Positions 1 through 64,000 of a DNA stretch of 64,000 bases are shown piece by piece. Source of the DNA: an uncultured Bacteroidales bacterium (GTDB lineage: Bacteria; Bacteroidota; Bacteroidia; Bacteroidales; UBA932); the NCBI GenBank assembly GCA_905234795.1, contig CAJOIQ010000001.1:186001-250000 (forward strand), given 5' to 3'. Position 1 is the first letter of the stretch; each line of letters opens with the position of its first letter. The notes under the pieces were generated by a model, which worked only from the letters and a program-made list of their open reading frames with translations, ran no database searches and was not told the DNA's origin. Made by a program: the position numbers and the translations under genes.

Positions 1-1101
1 GCGGTGAGGATCGCACAGGATGATCTGAGCGCCCATGTCGATGAGGCGGTCCACAAAGAACAGGCGGCTCTCGAACATCTTCTGGTGGATGAGCACGCTG
101 CCCTTGCACTGGGTGGCTACCACCAGCATAACGCTCAGTAAGTCAGGCGTTAATCCGGGCCAGGGGGCATCGGCCAGGGTCATGATGGAGCCGTCCATGA
201 AGGACTCGATCACATAGCTTTCCTGCGCCGGGACATAGATATCGTCTCCCCGCTGTTCCAGATTGATGCCCAGGCGGCGGAAGGAATCCGGGATAATGCC
301 CAGGTCGTAATAACTCACGTCCTTGATGGTGATGGTGCTCTGGCACAGGGCGGCCATGCCGATGAATGAGCCCACCTCGATCATGTCGGGAAGGATTTTG
401 TGGGTGGTGCCGCCCAGCTTCTCCACGCCGTGGATGCGCAGGAGGTTGGAGCCCACGCCGTCGATAAAGGCACCCATCCGGTTGAGCATCTTGCACAGCT
501 GCTGCAGGTAAGGTTCGCAGGCGGCGTTGTAGATGGTGGTGGTGCCTTTTGCCAGCACGGCGGCCATCACAATGTTGGCCGTACCGGTAACGGAGGCCTC
601 GTCCAGCAGCATGTATCGGCCCGTAAGCCGGCCTGCCGATGTGAGGTGGAAAGCGCGGCGGGAAGCGTCGTAGGCCATTTGTGCCCCCAATTTCATCATG
701 CCGTCCAGGTGGGTGTCCACCCTGCGTCGGCCAATTTTGTCTCCGCCGGGCTTGGCGAACCAGGCGCTGCCGAAGCGGGTGAGGAGCGGGCCGACGACCA
801 TCACGGAGCCCCGGAGCTCGGCGCACTTGGCCACGAATTCTTCGGTCTCGATGTAGGAGGTGTCCACGGAATCGGCCTGGAAGGTATAATTTCCCTTGGA
901 ATGGCGCGTCACCTTCACCCCCATCTTTTCCAACAGGTTGATGAGGTTCTTCACATCCAGGATTTCCGGGATGTTGGAGATGGTGACGGGCTCGCTGGAA
1001 AGGAGCACGGCACTGATCACTTCCAGGGCCTCGTTCTTGGCCCCCTGCGGGGTAATGCTGCCGGAGAGCTTGTGCCCTCCCTCGATGATGAATTTTGCCA
1101 T
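1..1101 (-). CDS. murA: UDP-N-acetylglucosamine 1-carboxyvinyltransferase MurA (3' end beyond window)
   Basis: Minus-strand reading frame from ATG at 1101: MAKFIIEGGHKLSGSITPQGAKNEALEVISAVLLSSEPVTISNIPEILDVKNLINLLEKMGVKV...; typical MurA N-terminus and EPSP-synthase-like fold motifs. Not in the ORF track because its stop lies outside the window. Confidence 0.95.
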   Translation of the reverse strand, partial: MAKFIIEGGHKLSGSITPQGAKNEALEVISAVLLSSEPVTISNIPEILDVKNLINLLEKMGVKVTRHSKGNYTFQADSVDTSYIETEEFVAKCAELRGSVMVVGPLLTRFGSAWFAKPGGDKIGRRRVDTHLDGMMKLGAQMAYDASRRAFHLTSAGRLTGRYMLLDEASVTGTANIVMAAVLAKGTTTIYNAACEPYLQQLCKMLNRMGAFIDGVGSNLLRIHGVEKLGGTTHKILPDMIEVGSFIGMAALCQSTITIKDVSYYDLGIIPDSFRRLGINLEQRGDDIYVPAQESYVIESFMDGSIMTLADAPWPGLTPDLLSVMLVVATQCKGSVLIHQKMFESRLFFVDRLIDMGAQIILCDPHR

Positions 1102-1126
1102 TATATGTGCAGGATTCTCAATACTA

Positions 1127-1693
1127 TTAGTCTGTAAAGTTTTGTCTTACGGGAATAATCCTGTTAATATGGATATTGATTCTATCACCTTTTACGGTGG
1201 TAATCATTATTTGAAAACTTAAATAGTCATCTTCTGATTCTGGCATATGAAAGACACCAAGTTGTACAGTTTTAACCAACTCATTCTTTCCAGTATATTG
1301 GCCCTGGTGCATGGGAATGTCAAGGGTTGAGCCCAACCCTAAAGACTCATCCAGGCCATTAATGCAAATCCTTTCAACAATTTGATCCCCAGTTAGCGTT
1401 TCATCATAATGGTGACTAATGTAAATACGTTGTTCAATTATAAGAAGAGGTGTGTTCTCTGGTCCTTCCGAATAAGAAGAAAAAGAATCGCAAAAAAAAC
1501 GCATGACTAAGCCTTCATACATTCTAGAAGCGCCAATAAAAGCAGAGCCAACCTTATAAAAAGATTGTTCATATTTGGCCGAAATAACATGAATCATATT
1601 TGTTTCATTTCCAAACTTGCTGCAGTTGGTCAAACAACCCAGCAACACAAGGATAGAAAAGAGCGAAAATAAGTGTTTCAAGTTCAATATCAT
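1127..1693 (-). CDS. small lipoprotein, paralogue of 3800..4366 (unknown function)
   Basis: 188 aa ORF with lipobox LTNC; very similar throughout to ORF 3800..4366, e.g. YDETLTGDQIVERICINGL.ESLGLGSTLDIPMHQGQYTGKNELVK.VQLGVFHMP. Confidence 0.8.
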   Translation of the reverse strand: MILNLKHLFSLFSILVLLGCLTNCSKFGNETNMIHVISAKYEQSFYKVGSAFIGASRMYEGLVMRFFCDSFSSYSEGPENTPLLIIEQRIYISHHYDETLTGDQIVERICINGLDESLGLGSTLDIPMHQGQYTGKNELVKTVQLGVFHMPESEDDYLSFQIMITTVKGDRINIHINRIIPVRQNFTD

Positions 1694-2124
1694 TATTCTT
1701 GGGTAACGGTGATACCAGCTCCAGCGTCGCCGTACGTTATCTGGATATAGGCCCTTCTTGGGTTACCCTGTTCGTTTTTGTCGACAGTGATAATCACCTT
1801 GTTGCTCTTTCCTTTATCGGGAACCAATGCATGAATCCAATCTCCCTCTAAAACATCTTGGGTGATAGCCACGTCAGAATTTTGAGGACTAAAAAGTCTA
1901 TCTACCTGCCATTCCGCATTCACGAATCGGTATGTTTCTGCTCCTCCAAGCCACAACGCGGAATAATTAAGGACAGTCACGATTTCTTCTCCACCCTCGG
2001 AATTAAAAACCACTTCTGTTTTATCCAATTTCATTTTCTTCCAATTCCCCTCTGTCTTTTTACAGGAAGCAGCAACGAATAAGACAATTACTGCGATTGT
2101 CGCAAATATGTGTAGCGTTTTCAT
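1693..2124 (-). CDS. small BACON/beta-sandwich-like lipoprotein
   Basis: 143 aa, lipobox AASC, pattern EVVFNSEGGEEIVTVLNYS...W...VDRLF...ITVTQE resembling BACON-type domains. Confidence 0.6.
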   Translation of the reverse strand: MKTLHIFATIAVIVLFVAASCKKTEGNWKKMKLDKTEVVFNSEGGEEIVTVLNYSALWLGGAETYRFVNAEWQVDRLFSPQNSDVAITQDVLEGDWIHALVPDKGKSNKVIITVDKNEQGNPRRAYIQITYGDAGAGITVTQE

Positions 2125-2135
2125 GATCTTGGGCG

Positions 2136-3590
2136 TTAGTCAGAAATGGAAAAGTTATGAATAATTGCTCTTTGGTAAATGAAATTATAGGTTGTGGAGA
2201 CATCTTGGATAAGCCAGTCTCCTGACGGGGCAAAGTAATCATCATTATGTAATCCTCCCCATCCCCAATTCATTCGGAAATGAGTAACGTATGGAATGTC
2301 ATATGTTACTGTTGTTTTTGGTCGAATATATGGCATGGCAGGCCCCGGGCCCCACCATTCATCCCAAACCCATTCGTATTCGTTGATATATTGAATACTG
2401 TTTCTTTTATAACCATCAATGATAAAGCAATGTCCATCAGAATAAACAGGGAAAAGCCCAAGAATATATTCTACTGTCCCATCTGCTCGGGCGATAACAG
2501 GCATCCCGTTGGTTAGACTTTCTTTTACTGTTGCAAGGTCGTAGCTGGAATAAGAGCAGGATATCCCATAATACTCAAACACATCGTCAACAAGATCACT
2601 GGTTGAGGCTTCCGATCCATTGGGCGAGTAATCCATACCAACCCTTTTACCAACATCGGCAATCAAAACAGCGGCAGAATAACAATTCTTAAGATTGATA
2701 GAATTATATTTCATGTAGTTCCAGGTGGAACTAGATGCTCCGCCCGTATATCCGTATCCACTTCCGTAAGGGATGTTACAATAGGCGGTGTCGGGAGCGA
2801 ATACTGGAGTCCCGAGTTTGTCGTGTAAATAAAAAAGCATTTGAGCTCCAGCAACAGCGACGCATCCAGCATAGACATGATATTGACTTCCAGCAGAAAT
2901 TAATGGACAATACTCATTATAGTTACCCTCTTGCCCCCACTGTGTTTCTGTTAAACGAATATCGTCGTATACCACAGAACTCGAAGAGACGTTTACAAGC
3001 TCCCAATGCCCTGTTCCCGGGTAAACAGGAAGCGTGTCAAATATGGAAAATCTTTCCTCTCGGAGTGTGGAAGAAATAAGTTCTTCATCACAACAAATCA
3101 ATCTCCAAAAATGCTTAGATTGCTCAATATTAGTCAACTGTTCATTTGTGAGAGATGAATAATCTTTCAAATGCATGAGGATTTTTACATCGGCAGCAAG
3201 AGATTCTACCCATGCGAGCATTTCAACATTTTCTATTTCTTTGGAAAAGCCACCATTGTCTCCGGTTGCAATTATCACAGGGGCACGTTTGTCGCCAGCG
3301 ATAATGTCCCAGCCTTTATTGTAGTTAATTACGTACAGCAGAGTGTCTTCGCCATCGGAAAGGGGCTCTACTGAAACAGCTGTTTTACCATAACCAAGAT
3401 TCTTATAATGAAGGAACGCTTCTACATCTTTCATAGAAACACTTGTATTTTCCTCTGCTATTGTCGTTTTGGTCAAAATCTCCTGTTGAATAATATCAAC
3501 AACAGAGCTTCGAACATCGAAACCTCCTTTTGTGCTTAAACAGCCTGAAAGAAATAATAACAGAGAAAAAACAAATAGAATCTTTTTCAT
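2136..3590 (-). CDS. C10-family cysteine protease (streptopain-like), lipoprotein signal
   Basis: Propeptide region, then catalytic Cys in YAGCVAVAGAQMLFY, catalytic His in DGHCFIIDGYK, and MNWGWGGLHNDDYF; lipobox LSGC. Confidence 0.88.
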   Translation of the reverse strand: MKKILFVFSLLLFLSGCLSTKGGFDVRSSVVDIIQQEILTKTTIAEENTSVSMKDVEAFLHYKNLGYGKTAVSVEPLSDGEDTLLYVINYNKGWDIIAGDKRAPVIIATGDNGGFSKEIENVEMLAWVESLAADVKILMHLKDYSSLTNEQLTNIEQSKHFWRLICCDEELISSTLREERFSIFDTLPVYPGTGHWELVNVSSSSVVYDDIRLTETQWGQEGNYNEYCPLISAGSQYHVYAGCVAVAGAQMLFYLHDKLGTPVFAPDTAYCNIPYGSGYGYTGGASSSTWNYMKYNSINLKNCYSAAVLIADVGKRVGMDYSPNGSEASTSDLVDDVFEYYGISCSYSSYDLATVKESLTNGMPVIARADGTVEYILGLFPVYSDGHCFIIDGYKRNSIQYINEYEWVWDEWWGPGPAMPYIRPKTTVTYDIPYVTHFRMNWGWGGLHNDDYFAPSGDWLIQDVSTTYNFIYQRAIIHNFSISD

Positions 3591-3603
3591 ATTGAATTTA
3601 CCC

Positions 3604-3774
3604 CTAGTTTTTAGGACTGTTCTTCATATCCAGGATTTCCGGGATGTTGGAGATGGTGACGGGCTCGCTGGAAAGAAGCACGGCGCTAATCACTTCCAGG
3701 GCCTCGTTCTTGGCCCCCTGCGGGGTAATGCTGCCGGAGAGCTTGTGCCCTCCCTCGATGATGAATTTTGCCAT
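3604..3774 (-). pseudogene. duplicated 5' fragment of murA (56-codon ORF)
   Basis: 3618..3774 is near-identical to 946..1101; encodes MAKFIIEGGHKLSGSITPQGAKNEALEVISAVLLSSEPVTISNIPEILDMKNSPKN*. Confidence 0.92.
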
Positions 3775-3799
3775 TATACGTGCAGAAATGTTAACACTA

Positions 3800-4366
3800 T
3801 TAGTCGATAAAGTCGTGTCTTACGGGAGTAATCTTGTTAATAATGATATTGATTTTATCACCTTTAATGGAGGTAATCGTTATATTGAAACTTAAATAGT
3901 TCTCTTCGTTCTCTTCATAGTCGGGCATGTGAAAGACACCAAGTTGTACGTTTTTAACCAACTCATTCTTTCCAGTATATTGGCCCTGGTGCATGGGAAT
4001 GTCAAGGGTAGAACCCAACCCTAAAGATTCGTTCAGGCCATTAATGCAAATCCTTTCAACAATTTGATCCCCCGTTAACGTTTCATCATAGTTGAGACCT
4101 TGGTAAATACGTTGTTCAACTATAAGAAGAGGTGTGTTTTCCGGGCCTTCTGGATAAGTAGAATAATTGTTGCTAAAAAAACGTGAAACGATGCTGTCAT
4201 ACTTTATATGATAGCCAAGAAAGACAGAGCCAACCTTATAAAAAGATTGTTCATATTTGGCCGAAACAACATGAATATAATTTGATTCATTTCCAAGCTT
4301 GCTGCAGTTGGTCAAACAACCTGAAAGGGAAATCAACAGGAGTAATAAATAAAGAGTCTTTCTCAT
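3800..4366 (-). CDS. small lipoprotein, paralogue of 1127..1693
   Basis: 188 aa, lipobox LTNC, extensive identity to 1127..1693. Confidence 0.8.
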   Translation of the reverse strand: MRKTLYLLLLLISLSGCLTNCSKLGNESNYIHVVSAKYEQSFYKVGSVFLGYHIKYDSIVSRFFSNNYSTYPEGPENTPLLIVEQRIYQGLNYDETLTGDQIVERICINGLNESLGLGSTLDIPMHQGQYTGKNELVKNVQLGVFHMPDYEENEENYLSFNITITSIKGDKINIIINKITPVRHDFID

Positions 4367-4380
4367 GTTGAGTAATAGTA

Positions 4381-4950
4381 CTACTTTTCGGGGATGTCAA
4401 AGGTGCCGGCGGGAATGCTGGGGTTCTCCTGCAGTTCCTCTAGCTCGATGAAGGTGTCGGCAGAAAGTTTTTTCTTGAAATGCTGCCGGATGATGATGCC
4501 TTTATATACCCAGTTGGTCACCTTGACCTTGGATAGCATCTGTTTCCGCTCTTCCTCATACACCACGCAAGGGTAGCCTTTGTATTCTTCTTCTCCTATC
4601 TTCTTGATTTTGAATTCCTTCATCTGTGCTTCGGTGAGGGTGAGCCAGTTCACCTGCGGCCGGCCTTCCATCTTTTTCACCTGGTTGTCGTTGTTGATGG
4701 CCCAGCCCTCTTCTCCCTTGAAAACGGTAGTGGCCAGAAAGACGCCCAGTTCCGGACCCATGTTCATTTCGGTGACCCCTTTTTCGTCGAACCCATAGTT
4801 GTCGAACCACAGGTAGTTGTAGGATTTGTAGTCGCCCATGATGGACGCGGTTTTCATATAACCGGACTTGACGCCGTAACGGTGATTCTCCTGTGCGCCC
4901 AGGGGCAGCAGCAGGCCGATGGCCAAAAGGGTTAGGAGGATTCTTTTCAT
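4381..4950 (-). CDS. secreted protein of unknown function (DUF4412-like)
   Basis: Signal peptide MKRILLTLLAIGLLLPLGAQ; 189 aa; 4 kb minus-strand gene run with murB. Confidence 0.6.
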   Translation of the reverse strand: MKRILLTLLAIGLLLPLGAQENHRYGVKSGYMKTASIMGDYKSYNYLWFDNYGFDEKGVTEMNMGPELGVFLATTVFKGEEGWAINNDNQVKKMEGRPQVNWLTLTEAQMKEFKIKKIGEEEYKGYPCVVYEEERKQMLSKVKVTNWVYKGIIIRQHFKKKLSADTFIELEELQENPSIPAGTFDIPEK

Positions 4951-4963
4951 GGTATTGAGGGGG

Positions 4964-6100
4964 TTAGATGTGTTCCACTTCGGGGTGAAGGGTTATTCCG
5001 TACTTTTCCCGGATGGTGCCGATGATACGCTGCTCCAGGCCGATGATTTCCTGCGGGGAGGCTTCTCCGGACGCGTTGACAATCACCAGCGGCTGCCTGG
5101 GGTACACCTGCGCGCCGCCGTTGGTGGCGCCCTTGAAGCCGCACTGCTCAATCATCCAGGCCGCCGGCACCTTGATCTGGTCTCCCACCACGTAATGCGG
5201 CACCTGATACTCCGGTCCGTTGTCCTTTTGGGCAATGGCCACAATGCGGGCGAAGTGCTCCCGGCTGATGACCGGGTTGCAGAAAAAGCTTCCCGCCGAT
5301 CCTGTCACCGCCGGATCCGGCAGTTTCTGGTTCCGGATGCCGATGATGGTGTCCCGGATGATTTGTGGAGTAAGCGGCCCTTCCGGCAGTGCTTTGCGGA
5401 TGCCGCCGTAATCCAGCACCGGCTTGGGCTCGCGGGACAGGCGGTAGGTGACGGCTGTGATGATGTACCGGCCTTTCCACTCGGTTTTGAACTTGGAAGT
5501 GCGGTAACCGTACCCGCAAGTGGCCGGGTCAATGTGTACAAATCGGCCCTCTACGCGGTCCCAGGCCCTGATATCGGCAATGATGTCCTTGGCCTCCACG
5601 CCGTATGCGCCGATGTTCTGCACCGCGCTGGCCCCCACTTCTCCCGGTATCAGTGACAGGTTTTCCGGTCCCCACAATCCTTCCACGGCCGCCCAGGCGC
5701 AGAACTCGTCGAAGACCACGCCGGCCGGCAGGGTGACGGAGAGACTCCCCTTGGAGGACGTGTCCACCCCCGGACACGGGCAGGGGGAGGGGCCCGTTGG
5801 ATACAAGTCCCCGGAGGGGACGCAGGAGACAATGGGAGGGGCCGGAGTGAGCGAAGCGAACGGAGTTCCTCCGAGGGGAGTCTCTCCGCCACCGATGCCC
5901 ATGTGGAGCACGGTGCCGGGGAAATCCCGGGTGAAGAGGAGGTTGGAGCCGCCGCCCATCACCATCACGGGCTGCGGGAGGGCAGACCAGTCAAGGGCCG
6001 GCAACTCTTCTTCGGCCTCTATTTCTATATAAAGCGCGCAGGACACCTTCATCCGGAAGGTGTTCCGCGCACTAAGGTCGTATGACGGGATTTGAATCAA
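4964..6100 (-). CDS. murB: UDP-N-acetylenolpyruvoylglucosamine reductase MurB with in-frame insertion
   Basis: [72 protein letters not shown] motifs; extra ~50 aa between [10 protein letters not shown] and [10 protein letters not shown]. Confidence 0.95.
5738..5887. repeat. 150-bp palindromic element in frame within murB
   Basis: Terminal inverted arms 5738..5759 and 5866..5887 match at 20/22; internal hairpins CGTGTCC/GGACACG (5759..5778) and GTCCCC/GGGGAC (5807..5821), plus CCCGTTG/CAATGGG (5793..5836). Confidence 0.8.
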
Positions 6101-7869
6101 ACCTCTTTTACATTCAGGGCAATCTGGAGTTCGTCCAGCTGCTCCTGGTCAATCTGGGACGGGGAGTCGATCATCACATCTCGGCCCTGATTGTTCTTGG
6201 GGAAGGCGATGTAGTCCCGGATGGTGTCCTGACCGCCCATGAGGGCACATACGCGGTCGAAGCCGAAGGCCAGACCACCGTGCGGCGGGGCGCCGAACTT
6301 GAAGGCGTTGATGATGAAACCGAACTTGTACTCGGCTTCTTCGGGGCCGATGCCCAGGACCTCGAACATGCGTTTCTGCATGTCGGCATTGTGGATACGG
6401 ATGGAACCGCCGCCCAGCTCGTTGCCGTTGAGCACAAAGTCATAGGCATTGGCGCACACGCGCTCCAGGTCTTCCTTCTTGTTGCTGTAGAACCAGTTCT
6501 CGTGCTCCGGCTTGGGGGCGGTGAATGGATGGTGCATGGCGTAGAAACGCTGGGTTTCGTCGTCCCACTCCAGTAGCGGGAAGTCCACAATCCACAGGGG
6601 AGCGAACTCCTTGGGGTTGCGGTATCCCAGACGGCCGCCCATTTCCAGGCGCAGGACGCCGAGCATGGTCTGGACCTTGCGTTTGGCGGGGCCGCTCATC
6701 ACCAGGATGAGGTCTCCGGCCTTGGCCTCAGCGGCTTCGGCCAGCTTGGCCAGGTCTTCGGGAGCATAGAACTTGTCGATGGAGCTCTTGAAGGAGCCGT
6801 CGGCATTCACGCGGATATAAATGAGGCCCTTGGCACCCACCTGCGGGCGTTTTACCCATTCGGTGAGCTCGTCAATCTGCTTGCGGGTATATTCGGCCGC
6901 ACCGGGGACGCAGATAGCGCCGATGTAGGCGGCGTCGTCCAGCACGGAGAAGCCCTTGCCCTTGGCTACGCCGGTGAGCTCGTGGATGGTCATGCCGAAG
7001 CGTACGTCCGGTTTGTCGGAGCCGTACTTGTCCATGGCGTCGTACCAGGTCATGCGGGGAAGCGGGTTTGGGATGTCCACGCCCAGCACGTTCTTGAACA
7101 GGGTGCGCATCATGCCCTCGAAGGTATTCAGCACATCTTCCTGCTGCACGAAGGACATTTCGCAGTCAATCTGGGTGAATTCCGGCTGACGGTCGGCACG
7201 CAGGTCCTCGTCACGGAAGCAGCGCACAATCTGGAAGTAGCGGTCATAACCGGCCACCATGAGCAGCTGCTTGAAGGTCTGGGGGCTCTGCGGCAGGGCG
7301 TAGAACTGGCCCGGGTTCATGCGGGAGGGAACTACAAAGTCGCGGGCACCTTCCGGGGTGCTCTTGATGAGGTAGGGGGTTTCAATCTCCATGAAGCCGT
7401 TGGCGTCCAGGTAGTTGCGAACCTCGTGGGCCACTTTGTGCCGAAGGGCCAGGGCGCGCTGCAGCGGGCCGCGGCGCAGGTCCAGATAACGGTATTTGGC
7501 ACGGAGGTCCTCACCGCCGTCGCTCTCTTCCTCGATGGTGAAGGGCGGGGTGACGCTCTTGTTGAGGATGTTGATGGATTCCAGTTTGATCTCGATGTCG
7601 CCGGTGGGCATCTTGGCGTTCTTGGCCTGGCGCTCCACCACTTCTCCGGTGGCCTGAATCACGAATTCACGGCCCAGGGAGGTGGCGGTCTCCACCAGTT
7701 CTGCAGGGGCATCGGCCTCTACAACCAGCTGGGTAATGCCATAGCGGTCCCTCAGGTCCACGAAGGTCATACCGCCCAGTTTTCGGGCTTTTTGTACCCA
7801 TCCGGCCAGCGTCACGCGCTGTCCCTTGTTCTCAATGCGGAGTTCCCCGCAAGTGTGTGTTCTGTACAT
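6097..7869 (-). CDS. aspS: aspartyl-tRNA synthetase
   Basis: [11 protein letters not shown]..., class II motifs [44 protein letters not shown]. Confidence 0.97.
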
Positions 7870-7896
7870 ATCTTGTGTTGGTTATTTTCCAATCTA

Positions 7897-7904
7897 CAAA
7901 ATTA
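7897..7904 (-). promoter_or_regulatory. Bacteroidetes -7 box (TAATTTTG) upstream of aspS
   Basis: TAnnTTTG on minus strand, 28 nt before aspS ATG. Confidence 0.5.
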
Positions 7905-7917
7905 GCAAAAAATACGT

Positions 7918-7925
7918 TATCTTTG
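7918..7925 (+). promoter_or_regulatory. Bacteroidetes -7 box (TATCTTTG) immediately upstream of rsmA
   Basis: TAnnTTTG ending 7 nt before ATG at 7933. Confidence 0.55.
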
Positions 7926-7932
7926 CATTGCT

Positions 7933-8754
7933 ATGATGGAAGTACGCGCAAAGAAGGCCTTGGGCCAGCATTTTCTCACGGACCAGAAGGTTGCCCGGGC
8001 CATTGTGGATGCATTGGGATCGACATGCCCGGCCCCGACGGGGCATCCCATGCCCACCCTGGAAGTAGGCCCCGGCATGGGGGTGCTTACCCAGTATCTG
8101 CTGGAGCGGGAGGACATCGACCTCCGGCTCATTGAGATTGACTCCGAGAGCGTGGAATACCTCCTTACGCACTTCCAAGGCATGGAGGGGCGCCTCATGG
8201 AGGGAGACTTCCTGCGGCTCAAACTGGAGAAGATTTTTCCGTCGGCCTTTGCCATCATCGGCAATTTCCCCTACAATATCTCTTCCCAAATCTTCTTCAA
8301 GGTGCTGGACTACAAGGACCAGATTCCCGAAGTGGTGGGCATGGTGCAGAAGGAAGTGGCCGAGCGCATTGCCGAAAAGCCCGGCAGCAAAACCTACGGC
8401 ATCCTTTCCGTGTTGCTCCAGGCCTGGTACGACATTGAGTATCTGTTCACCGTGGGCTCCGGATGCTTCGCGCCCCCGCCCAAGGTAGAGAGCGCTGTCA
8501 TCCGCCTCACCCGCAACGGCCGCACCTCGCTGGGCTGCGACGAAGCCCTGTTCAAGACCGTGGTGAAAACGGCCTTCGGCCAGCGCCGCAAGATGATGCG
8601 CAACCCCCTCAAACCCCTGGCTGCCGCCAAAGCGTCCCGCGAAGGCTGGACGCAGGAGCAACTATCGGCCTTCCTGGCCCAGCCTGTCTTCTCCCAACGC
8701 CCCGAACAACTTTCCGTGGAGGACTTCGTGGAGCTTACCAACTTATTGCGGTAG
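7933..8754 (+). CDS. rsmA: 16S rRNA (adenine(1518)-N(6)/adenine(1519)-N(6))-dimethyltransferase
   Basis: VRAKKALGQHFLTDQKVARAIVDAL, LEVGPGMGVLTQYLL, NFPYNISSQI, FAPPPKVESAVIRL. Confidence 0.95.
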   Translation: MMEVRAKKALGQHFLTDQKVARAIVDALGSTCPAPTGHPMPTLEVGPGMGVLTQYLLEREDIDLRLIEIDSESVEYLLTHFQGMEGRLMEGDFLRLKLEKIFPSAFAIIGNFPYNISSQIFFKVLDYKDQIPEVVGMVQKEVAERIAEKPGSKTYGILSVLLQAWYDIEYLFTVGSGCFAPPPKVESAVIRLTRNGRTSLGCDEALFKTVVKTAFGQRRKMMRNPLKPLAAAKASREGWTQEQLSAFLAQPVFSQRPEQLSVEDFVELTNLLR

Positions 8755-8787
8755 TGCTCTAAATGACTGATAATCAGCCACAAAAGA

Positions 8788-8821
8788 AAATTTCTTGATA
8801 CCAAACGGGATCAAGAAATTT
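8788..8821. terminator. bidirectional hairpin between convergent rsmA and GH31
   Basis: AAATTTCTTGAT (8788..8799) / ATCAAGAAATTT (8810..8821), perfect 12-bp stem between convergent stops. Confidence 0.8.
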
Positions 8822-8849
8822 CAAAACAGTATTATAAATCAATCACTTA

Positions 8850-11201
8850 CTAAAAAGCGACAACTACCTTTTGGGCTTCATGGGCCGAAGAGGCGGGAAG
8901 GTAGACGCTGGCTTCGCGGGTGGCGGCGTTGTACTGGCATTCCAGCGGCTGGCCGTTCAGCGTGGCCTTGGGGCAGCGGGGGGCGCCGCCCAGCACCAGG
9001 GAGAGCTTACGGATAGAAGGCATGCCTTTGAAAGAACCTTCAACGGGGCCGATTTCCACCGTTACGCCGGAGGCGTTGGCGGTTTTTTCAATGCGCGTAG
9101 AGGCGTACTGCGTGGGATAGGCCTGGGAAACGCCGTCGTCTTCATAGTGCACATAGCTGCTGCGGCCGTTGCCGGGAGCAATGTAGATGCGAAACTCGTC
9201 GGAGACGGACTGCAGGTGCTGGATGCCTTCGGCGGCCAGGGGCAGGATGGCGCCGGCTTTCACAAACCAGCAGTTCTGGTCGATGGAATAGCTCAGATTC
9301 TGCACCGTACCGCCTTTCAGCATTTTGTGATGGGCCATGTCGTACCATTCGGTGCCCGAAGGAAGCCAGACCTCGCGGGAGGCCAGGCCGTCGGCGCCCA
9401 CCGGCTTGCACACAGTGGCCGCAAGGATGTTGTCTCCAAAGAAGTACTCCTGTTTCCAGGTATAAGCTTCGGCCTTTTCCGGATACTCGTAATAGAGCGG
9501 ACGGCACAGGGAAACGCCCGTCTCGTAGGCCTGCCTGGCCATATCGTAGATGTAAGGAGTAAGGGCGTAGCGCAGCTCCAGCGCCTCCTTCATATACTGG
9601 TAGTGCTCCGGGAACATCCAGATGCGGCGTTCCAGGACGGCCGAAGACGTGCTGTGGGTCTTGAAGATGGGGGAGAACACGCCGTACTGCAGCCAGCGGG
9701 TAAACAGCTCGGGATCCGTGGGATTGTCTTCCCGCTGCATGTGGCCGCCCAGGTCGTGGCCCCAGTAGCCGTAAAGCACGTTGGAGGCCGTAGCGGTGAA
9801 TTCCGGCAGGTAGCCCAGCACATCCCACTTGATGAAGGTGTCGCCGGAGAAGCCCAACTGGTAGCGATGGCTGCCCAGGCCGCCCCAGCGGTGGTAAATG
9901 AGCGGACGCTCGGCCTGTTCGGGGGCCAGGCCGCGATTACGGCGAATCTTGTCATGGAAGAAGGTGTGATTGAGCCAGAAAGTGTTGCTCAGTCCCGGCA
10001 CGTACTTGCTTTCCTTCCACTGCTGCCAGTCCAGCCACCAGAAATCCACACCCTGCTTCTCCAGGGGATGCAGCACGGAGTTGAAGTAGGCATCGGCCCA
10101 GGCGCGCTGGTCCATGCGGAAGGGCACGCTGGCGTGATAGCCGTCGCGCTTCACATAGCCCCGGGGGCCGTCATAGTCGTCGGTTCGCGACAGGTAGTCC
10201 TTCACAAAAGCGGGGTACACCTGTTCCCGCACTACAATGCCGGATGCCGGATGCAGGTTGAGGGAGGTCTTCAGATTCATGCTGTGCACCTGGTTCAGGA
10301 AGCCCTCGGGGTCCTCAATGAGGTCCCGGTTCCATGTGTAGCCGGTCCAGCCGATGCTCTGGCCGAATTCGTCCCGCCGCTGGCGCCGGGCGGCACCCCG
10401 CCAGGTCTCGTGCCAGTCCATGTCAATCACCATCACGTCGATGGGCAGTTCCCGCTGGCGGAATTCCTGTCCCAGGGTGATGAACTCCTGGTCGGTGTAG
10501 GCCCAGTAGCGGCTCCACCAGTAGCCGAAGACGAACTTCGGAGGCATGGGGATGCTGCCGGCCACCTTGGCGTAGTCGGCCAGGGCGGCCTTGTAGTCGT
10601 GGCCGTAGGCAAAGAGGTACAGGTCCTGCCGCTCGCCTTCCGGCCGGGCGGCCACCCACTCGCCCCAGTCGCTGTCGTCGGCCACAAACAGGTGCCGGGT
10701 GCTCTCGTCCACCACGGCCCAGCCGTCGCGGGATAGGATGCCTTTCTCCATGGGGTCGTTGTAATTGATCTTGTCCGGTCCCTGGCAGCCGTCCAGCGTA
10801 CGGGCGGTGCCCATCAGGTTGCCCTTGTCTTCCAGGCCGGGATGCCATTTGACCGTTTTCCCGTTCAATTTGAAGGTAACCTGGAGATTGTCGGCCGACA
10901 AAGGACCCTCGGCAGGCTTGTAATCCAGCGTGAGGGACTTGGTCTTCACCACCAGTTTGCCGCCGGACCGGGAAACGGTGAAGGAGGGAACCGGCAGGTC
11001 CCGGTTCACGATGGCCAGGGTGGCGTGGTCTTCAAACTGGCCGTCGGCCGCCCATTCCAGGCGGATGAGCCGGTCGGTGAGCACGGTGAAACGGGCATTG
11101 CCCTCAACGACCTGTGCTTTGGGGTTAGCTACGGGGTTGTTTGCGGCGAAAGCCGGGATGGCGGCCGCAACAAAAACGCTTATGAGGAATAATTTACGCA
11201 T
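8850..11201 (-). CDS. glycoside hydrolase family 31 (alpha-glucosidase/alpha-xylosidase-type)
   Basis: Signal peptide; PKFVFGYWWSRYWAYTDQEF, DVMVIDMDWHETWRG, FWWLDWQQWKESKY, FSGDTFIKWDVLGYLPEFTATASNVLYGYWGHDLGGH. Confidence 0.9.
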   Translation of the reverse strand: MRKLFLISVFVAAAIPAFAANNPVANPKAQVVEGNARFTVLTDRLIRLEWAADGQFEDHATLAIVNRDLPVPSFTVSRSGGKLVVKTKSLTLDYKPAEGPLSADNLQVTFKLNGKTVKWHPGLEDKGNLMGTARTLDGCQGPDKINYNDPMEKGILSRDGWAVVDESTRHLFVADDSDWGEWVAARPEGERQDLYLFAYGHDYKAALADYAKVAGSIPMPPKFVFGYWWSRYWAYTDQEFITLGQEFRQRELPIDVMVIDMDWHETWRGAARRQRRDEFGQSIGWTGYTWNRDLIEDPEGFLNQVHSMNLKTSLNLHPASGIVVREQVYPAFVKDYLSRTDDYDGPRGYVKRDGYHASVPFRMDQRAWADAYFNSVLHPLEKQGVDFWWLDWQQWKESKYVPGLSNTFWLNHTFFHDKIRRNRGLAPEQAERPLIYHRWGGLGSHRYQLGFSGDTFIKWDVLGYLPEFTATASNVLYGYWGHDLGGHMQREDNPTDPELFTRWLQYGVFSPIFKTHSTSSAVLERRIWMFPEHYQYMKEALELRYALTPYIYDMARQAYETGVSLCRPLYYEYPEKAEAYTWKQEYFFGDNILAATVCKPVGADGLASREVWLPSGTEWYDMAHHKMLKGGTVQNLSYSIDQNCWFVKAGAILPLAAEGIQHLQSVSDEFRIYIAPGNGRSSYVHYEDDGVSQAYPTQYASTRIEKTANASGVTVEIGPVEGSFKGMPSIRKLSLVLGGAPRCPKATLNGQPLECQYNAATREASVYLPASSAHEAQKVVVAF

Positions 11202-11207
11202 AATATG

Positions 11208-11785
11208 TTAATATTTCGGGAAAATGGAGAGTCTGAGGGTGGTGCTGCCATAAGGGACCAGCTCTATATAACTGACTTTCTTGCTTTCCGGAGTTACGGT
11301 CTTGGGAAGCGGAGGGGTGTATCGGCCCTCTTCCAAAGACCAGCCGCTCACCTTTACTACGGGCACCCGCAACTTCAGGGGAGCGTTTCCAGGGTCGAAG
11401 GGGAAGCCATCGGCTTTGGTTTTCACCACTTTGACATCCTTCAACCGGTTTTCTACCAGTGCATAGTTCCAAGCCCCGGCGGGCGTCATGGACCAGCTCT
11501 TGAACCCCGGGTTGGCCGATACTTTCCCGGCCAGGTTATCGTAGATGGCCGTATCTTCCTTAACATCGGCCGGGACGGCATAAGCATACAGCACGGGGCC
11601 CCGGCGCAGGGAAAGACCGCTTCAACTCTCCGGCCCAGAGCACGGAATTATAGGGGTAGGCCATAGCCTCGGGGTGGCCGGTGAGCCCGTCCCGCTGCCT
11701 TTTCAGGATTTCGGCCAGCCAGCCCTGGGCCTCAATCTTGTCAATGAGACCTTCGTCAAAGACGGCGTATTCCGGGAAAGAAACA
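11208..11785 (-). pseudogene. internally deleted GH127/DUF1680-like remnant fused to the upstream GH13 frame
   Basis: N-terminal-like EAQGWLAEILKRQRDGLTGHPEAMAYPYNSVLWAGEL (GH13 frame) directly followed, in another frame, by C-terminal-like SLRRGPVLYAYAVPADVKED...WNYALVE...APLKLRVPVVKVSGW...IELVPYGSTTLRLSIFPKY. Confidence 0.65.
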
Positions 11786-13686
11786 GCCAAATCCAGCACA
11801 TAAACGCCTCTGGGTGAGATTCTTACCGGACGGGTGATGTCTACGACTTCCCCCGTAACGGCGTCCCGGCCGATGTTATAATTCCGCGTCACCTCCCGGA
11901 AACGCTCCATGGGAACCGTCTGTTCCTTGTCACTTCCGTTGAGGATGACCAGCACGGTGTTTTGACTGTCGGTGCGGGCATAGACATAGCACTTGGTTGC
12001 GTTATCCGGCGTATAGTGGACGAGTTTGCCGTTGGCAACGGGGCCCGAGGTTCGACGCCAGTTCAGCAGTTTGCTGGCAAAGTCCCAGCATTCGTTCTCG
12101 TATTCCGTACGTCCTTCCGGGGTGAAGGCGCTGCGAGGGTCTTCGGCCCAGCCGCCCGGGAAATCGGCCCGCAGGGCATCCCGGCCACCCATCGCGATCT
12201 CCGTTCCGTAGTAAATCTGCGGGATGCCGCGGGTGGTGAGCAGGAAAGCCAGGCCCTGCTTGAGTTTCCAGGCGGGTTCGCCCGGCTCCATGAAGCGGGC
12301 GATATCGTGGTTGTCCAGGAAAGTGAGCACATAGGACGGATCCGGAATCAGGAAGTCTTGCGCGATGCACTCGTACAACTTGAACAGACCGGCTTCAGAG
12401 CCCTCGGAAGTGTTGCTTTCCTTTAGTATCTCCTCTTTGGCCGTGAAGGTGAGGTCGAAGTCCATCACGGTCTTCAGGTGGGAATCGGAGGCATTCAGGG
12501 CCGATCCTCCCTGCCACCAGCCGGCAGCCGAATTACGGGGATACCACCCCTCGCCCACGATGTTGAAATCCGGATATTCGTCCTCGATCTCCTTGCACCA
12601 ACGCACCATGAAGTCATAATCGGCATAGGGATAGGTGTCCATCCGGATTCCGTCGATCCGGGCATACTCTATCCACCAAATGCTATTTTGGATAAGATAG
12701 GTGGCGAGATGACGGTTCTTTTGGTTGAGGTCCGGCATTCCCCCCGAGAACCATCCGTTTACCAGAACGTCTTTTTCGCTCTGGGGAGCATGGGGGTCCA
12801 TCAAGGACCATTTGTAATGCGTGGTGGTCTGGAGTCCCTCTATACGGCGCCAACCGCCCCTTTGCCCCTGCTGCGGGCGCGGTTGGGAGGCCATTTTCCC
12901 CACTTTGCGGGCCACCTCGTTCTGGTTGAACCAGTTGGAATCCGGAATGTCTTGCATCCACCAGTGGGAACTGCCGCAGTGGTTGAAAATCATGTCCATT
13001 ACCACCTTCAGGTTCTTCCCATGCGCTGCATCGATAAAAGCGCAATACTCTTCATTGCTGCCCAGGCGAGGGTCCACCTGATAATAGTCGGAGATGGCGT
13101 ACCCGTGAGAGGCGTTGCCCTTGTTGAATTGGACGGGATTAAGCCAGATAGCCGTGATACCCAACAGGTCAAGGTAATCCAGATGGTCCTGAATGCCTTT
13201 AAGGTCTCCTCCATGGTGTCCGCCGCCATTCTGGCGATTCACGCCCCATTCTCCCAGCACATCATTCCCGGGATTCCCATTGGCGAAACGGTCCGGCATA
13301 ATCAGGTACAGGACATCGGCCGATGTAAATCCCTGCGCTCCGGGCTTGGCATTCCGTTCCCTGAGTCGGAAGGTCTGAACAGTCTTTTTCTTTCCCTCCT
13401 TGAAGGTGAATTTCAGCGTTCCCTGCGGAGCTTCTTCCGTTACCTCAAGATAAACGAAGAGGTAATTCGGATTCTGGACACCCGCCGTTTCCTTGATGCG
13501 TACACCGGGATATTCTTCCAGGCCGATTTCCGCCTTGGCGATTCCTTGCCCATAAAACAGAATCTGAACCTCATGATTCTTCATGCCGGTATACCAGAAG
13601 GGAGGATCCATCCGCTCTACGTTAACTCCCAGTACTTGGGTGCACCAGAGCAGCAGCAGGAAGGGTAAAAAGTGACGGGCTTTCAT
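11560..13686 (-). CDS. GH13 alpha-amylase/neopullulanase (SusA-like) with anomalous C-terminal extension
   Basis: Start set at MKARHFLPFLLLL; DVLYLIMPDRFANGNPGND, VVMDMIFNHCG, GIRMDTYPYAD, FNIVGEGWY, LTFLDNHDIARF. Confidence 0.9.
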   Translation of the reverse strand: MKARHFLPFLLLLWCTQVLGVNVERMDPPFWYTGMKNHEVQILFYGQGIAKAEIGLEEYPGVRIKETAGVQNPNYLFVYLEVTEEAPQGTLKFTFKEGKKKTVQTFRLRERNAKPGAQGFTSADVLYLIMPDRFANGNPGNDVLGEWGVNRQNGGGHHGGDLKGIQDHLDYLDLLGITAIWLNPVQFNKGNASHGYAISDYYQVDPRLGSNEEYCAFIDAAHGKNLKVVMDMIFNHCGSSHWWMQDIPDSNWFNQNEVARKVGKMASQPRPQQGQRGGWRRIEGLQTTTHYKWSLMDPHAPQSEKDVLVNGWFSGGMPDLNQKNRHLATYLIQNSIWWIEYARIDGIRMDTYPYADYDFMVRWCKEIEDEYPDFNIVGEGWYPRNSAAGWWQGGSALNASDSHLKTVMDFDLTFTAKEEILKESNTSEGSEAGLFKLYECIAQDFLIPDPSYVLTFLDNHDIARFMEPGEPAWKLKQGLAFLLTTRGIPQIYYGTEIAMGGRDALRADFPGGWAEDPRSAFTPEGRTEYENECWDFASKLLNWRRTSGPVANGKLVHYTPDNATKCYVYARTDSQNTVLVILNGSDKEQTVPMERFREVTRNYNIGRDAVTGEVVDITRPVRISPRGVYVLDLAVSFPEYAVFDEGLIDKIEAQGWLAEILKRQRDGLTGHPEAMAYPYNSVLWAGELKRSFPAPGPRAVCLCRPGRC

Positions 13687-13710
13687 ATTGGTATTTTTAC
13701 AAAATTCATA

Positions 13711-13741
13711 AAAAAGGGGGGCGCAAACCAAACACCCCCCC
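13711..13741 (-). terminator. rho-independent terminator after GH13 13804..15723
   Basis: Minus strand GGGGGG-loop-CCCCCC followed by TTTTT. Confidence 0.7.
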
Positions 13742-13803
13742 TCGCTCCAATGATACAAACTACACACTAATGAACATTGGATTCCGCTGCCTCACGGCAG
13801 TGT

Positions 13804-15723
13804 TTATCGTTGGAATTCCACCACCAGCGTGCTCAGGGCAGGCACGGTGGTTTCATCCGTAAGGGTCATGCTTTCTCCGGTGAGCACGTTGTGTCCTGCA
13901 CCCAGGCCGGCCGAAATCTCTTTGAAGCGCGTCCAGGGCACTTTCTGCTCCTGGGCCGAGTTGTTGATGAACACAAACACCACCTCTTTGTCGTTGTAAC
14001 GGAAATAGCCGTAGGTGTTGTCCTGGGGGATAAAGTGCAGCGTCTTTCCGGAGTGGATCACCTCCTTTCCCTTGCGCCACTGGAACAGCGTGCGGGCATA
14101 GTCGTGCAGGTCCTTGGCGTGCGCCCATTCCTTGGTGGCCGATGCTTTCACGCGGCCCTCTTCGGTGAACAGGTTCACCTTGTCACCGGCCCAGCCTCCG
14201 GGGAAGTCCATCCGCAGACGCCCGTCGTCGCGGCGGGGGTTGCCCGTCACGAACATCATTTCGTCGCCGTAGAAGAACTGGGGAATGCCCCGTAGGGTGG
14301 CCAGTAACGTGAAAGCGATCTTCATGCGCCGCGGGTCCTGCCCGTAGGTGTCACCGATACGGGCGATGTCATGGTTGGACAGGAAGATGAGCATGTGGCT
14401 CAGGTCATGGTATATTCCATCGTGCGACAGGGCAGTGTACACGGCCGAAATGTCGGCTCCGCGGCGACCGCGTCCCGGGGCCGGGGCGCCTTCGGCGGGG
14501 ATGGGGGCCGACAGGGCCTGTGAAATGGCACCCTGCAGCGGGAAGTCCATGATGCTGGGCAGGTTGGAGTTAAATCCGTCCGTATTGGGATTGTCTTTTT
14601 GCCAGTAAGCGCAGAAATCGGGACTGGCGTGCCAGTTTTCGCCCACAATGTTAAAGTGGGGATACTCGTCGGTCACGGCCTTGGCCCACTGTGACATGGG
14701 CACTTTCTCGTTATAGAACCAGGTGTCCACCCGGAAACCGTCCAGGCCGGAATACTCTATCCACCACACGGCCCACTGCTGGAAGTACTTGAGCATGTAA
14801 GGGTTGTCCAGGTTCATGTCCGGCATCCCGCGGGAGAACCAGCCCTCTTCCATCACGGCCAGGTCGGCCTTGGAGGCGTTGGGGTCCAGGGCCAGGGACA
14901 TGGTGTGGTTGGAGTTCACGTAAGGATCGTTCATGTGTACCCAGTCCTTGAACGGCAGGTCTTTCATCCACCAGTGCTCCGTGCTGGCGTGGTTGGTAAC
15001 CACGTCCATCACCATCTTGATGCCCTTGGCGTGGGCGGCCTCCACCAGTTCCTTGTACTTCTCGTTGGTTCCGTAGCGGGGGTCGATGTGATAGTAGTCA
15101 GAGCAGGCATATCCGTGGTAGGAGCCGTGGCGGGCGTTGTCGCCCAGCAGCGGCGTGCTCCAGAGGGCCGTGGCGCCCAGGTCGGCTATGTAGTCCAGGT
15201 GGTCGATGATACCCTGGATGTCGCCGCCGTGGCGGCCCATGGGCTGCTCCCGGTTGGCCTTCTCGGCCGTGTCGGGCGTGGAGTCAATGGACGAGTCTCC
15301 GTCGGCAAAACGGTCGGGGACGATGAGGTAGATCAGGTCGGCGCTGGTATAGCTCTCCCGCCGGGCACTTCCTTTTGCGCGCTCATAAATCTGATAGGGA
15401 TAGCGCACGGTAAGCCCGTCTTTCTTGAAGACGAAGGTATAGGTGCCCGGCTGGGCCTTGGCGTCAATCTGCAGGTCAATGAACAGGTAGTTGGGGCTGT
15501 CGGCCTTGTGCAGGGCTTTGATATACACGCCAGCGGCGCCTTCCAGGGAAACATCGGCCTGGCCGATATCCTGTCCGTGCACCAGCAGCTGCAGCTGGGT
15601 GTTCATCCCGGTCCACCAGCAAAGGGGTTCTACCTGCTGGATAATCTTCTGTGCATTCATGGCATGGAGGGAACAAAGGATTCCGCAAACCAAAGCTACG
15701 TATTTTTTGGCAATTCTGTTCAT
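13804..15723 (-). CDS. GH13 neopullulanase/cyclomaltodextrinase-type (SusA-like)
   Basis: LIYLIVPDRFADGDSSID, MVMDVVTNHAS, GFRVDTWFYNEK, FNIVGENWHA, LIFLSNHDIARIGD. Confidence 0.92.
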   Translation of the reverse strand: MNRIAKKYVALVCGILCSLHAMNAQKIIQQVEPLCWWTGMNTQLQLLVHGQDIGQADVSLEGAAGVYIKALHKADSPNYLFIDLQIDAKAQPGTYTFVFKKDGLTVRYPYQIYERAKGSARRESYTSADLIYLIVPDRFADGDSSIDSTPDTAEKANREQPMGRHGGDIQGIIDHLDYIADLGATALWSTPLLGDNARHGSYHGYACSDYYHIDPRYGTNEKYKELVEAAHAKGIKMVMDVVTNHASTEHWWMKDLPFKDWVHMNDPYVNSNHTMSLALDPNASKADLAVMEEGWFSRGMPDMNLDNPYMLKYFQQWAVWWIEYSGLDGFRVDTWFYNEKVPMSQWAKAVTDEYPHFNIVGENWHASPDFCAYWQKDNPNTDGFNSNLPSIMDFPLQGAISQALSAPIPAEGAPAPGRGRRGADISAVYTALSHDGIYHDLSHMLIFLSNHDIARIGDTYGQDPRRMKIAFTLLATLRGIPQFFYGDEMMFVTGNPRRDDGRLRMDFPGGWAGDKVNLFTEEGRVKASATKEWAHAKDLHDYARTLFQWRKGKEVIHSGKTLHFIPQDNTYGYFRYNDKEVVFVFINNSAQEQKVPWTRFKEISAGLGAGHNVLTGESMTLTDETTVPALSTLVVEFQR

Positions 15724-15726
15724 GGT

Positions 15727-17061
15727 CTATTCCCAGATTTGGAACTGATAGGCCCCGAATTTCTGTGAGGCGGGGATGCCGTTCTTGCCGGACACGGGCT
15801 CCGGGAAGTTGGCCTCTACCTCATTTCCGCTCACATTTACGGCCAGCAGGCCACCGTTTTCGTAGTATACAAACAGCACGCGGCCGCTTTCATACAGTTT
15901 GCAGGCACCCTTGCGGTTCAGTTTGGATACCGCCTGCATGGCCTCCTGGTACTTCTTGGTAAACTCCGGCATGGCGTTCCAGTTGAACGTCTGCGTGTTG
16001 AAGAAGTTGATGGTCTTGTTGTTGCCGGCTTCCTGGTTGCCGTAAATCATGGAGGAGCCGTTGAGGCCGGCCATCAGGATATAGGCGGCCAGGCTGCCGT
16101 CCAGGCTCTTGAACTGCCCGGCGGGGGTGTCGGACGTGAGGTCGTCGTGGTTGGTGATGAAGTAGAGCTTGGTCTTGGGCGCCGGGGCCTTGTCCTGGTC
16201 ACCTTTGTACCAGTTGGCGAAATTGCTCAGAGCGCCGCCGCCGATCAGGGTGATCATCTGCCGCTTCATGGCGCGGTCGAAGATGATATCAAAGCCATCG
16301 TCAAACATCCGTTCGTAGTCAGATTCGGCCAACATGAGAAATCCCGGCTTGAGTTCCTTCAGTTTGCCGATGGCTTCTTTCCAAAAGTCGTCGCGTACGC
16401 CGTGGGCATAGTCGCAGCGGTACCCGTCAATGCCCAGTTCCGTCACCCAGTACTCCAGCGCATCTTCCATGGCGGCCCACAGCTCTTTCTTGCTGTAGTC
16501 CAGCTGGGCCACGTCCTTCCATTCCCCGTCTTTGGTGGGCCAGGCGATGCTGCCGTCGGCCTTGTGCTCATACCATTCGGGGTGTTCCGTAATCCACACG
16601 TTGTCCCAGGAGGTGTGGTTGGCTACCCAGTCGAACATCACCTTCATGCCCTTGGCGTGCGCAGCGTCCACCAGCGATTTCAGTTCCTCCAGCGTTCCGT
16701 AGCTGGCGTTCACGGCCTTGAAGTTTTTGATGCAGTAGGGTGAGCCGATGGCTTTTTCCTTGCCCTCGGCATAGACGGGCATCAGATAAAAGACATCGGT
16801 GCCCAGGGCCTTGATGTCGTCCAGACGGTTCTGGATCTTCCCAAAGGCGCCGCTGCTGCCGTACAGTTTGGGGTTCACCTGGTAAATCTGATAATGGTCA
16901 CGCGCGGTGGCGGGCAGGGACAGCAGTTCCTTGGCGTAACTGCCGGTTGTGGTGTTCCCGTTTTCGGGATTGGTAGTGATAATCTTGGCCGCCATCGGCT
17001 TGCTGCAGGCGCAGACCAGCATGATGGAAAGGGCGAACAGGGCTATTCTTGTGTGTTTCAT
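15727..17061 (-). CDS. GH13 alpha-amylase, lipoprotein
   Basis: Start set at MKHTRIALFALSIMLVCAC; VMFDWVANHTS, IDGYRCDYAHGVRD, LMLAESDYE, FITNHDDLTSDT. Confidence 0.88.
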   Translation of the reverse strand: MKHTRIALFALSIMLVCACSKPMAAKIITTNPENGNTTTGSYAKELLSLPATARDHYQIYQVNPKLYGSSGAFGKIQNRLDDIKALGTDVFYLMPVYAEGKEKAIGSPYCIKNFKAVNASYGTLEELKSLVDAAHAKGMKVMFDWVANHTSWDNVWITEHPEWYEHKADGSIAWPTKDGEWKDVAQLDYSKKELWAAMEDALEYWVTELGIDGYRCDYAHGVRDDFWKEAIGKLKELKPGFLMLAESDYERMFDDGFDIIFDRAMKRQMITLIGGGALSNFANWYKGDQDKAPAPKTKLYFITNHDDLTSDTPAGQFKSLDGSLAAYILMAGLNGSSMIYGNQEAGNNKTINFFNTQTFNWNAMPEFTKKYQEAMQAVSKLNRKGACKLYESGRVLFVYYENGGLLAVNVSGNEVEANFPEPVSGKNGIPASQKFGAYQFQIWE

Positions 17062-17116
17062 AAGCAGGTGGTTTGGCAGGCCGGTGCCCGGTCGGGGGCG
17101 CCGGCCCGAAAACGGG

Positions 17117-19522
17117 TTATTCAACCACGGTCACATTGTCTGCCGTGAAGTGGAAGAAGAAGTCGGTCTTGATGGTCTGGCCCTTGAGGATGTCGAAGTT
17201 CTCCAGCTGAACACCGTTGTTATTGTTGTTCAGGATGAAGTTGGCCGTGTTGCCAAAGGCCGTGGCCGGCACCTCGAAGTACTTGTAGGTTACGCCGCCG
17301 ATTTCCTGGGTTCCGGCAGGGGCAGCGCCCGGCCATCCGCCAAAGATTTCGGAAGTGCCCCACACATACAGGGCAATCTCGTCCCAACCGGTGTCGTCAA
17401 TCACATACACGCGGGTGACAGGAGTGGTCTCCGTGCAGGCGGAATTCTCAATCTCTAGGAACAGGTCTTCTCCCAGCGTGGTGGAAAGAGCATCAAACTG
17501 GCTACCTTCTCCGTTGTTGAAGATGAGGTTCTCTTTCTTTCCGGTAGCGTCGGCGGACACGTCAAAGGTGTAGACGGGTTCTCCGCACCAGGTGCCTATC
17601 TTGGTACCGGCTGCACCGGTCCAACCGCCGAAGACCTCGGCGTCGCCCCAGGCATAGAGATTCAGCGTCTCCCAGCCCTGCTTGTTCACCACATAGATGG
17701 TTGAAGGTTCTCCGCGGGGGTTGCCGTCCACGTTACCCAGGCTGTAGGCTGCATTGATGGTCAGGAAAATCTCTTCCTCGGGAACAACGATGGGGAAGCC
17801 GTCCAGCTGTTTGCCGTTGTTGTTATTGTTGAAGATGAGGTTGAGGTTCTTGCCGGCCATGTCGGCAGGAAGGCCGAATACCAGATAGTCTACGCCCTTG
17901 ACGGTCTCTACGTTCACCGGAGTGGCGCCCGGCCAGCCGCCGAAGGCTTCGGCGTCGCCCCAGGCATAGAGGGCCACTTCTTCCCAGTCGGTCTTGTTGT
18001 TGATGAGGATCTTGATGTCCGGGTTGCGGGGATCCAACTGAACCACGTTGAGGTCGGCGTCTACGGAGACGAAGAGCTCGCCGGACAGCGTCACGGGATA
18101 GCTTTCGGTCTGGGTGCCGGCGTTGTTGTTGAAGATGAGGTTTTCGGCGCGGCCTTCGGCATCGTCCACAACTACCTTCTTGTAGGTGACGGTGCCAATC
18201 TTGGCGGTTTCCGTCAACGCCATGCCGGGCCATCCGCCGCCCAGGTCGTTCACGTCACCCCACATATAGAGGTACAGGGCATCCCAGCCGGTGAGGTCCT
18301 GGACATAGATGGTCACGGGATCCTTGGTTTCGGGTACCGGCGGCTCTTCACCACCGCCGCCACCGCCATCCAGGGTTACCGGATCTCCGGCCTTGACGAT
18401 GATAACCACGGCGGTTTCCGGATTCAGGAACAGGTCATAGGTGCCGTCCTCCGTCACCTTGATGTTACTCCCGTCCTGTGTGACCGCAAACGGCTCACCA
18501 AAGGCTTCAAATGCACCGCCGAAGTTGACGCCCCAGTCGGCATCCTTGCGGAACTTGAATTCATCGGAAGTGGTGAGTTCGAGAGCCAGGCACACGTGCC
18601 AGGTACCGTCTGTGAACATGGGTTCGTCGGCGCCCCAGCTGTTGCCGGTGCTGGCGATGGAACCGATTACGCCCCAGGGACTGGCCTCGGTCATGGTGTC
18701 ACGGGGATCGGAGCTGCCGCCTTCGGCCGGATTGGCAGCCTCGGATACGCCGTCGGCCGTCACCAGGAAGAAGTAATCCTTCACGCCTTCGGCGAAGGTG
18801 ACGTTGTAGTCGGCCAGCTGGGTGCCGTTGTTGTTATTGTTGAAGATGAGGTTTTCTTCCAGGCCGAAGATATCGTCGCCGTACTCGAAGTACTTGTACT
18901 CCTGGCCGTCGGCGGTCCAGGTGCCGGACACCTGTGCGCCGGGCCAGTCGCCGCCGTAGTTGTTCACGGTGCCCCACATGTACAGGGCGATGGCGTCCCA
19001 ACCGGTCTGGTCGATGATGTAGATGCGTACGCCGCTGTGCTCGGGCAGTACAATCTTGCCCTCGTCGGGATTAACAGGCAGGAAATACTTTTCCCACTTG
19101 TCGGCATAGACGTTGGCCCATTCGCCGGCCCCCACGTTGAGGGTGTGTTTCACTTCCTCATTGCGGGAGGAACGCTCGTAGCCCTGCTGCACATTGTAGA
19201 ACGTGAAGCCGTCGGCCAGGGTTTTTCCATCCTTGAACCGGGCGGGATCCAGATAGATGCCCCACTTGGAGGTAATGGTCTCGGAATGGGTCATGAGGTA
19301 GGTGGGGTTGCCGATGGCGGCTTCACCGCCGTTGAACTCACCCACGATATAGATTTCGTCTGTGGAGGCACTGGCCTGAGGCATGATGACCTCCAGCAGA
19401 ATCATGTCGTTCCGGGTTTGGAAGGCCGGCTGCTCGTGCGCGAATTCAATCGCTTCCTTCTGGACGCAGGAGACAGCAAGGGCCAGGACCGGGAGAATGA
19501 AGAATGTTAAGAATCTTTTCAT
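17117..19522 (-). CDS. SusE/SusF-like surface lipoprotein with five tandem CBM26-like starch-binding modules
   Basis: Signal peptide/lipobox LALAVSC; five repeats of [IY-TGW-LY.WG-(GG)WPGA-...-NLIFNNN.GTQ]. Confidence 0.85.
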   Translation of the reverse strand: MKRFLTFFILPVLALAVSCVQKEAIEFAHEQPAFQTRNDMILLEVIMPQASASTDEIYIVGEFNGGEAAIGNPTYLMTHSETITSKWGIYLDPARFKDGKTLADGFTFYNVQQGYERSSRNEEVKHTLNVGAGEWANVYADKWEKYFLPVNPDEGKIVLPEHSGVRIYIIDQTGWDAIALYMWGTVNNYGGDWPGAQVSGTWTADGQEYKYFEYGDDIFGLEENLIFNNNNNGTQLADYNVTFAEGVKDYFFLVTADGVSEAANPAEGGSSDPRDTMTEASPWGVIGSIASTGNSWGADEPMFTDGTWHVCLALELTTSDEFKFRKDADWGVNFGGAFEAFGEPFAVTQDGSNIKVTEDGTYDLFLNPETAVVIIVKAGDPVTLDGGGGGGEEPPVPETKDPVTIYVQDLTGWDALYLYMWGDVNDLGGGWPGMALTETAKIGTVTYKKVVVDDAEGRAENLIFNNNAGTQTESYPVTLSGELFVSVDADLNVVQLDPRNPDIKILINNKTDWEEVALYAWGDAEAFGGWPGATPVNVETVKGVDYLVFGLPADMAGKNLNLIFNNNNNGKQLDGFPIVVPEEEIFLTINAAYSLGNVDGNPRGEPSTIYVVNKQGWETLNLYAWGDAEVFGGWTGAAGTKIGTWCGEPVYTFDVSADATGKKENLIFNNGEGSQFDALSTTLGEDLFLEIENSACTETTPVTRVYVIDDTGWDEIALYVWGTSEIFGGWPGAAPAGTQEIGGVTYKYFEVPATAFGNTANFILNNNNNGVQLENFDILKGQTIKTDFFFHFTADNVTVVE

Positions 19523-19524
19523 GG

Positions 19525-21330
19525 CTATTCGACTACATAATTAGGGTTCTGTACAAGGCCCGGATTCACGGTAAGCGCAGCTTCCGGGAGCGGGAACCAT
19601 TCATATTTGCGGTCGCGCTTGGCGGGATAGGCGTCATCACCCTCGCCGCGGCCGAAGAACCACCACTGGCCCTGGGTGAATTTGTCGAAACGACGGAGGT
19701 CGGTGCGGCGACGGCGTCCCTCGCACAGGAACTCCTTGCCCCACTCATTCAGCATCCAGTCCAGGTCGAAGGCGTCGAAGCCGGGACCGGGTTCATCCTT
19801 CTTGGTGTTCCAGTCGGCGGCCTTGAAGTAGCGCTGGCGTACCTGGTTCACCAGGGTCTTGGCGCCCTCGGCGTCGCCGGCGCGCAGCTTGCACTCGGCC
19901 AGCATGTAGTAGACCTCGGCCAGGCGGAATTCCACCTCGTCAATGTCGCGGAAGTCAACACCGCATACGTCCGGAAGCACCGGATAGCGCACCAGGCGGT
20001 AGCCGGAGTTGGTCTCGCCCCAGTGGGGGGACATCACGGGCGCCAGGTCGCGGCCCTTGTTCTGGAAGGTACCCACCTGGTCTACATAGACCAGATCCTG
20101 GCCTTCGCGGTCGGCATCGGCCGGGAGAGCGGCGCCGGTGTAGTAGTCCACCTGGGGACCCAGCAGGAAGAGGCCTTCCCAGTTTCCGTTTGTGTCGGCG
20201 TGGTAGGGTTTTTTGCGGATGTCTTTGTCGTCAAACCTGTCCCAGACGGCGCCCAGTTTGTCGCCGTAGTCAAAGACGAAGGACTTGCCGCCGGTGTCGG
20301 TCCCGCCGGTAGGAAGGACGGTGCCGGTGTTGTCGTGGGACGGGGCGATGATCACGCAGTTCCAGCGGCCCTGGTCATTGTTGGAGCCGAAGATGGAGTC
20401 CGGATCGCCGAAGGCGTTGTAGGGGAAGAAGGTGACGTCGCGGCAGTTGTAGGCGTTGCCGTGGGACTTGCCGTATTCGGAAGCCAGGGCGAACACCACC
20501 TCGGGGCAATTGATGTTGTCAATGTTGTAGATATCCCGGTAGTCGGCGGCCAGGCTGTAGGTGCCGAAATCACCGTTGATGATGCTCTGGCACAGGGTGG
20601 CGGCGTCGGCATAGTGGTCTTCGCCTATGAACACCTTGGCGTTGAACAGCAGGCGGGCCTTGATCATACGGTTGGTGGCCTGGTTCATGCGGTTCACGTT
20701 GTTCTTGGGCAGGTTGGCAAGGCTGGCGTCCAGCTCGTCAATCAGGAACTGCCAGATAATCTTGCAACCTTTGTCAAAGTCGGGATCGGCCGACGGGGGA
20801 ACCGTGGAGGTGACCTCCGTGTTCAGCGGCAGGGCGCCGCCCCATACCTCGAAGAGGTTGTAGTAGCACCAGGCGCGCAGGGTCTTCATCTCGTCGATGT
20901 ACTGGCTGGCCTTTTCCTGGGTTACGCCGATGGTCTCCAGGTCGATGGTCTCCAGGTCGTGGATAATGCTGTTGGCTTCTCCGATAGCGCCCCAGGTATT
21001 GTTCCAGGCGCTGCGGATGATGGTGGATTCCGATGTCCAGGTGTGGGAGGACAGCACGAATTTCTCGGCATTGTCCCAGCCCCACTGGCCGCCGTTCCAT
21101 ACGCGCCAGGCAATCTGGTCGGCCGTGAACTCGTTCAGGTAGAAGAAATACTCTCCGAAGGAACCTTCGGCCGTGTAGTACACGGAGGCGATGGCGCCCT
21201 TTACGCTGCCTTCATTCTGGTAGAAATTGTCTTTCTCAATGCGGTTGAAGGCCTTCTCGGTGAGGTCGAAGCAGGCGGTGAGGCTCACAGCGGCGACCGC
21301 CATAACAAGGGTATTGAATATCTTTCTCAT
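19525..21330 (-). CDS. SusD/RagB-like nutrient-binding outer membrane lipoprotein
   Basis: AVSLTACFDLTEKAFNRIEKDNFYQNEG..., EVEFRLAEVYYMLAECKLRAGD, WGKEFLCEGRRRTDLRRFDKFTQ. Confidence 0.93.
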   Translation of the reverse strand: MRKIFNTLVMAVAAVSLTACFDLTEKAFNRIEKDNFYQNEGSVKGAIASVYYTAEGSFGEYFFYLNEFTADQIAWRVWNGGQWGWDNAEKFVLSSHTWTSESTIIRSAWNNTWGAIGEANSIIHDLETIDLETIGVTQEKASQYIDEMKTLRAWCYYNLFEVWGGALPLNTEVTSTVPPSADPDFDKGCKIIWQFLIDELDASLANLPKNNVNRMNQATNRMIKARLLFNAKVFIGEDHYADAATLCQSIINGDFGTYSLAADYRDIYNIDNINCPEVVFALASEYGKSHGNAYNCRDVTFFPYNAFGDPDSIFGSNNDQGRWNCVIIAPSHDNTGTVLPTGGTDTGGKSFVFDYGDKLGAVWDRFDDKDIRKKPYHADTNGNWEGLFLLGPQVDYYTGAALPADADREGQDLVYVDQVGTFQNKGRDLAPVMSPHWGETNSGYRLVRYPVLPDVCGVDFRDIDEVEFRLAEVYYMLAECKLRAGDAEGAKTLVNQVRQRYFKAADWNTKKDEPGPGFDAFDLDWMLNEWGKEFLCEGRRRRTDLRRFDKFTQGQWWFFGRGEGDDAYPAKRDRKYEWFPLPEAALTVNPGLVQNPNYVVE

Positions 21331-21342
21331 AAGGCAGTCCGA

Positions 21343-24273
21343 TTAGAAGGTAACGGTGGCACCCAGGGTGACCACGCGGGTTTCGGGATAGCCGGTGCCA
21401 TTGTCCACGCCCGGGGTGAGGCCGTTGGTGCTCAGCAGGGCCGGGTCTGTGCCGGTGTAGCCGGTGAAGGTGTACAGATCCGATGCGGTGAGGAACACGC
21501 GCAGGCTCTGCAGGATGTCTTTCTGCTTGGGAATGAAGGTGTAACCCAAGGTGATGTTCTGGATCTTCATGAAGTCACCTTTCTCCAGGAAGTAGGAGGT
21601 GACCACGCCGCCGTATTCACGGACATTTTTGTCGGTGGTGTAAGCGGTGCGGAATACGTTGGCGTTACCGGAGCTCTGCAGGTTGCCGGCGCGGCGGTTG
21701 TTGTAGATCATGTGACCGAAGGCGCCGTTCATGAAGATGTTCAGATCCCAGTTCTTGTAGCGGATGGTGTTGTTCCAGGAGAGGAACAGCTTGGGAATGG
21801 TGTTGCCGATGTAACGCTTGTAGGCGGCGTTGGCCGATGCTGCGGTGATGGTGTTGCCGTCATTGTCGTACACCATCATGTCTCCGTACTCGTTCACGCC
21901 GGCGGCTTCATAGCCGTACAGCTGGCCGATACGGCTGCCTTCCGTGTAGCGGTAATAATAAGAGGTCTGTCCCAGGCCGCCGGTTCCCAGCATATCAATA
22001 TAGGAGGCGCCGTAAATCTGGTTGGACAGGGTCACGATGCGGGAATAACCTATGGAAGCGTTGATGCCGGAGGTCCACTTGACGGCGGTCTTGGTGAGGA
22101 TGTCGCCGTCCAGGGAGAGTTCGGCACCCAGGTTCTGGGTCTTACCCACGTTCACCAGGATGGAGCTGTGGATGAACGGAGGCTGGGGAGCCGTGTAGTT
22201 GTACAGCAGGTCCGGGCTCTCGCGGTCGTACAGGTCCAGGCTACCGCGCAGGCGGTTGCCGAAGAAGGCGAAGTCCACACCGGCGTTGATGGCCACCAGT
22301 TTCTCCCAGCGCAGTTCCGGGTTTTCATTGGAGGCGGGACGGTATCCTTTGATCCATTCGCCGTCCATATAGTACTGCCCATGGCTGCCGTAGGTGGGAC
22401 GGGCCACATTGGAACCGCCGCGACGGCCGGTGATACCGAAGGAGACACGGGGCTTGAGGCTGTTCACCCAGGTTGCGTTGTGCATGAAGTCCATGTTGGC
22501 CATTTCCCAGGCGATGGAAGCGGCGGGGAAGTTACCCCACTTGTTCTTGTCACCGAAGTTGGTGGCGCCTTCCCGGCGCAGGGAAACCTGGGCGAAGATG
22601 AGGTTGTTCCAGTTGTAGTTCACACGGGCCAGCAGGGCGATCACCTTGCTCAGGGACTTGCCGGAACCCATGCTGGTCTGGGCGGGATTCTCGGTGCGGG
22701 CAGTACCGGCGCCGATATCGTTCCACAGGATGGAGTCGTAGGCAAAACCGCGGTTGGTCATGTTCATGCTCTCCGAGTTGAAGTCCTGATAGGAGTAACC
22801 GGCCACGGCGTTGATGTGATGGGCGCCCTGGTGGAAGGAGTAGTTGAACAGCCATTCCAACTGATTGCGCCAGCTCTTGGAATAGCTGAGGGAGGCGGTG
22901 CCTTCATAGCCGTTCCAATACTTGTCGTGGGACTCGATGGGCGTATAGTTGTTGCTCTTGTAGTCGTTGTAATCCAGCGAGTACGTGATGGTAGAGCTCA
23001 GGTTGTGGACATCGTTCTTGATGAAGTTGGCCTTGAGGGAGACGGCGCCGGTGGTGTACAGACGCTGGCCGTTGGCCGTCTTGTTGAGCATGGCTTCCAC
23101 CGGGTTGGTGGCGTTGGTGGGAGCGGTGGGCTGATAATAGGAGCCATCCTCATTATATATAGGGAACGTGGGGTTGATGGTGAGGGCGGTGCCGAAGGAC
23201 CCGTCGTTGCCATATTCCTCGTTCACGCGGCGCACGTTCAGGGATACGTTGATTTGCAGGATGTCCTTGATGAGACGCTGCTCCAGGGCGGCGCGGGCGC
23301 CGAACTCTTCACGGGCGTCCACCAGGTCTACACCCAGGGAGTTCTTGTAGTTGACCGATGCGTTGTAGGAGCCCTTGGCGGTGCTGCCGTCCACGGACAC
23401 ATAGTGGCTGTGGCCATAGGAGAACTTGCGCAGGAGGGCGTTGTACCAGTCGGTGCGGTAACCGTAGTCGGTTCCGCGGCGGGAGCGCACCCATTCATCG
23501 GCCGTGAGAACGGGGATGGGGGCCTTGGCGAAGTTCACGTTGAAGGCGCCGTCGTAAGTGACGTGGGCCGTGCCGGGCTCGTCCTTGGAACCCTTCTTGG
23601 TGGTGATGAGGATGACGCCGTTAGCGCCGCTGGTGCCATAAATGGAGGCCGATGCGGCATCTTTCAGGACGGTCATGGATTCGATGTCCTGGGGCGACAG
23701 GCTGCGGATTTCGCCGCCGGGAACGCCGTCAATGACGATGAGGGGTCCGTTGCCTGCATTCAGGGATGTGGCGCCACGAATCTGGAAGTCGGAGCCGGAG
23801 TTGGGGTTGGAACCCTGGCTGGTGACCACGTTCAGGCCGGCCACCTTACCCGTGAGCATGGTCATGGGATTGTTGGTGGTGCCCCGGAAGAAATCCTTGC
23901 TGTCCACCTGTACGACGGATGCAGACAATTCCTTCTTGGACAGGGTGCCGTAGCCGATGACCACTACGTCATCCAGGAATTCGGCGTCTTCTTCCAGCGT
24001 CACCCTTGCCGGAACCGCCTTGGCGGCGAAGACTTGGGTGCTGTAGCCGATGCAGCTGATTTCCACCAGCGCTTCGGGGGAGGAGACGCGCAGGATGTAA
24101 TCACCGTCCAGTCCGGTGGCCGTTCCGTTGGAGGTGCCCTGTTCCATGACAGTGGCTCCAATGACGGGTCCCTGGCTGTCCACGACTACACCCTTCACCT
24201 GGTATCCGCCCTGGGCGAACACCATGACCGTCAGGCTAAGCCAGAGGGTCAGAGTGGAGATAATCCTTTTCAT
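21343..24273 (-). CDS. SusC/RagA-family TonB-linked outer membrane receptor
   Basis: Start set at MKRIISTLTLW; GVVVDSQGPVIGATVMEQGTSNGTATGLDGDY, DDVVVIGYGTLSKKELS, IYGTSGANGVILITTKKG. Confidence 0.95.
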   Translation of the reverse strand: MKRIISTLTLWLSLTVMVFAQGGYQVKGVVVDSQGPVIGATVMEQGTSNGTATGLDGDYILRVSSPEALVEISCIGYSTQVFAAKAVPARVTLEEDAEFLDDVVVIGYGTLSKKELSASVVQVDSKDFFRGTTNNPMTMLTGKVAGLNVVTSQGSNPNSGSDFQIRGATSLNAGNGPLIVIDGVPGGEIRSLSPQDIESMTVLKDAASASIYGTSGANGVILITTKKGSKDEPGTAHVTYDGAFNVNFAKAPIPVLTADEWVRSRRGTDYGYRTDWYNALLRKFSYGHSHYVSVDGSTAKGSYNASVNYKNSLGVDLVDAREEFGARAALEQRLIKDILQINVSLNVRRVNEEYGNDGSFGTALTINPTFPIYNEDGSYYQPTAPTNATNPVEAMLNKTANGQRLYTTGAVSLKANFIKNDVHNLSSTITYSLDYNDYKSNNYTPIESHDKYWNGYEGTASLSYSKSWRNQLEWLFNYSFHQGAHHINAVAGYSYQDFNSESMNMTNRGFAYDSILWNDIGAGTARTENPAQTSMGSGKSLSKVIALLARVNYNWNNLIFAQVSLRREGATNFGDKNKWGNFPAASIAWEMANMDFMHNATWVNSLKPRVSFGITGRRGGSNVARPTYGSHGQYYMDGEWIKGYRPASNENPELRWEKLVAINAGVDFAFFGNRLRGSLDLYDRESPDLLYNYTAPQPPFIHSSILVNVGKTQNLGAELSLDGDILTKTAVKWTSGINASIGYSRIVTLSNQIYGASYIDMLGTGGLGQTSYYYRYTEGSRIGQLYGYEAAGVNEYGDMMVYDNDGNTITAASANAAYKRYIGNTIPKLFLSWNNTIRYKNWDLNIFMNGAFGHMIYNNRRAGNLQSSGNANVFRTAYTTDKNVREYGGVVTSYFLEKGDFMKIQNITLGYTFIPKQKDILQSLRVFLTASDLYTFTGYTGTDPALLSTNGLTPGVDNGTGYPETRVVTLGATVTF

Positions 24274-24321
24274 AGGGTTGCGTGTGTTGGTTATTGGTTT
24301 GTTTTGGTTTTCAGTGTGTTG

Positions 24322-24329
24322 CAAAAGTA
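24322..24329 (-). promoter_or_regulatory. putative -7 box (TACTTTTG) upstream of susC-like gene
   Basis: TAnnTTTG on minus strand about 49 nt before the ATG at 24273. Confidence 0.45.
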
Positions 24330-24390
24330 CCCCCTTTCACATGCGCGTCCTATTTACATAAAGGAAATATAATGGGTTAGATAATAATAT

Positions 24391-24427
24391 TTTTGCCAAC
24401 CCGCTGACTGTTAGCAAGTTGGCAAAA
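24391..24427. promoter_or_regulatory. nested dyad (operator or hairpin) between DUF6377 regulator and susC
   Basis: TTTTGCCAAC (24391..24400) / GTTGGCAAAA (24418..24427) perfect 10-bp arms with inner GCT...AGC dyad. Confidence 0.6.
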
Positions 24428-24454
24428 GCAGAAAAATGGGAAAATATAACGGGA

Positions 24455-26044
24455 TTATTTCCCTATTTGCATGATTTCGGCCTCGAATTTCTCGTTTTCC
24501 ACCCAGGATTTGTTCTTCACGCGCGTTTTATAGGTGTTGATGGTGTGAACGGAATAGTCCAGGAAGCGGGCAATCCGCTCGGTTTCCTGGATGCCCAGAC
24601 GGATGAGTGCGAAGATACGCATCTCCGGATTCAGGCCATGGGTGGGGAACACTTGTTCCGTCTCCGGGAACAGGGCGTTGTAGTCGTTGACAAAGGTGGG
24701 GAAGATCTTGAGGAAGGTGTTGTCGAAGGACTCGTACATGCTGTCCCTTTCCTTGTCCAGCGTGGATTCCTTGAGGGAGCGCCGCAGTTCGTCGTACTGG
24801 TGCGTCACCAGCATGCGGTCCACCAGTTTGTACAGCTGGGACATCTTCTCGATGAATTCGGAATTGTTATAGAAGGAGTTGCCGATGTATTCCACCTTGA
24901 TGGCATCGGCCTCGGCCAGACGGGCGTTGGCGTCCTCCAGCTGCCGGTTACGCTCCTCGATTCCCTGCCGGGCTTCGTGCAGGCGCCGGTTTTGCCGACG
25001 GAAGAACCACAGGGCTACGATGGCGGCTACGGCGATGATGATGATCAGGATGATACTGGTTCCCATCAGTTTATTCTGCCGGCTGAGGCTGTCGTAGTGG
25101 TTTTTCTCCACCAGGGGAAGCACTGCCCCCACCTCCAGTTTACGCAGGCGGGCGTTGTAGAAGTTGGCATCGTCGAAGGAGGCCCTCACGTAGCGGGTGG
25201 GCCGTTCCACCTCTCCCCGACGGGACAGGAATTCGGCCAGCATCCTCAGGGCCGTGGTTTCCTTGGTGGAGGATTTGATGTCACAAATGGCCGATTCACA
25301 GATGGCCATGAGGGCTTCGTCTTCCCGTCCCTGGAGCTGGAGCATCCAACCCATGGAGGAGGCATAGATGGCACGGGAGTGGAGGTCCAGGCCAGTGTCG
25401 GCCAGCAATCCCTCAAACTCTTTGATCCCTTCGTCGAACTGCCGGTTTTCCATGAGGAAGTTGGCGTTGAACTCGTGCCAGATGCGGCTGCTGATGGGAA
25501 CCGTTTCCAGAATCTTTTGGCTGAAGTGTTCCCCGGCCTGGGAATACTGGTCCCAGTAAGGATCGGTCTGCGCATATCCCCGGGCCGAGTAGTAGAGGCG
25601 CACCATTATCTTATAATAGTCCAGTTGCGCGCGCGGGGAAAGTCCTTTTTCCGACAAAGTTTCGGCGGCGTCGAAGGCTTCCTTGAAAAGGCCGGCGTTA
25701 ATCAGGCAGGTTACTTTTGCGATTTTGGCTTCGGCCACCAGGTCCGGGCTGGTGGATTTGGCGGCCAGTTCTCCCAGAGCAAGCGCATAATTGTAGGCCG
25801 AATCATATTTGTAACTGGCGTACTCCTGGAACAGATAAAAGGTGGCGTCCCATCGGCTTCCGTCATCTACGGCGTCCCGCACCGCGCTCCTGAGCAGGCC
25901 GATCTTTTCCTCCTTGCGGGCATCGTATTCGGCCTTGTTTTCCAGGGTGACGTCCAACTCCCGGAGCTTTTTCTCTACGTTCTGGGTATGGCCCCATGCC
26001 GGCAGGGAGCACAGGAGCAGTGCAATGATCGTGGGTATTCTCAT
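24455..26044 (-). CDS. DUF6377/SusR-like membrane-anchored transcriptional regulator
   Basis: Signal peptide, TPR-like N-terminus, TM ILIIIIAVAAIVALWFF, coiled coil, C-terminal HTH FALIRLGIQETERIARFLDYSVHTINTYKTRVKNKS. Confidence 0.85.
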   Translation of the reverse strand: MRIPTIIALLLCSLPAWGHTQNVEKKLRELDVTLENKAEYDARKEEKIGLLRSAVRDAVDDGSRWDATFYLFQEYASYKYDSAYNYALALGELAAKSTSPDLVAEAKIAKVTCLINAGLFKEAFDAAETLSEKGLSPRAQLDYYKIMVRLYYSARGYAQTDPYWDQYSQAGEHFSQKILETVPISSRIWHEFNANFLMENRQFDEGIKEFEGLLADTGLDLHSRAIYASSMGWMLQLQGREDEALMAICESAICDIKSSTKETTALRMLAEFLSRRGEVERPTRYVRASFDDANFYNARLRKLEVGAVLPLVEKNHYDSLSRQNKLMGTSIILIIIIAVAAIVALWFFRRQNRRLHEARQGIEERNRQLEDANARLAEADAIKVEYIGNSFYNNSEFIEKMSQLYKLVDRMLVTHQYDELRRSLKESTLDKERDSMYESFDNTFLKIFPTFVNDYNALFPETEQVFPTHGLNPEMRIFALIRLGIQETERIARFLDYSVHTINTYKTRVKNKSWVENEKFEAEIMQIGK

Positions 26045-26138
26045 GGTGTAAAGTTACTGATTTTCTTGTAAATACAAAATTATCACAAATTGATTGGACC
26101 ATAGGCATAAAGGGGTTGGGGGTCACGGAGAAATTGTG

Positions 26139-26146
26139 TATCTTTG
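26139..26146 (+). promoter_or_regulatory. Bacteroidetes -7 box (TATCTTTG)
   Basis: TAnnTTTG ending 6 nt before ATG 26153. Confidence 0.55.
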
Positions 26147-26152
26147 CATCTT

Positions 26153-27586
26153 ATGAAACCGCGTCAAGTTCTCATATTCTTCCTGGGGATCTTTGCCCTG
26201 ATGGGGGTCCTGTGGCTGGTGGCACCGGCCGACGGTATCCCGGTAGGGCCCATGACCCTGCGCTTCGCGTCCTACCAGCGCACGCTGCGGGAGGCGCATG
26301 AGAAGAAAGTGGACGTAGACTCGGTGCTGGCCGCCGCCGCGGCGCGCTTCCGGATGGAGGACGACACCCTGCAGTATTACCGCAGGTTCTTCTATGAGAA
26401 CCCGGACCGCATCTATCTCCCCGGCAACGACTATACATTCTTCGACCCCGTATTTGCCGATATGGAAACCGCACAGGCCCAGAAGCGGCTGGTGCGCGTT
26501 GTCCACTACGGAGACTCCCAGTTGGAGCTGGACCGTATCTCGCAGGACCTGCGGGAAGCCCTTCAGGATCGGTTCGGGGGATGTGGAACGGGCTTTTTCC
26601 CGGCGCTGAGCAATGTGCCGTCGGCCAGTATCAGTAAGGTGGCCAGCGGAGAATTCGTCCACTACACCATGTACGGGGATTCCACCACCCTTCGCGCCGG
26701 ACACAACCGTTACGGCCTCCTGGCCCAGGTGGTGCAGCTGAGTGGCGGAGGCACCATCACCCTGCGCGGCAGCAAGAACAAGAATGCACGTGAAGGAGTG
26801 AAGACCTTCAGCTCCGTGAGCCTGCTCTATGGCCGTCCCTCCCAGGGCTTCAGCGTGAGCGTGGTCTCCGATACCCTGAAGCCGCAGCCCGTGAAGCAGG
26901 TGGGAGAAGGCGGCGCCACCCTCCTCACCTGGACCTTCCCGCGGGAAGTGGATAAAGCCGTCCTGCGCATCAGCGGAAGTGCCGAGATCTATGCGGTAGG
27001 GGCCGATGGAGACGCCGGGGTGGCCGTGGACAACGTGCCGCTACGGGGCTGCTCGGGCACCATTTTCCACCGCATCTCACCGGCACTGATGACCGACTGT
27101 TTCGCTCTCACCGATACCCGGCTCATCATCCTGCAGTTCGGCGGCAACTACATGCCCATCACACGCAACACTCAGGTCATTGAACAATACCAGGAGCTCA
27201 TCGCCCGGGAAATCCAATACTTCCACCAGGTGGCCCCCCAGGCCCGAATCCTTTTTATCGGCCCGTCCGATATGGGCAAGAGCGTGAACGGCCGCATTGT
27301 CACATGGCCCCGGCTGCCGGAGATGGTGGATTCCCTCAAATCCACGGCCCTGCGCAACGACGCCGCTTTCTGGGACCTCTTCCACATGATGGGAGGAGAG
27401 AATTCCATGGGCCAGTGGGTCAAGCATCGGCCCGCCCTCGCCGGTCCCGACTACATCCATTTCACGGCCGACGGGGCCAGGAAGGTAGGAGAGACGCTGG
27501 GCCAGTCCTTCCTGACCTGCTACGACTTCTATCAGCTCCGGAAAACCTATCCTAAGCAGCGGGTGCAGGAGGCCATGCGTCCATGA
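26153..27586 (+). CDS. SGNH/GDSL hydrolase-family protein (acylation-associated)
   Basis: ATG start at 26153; VVHYGDSQLELDRISQDLREALQDRFGG, TRLIILQFGGNYMP, DYIHFTADGARKVGE. Confidence 0.75.
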   Translation: MKPRQVLIFFLGIFALMGVLWLVAPADGIPVGPMTLRFASYQRTLREAHEKKVDVDSVLAAAAARFRMEDDTLQYYRRFFYENPDRIYLPGNDYTFFDPVFADMETAQAQKRLVRVVHYGDSQLELDRISQDLREALQDRFGGCGTGFFPALSNVPSASISKVASGEFVHYTMYGDSTTLRAGHNRYGLLAQVVQLSGGGTITLRGSKNKNAREGVKTFSSVSLLYGRPSQGFSVSVVSDTLKPQPVKQVGEGGATLLTWTFPREVDKAVLRISGSAEIYAVGADGDAGVAVDNVPLRGCSGTIFHRISPALMTDCFALTDTRLIILQFGGNYMPITRNTQVIEQYQELIAREIQYFHQVAPQARILFIGPSDMGKSVNGRIVTWPRLPEMVDSLKSTALRNDAAFWDLFHMMGGENSMGQWVKHRPALAGPDYIHFTADGARKVGETLGQSFLTCYDFYQLRKTYPKQRVQEAMRP

Positions 27587-28761
27587 AGCGGCTCATTACC
27601 ACTGTATTAGCTTTGTTGTTTCTGCTTCCGGTAACGGCTCGCCGCGTGCCGCATTATCCCTTTGTGAGGTCCGACCTCAATGTGCTGGAAATGCCCGCCG
27701 GCGCCTCTCCCACCTACGACGTGTTCCTGCGCAAGCTGGACACTCTCGTCCGCACGGGCGGCACCGACGTACGCATTCTGCATGTGGGCGGGTCGCACGT
27801 ACAGGGAGGAACGTTCAGCGACCGCCTGCGCCGCGATTTCCTGAGCCTGCGCTATGGGGCCGATGGCGGCCGGGGACTGGTGTTCCCTTTCTCTGCTGCC
27901 GGCACCAATACGCCGTCCGGCTACCGGAGTTCCTATTCCGGAGACTGGGACGCCGCCAGCTGCCTGAGACCGGACTATGACGTTGCCCTGGGACTCACCG
28001 GGATGGCTGTCACCGCTACCGACACATCGGCCCATGTCACTATAGACCTGCTGCCCCGGGAGATGCATCTGCTGCAGCAGCGCTACACGTTCAAGAACGT
28101 CGATGTGCTGGGGGAAGGTACCCTGGAACCGGTGCTGTTGCTGGATAAAAAAGACACCTTGAGGGGCGTAAAAGGCCATTTTACGCTGCCTTATTATATG
28201 GATTATGTGCAGCTGGCCTTTGCGGGCAGCGGTTACTATACCCTCCGTGGCTTCTATCTGGACAAGCCCAACATGGGCTTCAGCCTCATGGAAGCCGGCG
28301 TGAACGGCGCCTCCACCACCTCCTGGCTCCGCTGCGACCTCTGGGAAGAGGACCTGCACCGCGTGATGCCGGATCTGGTCATCTTTTCCATCGGCATTAA
28401 CGACATCCAGGGAACCGATTTTGACGTGCGCCGCTTCAAGGAACACTATCGGCAACTCATCAAGGCGGTGAGGCGGGTGAATCCCTACTGCGCCATCCTG
28501 TTCAGCGGCATCAACGACAGCTGGCGCCGCCGCAATGTGAACGACCACACCGAGGCCGCCGAGGAAGCCTTCCGGGAACTGGCCCACGAGTGCACCGGCG
28601 TGTTTTGGGACTGGTACCGCATCATGGGCGGCTACGGTTCCATGGCCCGTTGGGAGGCCGCCGGCCTGGCACAGGCCGATAAAGTGCACTTCACCCCCGC
28701 CGGATATAAACTGCTGGCCGACCTTCTGTTCGATGCTATCATGGAAAGTTACGGGAAATGA
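27583..28761 (+). CDS. SGNH/GDSL hydrolase-family protein
   Basis: ILHVGGSHVQGGTFSDRLRRDFL, LVIFSIGINDIQGTDFD, DKVHFTPAGYKLLADLLFDAI; 4-bp overlap with previous gene. Confidence 0.8.
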   Translation: MKRLITTVLALLFLLPVTARRVPHYPFVRSDLNVLEMPAGASPTYDVFLRKLDTLVRTGGTDVRILHVGGSHVQGGTFSDRLRRDFLSLRYGADGGRGLVFPFSAAGTNTPSGYRSSYSGDWDAASCLRPDYDVALGLTGMAVTATDTSAHVTIDLLPREMHLLQQRYTFKNVDVLGEGTLEPVLLLDKKDTLRGVKGHFTLPYYMDYVQLAFAGSGYYTLRGFYLDKPNMGFSLMEAGVNGASTTSWLRCDLWEEDLHRVMPDLVIFSIGINDIQGTDFDVRRFKEHYRQLIKAVRRVNPYCAILFSGINDSWRRRNVNDHTEAAEEAFRELAHECTGVFWDWYRIMGGYGSMARWEAAGLAQADKVHFTPAGYKLLADLLFDAIMESYGK

Positions 28762-30605
28762 ACCTGTGGGATGTCATAAAGGATTTTCTGGCAAACCTGT
28801 TCGCTTTTGACCAGGCGCACCCACTGCTGTTCACCCAGTTTTACTTCTGGGCGTTCTTTGCGCTGGTATTTGCCGTCTTCTCCTTCTTCCATTCCAAGGT
28901 TCTGCTGCGCAACGGCTACCTCTTTGCCTGCTCCCTGTTCTTCTACTACAAGACCAGCGGCGTTTTCCTGGCGCTGCTGGTGTTTGTGATAGTCTATAAC
29001 TTTCTGGCCGCCAAAGGTTTGGCCCGGCTCAAAAAGGAGGGTTGGAGAAAAGCTTTGACCGCCTTGAGCGTGGTGATCGATCTGGGTATCCTGGCTTACT
29101 TCAAATATGCCTACTTCATCACGGACTTCGTGAACAACCTCTTCGGCCTGTCCATCGAGGTGCACGATGTCCTGGGAGAGTTCCTGAATATGGTTTCCGG
29201 CACATCTGTTTTCCGGGTGGATGCCATCGTGCTGCCAGTAGGTATCTCCTTCTTCACGTTCCAGGCGGTGAGCTATATCGTGGACGTGAAGCGGGGAAAG
29301 ATTGCCCCGGTGGCCAATTTCCTGGACTTCGGCTTTTACCTGAGTTTCTTCCCGCAGCTGGTGGCCGGTCCCATCGTGCGCGCCGTAGAGTTTGTCCAGC
29401 AGCTGCACAAGCCGTACAATTTGAGCCGCAGGTGGTTCGGTATTGCCATCTTCTGGATCATGAACGGTCTTTTGAAAAAGCTTATCCTGGCCGATTATCT
29501 GGCGGTGAACTTCGCCGACCGCGTGTTTGAGAACCCCCTGCTGTACAGCGGCTACGAGAACCTGTCGGCCCTGTTCTGCTATTCCCTGCAGGTGTATGCC
29601 GACTTCTCCGGATACACGGATATTGCCACGGGTGTGGCCATGCTCTTTGGCTTCTACCTGCCCAAGAACTTCAATTCTCCGTACAAGGCCCGCAGCACGC
29701 AGGAATTCTGGCGCCGCTGGCACATGACCCTGAGCCGATGGCTGCGGGACTATCTGTACATTCCCCTGGGCGGTAACCGCAACGCTTCGCCCGGCACGTT
29801 CATCATCATCGGCGCCATTGTCGTCATCGGCAGCTTCCTCAGCGGCTCCTGGTGGGTGGCTGTTGGTGTTTTGGCCCTGGCGGCCGGCATCGGCATCTGG
29901 GCCTGGCTCAAGCCCGGAGACCGCAAACTCATCACCACCAACATCAACTCCATGAACACCATGCTCCTGGGTGGTCTGTGGCACGGCGCCAGCTGGAATT
30001 TCATGATCTGGGGCGGCCTCAACGGCATCGGCATGGTCATCTATAAGATATGGACCAAGCGCAGCATGGGCGGGAAACTCCTCATCATCGGCCTGGTGAC
30101 CGCCCTCTGCGGCACCCTGTCCCTCACCCTGCACTATCCTGTGTGGAACATGTTCTTCGTGTGGACGCTCATTATCCTGGTGGGAACCGTGGTGAAGGCG
30201 CTGCTGAAAAAACAGCCGGCATGGCTGGACACCTCCTGGGATATATTCCAGACGTTCGTGTTCATCACTTTCACCCGTCTGTTCTTCCGCAGCGGTTCCA
30301 ACCTGGACCCCGCACTGGCCAACGAACAGGCCTGGAACACAGCCAAGAACATGGTGAACCAGATTGGCGGCCCTTGGGATCTCTCGCTGGTACCCGCCAT
30401 GACCGCCGCTCACTGGCAGGTGTTGCTGCTGTTTGTCATCGGCATGGTCATCCACTGGCTGCCGGAGCGCTTCAAACGCCGCTACCGTCTGGTATTCTCG
30501 GCCATGCCCCTATGGCTGATGGCCCTTGTGGTGACCGGCATCATCGTGTTCATCTTCCAGTTCATCACCGCCGACCTCCAGAGCTTCATCTACTTCCAGT
30601 TCTGA
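28758..30605 (+). CDS. MBOAT-family O-acyltransferase (AlgI/DltB-like)
   Basis: Multi-TM; LPVGISFFTFQAVSYIVDV, SFFPQLVAGPIVRA, DFSGYTDIATGVAMLFGF, FWRRWHMTLSRWLRDYLYIPLGGNR, GLWHGASWNFMIWGGLNG. Confidence 0.93.
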   Translation: MNLWDVIKDFLANLFAFDQAHPLLFTQFYFWAFFALVFAVFSFFHSKVLLRNGYLFACSLFFYYKTSGVFLALLVFVIVYNFLAAKGLARLKKEGWRKALTALSVVIDLGILAYFKYAYFITDFVNNLFGLSIEVHDVLGEFLNMVSGTSVFRVDAIVLPVGISFFTFQAVSYIVDVKRGKIAPVANFLDFGFYLSFFPQLVAGPIVRAVEFVQQLHKPYNLSRRWFGIAIFWIMNGLLKKLILADYLAVNFADRVFENPLLYSGYENLSALFCYSLQVYADFSGYTDIATGVAMLFGFYLPKNFNSPYKARSTQEFWRRWHMTLSRWLRDYLYIPLGGNRNASPGTFIIIGAIVVIGSFLSGSWWVAVGVLALAAGIGIWAWLKPGDRKLITTNINSMNTMLLGGLWHGASWNFMIWGGLNGIGMVIYKIWTKRSMGGKLLIIGLVTALCGTLSLTLHYPVWNMFFVWTLIILVGTVVKALLKKQPAWLDTSWDIFQTFVFITFTRLFFRSGSNLDPALANEQAWNTAKNMVNQIGGPWDLSLVPAMTAAHWQVLLLFVIGMVIHWLPERFKRRYRLVFSAMPLWLMALVVTGIIVFIFQFITADLQSFIYFQF

Positions 30606-30650
30606 TTTTTGCTCCAGGTCTAATTATTTGATAATGAAGAGATTAAAAAA

Positions 30651-30680
30651 TTCTCTTTAGGCCAAACAGCCTAAAGAGAA
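30651..30680. terminator. bidirectional hairpin between convergent MBOAT and pyrophosphatase genes
   Basis: TTCTCTTTAGGC / GCCTAAAGAGAA perfect 12-bp stem, 6-nt loop, flanked by A/T tracts. Confidence 0.85.
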
Positions 30681-30730
30681 AAACTTAAATACTTGATTAT
30701 AAATGTTTTGAGCAGCACTAACGTTGCACG

Positions 30731-32920
30731 CTAGTGCAACATCACGGTTAACCCAGCCATCACAATGCTCACCATGCTCATGAGCTTGATGAGGATGTTC
30801 AGGGAAGGACCGGAGGTGTCCTTGAAGGGATCTCCCACGGTGTCGCCAACCACGGTGGCGTGATGGGACGCGGAGTTCTTGCCGCCGAAGTGGCCTTCTT
30901 CCACATACTTCTTGGCATTGTCCCAGGCACCGCCGGAGTTGGCCAGGAAGATGGCCAGCACAAATCCGGCACCCAGGCCGCCGGCCAGCAGGCCGATAAC
31001 GCCCGCAGGGCCCAGGATCACGCCCACCAGCATGGGGACGATGATGGCCAGCAGGGACGGGAAAATCATCTCGTGCTGGGCAGCCTTGGTGGAGATGCGC
31101 ACGCAGGAGGTGTAGTCGGGACGCTGTTTACCCTCCAGGATACCGGCAATCTCGCGGAACTGGCGGCGGACTTCCACCACCATTTTCTCGGCTGCGCGGC
31201 CCACGGCGTTCATGGTGAGGCCGCAGAACAGGAAGGCCATCATGGCACCCACAAACACGCCCACCAGCACCATCGGGTTCATCAGGGTAATGTCGTAGTA
31301 GTCCACAATATCCATAATGGTAGCCGATACGGTGTCCACCATGCGGTCTCCCACCTGGATGGCGGTTTGGCCGATGTGGCCCAGGCCAATCTTGATTTCC
31401 TCGATGTAGGAAGCCAGCAGGGCCAGGGCGGTGAGGGCGGCCGATCCGATGGCGAAGCCCTTGCCGGTGGCGGCGGTGGTGTTGCCCAGGGAATCCAGGA
31501 TGTCGGTCTTCTCACGCACGGAAGGATCCAGCTCGCTCATCTGGGCGTTGCCGCCGGCGTTGTCGGCGATGGGGCCGTAAGCGTCGGTGGCCAGGGTGAT
31601 ACCCAGGGTAGAGAGCATACCTACGGCGGCGATGGAAATGCCGTACAGGCCGTGGCTCAGGGTGTCCACGCTGAAGTTGAAGCCGGTGGCAAAGCCATAG
31701 GCCAGCAGGATGGCGCAGGCAATGGTGATCACGGGCACGGCGGTGGAGATCATACCCAGGCCCACACCGTTGATGATGACGGTGGCAGGGCCGGTCTGTG
31801 AGCTCTCGGCCAGTTTCTGGGTGGGTTTATAGGAGTGCGAGGTATAGTATTCGGTAATCTTGCCGATAATGACACCGGCCAGCAGGCCGCTCACCACGGA
31901 AAGGGCCAGCATCCACCAGTTGGGGAAGCCCAGCAGCCAGAAGATGCCGAAGGAGAAGGCGGCGATAAGGATGGCGGCCAGGTTGGTGCCGCGGCTCAGG
32001 GAACCCAGCAGGTCCTGAAGGGTGGCGCCTTCCTTGGTGCGTACCACGTAAATGCCTAAAATAGAGAGGACTACGCCGATGGCGGCGATGGTCATGGGAG
32101 CCAGGATGGCGCGCATCTGCACGGCGGTACCGTCGGCAAAGAAGGCCGATGCACCCAGGGCCATGGTGGCAAGGATGGAGCCGCAGTAACTCTCGTACAG
32201 GTCGGCGCCCATGCCGGCCACGTCACCTACGTTGTCGCCCACGTTGTCGGCGATGGTGGCGGGGTTGCGGGGGTCGTCCTCGGGGATGTCCTGCTCCACT
32301 TTGCCCACGATATCGGCGCCCACGTCGGCCGCCTTGGTGTAGATACCGCCGCCCACACGGGCGAAGAGGGCCTGCGTAGAGGCACCCATGCCGAAGGTGA
32401 GCATGGTGGTGGTGATCACAACCAGAGTCTGGGCCTCGGAGGCTTCATGGACGAAGGTATTGAGTACCAGCCACCAGATGGCAATGTCCAGCAGGCCCAG
32501 GCCCACCACGGTGAGGCCCATGACGGCGCCGCTGCGGAAGGCAATCTTGAGGCCGCTGTTCAGGCTGCGCATGGTGGCGTTGGCCGTACGGGCCGATGCA
32601 TAGGTGGCGGTTTTCATGCCCACGAAGCCCGCCAGGCCGGAGAAGAAACCACCGGTGAGGAAGGCGAAGGGCACCCAGGGATTCTGGACGCCGAAGCCAT
32701 AGGCCAGAACGGCAAACAGGCAGGCCAGCACCGCAAATACGATGATGACCACCTTGTACTGTTGTTTGAGGTATGCCATGGCACCCTCACGCACGTACTG
32801 TGCGATTTCTTTCATCGTCACGGTTCCTTCACTCTCCTTCATCATCTGCCGGAAGAAGATCCAGGCAAACAGGAGCGCCAGCACGGCGGCAGTGGGAACC
32901 AGATAAAATAACCAGGTCAT
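30731..32920 (-). CDS. hppA: membrane-bound proton/sodium-translocating pyrophosphatase
   Basis: [66 protein letters not shown] (Ala typical of K+-dependent class). Confidence 0.95.
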
Positions 32921-32937
32921 AAGTTTAGTTTATAGTG

Positions 32938-33573
32938 TTAGTTCATTTCCTCAATGGTGAAGCCCTCCAGGCTGTCCATCAGGTTTTTGATGGTGGTGAG
33001 GTAGTCCCTCTGGCGCAGGCGCAGGGACAGGCGGATCTTTCCTCCCGATATGGAGTAGGAATCCACATTAATACGTTGTTTCTTAAGCAGTTGAGGCAGG
33101 GTGGGCAGGTCATAGGGTTTGTCCGGGACCAGGGTGAGGTCCACCACTTTCTCGCTGTAATGCAGGTTCACGAAGTGCATCATCTCCAGGCACAGGACGG
33201 TGAGGACCGCCGCCGCAATGGCCACGGAATACATGCCGTCTCCGCAGGCCAGGCCGATGGCTGCCGCCACCCACAGGCCCGCCGCGGTGGTGATGCCGCG
33301 TACGGCGTTGCGCTGGAAGATGATGACGCCGGCGCCGATGAAACCGATGCCGGACACCACTTGTGCGGCTACGCGGGCGGCGTCGTGCTGCTTGCCCTCG
33401 AAGGCAAACTCGGAGATAATCATGAACAGCGCGCTGCCCAGGGCCACGATGAAGTGGGTACGCACACCGGCCTCCTTGGCGCGGAATTCCCGCTCCAGGC
33501 CGATGATTCCGCCCAGCAGTCCGGCAGCAATGAGCCGGAAGATCAGTACCCAGTCAATACTCATAACATGCAA
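32938..33573 (-). CDS. MgtC/SapB family membrane protein
   Basis: RLIAAGLLGGIIGLEREFRAKEAGVRTHFIVALGSALFMIIS, QVVSGIGFIGAGVIIF, VRGITTAAGLWVAAAIGLACGDGMY. Confidence 0.92.
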   Translation of the reverse strand: MHVMSIDWVLIFRLIAAGLLGGIIGLEREFRAKEAGVRTHFIVALGSALFMIISEFAFEGKQHDAARVAAQVVSGIGFIGAGVIIFQRNAVRGITTAAGLWVAAAIGLACGDGMYSVAIAAAVLTVLCLEMMHFVNLHYSEKVVDLTLVPDKPYDLPTLPQLLKKQRINVDSYSISGGKIRLSLRLRQRDYLTTIKNLMDSLEGFTIEEMN

Positions 33574-33594
33574 AGTTAAAAAAAATCCTATCGA

Positions 33595-35172
33595 TTAGAA
33601 CAGCCCCGGCGTGATATGCAGCCATTTCAGGACAGTCTGTCCAAACAGAAGGATGAGCAGCCAGGAAAAGGTCATCATGGTGATGCCGTATTTGAACGCG
33701 TCTGTCATACTGTACTGGTTGGTGGTGTACAACAGGGCGGCGGGTTTGCTGTTGAAGGGGAGCACGTAGCAGTGCTCGATGAGCATGGACACCGGCAGGG
33801 CCAGGCTCATGGGCGGGAAGCCGAAGCGCTTCTCAACGCCCAGTGCAATGGGAACGAAGACCATGGTGCGGATGGTCTTGGACTGGAACACCAGTCCGGA
33901 ATACATCATCAGGAAGGTAAGGATGACGTACAGCACCCAGAAAGGCGTCTCGGCCCCAATCCCCAGGGAATTGAAGGCGGCGTTCACCATGGTGTTGGGG
34001 AGGTCGGTGGCGTTGAGGCCGCTTCCCAGGACGTAGGCGCCGGCGCTGAACAGCATCAAGTGCCAGGGAATGTCCACGTCGTTCCATTTTACCACGCCGA
34101 TGCCCGGAATAAGGGCCAGTACGGCGCCGATGAGGGCCACGATGGTCTCGTCAATGTTGTGGAAGGTGCCCTTGGTCACCCAAAGGAACAGCACCACCCC
34201 GAAGATGCTCACGGCACGCCATTCCTGCGCGGACATGGGGCCCATAGCCGTGAGTTCGGCCTTCAACCTGTCCAGACCTCCCTCGATCTGCGGCACCTGC
34301 TCCTCCTTTTTCATAGGGAAGAATACATACATGCCCAGCAGCAGGCCCACCACCAGGATAATGATGCTCATGGGACCTACCGCCACTAACCAATCGGCAT
34401 AACCGAAGTCGCAGGATCCTACAAAGCCGGCGATGAGGGAGATCGCTAACAGGTGAGCGCCGCTGCCCGTATAGAAGGCGTTGGCGCCGATGTTCACTTG
34501 GAAAAGGTTCTGGATAACCAGATTCCGGCCAAAGTTGTTGCGGTTGCCGTCGCTTGCCCCGTAGATGGCGCAGATGACCATGAAGATGGGCAGCATGATG
34601 GTAGCCTTGACGGTAGTGGCCGATATGAATGCGCTCAGCACCAGGTTGATGACCAGGAAACTCCACAGGACACCCTTGGCGCTGCGCCCGAACGTGGTCA
34701 CGAAGACCAGGGCCAGGCGTTTGGCAAACTGGGTTTTTACCAGCATGGAAGCCAGCACAAAGCTCAGGATATTGAGCCACATCACGGGGTGGCCCAGCTG
34801 TGCCAGGGCTTCTTTTTGCGTGGTCACGTTAAATAATACCACGCCCAGGATGAGGATGAGGGAGGTAAGGTAATTGGGAATGGCCTCGGTCATCCACAGG
34901 ATGAGGCTCGCGACAAAAATGCCCAGCATGGCATAGTTGGCGCGGATGAATCCGTCCAGGCCCAAGGCGGAGAGGCGCTTTTGCGCCGTCCCCGCCAACA
35001 GGCTCTGGTCCAGATTGTCGATGAACCCGATGTGACAGAACCAACATATCCAGACAAAGGCAATGAGTGCTAAGGGCGCGCCCAGGCGTGCCATCCAGAT
35101 CTCGAAACCGGATTTCTGCATCTTGGGCAGCTTCTCGATCCGGTAGTTGTTCATATCCAGCGGGTCCATCAT
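33595..35172 (-). CDS. DASS-family (SLC13-type) anion:Na+ symporter
   Basis: About 12 TM; WMTEAIPNYLTSLILILGVVLF, SAFISATTVKATIMLPIFM, HCYVLPFNSKPAALLYTT. Confidence 0.85.
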   Translation of the reverse strand: MMDPLDMNNYRIEKLPKMQKSGFEIWMARLGAPLALIAFVWICWFCHIGFIDNLDQSLLAGTAQKRLSALGLDGFIRANYAMLGIFVASLILWMTEAIPNYLTSLILILGVVLFNVTTQKEALAQLGHPVMWLNILSFVLASMLVKTQFAKRLALVFVTTFGRSAKGVLWSFLVINLVLSAFISATTVKATIMLPIFMVICAIYGASDGNRNNFGRNLVIQNLFQVNIGANAFYTGSGAHLLAISLIAGFVGSCDFGYADWLVAVGPMSIIILVVGLLLGMYVFFPMKKEEQVPQIEGGLDRLKAELTAMGPMSAQEWRAVSIFGVVLFLWVTKGTFHNIDETIVALIGAVLALIPGIGVVKWNDVDIPWHLMLFSAGAYVLGSGLNATDLPNTMVNAAFNSLGIGAETPFWVLYVILTFLMMYSGLVFQSKTIRTMVFVPIALGVEKRFGFPPMSLALPVSMLIEHCYVLPFNSKPAALLYTTNQYSMTDAFKYGITMMTFSWLLILLFGQTVLKWLHITPGLF

Positions 35173-35173
35173 A

Positions 35174-35650
35174 TTACTTCCAGTTCTTATAAGGGTTCTT
35201 CATCAGCATGGAGTTGAAGTACTTGGGGTCTCCGGTCACTTCTTCTCCCAGCCATGCGGGCTTGTCGAAGGGCTCGTTCTCGTCGGAGAGTTCAACTTCG
35301 GCCACGGTGAGGCCTTCGTTGTCGCCGTAGAACTCGTCCACTTCCCAGGTGTGGACGCCGTCGGTGTTCTTGACAAGATAACGGGTCTTGTCTATCACGC
35401 CGGGTTCGGCCAGGTCCAACAGGGCCTTCACGTCCTCCACAGGGATCTCTTTCTCCCACTCGAAGCGGGCGGCGCCGGAAGCGTTGCCGATTCCCTTGAT
35501 GGTGATGAAGCCCTTCTCTCCCTTCACGCGGATGCGCACGGTGCGCTCCGGGACAGAGGAGAGGTAACCCTGGGTGATGCGGGTGGCCTTGAAGGCTTCG
35601 GCCTTGAAGTCGCCCTTTACCAAGAATTTCTTTTCAATTTCCTGTGCCAT
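35174..35650 (-). CDS. CYTH-domain protein (triphosphate tunnel metalloenzyme)
   Basis: N-terminal EIEKKFLV signature, TVRIRVKGEKGFITIKG, ARFEWEKEIPVEDVKALL, DEFYGDNEGLTVAEVEL. Confidence 0.9.
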   Translation of the reverse strand: MAQEIEKKFLVKGDFKAEAFKATRITQGYLSSVPERTVRIRVKGEKGFITIKGIGNASGAARFEWEKEIPVEDVKALLDLAEPGVIDKTRYLVKNTDGVHTWEVDEFYGDNEGLTVAEVELSDENEPFDKPAWLGEEVTGDPKYFNSMLMKNPYKNWK

Positions 35651-35653
35651 GGC

Positions 35654-36292
35654 TTATTCGTTTGCTAAGGGTTTGTCACTCATGCCGATGACGCGCTTGA
35701 TGGCCTGCAGGTAGTTGATGTTCTCAACGCCCTCCAGGTGGCAGTCGGCCACCGTTTTCTTGATATCCTCGATCTCCGTGCTCTCGCTGTTGATGGTGAC
35801 CACCTTGGCGCCGTTGATGAGCACGTTACCTACCTCGCAGATGGTGTTGTTTACCATGTAGCCGAAGCGCTGCTTGTGCACGCGTACGGCAGCCAGGTCC
35901 TTGTTGGCCTTCACCATGGCCAGGAACTCCTCGAAGGTGTAGGTGTCCTTGGTGAGCTTGGGCATCTCTACCATGAAAGCGGGGAACACTTCCTTCTCCA
36001 GGACTTCCTTGGAGATGGGGAATTCACCCTTCATCAGGGGGTTCCACTGCTCGAAGCCGTCCACGGTCTGGACATAGGTCTTGATGTCCATCTTACCGTC
36101 TCGGATCTTGGTGTTGTTGATGTCGTTCTTGGCGCTGATGATGTAGATCTCATCACTGGTGCGCTCCCACACTTTCTCGGGGACGGGTGCGCTCAGGCGA
36201 GCCATTCTCTTGTGCGCTTCGCAGAAGCACTGACCGAAGCTGCGGAATTCGAAGCGAGGTTTGCTGATCTCGCCGATTTTAAGTTCTGCCAT
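35654..36292 (-). CDS. conserved hypothetical protein, possibly TTM/CYTH-like
   Basis: 212 aa soluble ORF; KFEFRSFGQ-type start region, EIYIISAKNDINNTKIRDGKMDIKTY; adjacent to CYTH gene. Family assignment tentative. Confidence 0.55.
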   Translation of the reverse strand: MAELKIGEISKPRFEFRSFGQCFCEAHKRMARLSAPVPEKVWERTSDEIYIISAKNDINNTKIRDGKMDIKTYVQTVDGFEQWNPLMKGEFPISKEVLEKEVFPAFMVEMPKLTKDTYTFEEFLAMVKANKDLAAVRVHKQRFGYMVNNTICEVGNVLINGAKVVTINSESTEIEDIKKTVADCHLEGVENINYLQAIKRVIGMSDKPLANE

Positions 36293-36305
36293 AATACTAT
36301 TTGAT

Positions 36306-37127
36306 TTATTGTAAGCCGGTTACAGGGTCTGAGTTGTCGGTGTCGTTCTTGGCGCCGGGGGTAGCTGCGGTATAGCACCAGGTGCCGGTACCGTCGGGAA
36401 CGCGGCTGTAGGATGCCGGGGCCGTCTTGGCTACGGTGACCAGGTTGAAGTCGTCCACGTCGTTGCCGGAAGGGTCTTTGAGCTCAATGCGCACAGCCTT
36501 CTTGGCCGACAGGCCGGAATGGAACACCAGGGTTTCGTCATAGCCTTCCTGTTTACCGCCGGCAACGACTACATCCTCGCTGTATAGGAGCAGGATGGCG
36601 CCGGGTTCCAGCAGGATGGCGGGACCGGTCCATACGGCGTCGGCTTTGCCGTCCTTGACGATGGTCACGTCTTTCATGGTGACGGGATCGGTACCGGTGT
36701 TGATGATCTCAATGAATTTGTCGTTGCCGTTGAGCTCGTTCAGCTTGAGTTTGGTATAGTCTACGGGAGCCTCTCCCACCTTGTAGGATACAACGGCCGA
36801 TTTGGACGAACCACCTTTTGTGATGGCCTCGATGTAATACTTCACTTCCGTGCCGATGGCGGCGGCGGGAATGGTTCCGGAATAGACACTGCCGGCGGCG
36901 GTCATCTTGACCGACTTTTCGGCGGCGGAGCCCAGGGTGTAGTACAGGTTCACTTCCTGGATGGGAACAAAGGCGTTCACGGTAGCCGTAACAGTGACCT
37001 GGTCGGTCTCGTAGTAGGCGACGGTGTTGGCGATGGAGCTGAGGGAAGCGATGGGGTAAACCTCGTCTTTGACACAGGCGGTGAGGGCGAGGAGGGCGGC
37101 TATAGAAGCAATGAATAACTTTTTCAT
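36306..37127 (-). CDS. secreted lipoprotein with lamin-tail-like domain
   Basis: Start set at MKKLFIASIAALLALTAC; LKLNELNGNDKFIEIINTGTDPVTMKDVTIV...LVTVAKTAPASYSRVPDGTGTWCYTAATPGAKN. Confidence 0.75.
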   Translation of the reverse strand: MKKLFIASIAALLALTACVKDEVYPIASLSSIANTVAYYETDQVTVTATVNAFVPIQEVNLYYTLGSAAEKSVKMTAAGSVYSGTIPAAAIGTEVKYYIEAITKGGSSKSAVVSYKVGEAPVDYTKLKLNELNGNDKFIEIINTGTDPVTMKDVTIVKDGKADAVWTGPAILLEPGAILLLYSEDVVVAGGKQEGYDETLVFHSGLSAKKAVRIELKDPSGNDVDDFNLVTVAKTAPASYSRVPDGTGTWCYTAATPGAKNDTDNSDPVTGLQ

Positions 37128-37140
37128 AGGACGGTCAATA

Positions 37141-38487
37141 TTAGAAGTCAATCTCGAAACGAACGGCTAACATGCTGTAGCTGACGCCGGCTTTTGCGGC
37201 GGCAATCTTGGTATAGTCCTTGGTGGGGGCGCCGGTGTCGTCCAGGCCCACGAAGAGCTTGTTCTTGCCGTTGGCATAACGGTCGTTGTGGTTGTACTGG
37301 TAGTTTACCTGGAACTTCACGTTGTTGTTCACCCAGTAGTTGAGGCCGACGCAGATGGCTTCGGCGGCACCGCCGTAAACATTGCCGCAGTTCAGGTTCA
37401 GGAATTCATAACGGGCGCACAGTTCAATGTCTCCCCATTTCTTTCCGGGCTTCACCTTGGTGTACTTGCCGCCGTTGGCGTCGTAGCGCTGGGTGCCGCC
37501 GAAGAGCAGGTAGCCTGCCTGGCCGTACCAGCCCCAGAATTTCTTGGGAGTGGGATCCACAGCCGTGGACTTGAAGGATACGATGTCCTGCATGAAGGCG
37601 CCCTCATAGCGCAGACCGCCCCAGTGACCGGCGATTTCGGCCGTCCACAGGAGGTTGTGGGTGTAGTCGGCCAGGTTGTCGGTGTCCAGATATTTCTTGC
37701 GGTTGATACTGGTGGAATTACGGGCGCTGGCGCGATAGGTGCCGTATTTCTCGTCGCTGGCCTTGGGGGTGCGGTAGGAAACGGCGGCACCCAGGTGCAG
37801 GCTGGCATTCTCCATCTTGTACAGCGGGCGGAAGACTACTTTTCCGGTGAGGGAATAACCGGCGTTGTAGCCATAGTCCTTGTTGTTGTCGGCAATGTAC
37901 TGCCATTCCTCGGATCCGGCGATTTCGGGGCCGAACACGCCGGCGCTCACCCACAGCCAGTCCTTGGCGTACTTGGCGTTGATACCCACGTGGCGGGAAG
38001 GTGCAAGGGCGCTGCACACCATGGGACGCTCGATGAACTGGAGGTAACGGGAGGTGGTGTTGCGCTGGATGGAGAAGTTCTCCTTGAAGTTACCCACCTG
38101 CAGTTCCAGGTTGGGAACGCCGGTGTAACGCACGATAGCGTCTTTCAGTTCCACCAGACCGTTGGCCAGGTCCATGTCGAATTCTCCGTACCAGTTCTCG
38201 TCAATCTGGCCTTTCACGGCAAAACGGGCGCGGCGGATGCTCACGCCGTTACCGATCTTGTCGGCATAGGAAGGGGCGCCGAAGAAGACGGCGGCGTCCA
38301 TTTGGGCGCGGATGTCGAACCAGAGTTTGTACTTGCTGGTGGGGGAGGACAATACCAGGATACCGTCCTGGGCTTCCACATCCAGACGGTCGCTCTGCAC
38401 GGCCACGCCGTACTGGTTCACCTTCTGGGCAAAGGCTGCCGACAGGGTCAGCAGCACTGCTGCAGCGATAGAGATTAGTTTACGCAT
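37141..38487 (-). CDS. OprO/OprP-type phosphate-selective porin family protein
   Basis: Signal peptide; SIRRARFAVKGQIDENWYGEFDMDLANG, QVGNFKENFSIQRNTTSRYLQFIERP, C-terminal beta-barrel strand AVRFEIDF. Confidence 0.82.
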   Translation of the reverse strand: MRKLISIAAAVLLTLSAAFAQKVNQYGVAVQSDRLDVEAQDGILVLSSPTSKYKLWFDIRAQMDAAVFFGAPSYADKIGNGVSIRRARFAVKGQIDENWYGEFDMDLANGLVELKDAIVRYTGVPNLELQVGNFKENFSIQRNTTSRYLQFIERPMVCSALAPSRHVGINAKYAKDWLWVSAGVFGPEIAGSEEWQYIADNNKDYGYNAGYSLTGKVVFRPLYKMENASLHLGAAVSYRTPKASDEKYGTYRASARNSTSINRKKYLDTDNLADYTHNLLWTAEIAGHWGGLRYEGAFMQDIVSFKSTAVDPTPKKFWGWYGQAGYLLFGGTQRYDANGGKYTKVKPGKKWGDIELCARYEFLNLNCGNVYGGAAEAICVGLNYWVNNNVKFQVNYQYNHNDRYANGKNKLFVGLDDTGAPTKDYTKIAAAKAGVSYSMLAVRFEIDF

Positions 38488-38509
38488 AGTAATTATTGAT
38501 TAAGGTTAG

Positions 38510-40090
38510 TTAGATAGTTTTGATATAATGGACCAGGTTGTCGCTGCGTTTCAAACCCAGTTTGATACGCAGGCGGTACCTGCTGATTTCTACACTTTTA
38601 GGCGTGATGTTCATGAGGGAGGCGATGTATTTGGAGGAGAAGCCCTGGCGCAGCAGGTTGGCCAGCCGGCGCTCGCTATCCGTCAGGTCCGGGAAGGCTT
38701 CTTTGAGCCGCGTGTTGAAGTCCCGGTGCAGGATCTCGGTACGCGCATAGAAGTCGCTGATTTCCCGGGAGAAGTACATGCGCTCCCGCAGTTCGTTCAA
38801 TACGGCGTCCAGCGCTTCCTCCCGCTTGGGCCCTTCCGGCAGGTCACGCACCCGGGACAGGCGGGCGTATACCTTTTCCATGAACGCCTTTTGCTCGCTT
38901 ACGCCCACGGCGTAGTCCACCAGCTCCTTGCGCTTGTTCTCCAGTTTGGTGAGAAGCTCTTTCTCGTTGGTTTCCACGCGCACCTCAAGGGCCGATAACG
39001 CTTTCTGCGTGGAATAAACCTGCTCCTCCCGGGAGCGCAGCATCTCGGCGCGGCGGGTTTCGGCCCTCTGGGCGTGCACGTATATATATAAGGCTGCAAC
39101 CACGGCAATCAGGCCCACCAGGATGAGGGTAGAGAGCACCATGCCCAGGCAGTAGCTGATGAGGAAAGCCAACACGGGAGCGGCGCCTTGTGATCCGGTG
39201 CTCTTGAGGATGTCTTTTCCGGTCACCAGGGCGTTTTTCTGGGCCAGGCTCATGCCCACCAGCCCGGCCATCAGCAGGGAACAGGCACTGAGCGGCGTGG
39301 GCTCCAGTCCCACCTGCCGGATACCGGTCCAGGAGAACAGCAGGAAGCAAATGGTCATGGACAACATTACGGCCAGGGCCGAGCAGGAGCCGAAGTCGCT
39401 GTCCTCTTCCAGGGAGGGCTTGGTGCGCAAGAAACTCACCAGGCCCAACAGGATCAGAGCCAGCCCGGCGGCCAGGGTTCCATCCTCCAGCAGCAGGCGC
39501 GGGAACAAAGTGATGATCTGCCCCATATTCCACACGCAGCTGCCGGTGAGCAGCAGGGATGCTACCGCACAGCCAGCCTGCAGCCGCTGGTCAATGAGGG
39601 CCAGATGGCGGCCCGGGCGAGTGGCGTACCAGCACAGGCATTTGCCCACCAGAAAAGCCAGGATGCAGCACAGGACAGGGGCCGCAACCCAACTCAGGGC
39701 CATGCTCCCGGCACGCATCCAGTCAAAGGTCTCGTCGGCCATGAAGCGGTACCCGAAGAGGGCGCCCATCACGGCATAGGGAACGGAGGTGCGACGATGG
39801 ATGACGGCGGAGATGGCCACGGCGGCCGCTGCGCCCAGGACAATAATGAAGATGTCCCGGAGATCGGCCGATGCCGCGGCGGAGAGAAGGGACTCGCCGT
39901 AGGGTTCCTGGATGAAAATGGGGATGCCGATGCCGGCGATGACCAGCACGGGGAGCAGCAACTTGACGCTCCACCTCTCCTGCGCGCCGGAGGCGTTGAC
40001 CGGTGCGGAAACGGCCGGGAATTCCAGCCGCATCAGCAGGAAACCCAGCGAGAAGAGGGCGAAGACCAGTGTGCTCAGCGTGAGGAACAT
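38510..40090 (-). CDS. multi-TM (degenerate PiT-like) protein fused to coiled coil and LuxR-type HTH
   Basis: About 10 TM segments incl. RRTSVPYAVMGALFGYRF...ALSWVAAPVLCCILAFLV (PiT-like), then coiled coil and C-terminal FPDLTDSERRLANLLRQGFSSKYIASLMNITPKSVEISRYRLRIKLGL. Confidence 0.7.
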   Translation of the reverse strand: MFLTLSTLVFALFSLGFLLMRLEFPAVSAPVNASGAQERWSVKLLLPVLVIAGIGIPIFIQEPYGESLLSAAASADLRDIFIIVLGAAAAVAISAVIHRRTSVPYAVMGALFGYRFMADETFDWMRAGSMALSWVAAPVLCCILAFLVGKCLCWYATRPGRHLALIDQRLQAGCAVASLLLTGSCVWNMGQIITLFPRLLLEDGTLAAGLALILLGLVSFLRTKPSLEEDSDFGSCSALAVMLSMTICFLLFSWTGIRQVGLEPTPLSACSLLMAGLVGMSLAQKNALVTGKDILKSTGSQGAAPVLAFLISYCLGMVLSTLILVGLIAVVAALYIYVHAQRAETRRAEMLRSREEQVYSTQKALSALEVRVETNEKELLTKLENKRKELVDYAVGVSEQKAFMEKVYARLSRVRDLPEGPKREEALDAVLNELRERMYFSREISDFYARTEILHRDFNTRLKEAFPDLTDSERRLANLLRQGFSSKYIASLMNITPKSVEISRYRLRIKLGLKRSDNLVHYIKTI

Positions 40091-40093
40091 TCC

Positions 40094-40756
40094 CTATAAG
40101 CTTCTCTTGATGGACATCACAGAGAGCTGTTCGGCCACCTTGACGGCGGCGGTGGACAGGTCTTCAATATGGAGCGCGAAGTAGCGCAGGTGGAATTTTT
40201 CGCTCAGCTTGAGCTGTTTCATCTCGTGGAAGACCGTGCGCTTGATGGACTGGGACAGCTTCACGGCCTGCTTGTCATAGAGGTACACGCGATGGATGTT
40301 CTCGCTCACCTGGTCCGGGTGCGTGAAATAGGCCTTGGTGCCCGGGATGGTGGTCTCGGCGGCCAGGGTGGCCAGCTCGGCCAGCTTCACGAACTCCTTC
40401 TTCAGTTCCGTAGGCACGGAAGGAGATTCGATCTCGAACTGGATGAGGTCGTTGCTCAGGATGGAGAGGATGTGGTCGAAGCGCTCCAGCAGACGCATGA
40501 TGTCTCCGCGGTAGCGGATGAGGGCGCCGCGGGAGTACAGCATGTTCTCGATATCCCGCCGCAGGGCGCCGGCTTCGGTCTCGGCGGTGGCCATGGCCGA
40601 GAGGGTTTGGGAAAAACTCTCGGTGTCGTTGTAGAGGTAACTGCGGACGCCTTCCTTAAAGAGTATCAATGCGGTATCTACCGTATTGAGGAGTTTGTCC
40701 ACGCTTTCTGCAAACAGTTTTGCGCGGTTTGTAGAGAATAATTGGAACAGTTTCAT
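40094..40756 (-). CDS. DUF47 (PhoU-like) family protein
   Basis: 220 aa helical; KLLNTVDTALILFKEGVRSYL, ALRRDIENMLYSRGALIRYRGDIMRLLERFDHILS, VKVAEQLSVMSIKRSL. Confidence 0.85.
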   Translation of the reverse strand: MKLFQLFSTNRAKLFAESVDKLLNTVDTALILFKEGVRSYLYNDTESFSQTLSAMATAETEAGALRRDIENMLYSRGALIRYRGDIMRLLERFDHILSILSNDLIQFEIESPSVPTELKKEFVKLAELATLAAETTIPGTKAYFTHPDQVSENIHRVYLYDKQAVKLSQSIKRTVFHEMKQLKLSEKFHLRYFALHIEDLSTAAVKVAEQLSVMSIKRSL

Positions 40757-40780
40757 GCGTTCTGGTTAGCTTTCTTAGCT

Positions 40781-40788
40781 CAAAGTTA
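40781..40788 (-). promoter_or_regulatory. putative -7 box (TAACTTTG) for DUF47-led operon
   Basis: TAnnTTTG on minus strand 24 nt before ATG at 40756. Confidence 0.5.
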
Positions 40789-40850
40789 ACCATTGTTCAC
40801 ATGAAAACCAATTTTCGGAGGCGTTTGTTGGGTTTTTGTAGAGTTTTTTT

Positions 40851-41885
40851 CTACACCTCCGTGGCCGTGGCGAACTCCTGGAGGAAGCGCATGTCGTTCT
40901 CGAAGTAGTGGCGGAGGTCGTTCACCTGCCACTTGAGCATGGCGATACGTTCCACACCCATGCCGAAGGCGAAGCCGGAGTATTTCTCCGGGTCAATGCC
41001 GCTGGCCTTGAGGACGTTGGGATCCACCATGCCGCAGCCCATGATCTCCAGCCAGCCGGTGCCTTTGCAGATGTTGCAGCCTTTGCCCTTGCAGATATTG
41101 CAACTCACGTCCACCTCGGCCGAAGGCTCTGTGAACGGGAAGTAGGAGGGACGCATACGAATCTGGGTTTCGGGGCCGAACATCTCACGGGCGAAGAGCA
41201 GGATGGCCTGCTTGAGGTCGGCGAAAGTGACATCCTTATCAATATAAAGGCCTTCCACCTGATGGAAGATGCAGTGGGCGCGGGCCGATATGGCCTCGTT
41301 GCGGAAAACGCGGCCGGGGCATACCACACGGATGGGAAGGTCCTGGCTTTCCATAGTGCGGACCTGTACGGAAGACGTATGGGTGCGCAGCAGCAGCGGA
41401 TTCACATGACCGGTGCTCACGAAGAAAGTGTCCTGCATCTCACGGGCGGGATGGTTCGGGGGGAAGTTCAGCGCTTCGAACACATGATAGTCGTCCTCGA
41501 TCTCCGGACCCTCGGCCACGTCGTAGCCAAACTTGCGGAAGATGTCCACAATCTGCTGGCGCACGATGGAGACGGGGTGACGGCTGCCCAGCGGGAAAGC
41601 GTCTCCCGGCATGGAGAGGTCCTCCTTGGGGGTAATGGCCTCGGCGGCCTGTTCGGCAGCCTCCTTAAGCTGATCGATCTTGGCCTGGGCGGCCTTCTTA
41701 AGGTCATTGAGCTTCTGGCCATATTCCCGCTTGAGCTCCGGGGCAACACCGCGGAACTGCTCCATGAGGGCGGTGATTTCACCTTTCTTGCCCAGGAAAC
41801 GGATACGGGCTTCCTCCACCTCTTTCTGGCTGGCAGCCTTGAGGTCTTCGATTTCCTTTAAAATCTGTTCAATCGCTTCTTTCAT
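40851..41885 (-). CDS. pheS: phenylalanyl-tRNA synthetase alpha subunit
   Basis: GDAFPLGSRHPVSIVRQQIVDIFRKFGYDVAEGPEIEDDYHVFEALNFPPNHPAREMQDTF, FAFGMGVERIAMLKW. Confidence 0.97.
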   Translation of the reverse strand: MKEAIEQILKEIEDLKAASQKEVEEARIRFLGKKGEITALMEQFRGVAPELKREYGQKLNDLKKAAQAKIDQLKEAAEQAAEAITPKEDLSMPGDAFPLGSRHPVSIVRQQIVDIFRKFGYDVAEGPEIEDDYHVFEALNFPPNHPAREMQDTFFVSTGHVNPLLLRTHTSSVQVRTMESQDLPIRVVCPGRVFRNEAISARAHCIFHQVEGLYIDKDVTFADLKQAILLFAREMFGPETQIRMRPSYFPFTEPSAEVDVSCNICKGKGCNICKGTGWLEIMGCGMVDPNVLKASGIDPEKYSGFAFGMGVERIAMLKWQVNDLRHYFENDMRFLQEFATATEV

Positions 41886-41893
41886 ACCGATAT

Positions 41894-42310
41894 TTATTTC
41901 TTTTTATTCTTTCTCTTGTCACGGGCGGCCTGGGCTTTCTTCCCCCCCGTCTTCCAGTATCTGTCCCACTGCTCCTGGGTGAAGAACTTCTTATAGGAAT
42001 GGTCTATTTGTTCGGCCCATTTATCCTGGATACCCACATACAGATCCGTATTCTCCACCTTGGCCTTTTGCAGGGCGGTAAGTTCCTCGGTCATGGCGTG
42101 GTAGTCATGCGTAAGCGTGGAATCCACGTAAAACTCCTGCCAGTATTCCAGATTGAGCAACTCCGACAGCCGCTGTACTTCCTTGTCTACGAATTCCAAC
42201 AATTGTTTTTCCTGCTGTTCCGGAGTTTGCGGGCCCTGATTTTGGGCGGCGGCCGCAAAAACCGACAGGCAGAAAGCCAGTATGACGTTCAATAAACGAT
42301 AAAAATTCAT
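41894..42310 (-). CDS. secreted hypothetical protein
   Basis: 138 aa with signal peptide, Lys-rich C-terminus; LDRYWKTGGKKAQAARDKRKNKKK-type tail. Confidence 0.6.
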   Translation of the reverse strand: MNFYRLLNVILAFCLSVFAAAAQNQGPQTPEQQEKQLLEFVDKEVQRLSELLNLEYWQEFYVDSTLTHDYHAMTEELTALQKAKVENTDLYVGIQDKWAEQIDHSYKKFFTQEQWDRYWKTGGKKAQAARDKRKNKKK

Positions 42311-42371
42311 ACCTTTGTAAATTGATGTCAGACGACAAAATTACGCAATTAATCGAAAAAGCCCAAATACG

Positions 42372-44159
42372 ATGAGAAAAACCATACTGAAAATCATGGT
42401 TTCGGCCCTGGCTGCAGTGGCCATCCAGGCAGAAGGAAACGCCTGCACCAACGTGATTGTCTCCCGCGGGGCCACCCGGGACGGTTCCGTTCTGGTGTCC
42501 TATGCGGCCGATTCCCACTATCTGTACGGAGAGCTGTATTACCAGCAACCCCTGGATTGGAAAGCCGGCGCCATGCTGTCTGTCTACGACTGGGACACCA
42601 ACCGTTTCCTGGGAGAGATCGAGCAGGTTCCCCATACCTACCAGACCGTGGGCAACATGAACGAGTATCAGCTCATCATCACCGAAACCACCTGGGGCGG
42701 CCGGCCCGAATTGGAGGACAAGAACGGCGGAATCGATTACGGTTCCCTCATCTACATCACCCTGCAGCGCGCCAAATCGGCCCGTGAAGCCATTGACGTC
42801 ATTGTGGACCTGGCCAACACCTACGGCTATGCATCGGAGGGAGAAACCTTCTCCATCGCCGATAAGAACGAGGCCTGGATCATGGAAATCATCGGCAAGG
42901 GTATGAACATGAAAAACGGCGTGAACACCCAGAAAGGCATCGTGTGGGTGGCCATGCGTGTGCCCGACGGCGCCATCTGCGCCCACGCCAACCAGGCCCG
43001 TATCGGCAAGTTCCCGCTGGACGACCCCGACAACTGCCTCTATGCTCCCGACGTGATTTCCTTCGCCCGCCGCAAGGGCTATTTCGAAGGCTTGGACACC
43101 GACTTCAACTTCAAGCGTGCCTATAATCCCATCGACTTCGGCACCGTGCGCGGCTGCGACGCCCGCGTTTGGGCCGCCTACAACATCCTCACCGACGGCT
43201 GGTTCGCCTTCTACGACGAAAACGGCAACGCCGTTACGCGTGACGCATATTCCTATCTGGACTATGTGCTGGGCAACGACCTCAACGGAGACCTGCCGCT
43301 GTTCGTGTACCCGCGCAAGAAAACCGGCGTGAAAGAGGTGGCCGATGTCATGAGAGACCACTTCGAGGGCACGCCCATGGATATGACCCAGGATATCGGC
43401 GCCGGCGGAAACGCCCTTCCGTACCGCTGGAGACCCATGGAGTTCAAATATGACGGCAAAACCTATGTGAACGAACGCGCCATCGCCACCCAGCAGACCG
43501 GCTTCTGGATGGTGGGCCAGGCCCGCAGCTACGTCCCCGACGTGGTGGGCGGCATCCTGTGGTTTGGCACCGACGACGCCGCCACCTCCTACCTCACCCC
43601 CATCTACACCAGCACCACCAAGGTTCCGGACTGCTTCAAGGCCGGCAACGGAGACCTGCTGCATTACTCTCCCACCTCCTCTTTCTGGCTCAACAACCGG
43701 GTTTCCAACGCCTGCTACAAGATGTATAATGTAATGGCGCCTTATGTAAGAGACAGGATTGATGTGTTTGAGTGGAACCAGATGGAGCGCAAGACCCATT
43801 CCGTGGACAGCATGGCCGTGGTGATGTACAACAACATCGCCATCAAGATGCAGAAAAAGCTCTCCTCCAAAGGAGATGTCATGGTTTCCCGCACTCCTTT
43901 CGCCAAGATCACCAAATACGTCACGGACTATACCATCAAGACCGCCGATGCCCAGTTCGCCGCCTGGAAACAGCTGGAAGAAGACCTGCTGGTGAAGTTC
44001 ATGGACGGCAACGTGAAGCCCCAGAACGAGGACGGCACCTTCAAGCATTCCGAGTACAGCGAGGGCATCCCCGAGAAAGTGGAATGGCCCGGCTACACGG
44101 ACCTCTGGAAGGAGACCGTGGCCCAGGAACACGGGGAACTCATCCGCGTCCCGGAGTAG
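42372..44159 (+). CDS. C69-family dipeptidase (PepD-like)
   Basis: Mature N-terminal Cys after signal: EGNACTNVIVSRGATRDGSVLVSYAADSH; WIMEIIGKG, PDGAICAHANQARIGKF. Confidence 0.9.
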   Translation: MRKTILKIMVSALAAVAIQAEGNACTNVIVSRGATRDGSVLVSYAADSHYLYGELYYQQPLDWKAGAMLSVYDWDTNRFLGEIEQVPHTYQTVGNMNEYQLIITETTWGGRPELEDKNGGIDYGSLIYITLQRAKSAREAIDVIVDLANTYGYASEGETFSIADKNEAWIMEIIGKGMNMKNGVNTQKGIVWVAMRVPDGAICAHANQARIGKFPLDDPDNCLYAPDVISFARRKGYFEGLDTDFNFKRAYNPIDFGTVRGCDARVWAAYNILTDGWFAFYDENGNAVTRDAYSYLDYVLGNDLNGDLPLFVYPRKKTGVKEVADVMRDHFEGTPMDMTQDIGAGGNALPYRWRPMEFKYDGKTYVNERAIATQQTGFWMVGQARSYVPDVVGGILWFGTDDAATSYLTPIYTSTTKVPDCFKAGNGDLLHYSPTSSFWLNNRVSNACYKMYNVMAPYVRDRIDVFEWNQMERKTHSVDSMAVVMYNNIAIKMQKKLSSKGDVMVSRTPFAKITKYVTDYTIKTADAQFAAWKQLEEDLLVKFMDGNVKPQNEDGTFKHSEYSEGIPEKVEWPGYTDLWKETVAQEHGELIRVPE

Positions 44160-44183
44160 TCCATACTATTTCGCCTTGCATGC

Positions 44184-44244
44184 AACCGTCCTTGTCCTGA
44201 ACAGGGGCGTTTTTGCCGTTTTTTGCACCTGATCAGGAACGGGA
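44184..44244 (+). repeat. 61-bp inverted repeat, copy 1
   Basis: Exact reverse complement of 46509..46569. Confidence 0.95.
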
Positions 44245-44250
44245 AGCTTG

Positions 44251-46416
<2,166 letters not shown>

Positions 46417-46508
46417 AATCTTTTCTCCTTTTTACCCCTTTTCGGGGGCAACTCCTCTCCATCAATCTCCGTTCCCCGGGCTATTTACTGACATTTTGGC
46501 AGAAAACG

Positions 46509-46569
46509 TCCCGTTCCTGATCAGGTGCAAAAAACGGCAAAAACGCCCCTGTTCAGGACAAGGACGGTT
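46509..46569 (-). repeat. 61-bp inverted repeat, copy 2
   Basis: Exact reverse complement of 44184..44244. Confidence 0.95.
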
Positions 46570-46579
46570 TCGTGTAAGG

Positions 46580-46609
46580 AAACGGCGGCCCCGAAAGAGG
46601 TCGCCGTTT
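46580..46609 (-). terminator. secG terminator-like hairpin
   Basis: AAACGGCGGCC (46580..46590) / GGTCGCCGTTT (46599..46609), 10/11 paired plus wobble. Confidence 0.6.
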
Positions 46610-46631
46610 TAGCGTTAAATGGTGTGGATGC

Positions 46632-46976
46632 TTACTCTTCCGGATTCTCCTGGGAGATGGGGAAGGTGGGCATTTCGTCGGCAGCCTGCTCCGTCTGGTT
46701 GAGGATCTCGGTGGAGATGGCGTCGTTGGTACCGCGCTGGGTGCCGCCACGGGCAACGAAGACGGTAATGATGGAAAGGACCAGGATGAAAGCTACCAGG
46801 TACCAGGTGGCCTTTTCCAGGATGGTGGCCGTCTGGCGCACGCCCAGGGTTTGGTTGGCCGATGTGAAGTTGGTAGCGAGGCCGCCGTCCTTACCGTTCT
46901 GCAGGAGGACGACCGCAATCAGGAGAATGGCTGCAATGATGATAAGAACAACCAGGATAGTGAATGCTGCGTTCAT
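46632..46976 (-). CDS. secG: protein translocase subunit SecG
   Basis: TILVVLIIIAAILLIAVVLLQNGKDGGL...LEKATWYLVAFILVLSI. Confidence 0.88.
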   Translation of the reverse strand: MNAAFTILVVLIIIAAILLIAVVLLQNGKDGGLATNFTSANQTLGVRQTATILEKATWYLVAFILVLSIITVFVARGGTQRGTNDAISTEILNQTEQAADEMPTFPISQENPEE

Positions 46977-46993
46977 GTATAGTTACTTTTTTA

Positions 46994-47596
46994 TTAGTCT
47001 AATTGGTCCAATTTCTCAATAAGGGATGCAAAGTAAGCACTTTTTTCCGGAATTTCCAAAATCAGACGGGAGTAAATGCGTTTAGCCTCCTCATAAAGGC
47101 CCTGTTCCACAAAGATTTGGGCCAGGGTTTCGGTGGTGAAGCGGTCGGCAATCTCCGTTTCTTCCCCCGTTTCCACAACAGCTTCGGCCCGGGACTGAAG
47201 AGCCATGCGGGAGAAGATGCCGTCCCCGCCGCCGTCCTTCACTTTGTCGTACTGGGCCTGGGAGAAATAGTCGCCGCCCACAACCCGCACCTGATGCGGC
47301 CGGGCCTGAGCTTGGGCCGATGAGTCCATGTAGGAGGCCAGCAGGGCCGATGCGTCTTTGTCGGCGCAGTCCACCTGGCGCTTGCCGCGGATGAGGTCGC
47401 TGAATTTGCTGCGGTCGGCCACATACAGCGCCTGGGCGGCGAATTCTTCCGGGGTCCAGGCGTTCTCTCCCATGGCGAACATGCGCCGGCACAGGTCCAT
47501 GCGGGCGGCGGCGAACCAGGGATACAGGTTCACCACCCCGGAGAGTTCGTCCAGGTTGAGGGAGTGCAAATCCATATGACGGGCGGTCTCTACCAT
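46994..47596 (-). CDS. hypothetical TPR-like protein (secG/lptE operon)
   Basis: ETLAQIFVEQGLYEEAKRIYSRLILEIPEKSAYFASLIEKLDQL. Confidence 0.7.
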   Translation of the reverse strand: MVETARHMDLHSLNLDELSGVVNLYPWFAAARMDLCRRMFAMGENAWTPEEFAAQALYVADRSKFSDLIRGKRQVDCADKDASALLASYMDSSAQAQARPHQVRVVGGDYFSQAQYDKVKDGGGDGIFSRMALQSRAEAVVETGEETEIADRFTTETLAQIFVEQGLYEEAKRIYSRLILEIPEKSAYFASLIEKLDQLD

Positions 47597-48087
47597 TGGG
47601 CTACGGTGGCGTTGAAGATATCCTCCACCAATTTATCTATGATGGTCTCGCAAAGCGTGCCTTCCACGGCGTCCAGGGACAGGGTGGCGTCGAAGTCTTC
47701 ATAGGCGCTGAAGCTCTTGTTCACGTCGTCCTCGGGGTATTTGCGGTTGGTGAATTCCACTTTCACGGTAACGGTGAGGCGGTTCTGGGCAGCCTGTTCG
47801 TCGGCGGTGACGGCCGTGGCCTTTACGTCGTAGCCGGTTACCTCGCACACCAGCTCCAGGTCTCCGTCCACATCCACCTGCTCCAGGCGGGTGAGCTTGC
47901 GGAATTTGTCCTGAAGGGCCTCTGTGAGGTCGTTGGACAGGGACGGGTTCACGCGCAGGGCCTTGTACTCCACGTAAGGGATGGTGATGGTGTTTACATC
48001 GGCCTGGATGGAAGTGCCTGTGAAAGAATAGATTCCACAGGATACGGCCACCACGGCCAAAACCAGTATGCTTAGTGCGCGTTTCAT
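47590..48087 (-). CDS. lptE: LptE-like LPS-assembly lipoprotein
   Basis: SCGIYSFTGTSIQADVNTITIPYVE...LSNDLTEALQDKFRKLTRL; between sigma-54 activator and secG. Confidence 0.8.
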   Translation of the reverse strand: MKRALSILVLAVVAVSCGIYSFTGTSIQADVNTITIPYVEYKALRVNPSLSNDLTEALQDKFRKLTRLEQVDVDGDLELVCEVTGYDVKATAVTADEQAAQNRLTVTVKVEFTNRKYPEDDVNKSFSAYEDFDATLSLDAVEGTLCETIIDKLVEDIFNATVAQW

Positions 48088-49274
48088 TTGCGGCGGTATT
48101 CTGGCGGGAGTTTGCGGTACAGGGTGCGCTCGCTCATGCCCAGTTCTTCGGCGGCCTTTTTACGGTTGCCGTGATACTTTCCCAGGGCCTGGCGGATGAG
48201 GTCTTCCTCATTGCGCCGCACGCTCAGGGAATTTTCCCCGGCGGGTTCCGGAAATTCCTTCTGCTCCTGCCACTCGGCCTCCTCCTCGGCGGGGGCGGTG
48301 GAGACGGGAGCGGGCAGCTCCCGGCGGTCCAGGCGGGCCTTGAGGGCGTCCACCTCCTGCTTCAGGTCGAAGATGGCCTTGAAGATGGCCTGGCGTTCGT
48401 CGGCATTGAAAGCGGGACCGGCCGATTGCGCCTGGGGGCCTTCATAGAGCACGGGGATGGGGTCTCCCTCCTCCTTGGGCATGATGGGCAGCAGGTCCTG
48501 TGCGCTGAGTTCGATGCGCTGGAGGGTGGGGGTTACCTTGACGGACAGCTGGGCGGTGAGGCTTTGGGTGAAGCCCTGCAGCTGGCGGATATTGCCCGGC
48601 CAGCGGTACTGCTCCAGCAGGTGGATGGCGTCGGGCTTGAGGGAAATCTTGCACATGCCGTTTACCTCGGAGAAGTCCGAAGTAAACTTGCGGAACAGCA
48701 GGTAGATATCTCCTTTGCGTTCCCGCAGCGGCGGGATGCGGATCTGTGCGGCCGATAAACGGAAGTAAAGGTCCTCGCGGAATTTACCCCGCTTCACGGC
48801 CTCGTACAGATGGACGTTGGTGGCGGCCACCACGCGGACGTCGGTGTGTTCCACCTTGTTGGAACCCACCTTGCGGAATTCTCCGCTTTGCAGCACGCGC
48901 AGCAGCAGGGCCTGGGATTCCAGGGGAAGTTCGGCAATCTCGTCCAGGAAGAGCGTGCCGCCATCGGCCTCCTCAAAATAACCCTTGCGGGTTTCGATGG
49001 CTCCGGTGAAGGAACCTTTCACATGGCCGAAGAGCTCCGAGTTCACCAGTTCCTTGGGCAGGGCGCCGCAGTTGACCACGAAGAAATTCCCCTGTTTGCG
49101 GGGGCTGAACTGGTGGATGATACGGGCCACGTTCTCCTTACCCACGCCGCTCTCTCCCTGAATGAGGACGCTGAGACCGGTGGGCGCGAACTTCACCGCT
49201 GTCTCCAGGGCGTCGTTCAGCACGGGATCGTTGCCGATGATATCGTATTTGTTCTTTAAGGCTTGTAAGTCCAT
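48084..49274 (-). CDS. sigma-54-interacting transcriptional regulator (AAA+, HTH)
   Basis: GESGVGKENVARIIHQFS, ELFGHVKGSFTGAIE, RLRRWPGNIRQL-type motif, C-terminal Fis HTH GNRKKAAEELGMSERTLYRKL. Confidence 0.92.
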   Translation of the reverse strand: MDLQALKNKYDIIGNDPVLNDALETAVKFAPTGLSVLIQGESGVGKENVARIIHQFSPRKQGNFFVVNCGALPKELVNSELFGHVKGSFTGAIETRKGYFEEADGGTLFLDEIAELPLESQALLLRVLQSGEFRKVGSNKVEHTDVRVVAATNVHLYEAVKRGKFREDLYFRLSAAQIRIPPLRERKGDIYLLFRKFTSDFSEVNGMCKISLKPDAIHLLEQYRWPGNIRQLQGFTQSLTAQLSVKVTPTLQRIELSAQDLLPIMPKEEGDPIPVLYEGPQAQSAGPAFNADERQAIFKAIFDLKQEVDALKARLDRRELPAPVSTAPAEEEAEWQEQKEFPEPAGENSLSVRRNEEDLIRQALGKYHGNRKKAAEELGMSERTLYRKLPPEYRRK

Positions 49275-49301
49275 GGTCGTGCAAATTTACGAAAAAATAT
49301 G

Positions 49302-49309
49302 TATATTTG
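49302..49309 (+). promoter_or_regulatory. putative -7 box (TATATTTG)
   Basis: TAnnTTTG 33 nt before ATG 49343. Confidence 0.45.
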
Positions 49310-49342
49310 TAGTTGCAGTAAAATATAACACTTCTATACTAT

Positions 49343-50980
49343 ATGAAAAAAACACTCGTGTACCTGGCTGCAGCGGTTATGACCATTGCCTGCGCCTCTC
49401 CGGAAAAAATGGCCAAGATGTCAGAGAATGTGAAGGCCGAATGCACCCCTTCCATCCTGGAGGCTGTCGCCGGCACCATCGATGCCACTGTCAGCGTAAC
49501 CTATCCCAAAGATTACTTCAATCCCAACGTGGTGATGGAAGTGACTCCCGTGATTGTCTATGAAGGTGGAGAAGCCTCCATGAAACCCTTCAAGTATCAG
49601 GGAGAAGATGTGAGGAACAATTACAAAGTGGTGTCCAAGGACGGCCAGAAAGTGACCGAGAAAGTGCACTTCGACTATGTGGAAGGCATGGAGAAGTGCT
49701 ATCTGGAACTGCGCGGGAAAGTGATTGCCGGCAACAAGACCATCACCTTGCCCACCCTCAAGGTAGCCGACGGAGCCAACACCACCTACATGCTGGTGAA
49801 GCGCACCGGAGACCTGGCCTACAAACAGGACAACTACAAGGAAATCATCTCTACCAGCACGGAAGGACAAATCAAGTATCTGGTGAACAGCGCCGATGTG
49901 CGTAACTCGGAGCTTCAGGGCAAGTCCGTGAAGGAATTCCTGGCTTTCCTGGAGGAGGCCTCCAAGGATGAGCACGCCACCGTTACCAGCACCGAGATTG
50001 TGGCCTACGCTTCCCCGGAAGGTTCCGAGAGCCTGAACAACAACCTCTCCGGAGACCGTTCGGCCAGCGCCAACAAGGCCTGGAAGCAGGTGACCAAGGG
50101 CATCGACACCGTGGATCCCACCGTGCGCAGCGTAGGTGAGGACTGGGAAGGCTTCCAGCAGCTGGTCCAGGAAAGCAACCTGGAGGACAAGCACCTCATC
50201 CTTCGCGTACTGTCCATGTACAGTGACCCCGCCGTGCGTGAGAACGAAATCCGCAATATGTCCCAGGTGTTCACCGCCCTCAAAGGCGAAGTGCTCCCGG
50301 AACTGCGCCGCGCCCGCCTGATTGCCAACGTGCAAAAGAAGAACTACTCCAACGAGGAACTGGTGGTGCTGCTTTCCAACAATGAGTCCGTCCTGGACGA
50401 GGAAGCTCTCCTGCGTGTGGCTTCCGTGGTCAAGGACGAGGCCCAGAAGGAAGACATCTATCAGAAAGCCATCGAGCGTTTCGGCAGCGACCGCGCCCTG
50501 TACAACCTGGCCGTCCTCTATCTGAGCCAGGGCAAGGACGCCAAGGCCGAGGCCGGTCTGAACGAGGTAAAGAGCAGTGACGCCGACGTCCTCAACGCGC
50601 AGGGCGTGCTGGCTCTCCACAAGGACGACCTCAAGACCGCCGAGGATTGCTTCCGCAAGTCCGGAACTCCGGAAGCCAAGTCCAACCTGGGCATTGTGCT
50701 CATCCTCACCGGCCAGTATGAAGAGGCCGCAAAGGTGCTGGAAACTCCCCTGGGCTGCTGCCACAACAGCGTACTGGCCTGCATCCTCACGGACCAGCTG
50801 GACAAAGGTCTCAAGACCGCCCACTGCGGAGATCCCAAGGTTTGGTACCTCAAGGCCATCATCGCCGCCCGTCAGGGCAAGGCCGACGACGTGAAGAAGA
50901 ACCTGGAAAAGGCCTTCAGGAAACCCGAACTCAAGGAGCGTGCCGCCCGTGACATCGAATTCGCGGGTTACGAGTTCTAA
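49343..50980 (+). CDS. TPR-containing outer-membrane-associated lipoprotein
   Basis: Lipobox TIACAS; central OmpA-like ASPEGSESLNNNLSGDRSASANKAW; C-terminal TPRs. Confidence 0.75.
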   Translation: MKKTLVYLAAAVMTIACASPEKMAKMSENVKAECTPSILEAVAGTIDATVSVTYPKDYFNPNVVMEVTPVIVYEGGEASMKPFKYQGEDVRNNYKVVSKDGQKVTEKVHFDYVEGMEKCYLELRGKVIAGNKTITLPTLKVADGANTTYMLVKRTGDLAYKQDNYKEIISTSTEGQIKYLVNSADVRNSELQGKSVKEFLAFLEEASKDEHATVTSTEIVAYASPEGSESLNNNLSGDRSASANKAWKQVTKGIDTVDPTVRSVGEDWEGFQQLVQESNLEDKHLILRVLSMYSDPAVRENEIRNMSQVFTALKGEVLPELRRARLIANVQKKNYSNEELVVLLSNNESVLDEEALLRVASVVKDEAQKEDIYQKAIERFGSDRALYNLAVLYLSQGKDAKAEAGLNEVKSSDADVLNAQGVLALHKDDLKTAEDCFRKSGTPEAKSNLGIVLILTGQYEEAAKVLETPLGCCHNSVLACILTDQLDKGLKTAHCGDPKVWYLKAIIAARQGKADDVKKNLEKAFRKPELKERAARDIEFAGYEF

Positions 50981-50992
50981 AACAGGAATGCC

Positions 50993-51781
50993 GTGAAAAC
51001 GGAAGTATTGCTGGACATCATCTTCTGTGCAGTCCTGCTGCCGGGGATGATGTTCCTTTTCCCTATCGGAGAATGGTTCATGTGGCAGCCGGGCTATGTG
51101 CTGCTGTACATGCTGTGGCTCTATGGCATGTGGGCGATGGGACGACTGGTCCTGGGACCCATGCTGTTGGAAAGGGGAGGAGGAAGCAAGGTTACCGCAG
51201 CGGGTGTGCTGTTCCTTATGGTGGCAGTGACCTTCCTGATGACCCTTACTCCGGTGAACTTCCCCAACAATACTCCCGGCCGTGTGGGAGAGATGCTTCC
51301 GCATGCCAGGGCCATGTGGGTGATGTTCGTGTTTGTGAACACCTATGCCATCGCCGCCGGTGTCCTGGGTGGTCGCATCCGCTCCCTCAATACCGTAAAT
51401 GCCGCGCATAAGGCCCATGCCGAAGCCCGCAACGCTTTGGAAAAGAAGCGCCTGGAGGCCGAGGAAGTGTCCGGAGAAGAAATCCAGGTAAAGGCCGGAT
51501 ACAAACTCCTCCACCTGCCGCTGTCGGCCATCCAGTATATTGAGGGACGCAACAATTACGCCTGTTTCCACCTGGACCACCGGGACGATGTAGTGTCCCA
51601 GATTTCCCTCAAAAGCGTGATGGACATGCTTCCGGAGGGGAAATATGTCCGCATCCACCGCTCCTACATCGTGCCGGTGTGGAGAATAGCCCAAAGGACC
51701 AGCGCCGAGGTAAGGCTGATGGGTGTGAAGGACGCACTGCCCATCGGCCGCGCATACAAAGACAGCTTGAAGAATGAGTAA
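50993..51781 (+). CDS. membrane-anchored LytTR-family DNA-binding regulator (GTG start)
   Basis: Four TM helices then coiled coil and LytTR: IQYIEGRNNYACFHLDH...KSVMDMLPEGKYVRIHRSYIVPV. Confidence 0.85.
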   Translation: MKTEVLLDIIFCAVLLPGMMFLFPIGEWFMWQPGYVLLYMLWLYGMWAMGRLVLGPMLLERGGGSKVTAAGVLFLMVAVTFLMTLTPVNFPNNTPGRVGEMLPHARAMWVMFVFVNTYAIAAGVLGGRIRSLNTVNAAHKAHAEARNALEKKRLEAEEVSGEEIQVKAGYKLLHLPLSAIQYIEGRNNYACFHLDHRDDVVSQISLKSVMDMLPEGKYVRIHRSYIVPVWRIAQRTSAEVRLMGVKDALPIGRAYKDSLKNE

Positions 51782-53087
51782 ACAGAAAGACTTTTACGCA
51801 ACCCGTTCCACGGCCTGGTGGAAGGTGGCCATCGCCATGATCGGTTCCTGCCTGTCCGGGGTTACCTTCGTGTCGGTTCCGGGAATGGTGGGATCCGTGG
51901 GATTCGGATACCTGCAAATGTGCATCGGCTTTTTCCTGGGTTACCTGGTCATTGCCTTTGTGCTCACCCCCCTGTACTTCCGGCTCAACGTGGTGTCCGT
52001 GTACGAATATCTGGAAAAACGCTTCGGAGCGGCTTCCCATAAGACGGGGGCGTGGTTTTTCTTTGTGTCCAAGATGCTGGGCGCGTCCGTTCGCCTGTTC
52101 CTGATGATCGCCACCCTGCAACTGCTGGTGGCCGGCCCCCTGGGCATTCCCTTCTGGGTAACCACCCTGGTGGTGGTACTGCTGGAATGGCTGTACACGG
52201 TACGCGGCGGCGTCAAGGCGGTCATCGGCCTGGACATCTTCAAGACAGTGTGCATGCTGGTGGCCGTGGTCCTGTGCCTGGTGCTCATCGGCCGGGAAGT
52301 GGGCAAACCCGACACTTCCATGATGCGTGTGTTCTATTTTGACGATGTCAACCATCCGCAATTCTTTTGGAAACAGTTATTGGGAGGTCTTTTCACCGTG
52401 GTGGCCTGCACCGGGCTGGACCAGGACATGATGCAGCGCACCCTGGCCTGCAAGAATGTGAAGGATTCCCAGAAGAACCTGATAGTAAGTGTTATCCTGC
52501 AGATAGTGGTCATTTCGCTGTTCCTGTTCCTGGGCGTGTACCTGTATCAGTTTGCCGGCCTGCACGGCCTGGAGGCCAAGGGAGACGCCCTGTTCCCGGC
52601 GGTCACCTGGAGCGGCCTGCTGCCGGCTTCCGGCCTGGTGGCGGGGCTCTTCATCGTGGGGCTGCTCATGGCGGGGTTCCCGGCCGGAGGAAGTGCCCTT
52701 ACAGCCCTTACCACCTCCTTCACCATTGACATCCTGGGCGGCAAGGACGAAAAACGCACCTGGGTGCACACGGGAATGGCTGTCCTGATGGCCGTGAGCA
52801 TCATTGTGTTCAACGCCCTGAATTCCACCAGCGTCATTGACGCCGTGTACCGGCTGGCCAGCTATTCCTACGGCCCCATTCTGGGTCTGTTTGCCTTCGG
52901 CCTGTGCTGCAAGCGCAAGGTGCGGGACGGCTGGGTGCCCGTGGTGGCCATCCTGGCGCCCGTGCTGTGCCTGGTGTTGGATTTGAACTCCGTGGCGTGG
53001 TTCAACGGTTACCACTTCAGCTATGAAATATTGCCCATGAACGGCGTGTTCACCATGGCCGGTCTGTGGCTTATTTCCAAAAAGTAG
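51774..53087 (+). CDS. sodium:solute symporter (SSS family)
   Basis: Multi-TM; RLNVVSVYEYLEKRFG, YTVRGGVKAVIGLDIFKT, CTGLDQDMMQRTLACKN, SYSYGPILGLFAFGL. Confidence 0.92.
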   Translation: MSKQKDFYATRSTAWWKVAIAMIGSCLSGVTFVSVPGMVGSVGFGYLQMCIGFFLGYLVIAFVLTPLYFRLNVVSVYEYLEKRFGAASHKTGAWFFFVSKMLGASVRLFLMIATLQLLVAGPLGIPFWVTTLVVVLLEWLYTVRGGVKAVIGLDIFKTVCMLVAVVLCLVLIGREVGKPDTSMMRVFYFDDVNHPQFFWKQLLGGLFTVVACTGLDQDMMQRTLACKNVKDSQKNLIVSVILQIVVISLFLFLGVYLYQFAGLHGLEAKGDALFPAVTWSGLLPASGLVAGLFIVGLLMAGFPAGGSALTALTTSFTIDILGGKDEKRTWVHTGMAVLMAVSIIVFNALNSTSVIDAVYRLASYSYGPILGLFAFGLCCKRKVRDGWVPVVAILAPVLCLVLDLNSVAWFNGYHFSYEILPMNGVFTMAGLWLISKK

Positions 53088-53090
53088 CTT

Positions 53091-54260
53091 ATGCGCCTTG
53101 TTTACCTGACCGACTTTTCCGAACAGTTTCCCTACCGTCTGCTGCGGGGAATCTACCAATATGCCCAGGAGACCAAAGAACCGTGGACGGTGTGCCGTAT
53201 GCCCGCCTCCTTGCGGGATTTGGAGACATTTGACCGCTTCGTATCCTGGTGCAAGGAATGGAAGGCCGACGTCGTCATCGGCCAGTTTCCGCCCAAGGAC
53301 GACCTCGGGGAATTCCGTCGCAATGGCATCATCGTTTTTGCGCAGGACTTCATCGCCCCTTTCGTCGGCGTTCCCAACATTACCGCCGATTACAAAAAGA
53401 CCGGAGAGATGGCTGCCGAACGCTGTGTTGCGCGCGGTTTCCGCAACTTCGCCTTTTTCGGCAACAACGGCATGTGCTGGAGCGACGCCCGCCGGGACGG
53501 TTTTCGGGATTACCTGGTAGAGGCCGGTTATGGGGACCGCGTGTTCATTTACGACCGCCAGCGCATCTCCAACCTTTGGTATTACCGTCAGGACCTGCTG
53601 CGGGACTGGCTGCTGTCCCTGCCCAAGCCGGTGGGCGTTTTCTGCTGCGACGACAACCAGGCCGTCATCCTGGCCGAAGCCTGCAACGTGCTGGGTATCC
53701 AGATTCCCTATGAGGTGGCCATCCTGGGCGTGGACAACGATGAAATTCTGTGCAATATGGCCAATCCGCCCATCACCTCCATCGATGTGGATATCGAACG
53801 GGGCGGTTACGAAGTTGCCGCCATGACTGTCCAGATGAAACATGACCCCACGTATCTGGGCAACGACGTTGTGCTGCAGCCTTTACACATTGTCACGCGG
53901 GAGTCCTCCAACGTCATCACCACAAAGGACGTACAGGTACATCAGGCCCTCGCGTTCATCCATTCCAACCTGGATCACAAGATTGCGGTGACCGACGTTC
54001 TGGCGCAGGTTCCCATGAGCCGTCGCCTGTTGGAACAGCGTTTCCTCAAGGCCACCGGAAAAACCATTTACCAGTATATTTCGGAGCAACGTATAGACCT
54101 TTTTGCCCGTATGCTGCTGGACACCAAGGAGCCCATCGCCAATCTGGCCGCCCGTATGGACGAACCGGATCCCAAATCCCTGACCCGCCGCTTCAAGGAG
54201 TTGAAAGGCTGCACTCCTATGGAGTACAGGAAGCTAAATTTGCGCAAATCGAGCACTTAA
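53091..54260 (+). CDS. XylR-like regulator (LacI-type sensor plus AraC HTH)
   Basis: Periplasmic-binding-like domain (EVAILGVDNDEILCNMANPPITSIDVD) with C-terminal AraC HTH (SRRLLEQRFLKATGKTIYQYISEQRID..., RRFKELKGCTPMEYRK). Confidence 0.93.
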   Translation: MRLVYLTDFSEQFPYRLLRGIYQYAQETKEPWTVCRMPASLRDLETFDRFVSWCKEWKADVVIGQFPPKDDLGEFRRNGIIVFAQDFIAPFVGVPNITADYKKTGEMAAERCVARGFRNFAFFGNNGMCWSDARRDGFRDYLVEAGYGDRVFIYDRQRISNLWYYRQDLLRDWLLSLPKPVGVFCCDDNQAVILAEACNVLGIQIPYEVAILGVDNDEILCNMANPPITSIDVDIERGGYEVAAMTVQMKHDPTYLGNDVVLQPLHIVTRESSNVITTKDVQVHQALAFIHSNLDHKIAVTDVLAQVPMSRRLLEQRFLKATGKTIYQYISEQRIDLFARMLLDTKEPIANLAARMDEPDPKSLTRRFKELKGCTPMEYRKLNLRKSST

Positions 54261-54297
54261 TTTCGCAAAACGTCACTTTTCCGCCTCAGTTGTCATC

Positions 54298-54305
54298 TAA
54301 CTTTG
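54298..54305 (+). promoter_or_regulatory. putative -7 box (TAACTTTG) for ROK-led operon
   Basis: TAnnTTTG 21 nt before ATG 54327. Confidence 0.5.
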
Positions 54306-54326
54306 TGTTACTAACCGCTTAATCTG

Positions 54327-55151
54327 ATGACACTAGGTATCGACATCGGTGGAACAACCATCAACCTGGGGCTCATTGATGGAGACCGTCTGCTCAAAAA
54401 AGTACAGGTTCCGTCCTTCCCCAAAACAGCAACGCAAGAGGACACCCTCATCTATTTGGGAGACCAGATAGAAAACTTCCTGGTACCCGGTATCCAGAAA
54501 ATCGGTATCGGCGTACCTTCCCTTACAGACCCCGTGAAGGGCATCGTGTACAACGCCGCAAACATCCCGTCCTGGGATGTGGTTCCCCTCAAGGACACCA
54601 TGGAGGCCCGCTTCGACATTCCCGTTTACGTGAACAACGACGCCAACTGCTATGCGCTGGGCGCTGCCGTAAAGGTGGGTGAGGGCCCTTCTACCGTGGT
54701 TACCGTCACCCTGGGCACCGGCACCGGCGTGGGTATCGTCATTGACGGCAAGCTCTTTTCCGGCACGCACTGCGGCGCGGGAGAGATCGGCGCCATCCCC
54801 TATGAGGGAACGGACTACGAATCCTTCTGCTCCAAGAAGTACTTCACCACCCGCGGTCTGGATCCCCGCGCCCTTTCCAAGGCTGCGTCGGAGGCCGATG
54901 AAACCGCGCTGGCCCATTTCCGTGACTTTGGTCGCCACATGGGCACCTTCCTCTCTGTGGTGATGTATGCCTACGACGCCGACGTCATCGTACTGGGCGG
55001 CGGCATCGCCCATACCTTCCCGCACTTCCAGGAAGCCATGTGGGAGGCCCTCCGCTGCAGTTATCCATACCAGAACGCTCTGGACAACCTGAAAATCATC
55101 GCCATGCCCGACGAAGACACCGCACTGGTGGGCGCGGCCTCATTAACATAA
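54327..55151 (+). CDS. ROK-family sugar kinase
   Basis: MTLGIDIGGTTINLGLIDGD, GIGVPSLTDPVKGIVYNAANIPSW, NDANCYALGAA, GAGEIGAIPYEG. Confidence 0.92.
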   Translation: MTLGIDIGGTTINLGLIDGDRLLKKVQVPSFPKTATQEDTLIYLGDQIENFLVPGIQKIGIGVPSLTDPVKGIVYNAANIPSWDVVPLKDTMEARFDIPVYVNNDANCYALGAAVKVGEGPSTVVTVTLGTGTGVGIVIDGKLFSGTHCGAGEIGAIPYEGTDYESFCSKKYFTTRGLDPRALSKAASEADETALAHFRDFGRHMGTFLSVVMYAYDADVIVLGGGIAHTFPHFQEAMWEALRCSYPYQNALDNLKIIAMPDEDTALVGAASLT

Positions 55152-55157
55152 TACATC

Positions 55158-57623
55158 ATGAAAAGAATTGCCCTTTTTGCATTAGTGATTCTGACAAGCT
55201 TCACCGCCATGGCGGGCCCGCTCACCAACTGGACGCTGCAGCGCCAGGGCCAGAAACAGACTTTCAAGGCCCAGGTTCCCTGCACCGTGGCCGGTGTCCT
55301 CAATGAGGCCGGCGTCTTCGGCCAGGATGTCCTGGACCAGGACCGTTACAAGGCCATCGACAAGAGCATCTTCGATGAACCCTGGGTGTTCACCACCACT
55401 TTCAAGGCCCAGAGCGGCATGCGTCACGTGCTGCGCTTCGAGGGTCTGAACTATTATGCCGATATCGAGCTCAACGGCAAGCTCATCGCCTCCCGGGACA
55501 CCACCTTCGGCGCCTACAGCGTGCGTGAGTTCGACATCACCGCCCTGGCCAAGGCCAAGAATACCCTTAAGGTTACCCTGCGCCGCGCCCACGAGGGAGA
55601 CCTCAACGCCGGTTATGTGGACTGGAACCCCCGTCCCGTGGACGAGAGCATGGGCATCATCCGCCCCGTCACCCTCATCTCCACCCCCGATGTCCAGGTG
55701 CAGGACGTGTTTGTGAAGCCGCTGGTGAATCCCAAGGATTTCTCCAAGGCTGCCTTTGAGTCCTGGGTCACCCTGGTGAACCGCAGCAACAAGGCCGTGG
55801 AAGGCAACCTGGAGCTCAGCTATGAAGATGGCAACTTCTCCCTTCCCGTATCCCTGGAAGCCGGAGAAACCCGTCAGGTTTGCGTCACGGAGAAAGTGGA
55901 GAACCCCCGCATCTGGTGGACAGCCGAACTGGGCAAGCCCGAACTCTATCACCTGAATGTAGCCTTCTGTAAAGGCAAGAAGGTTTCCCATAGCGCGGCC
56001 GTCACCTTCGGCCTTCGCAGTATCGAGAGCGAAATCACCCCCTTCGGCCACCGCCAGTTCATCCTGAACGGCAAGAAGGTGCTGGTGAAGGGCGCCGGCT
56101 GGACCGACGACATCTTCATGCAGGACACGCCCGAGAGCATCGAGGCTCAGGTGAAGATGGTGGCCGATATGGGCCTCAACTGCATCCGCTTCGAGAATAT
56201 CTGGGGCAAGGACCACACCGTTTATGACCTTTGCGACCAATACGGTCTCATGGCCATGGTGGGCTTCAGCTGCCAGTGGGAATGGGAAAACTACTGCGGC
56301 CTTCCCGAGTACAAGAGCTACGGCTGCATCAACGATCCCGCCTCCGAGGCCGTGGCCGTGCGGTATTTCCACGACCAAGTGGTGTGGCTGCGCAACCATC
56401 CCTGCGTCATCGGCTGGCTCACCGGAAGCGACCGCATCCCTAATCCCCGTTTGGAGAAAGAGTATCTCACTATCTATGAAAAACTTGACTATCGCCCCTA
56501 TGTGTGCTCGGCATCGGGGCTCCGCAGCCTGGCCGGTCCTTCCGGCATGAAGATGGCCGGCCCCTACGAGTACGTGGGACCGGACTACTGGTGGATTGAC
56601 AACCGCAGTGGCGGCAACTACGGTTTCAACACGGAAACCGGCCCGGGGCTGCAGATTCCTCAACTGGAATCCGTAAAACGGCTGGTGGGAGAGAAAGACC
56701 TCTGGCCCATCGGCCCCAACTGGGCCTACCATTGCACGGCATCCAGCTCTGTGATGAACAACACCAGCTTCCTGGAAAACGCCATGAAGCACATGTACGG
56801 CCATATCGAAGGTCTGGACGACTTCATGCGCAAGGCGCACGCCATGGACTATGACGCCACGCGCTCCATGTTCGAGGCCTTCCGCGCCAACGTTCCGGTG
56901 GCCACCGGTATTGTCCAGTGGATGCTCAACAGCGCCTGGCCTTCCCTGTACTGGCAGCTGTACGACTGGTACGGCATTCCCACCGCCGGTTACTATGGCG
57001 TGAAAGCCGCCAACGCCCCCATCCAGGCCGTTTACAACTATGCCAGCGGCAGCGTGTGGGTGGTGAACGACACCGCCGCCGCGGCCGACTGCCAGGTACA
57101 CATCCGCCTGTACGACAAACGCGGCAAACTGTTGCGGGACCGTAAAGTGAACATCCTGTCCCGTCCCCGGGATCCCTGGAAGGTGGACAGCGGCATCGAA
57201 GGCCCCTGCTTCCTGGCCCTGGAAGTGACCGGCAAGGATTACCACGCTACCAACTTCTACTGCATTTCCGGAGAACTCAACCGCTACAAGTGGCACAGGG
57301 CCGACTGGTGGGGCATCCCCTTCGATGAATTTGCCAACATGCGCTTTGTGCGGGATCTTCCCAAGACCAGCCTGAACATGAAGGTGAAAGCCGTGGAGGG
57401 TGGTTATGATGTAACCCTGGAGAACAAGGGAGAGGTCATCGCCTACCAGAACATCCTCAAGGCCCTGGACGCCAACGGCCAGCTCATCCCCGGCACCTTC
57501 TGGTTCGACAATTTCTTCACCGTCCTTCCCGGAGAGTCCCGCACGGTGCGCTGCACCCTGCCTGCAGGCTGCGCCAATGCCGAAATCGGCTTCTCCGGCT
57601 GGAACGCTAAAATCGCCGAATAA
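55158..57623 (+). CDS. GH2 exo-beta-D-glucosaminidase-like
   Basis: Signal peptide; GH2 fold; WLTGSDRIPNP (Asp acid/base position as in CsxA-type enzymes) and NTETGPGLQIP (nucleophile Glu). Confidence 0.82.
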   Translation: MKRIALFALVILTSFTAMAGPLTNWTLQRQGQKQTFKAQVPCTVAGVLNEAGVFGQDVLDQDRYKAIDKSIFDEPWVFTTTFKAQSGMRHVLRFEGLNYYADIELNGKLIASRDTTFGAYSVREFDITALAKAKNTLKVTLRRAHEGDLNAGYVDWNPRPVDESMGIIRPVTLISTPDVQVQDVFVKPLVNPKDFSKAAFESWVTLVNRSNKAVEGNLELSYEDGNFSLPVSLEAGETRQVCVTEKVENPRIWWTAELGKPELYHLNVAFCKGKKVSHSAAVTFGLRSIESEITPFGHRQFILNGKKVLVKGAGWTDDIFMQDTPESIEAQVKMVADMGLNCIRFENIWGKDHTVYDLCDQYGLMAMVGFSCQWEWENYCGLPEYKSYGCINDPASEAVAVRYFHDQVVWLRNHPCVIGWLTGSDRIPNPRLEKEYLTIYEKLDYRPYVCSASGLRSLAGPSGMKMAGPYEYVGPDYWWIDNRSGGNYGFNTETGPGLQIPQLESVKRLVGEKDLWPIGPNWAYHCTASSSVMNNTSFLENAMKHMYGHIEGLDDFMRKAHAMDYDATRSMFEAFRANVPVATGIVQWMLNSAWPSLYWQLYDWYGIPTAGYYGVKAANAPIQAVYNYASGSVWVVNDTAAAADCQVHIRLYDKRGKLLRDRKVNILSRPRDPWKVDSGIEGPCFLALEVTGKDYHATNFYCISGELNRYKWHRADWWGIPFDEFANMRFVRDLPKTSLNMKVKAVEGGYDVTLENKGEVIAYQNILKALDANGQLIPGTFWFDNFFTVLPGESRTVRCTLPAGCANAEIGFSGWNAKIAE

Positions 57624-58786
57624 TGAAAAAGCTTCTAACTGTCATCCTGGCGCTGAGCGCGCTGCAGGCCTTTGCCCAAACCCCCGATTCCCTGGACCGG
57701 GACCGCTCCAAGTATGCCACCTATTCCTTCTCCAAGGACGACAAATACAAAGTGGAGACGCCCTATGAGACCGTCAAGGTGTCCCAGCCCAAGGGCAAAA
57801 AGGTCAAGAACGTCATCTTCATGATCGGTGACGGCACCGGCCTTTCCCAGTGGAGCGTGGGGTGGGTGGCCAACGGTGGCGCCCTCAATATCGACAACAT
57901 GCCTGTGGCCGGTTATTCCAACACCACCTGCACCGATAAACTGGTCACCGATTCCTGCGCCGGCGGCACCGCCCTGGCTATTGGCGAGAAAACCAAGTAC
58001 GGTTACATCGGCTGCAACGAGGCCGGCGAGCCCGTGGAGTCCAACCTCCAGTATGCCAAGCGCGTGAAAGGCATGAAGACGGGCGTTACCGTCACCTGCC
58101 GCATCAACGACGCCACTCCGGCCGATTTCTGCATCCACGGCACTTCCCGCAAGGATGAAGAAGGCCTGGCCGCCCAGTACGTGGACGCCAATGTGGACTT
58201 CATCTCCGGCGGCGGCACCCATTTCTGGAACCAGCGTTCCGACGGCCGCAACCTCATTGAGGAAATGAAAGCCAAGGGCTACACCTTTGTGGACAAGCTG
58301 GAGGACATTGCCGGAGCACAGGGAGACAAATTCCTGGGCCTGTACGACGAGTATGACCTGAAACCCGCCCTGGACCGCGGCCCCATCCTCATGGAAAGCA
58401 CCATGAAGGCCATCCAGATGCTGGACAACAAGAAAGGTTTCTTCCTCATGGTGGAGGGTTCCCAGATTGACGACTGGTGCCACCGCAACAAGGTGGGCTA
58501 TGTGTGCGAGGAACTCTTCGACTTCGACAAAGTGATTGGCGCCGTGCTGGAGTGGGCCCAGAAAGACGGGCAAACCCTGGTGGTTGTCACCGCCGACCAC
58601 AACACCGGCGGCCTCACCCTGCTCAAGGGCAGTATTAAGGACCGCGAGGTGAAAGTGCACTTCTCCACGTCCGGCCACGACGGCATTGTGGTACCGGTAT
58701 TTGCCTACGGCCCCGGTGCCGAAGCTTTTGCCGGCTGGCACGACAACGCCGAGATTGGCCAGATTGTGAAAAAGCTCCTGAAGTAA
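57623..58786 (+). CDS. secreted alkaline phosphatase
   Basis: VIFMIGDGTGLSQWS, VTDSCAGGTALAIGEKTKYGYIG, VVTADHNTGGLTL, FSTSGHDGIVVPVFAYGPGAE. Confidence 0.93.
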   Translation: MKKLLTVILALSALQAFAQTPDSLDRDRSKYATYSFSKDDKYKVETPYETVKVSQPKGKKVKNVIFMIGDGTGLSQWSVGWVANGGALNIDNMPVAGYSNTTCTDKLVTDSCAGGTALAIGEKTKYGYIGCNEAGEPVESNLQYAKRVKGMKTGVTVTCRINDATPADFCIHGTSRKDEEGLAAQYVDANVDFISGGGTHFWNQRSDGRNLIEEMKAKGYTFVDKLEDIAGAQGDKFLGLYDEYDLKPALDRGPILMESTMKAIQMLDNKKGFFLMVEGSQIDDWCHRNKVGYVCEELFDFDKVIGAVLEWAQKDGQTLVVVTADHNTGGLTLLKGSIKDREVKVHFSTSGHDGIVVPVFAYGPGAEAFAGWHDNAEIGQIVKKLLK

Positions 58787-60921
58787 TGCTCAAACTGCTT
58801 ACTCTCATACTGGCGCTGGTACCGCAGCTCATTCCCGCTCCCGCAGAAATGCAGGTGCGGGGAGGCTCGTTTTTAGTTACCCCCCCCTCCAACAATAAAA
58901 TCGAATTCCGGCTGGAGCCCGATTGTGGGCTCCCGGCCGAGGGATATACATTAGAGGTAACGCGCTCACGCGTACGCGCGGTCGCGTCCACGGAAGCCGG
59001 CCTGTTCTATGCCCGCCAAACCCTGAACCAGCTGGAGGAGAACGGCCGCATCCCTTGCGTGACCATCAAGGACTATCCCCGTTTTGCCTGGCGTGGTTTC
59101 CACCTGGATCCCTGCCGGCATTTCCTGAGCGTGGAGGACACCAAGCAGTACATCGACATCCTGGCCTCTTACAAGATGAACGTGATGCACTGGCACCTGA
59201 CCGACGACCAGGGCTGGCGCATCCAGATCAAGAAATATCCCCGTCTCACAGAGGTGGGTGGCACGCGCACCGAATTCGACGGCAGTGTCCACCAGGGCTT
59301 CTATACCCAGGAAGAGATCAAGGAAGTGGTGGCCTATGCTGCCCAGCGTCATGTGACCGTGCTGCCCGAAATCGAGATGCCCGGCCACGCCATTGCCGCC
59401 ATCCGCGCATACCCCGGCCTGTCCTGCACCAAGGAGACCGTGAACACCTTCTACACCTGGGGCTCCCCGGATATTGTCCTGTGCCCCGGCCGCGAGTTCA
59501 TGTTCGAATTTCTGGAGGACGTAATTGCCGAGGTCGTGGAGCTCTTCCCCGGAGAATACATCCACATCGGCGGAGACGAATGCAAGAAAGACAAGTGGGA
59601 GCAGTGCCCCCATTGCCAGGCCCGCATCAAGGCCCTGGGCCTTGTGGCCGACGATAAAGGAACGGCCGAGGAAAAACTCCAGAGCTACGCCATCCGCCGC
59701 ATGGAGGACATTCTGCACAAGTATGGCCGCAAGCTCATCGGCTGGGACGAGATTCTGGAAGGCGGCCTCAGCCCCAACGCTACGGTCATGAGCTGGCGCG
59801 GGGAAACCGGCGGAATTGCCGCCGCCCTGCAGGGCCACGACGTCATCATGACCCCGTCCAAGGAGGGCATGTACCTGGACCATTACCAGGGAGATTCCAA
59901 GATTGAACCGGTTGCCATCGGCAACTACACCACGCTGGAAAAGGCCTATGCCTATGACCCCGTTCCCGCCGAACTGGTACAGAACGGCAAGGAAGACCAC
60001 GTGATTGGCCTGCAGTGCAATAACTGGAGCGAATATATTTATTCCAACAGCCACCGTCAGTACATGCTGTTCCCGCGCGCCTTCGCCGTGGCCGAGACCG
60101 GCTGGACGCCCAAGGCTAAGAAGGACTGGGAAAGCTTCCGTGTGCGCGTGGACAAAGCCTGCCGGGACCTGGACCGCAGGGGAGTGAACTACCACATTCC
60201 GCTTCCGGAGCAGCCGGGCGGTTCCTGTGACAAATTGGTATTCACGGATAAAGCCGTGGTGGAATTCACCACCACGCGTCCCGTGGCCGCCATGGTCTAT
60301 ACCGTGGACGGCAGTGAGCCCACGGCGGCATCGGCCCGTTACACCCAGCCCCTGGAATTCACCCGGGACGCCACCCTCAAGATAGCCAGCCTCACCTCCT
60401 ACGGCAAGCTGAGCCCGGTGCGCACCATCACCATCCGGCAGGAAGAACCCATGGAGGCCCTTCCCGCCGCTGCGGTAGAGAGCGGAATCCGTTCCAGCCG
60501 GGCCGACGGCCGCTTTGTGACCGTGGCCGATACCCAGGGCGCCGCCTGGAAGGAAATCAAGCTGGAAAAACTGCGGGACATGAATACGCTGGAGCCCTTC
60601 GACCGCAACATGCCCGACACCCTGCGTTTCTATGCCGTCCAGGCCCAGGCCTGTTTCAACGTGAAGGAAACCGCTGTGTACCGTTTCTCCAGCGACTGTG
60701 ACCAGGTGTGGATTGACGGCCGCCTGCTCATCGACAACGGGGCCCAGGTCAAGCGCTATTCCCGCCAGGATGCCGAGGCCGCCCTGGAGGCCGGCCCGCA
60801 CAGCGTGAAAGTGGTATATATTTATAATGTAATAGGTGGCTGGAACTCTATCCGCAATAAGACGGATGTGCAGATCATGCGCGCCGGTTCCGGCAAATGG
60901 AGAAAGATAGAACTGCTGTAG
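58786..60921 (+). CDS. GH20 beta-N-acetylhexosaminidase with C-terminal accessory domains
   Basis: RFAWRGFHLDPCRHFL, MNVMHWHLTDDQGWRIQIKKYPRLTEVG, VLPEIEMPGHAIAAI, YIHIGGDECKKDKW; C-terminal chitobiase-like and PA14-like region. Confidence 0.95.
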   Translation: MLKLLTLILALVPQLIPAPAEMQVRGGSFLVTPPSNNKIEFRLEPDCGLPAEGYTLEVTRSRVRAVASTEAGLFYARQTLNQLEENGRIPCVTIKDYPRFAWRGFHLDPCRHFLSVEDTKQYIDILASYKMNVMHWHLTDDQGWRIQIKKYPRLTEVGGTRTEFDGSVHQGFYTQEEIKEVVAYAAQRHVTVLPEIEMPGHAIAAIRAYPGLSCTKETVNTFYTWGSPDIVLCPGREFMFEFLEDVIAEVVELFPGEYIHIGGDECKKDKWEQCPHCQARIKALGLVADDKGTAEEKLQSYAIRRMEDILHKYGRKLIGWDEILEGGLSPNATVMSWRGETGGIAAALQGHDVIMTPSKEGMYLDHYQGDSKIEPVAIGNYTTLEKAYAYDPVPAELVQNGKEDHVIGLQCNNWSEYIYSNSHRQYMLFPRAFAVAETGWTPKAKKDWESFRVRVDKACRDLDRRGVNYHIPLPEQPGGSCDKLVFTDKAVVEFTTTRPVAAMVYTVDGSEPTAASARYTQPLEFTRDATLKIASLTSYGKLSPVRTITIRQEEPMEALPAAAVESGIRSSRADGRFVTVADTQGAAWKEIKLEKLRDMNTLEPFDRNMPDTLRFYAVQAQACFNVKETAVYRFSSDCDQVWIDGRLLIDNGAQVKRYSRQDAEAALEAGPHSVKVVYIYNVIGGWNSIRNKTDVQIMRAGSGKWRKIELL

Positions 60922-60922
60922 T

Positions 60923-62218
60923 ATGAAAAGATACTGGATCATAAGCCTGTTCCTGATGCTTGCGCTTTGCGGCACGTCCTGTACCAAGGGCGGGTCCCAG
61001 GGCCTGGTGATTACCCCGCCGAACTCCAAGCCCAACACGGGTAACACGGGAGACACCGGCAATACCGGAAACACCGGAAATACGGGTAACACGGGTGATA
61101 CGGGCACCGGAGACAATGGCGGCAACACCAATACGGGTACCCTGTGCAAGGATATCGGCCAGTCTCCCATTGTGCTGGCCTACTTCACGGAGTATACCGA
61201 GGAACTGCCGGAGGTCACCCTCCTCACCCATATCAACTATGCCCACGGCCGCTTCGGCAATCCCAAGACCGGAGACGGCGGCATTGTGATTACCCAGTCC
61301 GAAAAAGCCCCTATCAGCAAGGTGATTGCGCTCAAGAGCGTGAACCCCAAGCTCAAGGTGTGCCTGATGATCGGCGGTTGGGGCGGCCATGCCGACGGCT
61401 TCTCCATGATGGCCCGTGATGCGGCCAAGCGCACGCTTTTCTGCAAGAGCGTGAAGAGCCTGCTGGACCAGCACAAGCTGGACGGCGTGGACATCGACTG
61501 GGAATATCCCACCCAGAGCGCCGACAACGAGACCGGCTGCAGCCCGGACGATACCAAGAATTTCAACCTGGTGCTCCAGGAGCTGCGGGAGACCATCGGC
61601 ACCGATAAGATTATCTCCTACGCATCCTCTTCCTCCCATCCGGAATACGTAGACTGGCCCACCGCCATCAAGTACATTGACTACGTAAATGTGATGACCT
61701 ACGACATGGGTGCGGCCCCCAAAGGCCACAATTCCCCGCTGCATAAGGGAGAGCGCTTTACGCACAGCAGCTGGGACGAAGCCATCCAGAAACACGTGAA
61801 AGCCGGCATTCCCAAGAACCGCATGGTGATGGGCGTGCCCTTCTACGGGAAGGCCGAGAAAAGCCCTGCCGATGCCGACAAAGTCTTTGTGGACAGCAAG
61901 GGCAAGCTGGGCTATTCCATCAAGTACAAGGATATCGTTCCCGTTGTGGAGAAGGGAACGTACATGGGCGTTGCCCTTAACCGCAAACTCCACCGTGTAT
62001 GGGACCCCAAGTCCATGGTCCCGTTCCTGGCCGACGATACGGGCCGCAACTTCCTTTCCTACGACGACCCCGAGAGTGTGACGGCCAAGGGAAAGTATGT
62101 GATTGACAACTCTCTCCTGGGCGCCATGTTCTGGGAATACAGAGGGGATACGCAAGACCATGGCCTGCTCAAACCCCTGGTGAAAGCGATATACGGAAAA
62201 GAATCCGTTTTACAATAA
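60923..62218 (+). CDS. GH18 chitinase / endo-N-acetylglucosaminidase, lipoprotein with NTG-repeat linker
   Basis: LDGVDIDWEYP catalytic motif, VMTYDMGA, lipobox ALCGTSC. Confidence 0.93.
   Translation: MKRYWIISLFLMLALCGTSCTKGGSQGLVITPPNSKPNTGNTGDTGNTGNTGNTGNTGDTGTGDNGGNTNTGTLCKDIGQSPIVLAYFTEYTEELPEVTLLTHINYAHGRFGNPKTGDGGIVITQSEKAPISKVIALKSVNPKLKVCLMIGGWGGHADGFSMMARDAAKRTLFCKSVKSLLDQHKLDGVDIDWEYPTQSADNETGCSPDDTKNFNLVLQELRETIGTDKIISYASSSSHPEYVDWPTAIKYIDYVNVMTYDMGAAPKGHNSPLHKGERFTHSSWDEAIQKHVKAGIPKNRMVMGVPFYGKAEKSPADADKVFVDSKGKLGYSIKYKDIVPVVEKGTYMGVALNRKLHRVWDPKSMVPFLADDTGRNFLSYDDPESVTAKGKYVIDNSLLGAMFWEYRGDTQDHGLLKPLVKAIYGKESVLQ
61034..61105 (+). repeat. 9-bp coding minisatellite (8 units, Asn/Asp-Thr-Gly)
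   Basis: Reads NTG NTG DTG NTG NTG NTG NTG DTG in the GH18 linker. Confidence 0.9.
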
Positions 62219-62259
62219 TTTATATACAAATTATAACTATTAACTAAACTAACTAACCA

Positions 62260-64000
62260 ATGAAACAGAAAGTAGTCCATCTAACGAAACTGGCTGCTGT
62301 GCTGTGTCTCCTCCTGGGGATGTGGGGCCCTACGGCCTTTGCCCAGCGGGGTATTACCATCAAAGGTAGGATTGTGGACGCAGACGGTTTGCCGGTGATC
62401 GGTGCTGGTGTCACCCTCAAGGGAACCACCACCGGTGTGGCTGCCGACTTCGACGGTAACTTTACGTTAACCGTTCCCGGCGAGACTGCTGTGTTGGAGG
62501 TTGCCGCCCTCGGTTATGTGACCGAGGAGGTGAAAGTGGGTAAGGAGCGCAACTTTACCATTGTGCTCCGTGACGACACCCAGACCATCGAAGCTACGGT
62601 GGTGGTGGCGTACGGTACCCAGACCAAGGCCACCGTTACCGGTGCCTTGACCTCCATCGACAACAAGGCCCTCATCAAGGCTCCCGTGGCCGACGTTACC
62701 AACGTGCTGGCCGGTCAGATGCCCGGTGTGTCCACCGTGCAGGAAACGGGTCAGCCCGGTGAAGACTATGCCAAGATTTACATTCGTGGTTCCGGTTCCC
62801 TGTCGGACTCCAACGCCTCCCCGCTCATCCTGGTGGATGGTGTGGAACGTCCGCTGAACACGGTGGACCCGAACGAAATCGAGAGTCTGTCCATCCTGAA
62901 GGACGCCGCCTCTACGGCTGTGTTCGGTGTGCGTGGTGCTAACGGTGTCATCATCGTTACCACCAAGCGCGGCGATGCCGGCAAACCCAAGATTTCCGTG
63001 AGCTCCATCACCGGTGTGCAGGTCCCTATGTCCTACATTACCCAGTGCTCCAGCTACGACTTCGCACGTTACTACAACGTGTATCAGTGGAACGACGGCA
63101 AGACCGATCCCGGCCTGTACTTCACCCGTGAGGCCATCGAGGCCTACCGCACGGGCAGCGACCCGGTCATGTTCCCGAACACCCAGTGGCACGAGCTCAT
63201 GTTCCGCAAGGCCTTCGTCCAGACCAAGAACAACATCAACATCTCCGGCGGCTCCGACAAAGTCCGTTACTTCGTGTCCATGGGTTACATGTTCCAGAAC
63301 GGTCTGCTCAAGCAGATTCCGGACGTCACCTACGACAACAACTATTCCTACAACCGTTATAACTACCGCGCCAACCTGGACTTCAAGCTCACTGAAACCA
63401 CGGACATGAAGTTCAACATCAGCGGCGTCATTGGAAACACCCGGGAGCCCCTCGCCAGCGACCGTGACAACATCTGGATGCTCACCATGCTGTGGGCCCA
63501 CCCCACGGCCTCTCCGGGCATCGTGAACGGCATGCCGGTGACGGTGGTCTCCTACGACGCCCTGCCCGACGGCCTCACCAAGTGGAACGGCTGGGAGTAC
63601 TACTACTGGTCCGGTTACCAGAACAAGTTCAAGACCACCCTGGACATGGACATGACCATCACCCAGCGCCTGGACTTCCTCACCCAGGGTCTCAGCTTCT
63701 CCCTCAAGGGCAGTTACGACACCGAGATGGCCATTACCAAGAAGCGTTCGGGTAGCGGCGGTTATCACCAGACCATCGAATACGTGTCCTGGGCCAACAA
63801 TTCCGGCCTCAGCATGTCCGATCCTTATTTCGACCGCACCTACCAGCCGGTTATCAGCGGCAGCGCGCCCACCCTCAGCTACAGCGAGTCCACCGACGAC
63901 GACAAGAGCTGGTACATCGAGGCCCGTCTGGACTATCGCCGCAAATTCGCCGGCAAGCACAATGTGAGCGGTCTGCTGCTTTACAACCAGTCCCGCGACT
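62260..64000 (+). CDS. SusC/RagA-family TonB-linked outer membrane receptor (partial, 3' end beyond window)
   Basis: MKQKVVHLTKLAAVLCLLLGMWGPTAFAQRGITIKGRIVDADGLPVIGAGVTLKGTTTGVAADFDGNFTL...VVVAYGTQTKATVTGAL...VFGVRGANGVIIVTTKRG; no stop in window. Confidence 0.95.
   Translation, partial: MKQKVVHLTKLAAVLCLLLGMWGPTAFAQRGITIKGRIVDADGLPVIGAGVTLKGTTTGVAADFDGNFTLTVPGETAVLEVAALGYVTEEVKVGKERNFTIVLRDDTQTIEATVVVAYGTQTKATVTGALTSIDNKALIKAPVADVTNVLAGQMPGVSTVQETGQPGEDYAKIYIRGSGSLSDSNASPLILVDGVERPLNTVDPNEIESLSILKDAASTAVFGVRGANGVIIVTTKRGDAGKPKISVSSITGVQVPMSYITQCSSYDFARYYNVYQWNDGKTDPGLYFTREAIEAYRTGSDPVMFPNTQWHELMFRKAFVQTKNNINISGGSDKVRYFVSMGYMFQNGLLKQIPDVTYDNNYSYNRYNYRANLDFKLTETTDMKFNISGVIGNTREPLASDRDNIWMLTMLWAHPTASPGIVNGMPVTVVSYDALPDGLTKWNGWEYYYWSGYQNKFKTTLDMDMTITQRLDFLTQGLSFSLKGSYDTEMAITKKRSGSGGYHQTIEYVSWANNSGLSMSDPYFDRTYQPVISGSAPTLSYSESTDDDKSWYIEARLDYRRKFAGKHNVSGLLLYNQSRD

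Follow-up and report, generated by a model that had tools for sequence, protein, structure and literature searches.

Organization of the locus

The window, a stretch of 64,000 nucleotides from an uncultured Bacteroidales bacterium, carried on its minus strand a cassette encoding a DUF47/PhoU-like protein, a 526-aa membrane protein with a DNA-binding domain (the sensor), an OprO/P-family porin and a lipoprotein-like protein (Table 1). The DUF47 gene was the upstream neighbour of the sensor gene, as the first-pass annotation had noted, with a gap of 3 bp; its product matched Pfam PF01865 (DUF47/PhoU_div) over residues 5-216, scoring 34.6 against a cut-off of 24.4, and a profile of this DUF47 subfamily had no sequence match among solved structures. 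The porin ORF began 22 bp past the sensor stop codon and its product belonged to the Porin_O_P family. Orthologous DUF47-sensor-porin cassettes were conserved across many species of the window's genus, so the arrangement is not due to chance. The lipoprotein-like gene was often the fourth member, with related genes behind the porin in L073, L074, L077, L078 and L079. Related loci came mostly from ruminant-gut Bacteroidales MAGs.

Table 1. Features of the cassette and its upstream region, with positions in the window.
Feature	Position	Strand	Evidence
Lipoprotein-like protein with lamin-tail domain; likely start 37127 (MKKLFIAS...)	36306..37127	minus	Pfam LTD, 3.1e-8
OprO/P-family porin, 448 aa, same operon	37141..38487	minus	Pfam PF07396, 2.5e-41; conserved next gene in cassettes
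Degenerate PiT-TM-coiled coil-LuxR HTH protein, 526 aa; putative membrane-tethered regulator	38510..40090	minus	Pfam, AF2 model, hhalign, Foldseek, motif table
LuxR/GerE helix-turn-helix (residues 469-522); recognition helix TPKSVEISRYRLR from residue 496	38525..38686	minus	Pfam GerE, 6.5e-7
Linker TM helix (residues 321-345) and coiled coil (346-415)	38846..39130	minus	AF2 helix 321-415; positive charge past last TM
Membrane domain of PiT origin (residues 1-320) without the transport signatures	39131..40090	minus	hhalign, Foldseek, motif table
DUF47/PhoU-like protein, 220 aa; probably the subunit for signal input or relay	40094..40756	minus	Pfam PF01865, 1.6e-8; near-invariant LKLSEKFHLRYFALHIE in subfamily alignment A2
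Candidate Bacteroidota -7 promoter element TAACTTTG (TAnnTTTG type)	40781..40788	minus	Sequence; general Bacteroidota consensus
Candidate operator AACTCTACAAAAACCCAACA; its CTCTACA core begins 87 bp before the DUF47 ATG	40826..40845	minus	Sole window match to AACTCTACAANAACYCWACA

The coiled coil and C-terminal LuxR-type helix-turn-helix (HTH) described in the first-pass annotation proved real. The GerE/LuxR match was well above its Pfam cut-off and the HTH drew probability-1.00 structure matches in Foldseek, while the AF2 model (pLDDT 80.6) comprised helices over residues 2-318, a single helix over residues 321-415 and the HTH. A PHO4 match lay just above its cut-off (34.1 against 33.7; 2e-8), in two stretches of which residues 80-158 were the best. 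These were the only two Pfam domains: SLC5, STAC and kinase domains were absent, and no two-component-type receiver domain was found by domain search. Positive charge and the coiled coil come after the last TM helix, which fits a cytoplasmic HTH, and plain PiT permeases of this group mostly stop short of this linker helix.

The home genome (72 contigs, 90.4% complete, 2.29 Mb) had no further matches to the PiT family PF01384. Its second DUF47 gene (L070, contig C8, 4773-5417, plus strand) was solitary, with no adjoining PiT and no CTCTACA element.

A degenerate PiT fold under shifted constraint

Kinship of the N-terminal half with PiT phosphate permeases, on which the first-pass interpretation depended, was clear in both hhalign and Foldseek. 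When profiles were compared in hhalign, an alignment of 17 orthologues (A1) matched plain PiTs encoded beside DUF47 (A4) along 307 columns, almost the whole of a PiT, at a probability of 99.2%, and an HMM built from Bacteroidales PiTs hit both halves of the membrane domain (residues 76-180 and 238-322; 1.6e-7). In a Foldseek search of the PDB, the only fold match of the AF2 model below E 0.001 was to both chains of 6l85 (E 1.2e-4, probability 1.00), the solved sodium-dependent phosphate transporter TmPiT; its remaining probability-1 matches were LuxR-type response-regulator or HTH structures. As a control, the model of an intact PiT-HTH relative (L170) also had 6l85 as its only significant fold match (2.5e-11). 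TM-scores were moderate across both models (0.41-0.64), so helix details are not to be trusted. A generic 7TM-LuxR sensor without PiT kinship was ruled out by the hhalign and Foldseek results.

The sensor is a full-length yet degenerate PiT/PHO4 fold. The two-repeat, full-length fold was recovered by Pfam, hhalign, Foldseek and our own HMM, and the motif table bore out the reported loss of the GANDVANA-type signature: the GANDxANx signatures of both repeats and the PVST-type motifs were retained in the intact relatives (L169-L198) but lost in the window clade. In the window protein both PVST/PVSS motifs and GAND/GANN were gone, and few positions were conserved.

Constraint was reversed between the two clades. 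Mean pairwise identity in the intact clade was 60.6% for the PiT part, 40.9% for the coiled coil plus HTH and 55.0% for the HTH, against 23.2% (TM part), 54.5% and 73.9%, respectively, in the degenerate clade. The reversal persisted in pairs matched at a DUF47 identity of 55-75%, where intact and degenerate forms had identities of 60.4% and 22.8% in the TM part and 51.1% and 75.8% in the HTH. The degenerate TM part was still under purifying selection, with a dN/dS of 0.09-0.38 in close pairs (dS was near saturation in some), which, together with conserved frames, ruled out a pseudogene. We read these patterns as a move of the protein's job from transport to signalling.

Homology, fold, the loss of both PiT signatures, the constraint reversal and the existence of intact fused relatives all support the earlier view of a transporter-derived, probably non-transporting protein tied to a DNA-binding domain. 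Alternatively, the sensor might still work as a transporter with diverged signatures, to which the HTH adds feedback as in a true transceptor. Most PiT helices seem present in the AF2 model and intact relatives exist, but the missing motifs, the scarcity of conserved positions and an NptA-type Na/Pi cotransporter encoded elsewhere in the home genome make this highly improbable. The term transceptor, used in the first-pass annotation, is a better fit for the intact relatives than for the window protein, which resembles a transporter-derived sensor.

A candidate operator upstream of the DUF47 gene

The candidate operator was the single match in the window to AACTCTACAANAACYCWACA at up to 3 mismatches (0.02 expected), and a degenerate second CTCTACA copy lay 11 bp on from its core. 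The nearby promoter candidate is of the TAnnTTTG type, which we take to be the Bacteroidota -7 consensus; a scan with the sigma70 consensus, which is unsuited to Bacteroidota, gave nothing above chance. CTCTACA occurred in 25 of the 27 main degenerate loci, with 60 coding-strand and 2 opposite-strand copies within 250 bp (0.4 expected from dinucleotide shuffles), and was absent upstream of 28 other genes in those loci. Copies were often spaced at 11, 33-34, 42-43 or 54-56 bp and preceded a TAnnTTTG-like element. Among intact PiT-HTH loci, 13 of 24 carried CTCTACA (18 copies) and several others had CACTACA, while none of 13 plain PiT loci contained CTCTACA and none of 24 canonical DUF47 loci, some of them in the window's genus, contained C[TA]CTACA. 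The subclade with shortened or fused proteins had RHR instead of RYR in its recognition helix; here CTCTACA was found in only one of nine loci, and CTT[AT]ACA in eight (19 copies; 1.0 in shuffled sequence). When variants were scored jointly, the element was present at 57/59 loci with the HTH and 1/13 without. Three phylogenetically independent contrasts on well-supported branches were all concordant with this association, too few for significance (p 0.25), and the RYR/RHR switch was a single evolutionary event.

L190, which has a PiT without HTH within a clade of PiT-HTH genes, and L191, which has a decayed HTH, both lacked CTCTACA upstream of DUF47, in line with the HTH being the reader of this element. 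In an Alistipes sp. MAG (L163), CTCTACA, CACTACA and CTTAACA were mixed upstream of DUF47 and the recognition helix was RHR, possibly a transitional state of the operator switch.

We postulate that these directional repeats are likely the operator of the cassette. They could instead be an unrelated element, such as a leader RNA or the site of another regulator, as their absence from some cassettes might suggest. This is rather unlikely given that the repeats are strand-biased, lie upstream of the candidate promoter, occur almost only together with the HTH and not at canonical DUF47 loci, and change along with the recognition helix. Two observations count against a regulator acting through the repeats: the window's second copy is degenerate, and 2 of the 59 HTH loci have no motif.

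In scans of nine genomes (the home genome and eight relatives), the tandem element was present at 0-2 mismatches at the cassette and nowhere else. The home genome had further exact AAACTCTACAA sites, all single and lying inside or at the end of genes, so that a wider regulon was rejected; the only promoter-proximal site was the cassette's own. The scans therefore point to a local circuit, and the regulator is probably autoregulatory, with the porin controlled within the operon. The porin had earlier been proposed as a regulatory target; it probably is one, as part of an operon with the candidate operator upstream of its DUF47 gene, and the 22-bp gap showed no promoter of the porin's own.

A proposed path from permease to regulator in Bacteroidales

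Of 300 genomes from the window's genus, 66 carried the DUF47 subfamily, as did 43 of 393 from the order, where 30 of 206 genera were represented; the loci fetched around these matches could be read as a series. The survey proposed in the first-pass annotation, of DUF47 with PiT-HTH versus plain PiT, found both arrangements in Bacteroidales. The first form was DUF47 with a plain PiT (e.g. L194, L199-L209). The second, found in many families (L169-L198), was DUF47 with an intact PiT-TM-coiled coil-HTH protein of ~580 aa, usually followed by the porin and carrying the motifs GAND..N.FG, PVSTSQ, GANNIANVMG and PVPVSS; in a third form the first signature was altered (L182, L186 and L188). Degenerate proteins with neither signature made up the fourth form, in a sister genus (L168), the window's genus and Rikenellaceae/Alistipes/Tidjanibacter MAGs. 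Membrane parts were shortened in the fifth (L013, L014, L213). In the sixth, DUF47 and HTH were fused into one protein, which had two TM segments in L211 and L212 and none in L079; the porin still followed in L079 and L212. On the DUF47 tree, all signature-less forms, the window included, fell in a single clade (bootstrap/SH-aLRT 100/98) and the fusions in one subclade (93/91). Plain PiT and intact fused forms were intermixed on the tree, which implies repeated gain or loss of the HTH. Across 395 genomes of the phylum, no best match outside Bacteroidales had an HTH in frame with a PiT part, and the coiled coil-HTH module was carried by other proteins. With slightly better than even odds, living genomes keep the steps from a DUF47-PiT operon through an intact PiT-HTH transceptor, autoregulating via CTCTACA repeats, and a membrane sensor without signatures to a DUF47-HTH regulator that has shed the transporter; DUF47 would carry the signal throughout, and a cis/trans specificity switch would have occurred along the way.

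Several loci departed from these forms. An apparent 711-aa DUF47-TM-HTH fusion in L113 was rejected, as the reading runs across a masked gap (X residues). In L207 (G055, 2578-4116, minus strand) the DUF47 and porin neighbours were kept, and the membrane domain of the 513-aa HTH protein matched neither the PiT nor the degenerate PiT profile, possibly through a domain swap or extreme divergence.

We propose, with a probability of about 60%, that the window protein is a membrane-tethered one-component transcription regulator that evolved from a PiT permease and acts with its DUF47 partner. An ancestral DUF47-PiT-porin operon would have existed before a Bacteroidales PiT acquired a reorienting TM helix, a coiled coil and a LuxR-type HTH, making the fused protein a phosphate-uptake complex able to control its own operon, i.e. 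a transceptor. In the window lineage the PiT part would then have lost its transport signatures and turned into a membrane platform, with DUF47 and the HTH remaining conserved. DUF47 may read cytoplasmic phosphate, or a related anion or metal state, and alter the packing of platform and coiled coil; the HTHs would then bind the CTCTACA repeats and govern how strongly the DUF47, sensor, porin and lipoprotein genes are expressed, the sensor being more likely an activator of the operon. The computations themselves establish the homology, the fold, the cassette, the evolutionary series, the constraint reversal and the association of motif and HTH; from there we infer the ligand, DUF47 as the input, the loss of transport, the binding of CTCTACA by the HTH and the sign of regulation.

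A possible alternative is that the PiT-like domain is itself the receptor, binding extracellular phosphate without transporting it and passing the change to the coiled coil and HTH in the manner of Snf3/Rgt2 or UhpC, with DUF47 only tuning the response. Retention of the TM domain in most clade members and its fold, kept under purifying selection, fit this reading. We nonetheless consider it unlikely, as this is the fastest-changing part of the protein (23% mean identity), its signature residues are gone and it shrinks to a pair of TM segments in L211 and L212 and has none in L079, without loss of DUF47 or the HTH. DUF47 is the more parsimonious choice of input, since it and the HTH are kept where the membrane domain is not, and the natural fusions mark DUF47 plus HTH as the minimal retained unit.

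Phosphate as the ligand is inferred from the presence of DUF47 and PiT. It is not certain, because PiT-family proteins can carry other anions. The Porin_O_P and PiT families are both broader than phosphate, and the cassette might sense another anion or envelope/metal status, its DUF47-PiT ancestry being merely historical. This phosphate-independent reading seems doubtful, as DUF47 is retained and strongly conserved and PhoU-type proteins function in phosphate regulation (PMC11705898). In Staphylococcus aureus, genetics links a PhoU-type protein to the neighbouring PitA, the pitA phenotype being dependent on pitR, but a two-hybrid assay found no PitR-PitA interaction (PMC11705898), which counts against the proposed model. 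The window cassette resembles PitR-PitA in the placement of a DUF47/PhoU-type gene immediately before one derived from PiT, and differs in that the partner has a DNA-binding domain and natural DUF47-HTH fusions exist. DUF47 occurs widely in association with PiT but its function is poorly understood, and these fusions suggest that it relays a signal.

The proposed regulator shares features with several known systems. With PiT permeases (PF01384; TmPiT; SLC20) it has fold and full-length homology in common, but the window clade lacks both repeat signatures and has gained a C-terminal TM-coiled coil-HTH. Bacteroidota TPR or ~950-aa regulators ending in a TM-coiled coil-LuxR HTH carry a homologous coiled coil and HTH; their inputs, presumably TPR and Y_Y_Y, are not transporter folds. 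Snf3/Rgt2 and UhpC are former transporters that now signal, acting through separate partner proteins, and the window protein is similarly transporter-derived and predicted to signal rather than transport, but carries the DNA-binding domain in the same chain. The described bacterial transceptors are the SLC5-STAC histidine kinases CbrA, MxtR/CrbS and RpuS (PMC13022988, PMC7918813). Like them, the window protein joins a transporter fold to a signalling output (by Pfam and AF2), but it belongs to another transporter family, lacks STAC and kinase domains, has a DUF47 partner and is predicted to bind DNA directly as a one-component system. Bacterial transceptors described to date (CbrA type) couple a transporter to a histidine kinase, whereas here the DNA-binding domain is attached to the transporter fold directly. 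We found no published description of a PiT-HTH protein (PF01384 with PF00196) or of the DUF47-sensor-porin cassette in the open-licence literature. A surviving evolutionary series of a transporter-derived sensor is unusually valuable: its intermediates make the conversion of carrier to sensor testable via natural variants, and the predicted operator makes the regulator model itself testable.

Two further arrangements were observed. In L218 (G195) the TM part (353 aa, 4308-5366) and the coiled coil-HTH part (162 aa, 5442-5927) were separate ORFs, and in L012, whose DUF47 is near-identical, the two parts were fused, marking L218 as a split gene or frameshift. Elsewhere in the phylum, PiT proteins (L227-L235) carried an unrelated, uncharacterised C-terminal extension of roughly 130-150 aa.
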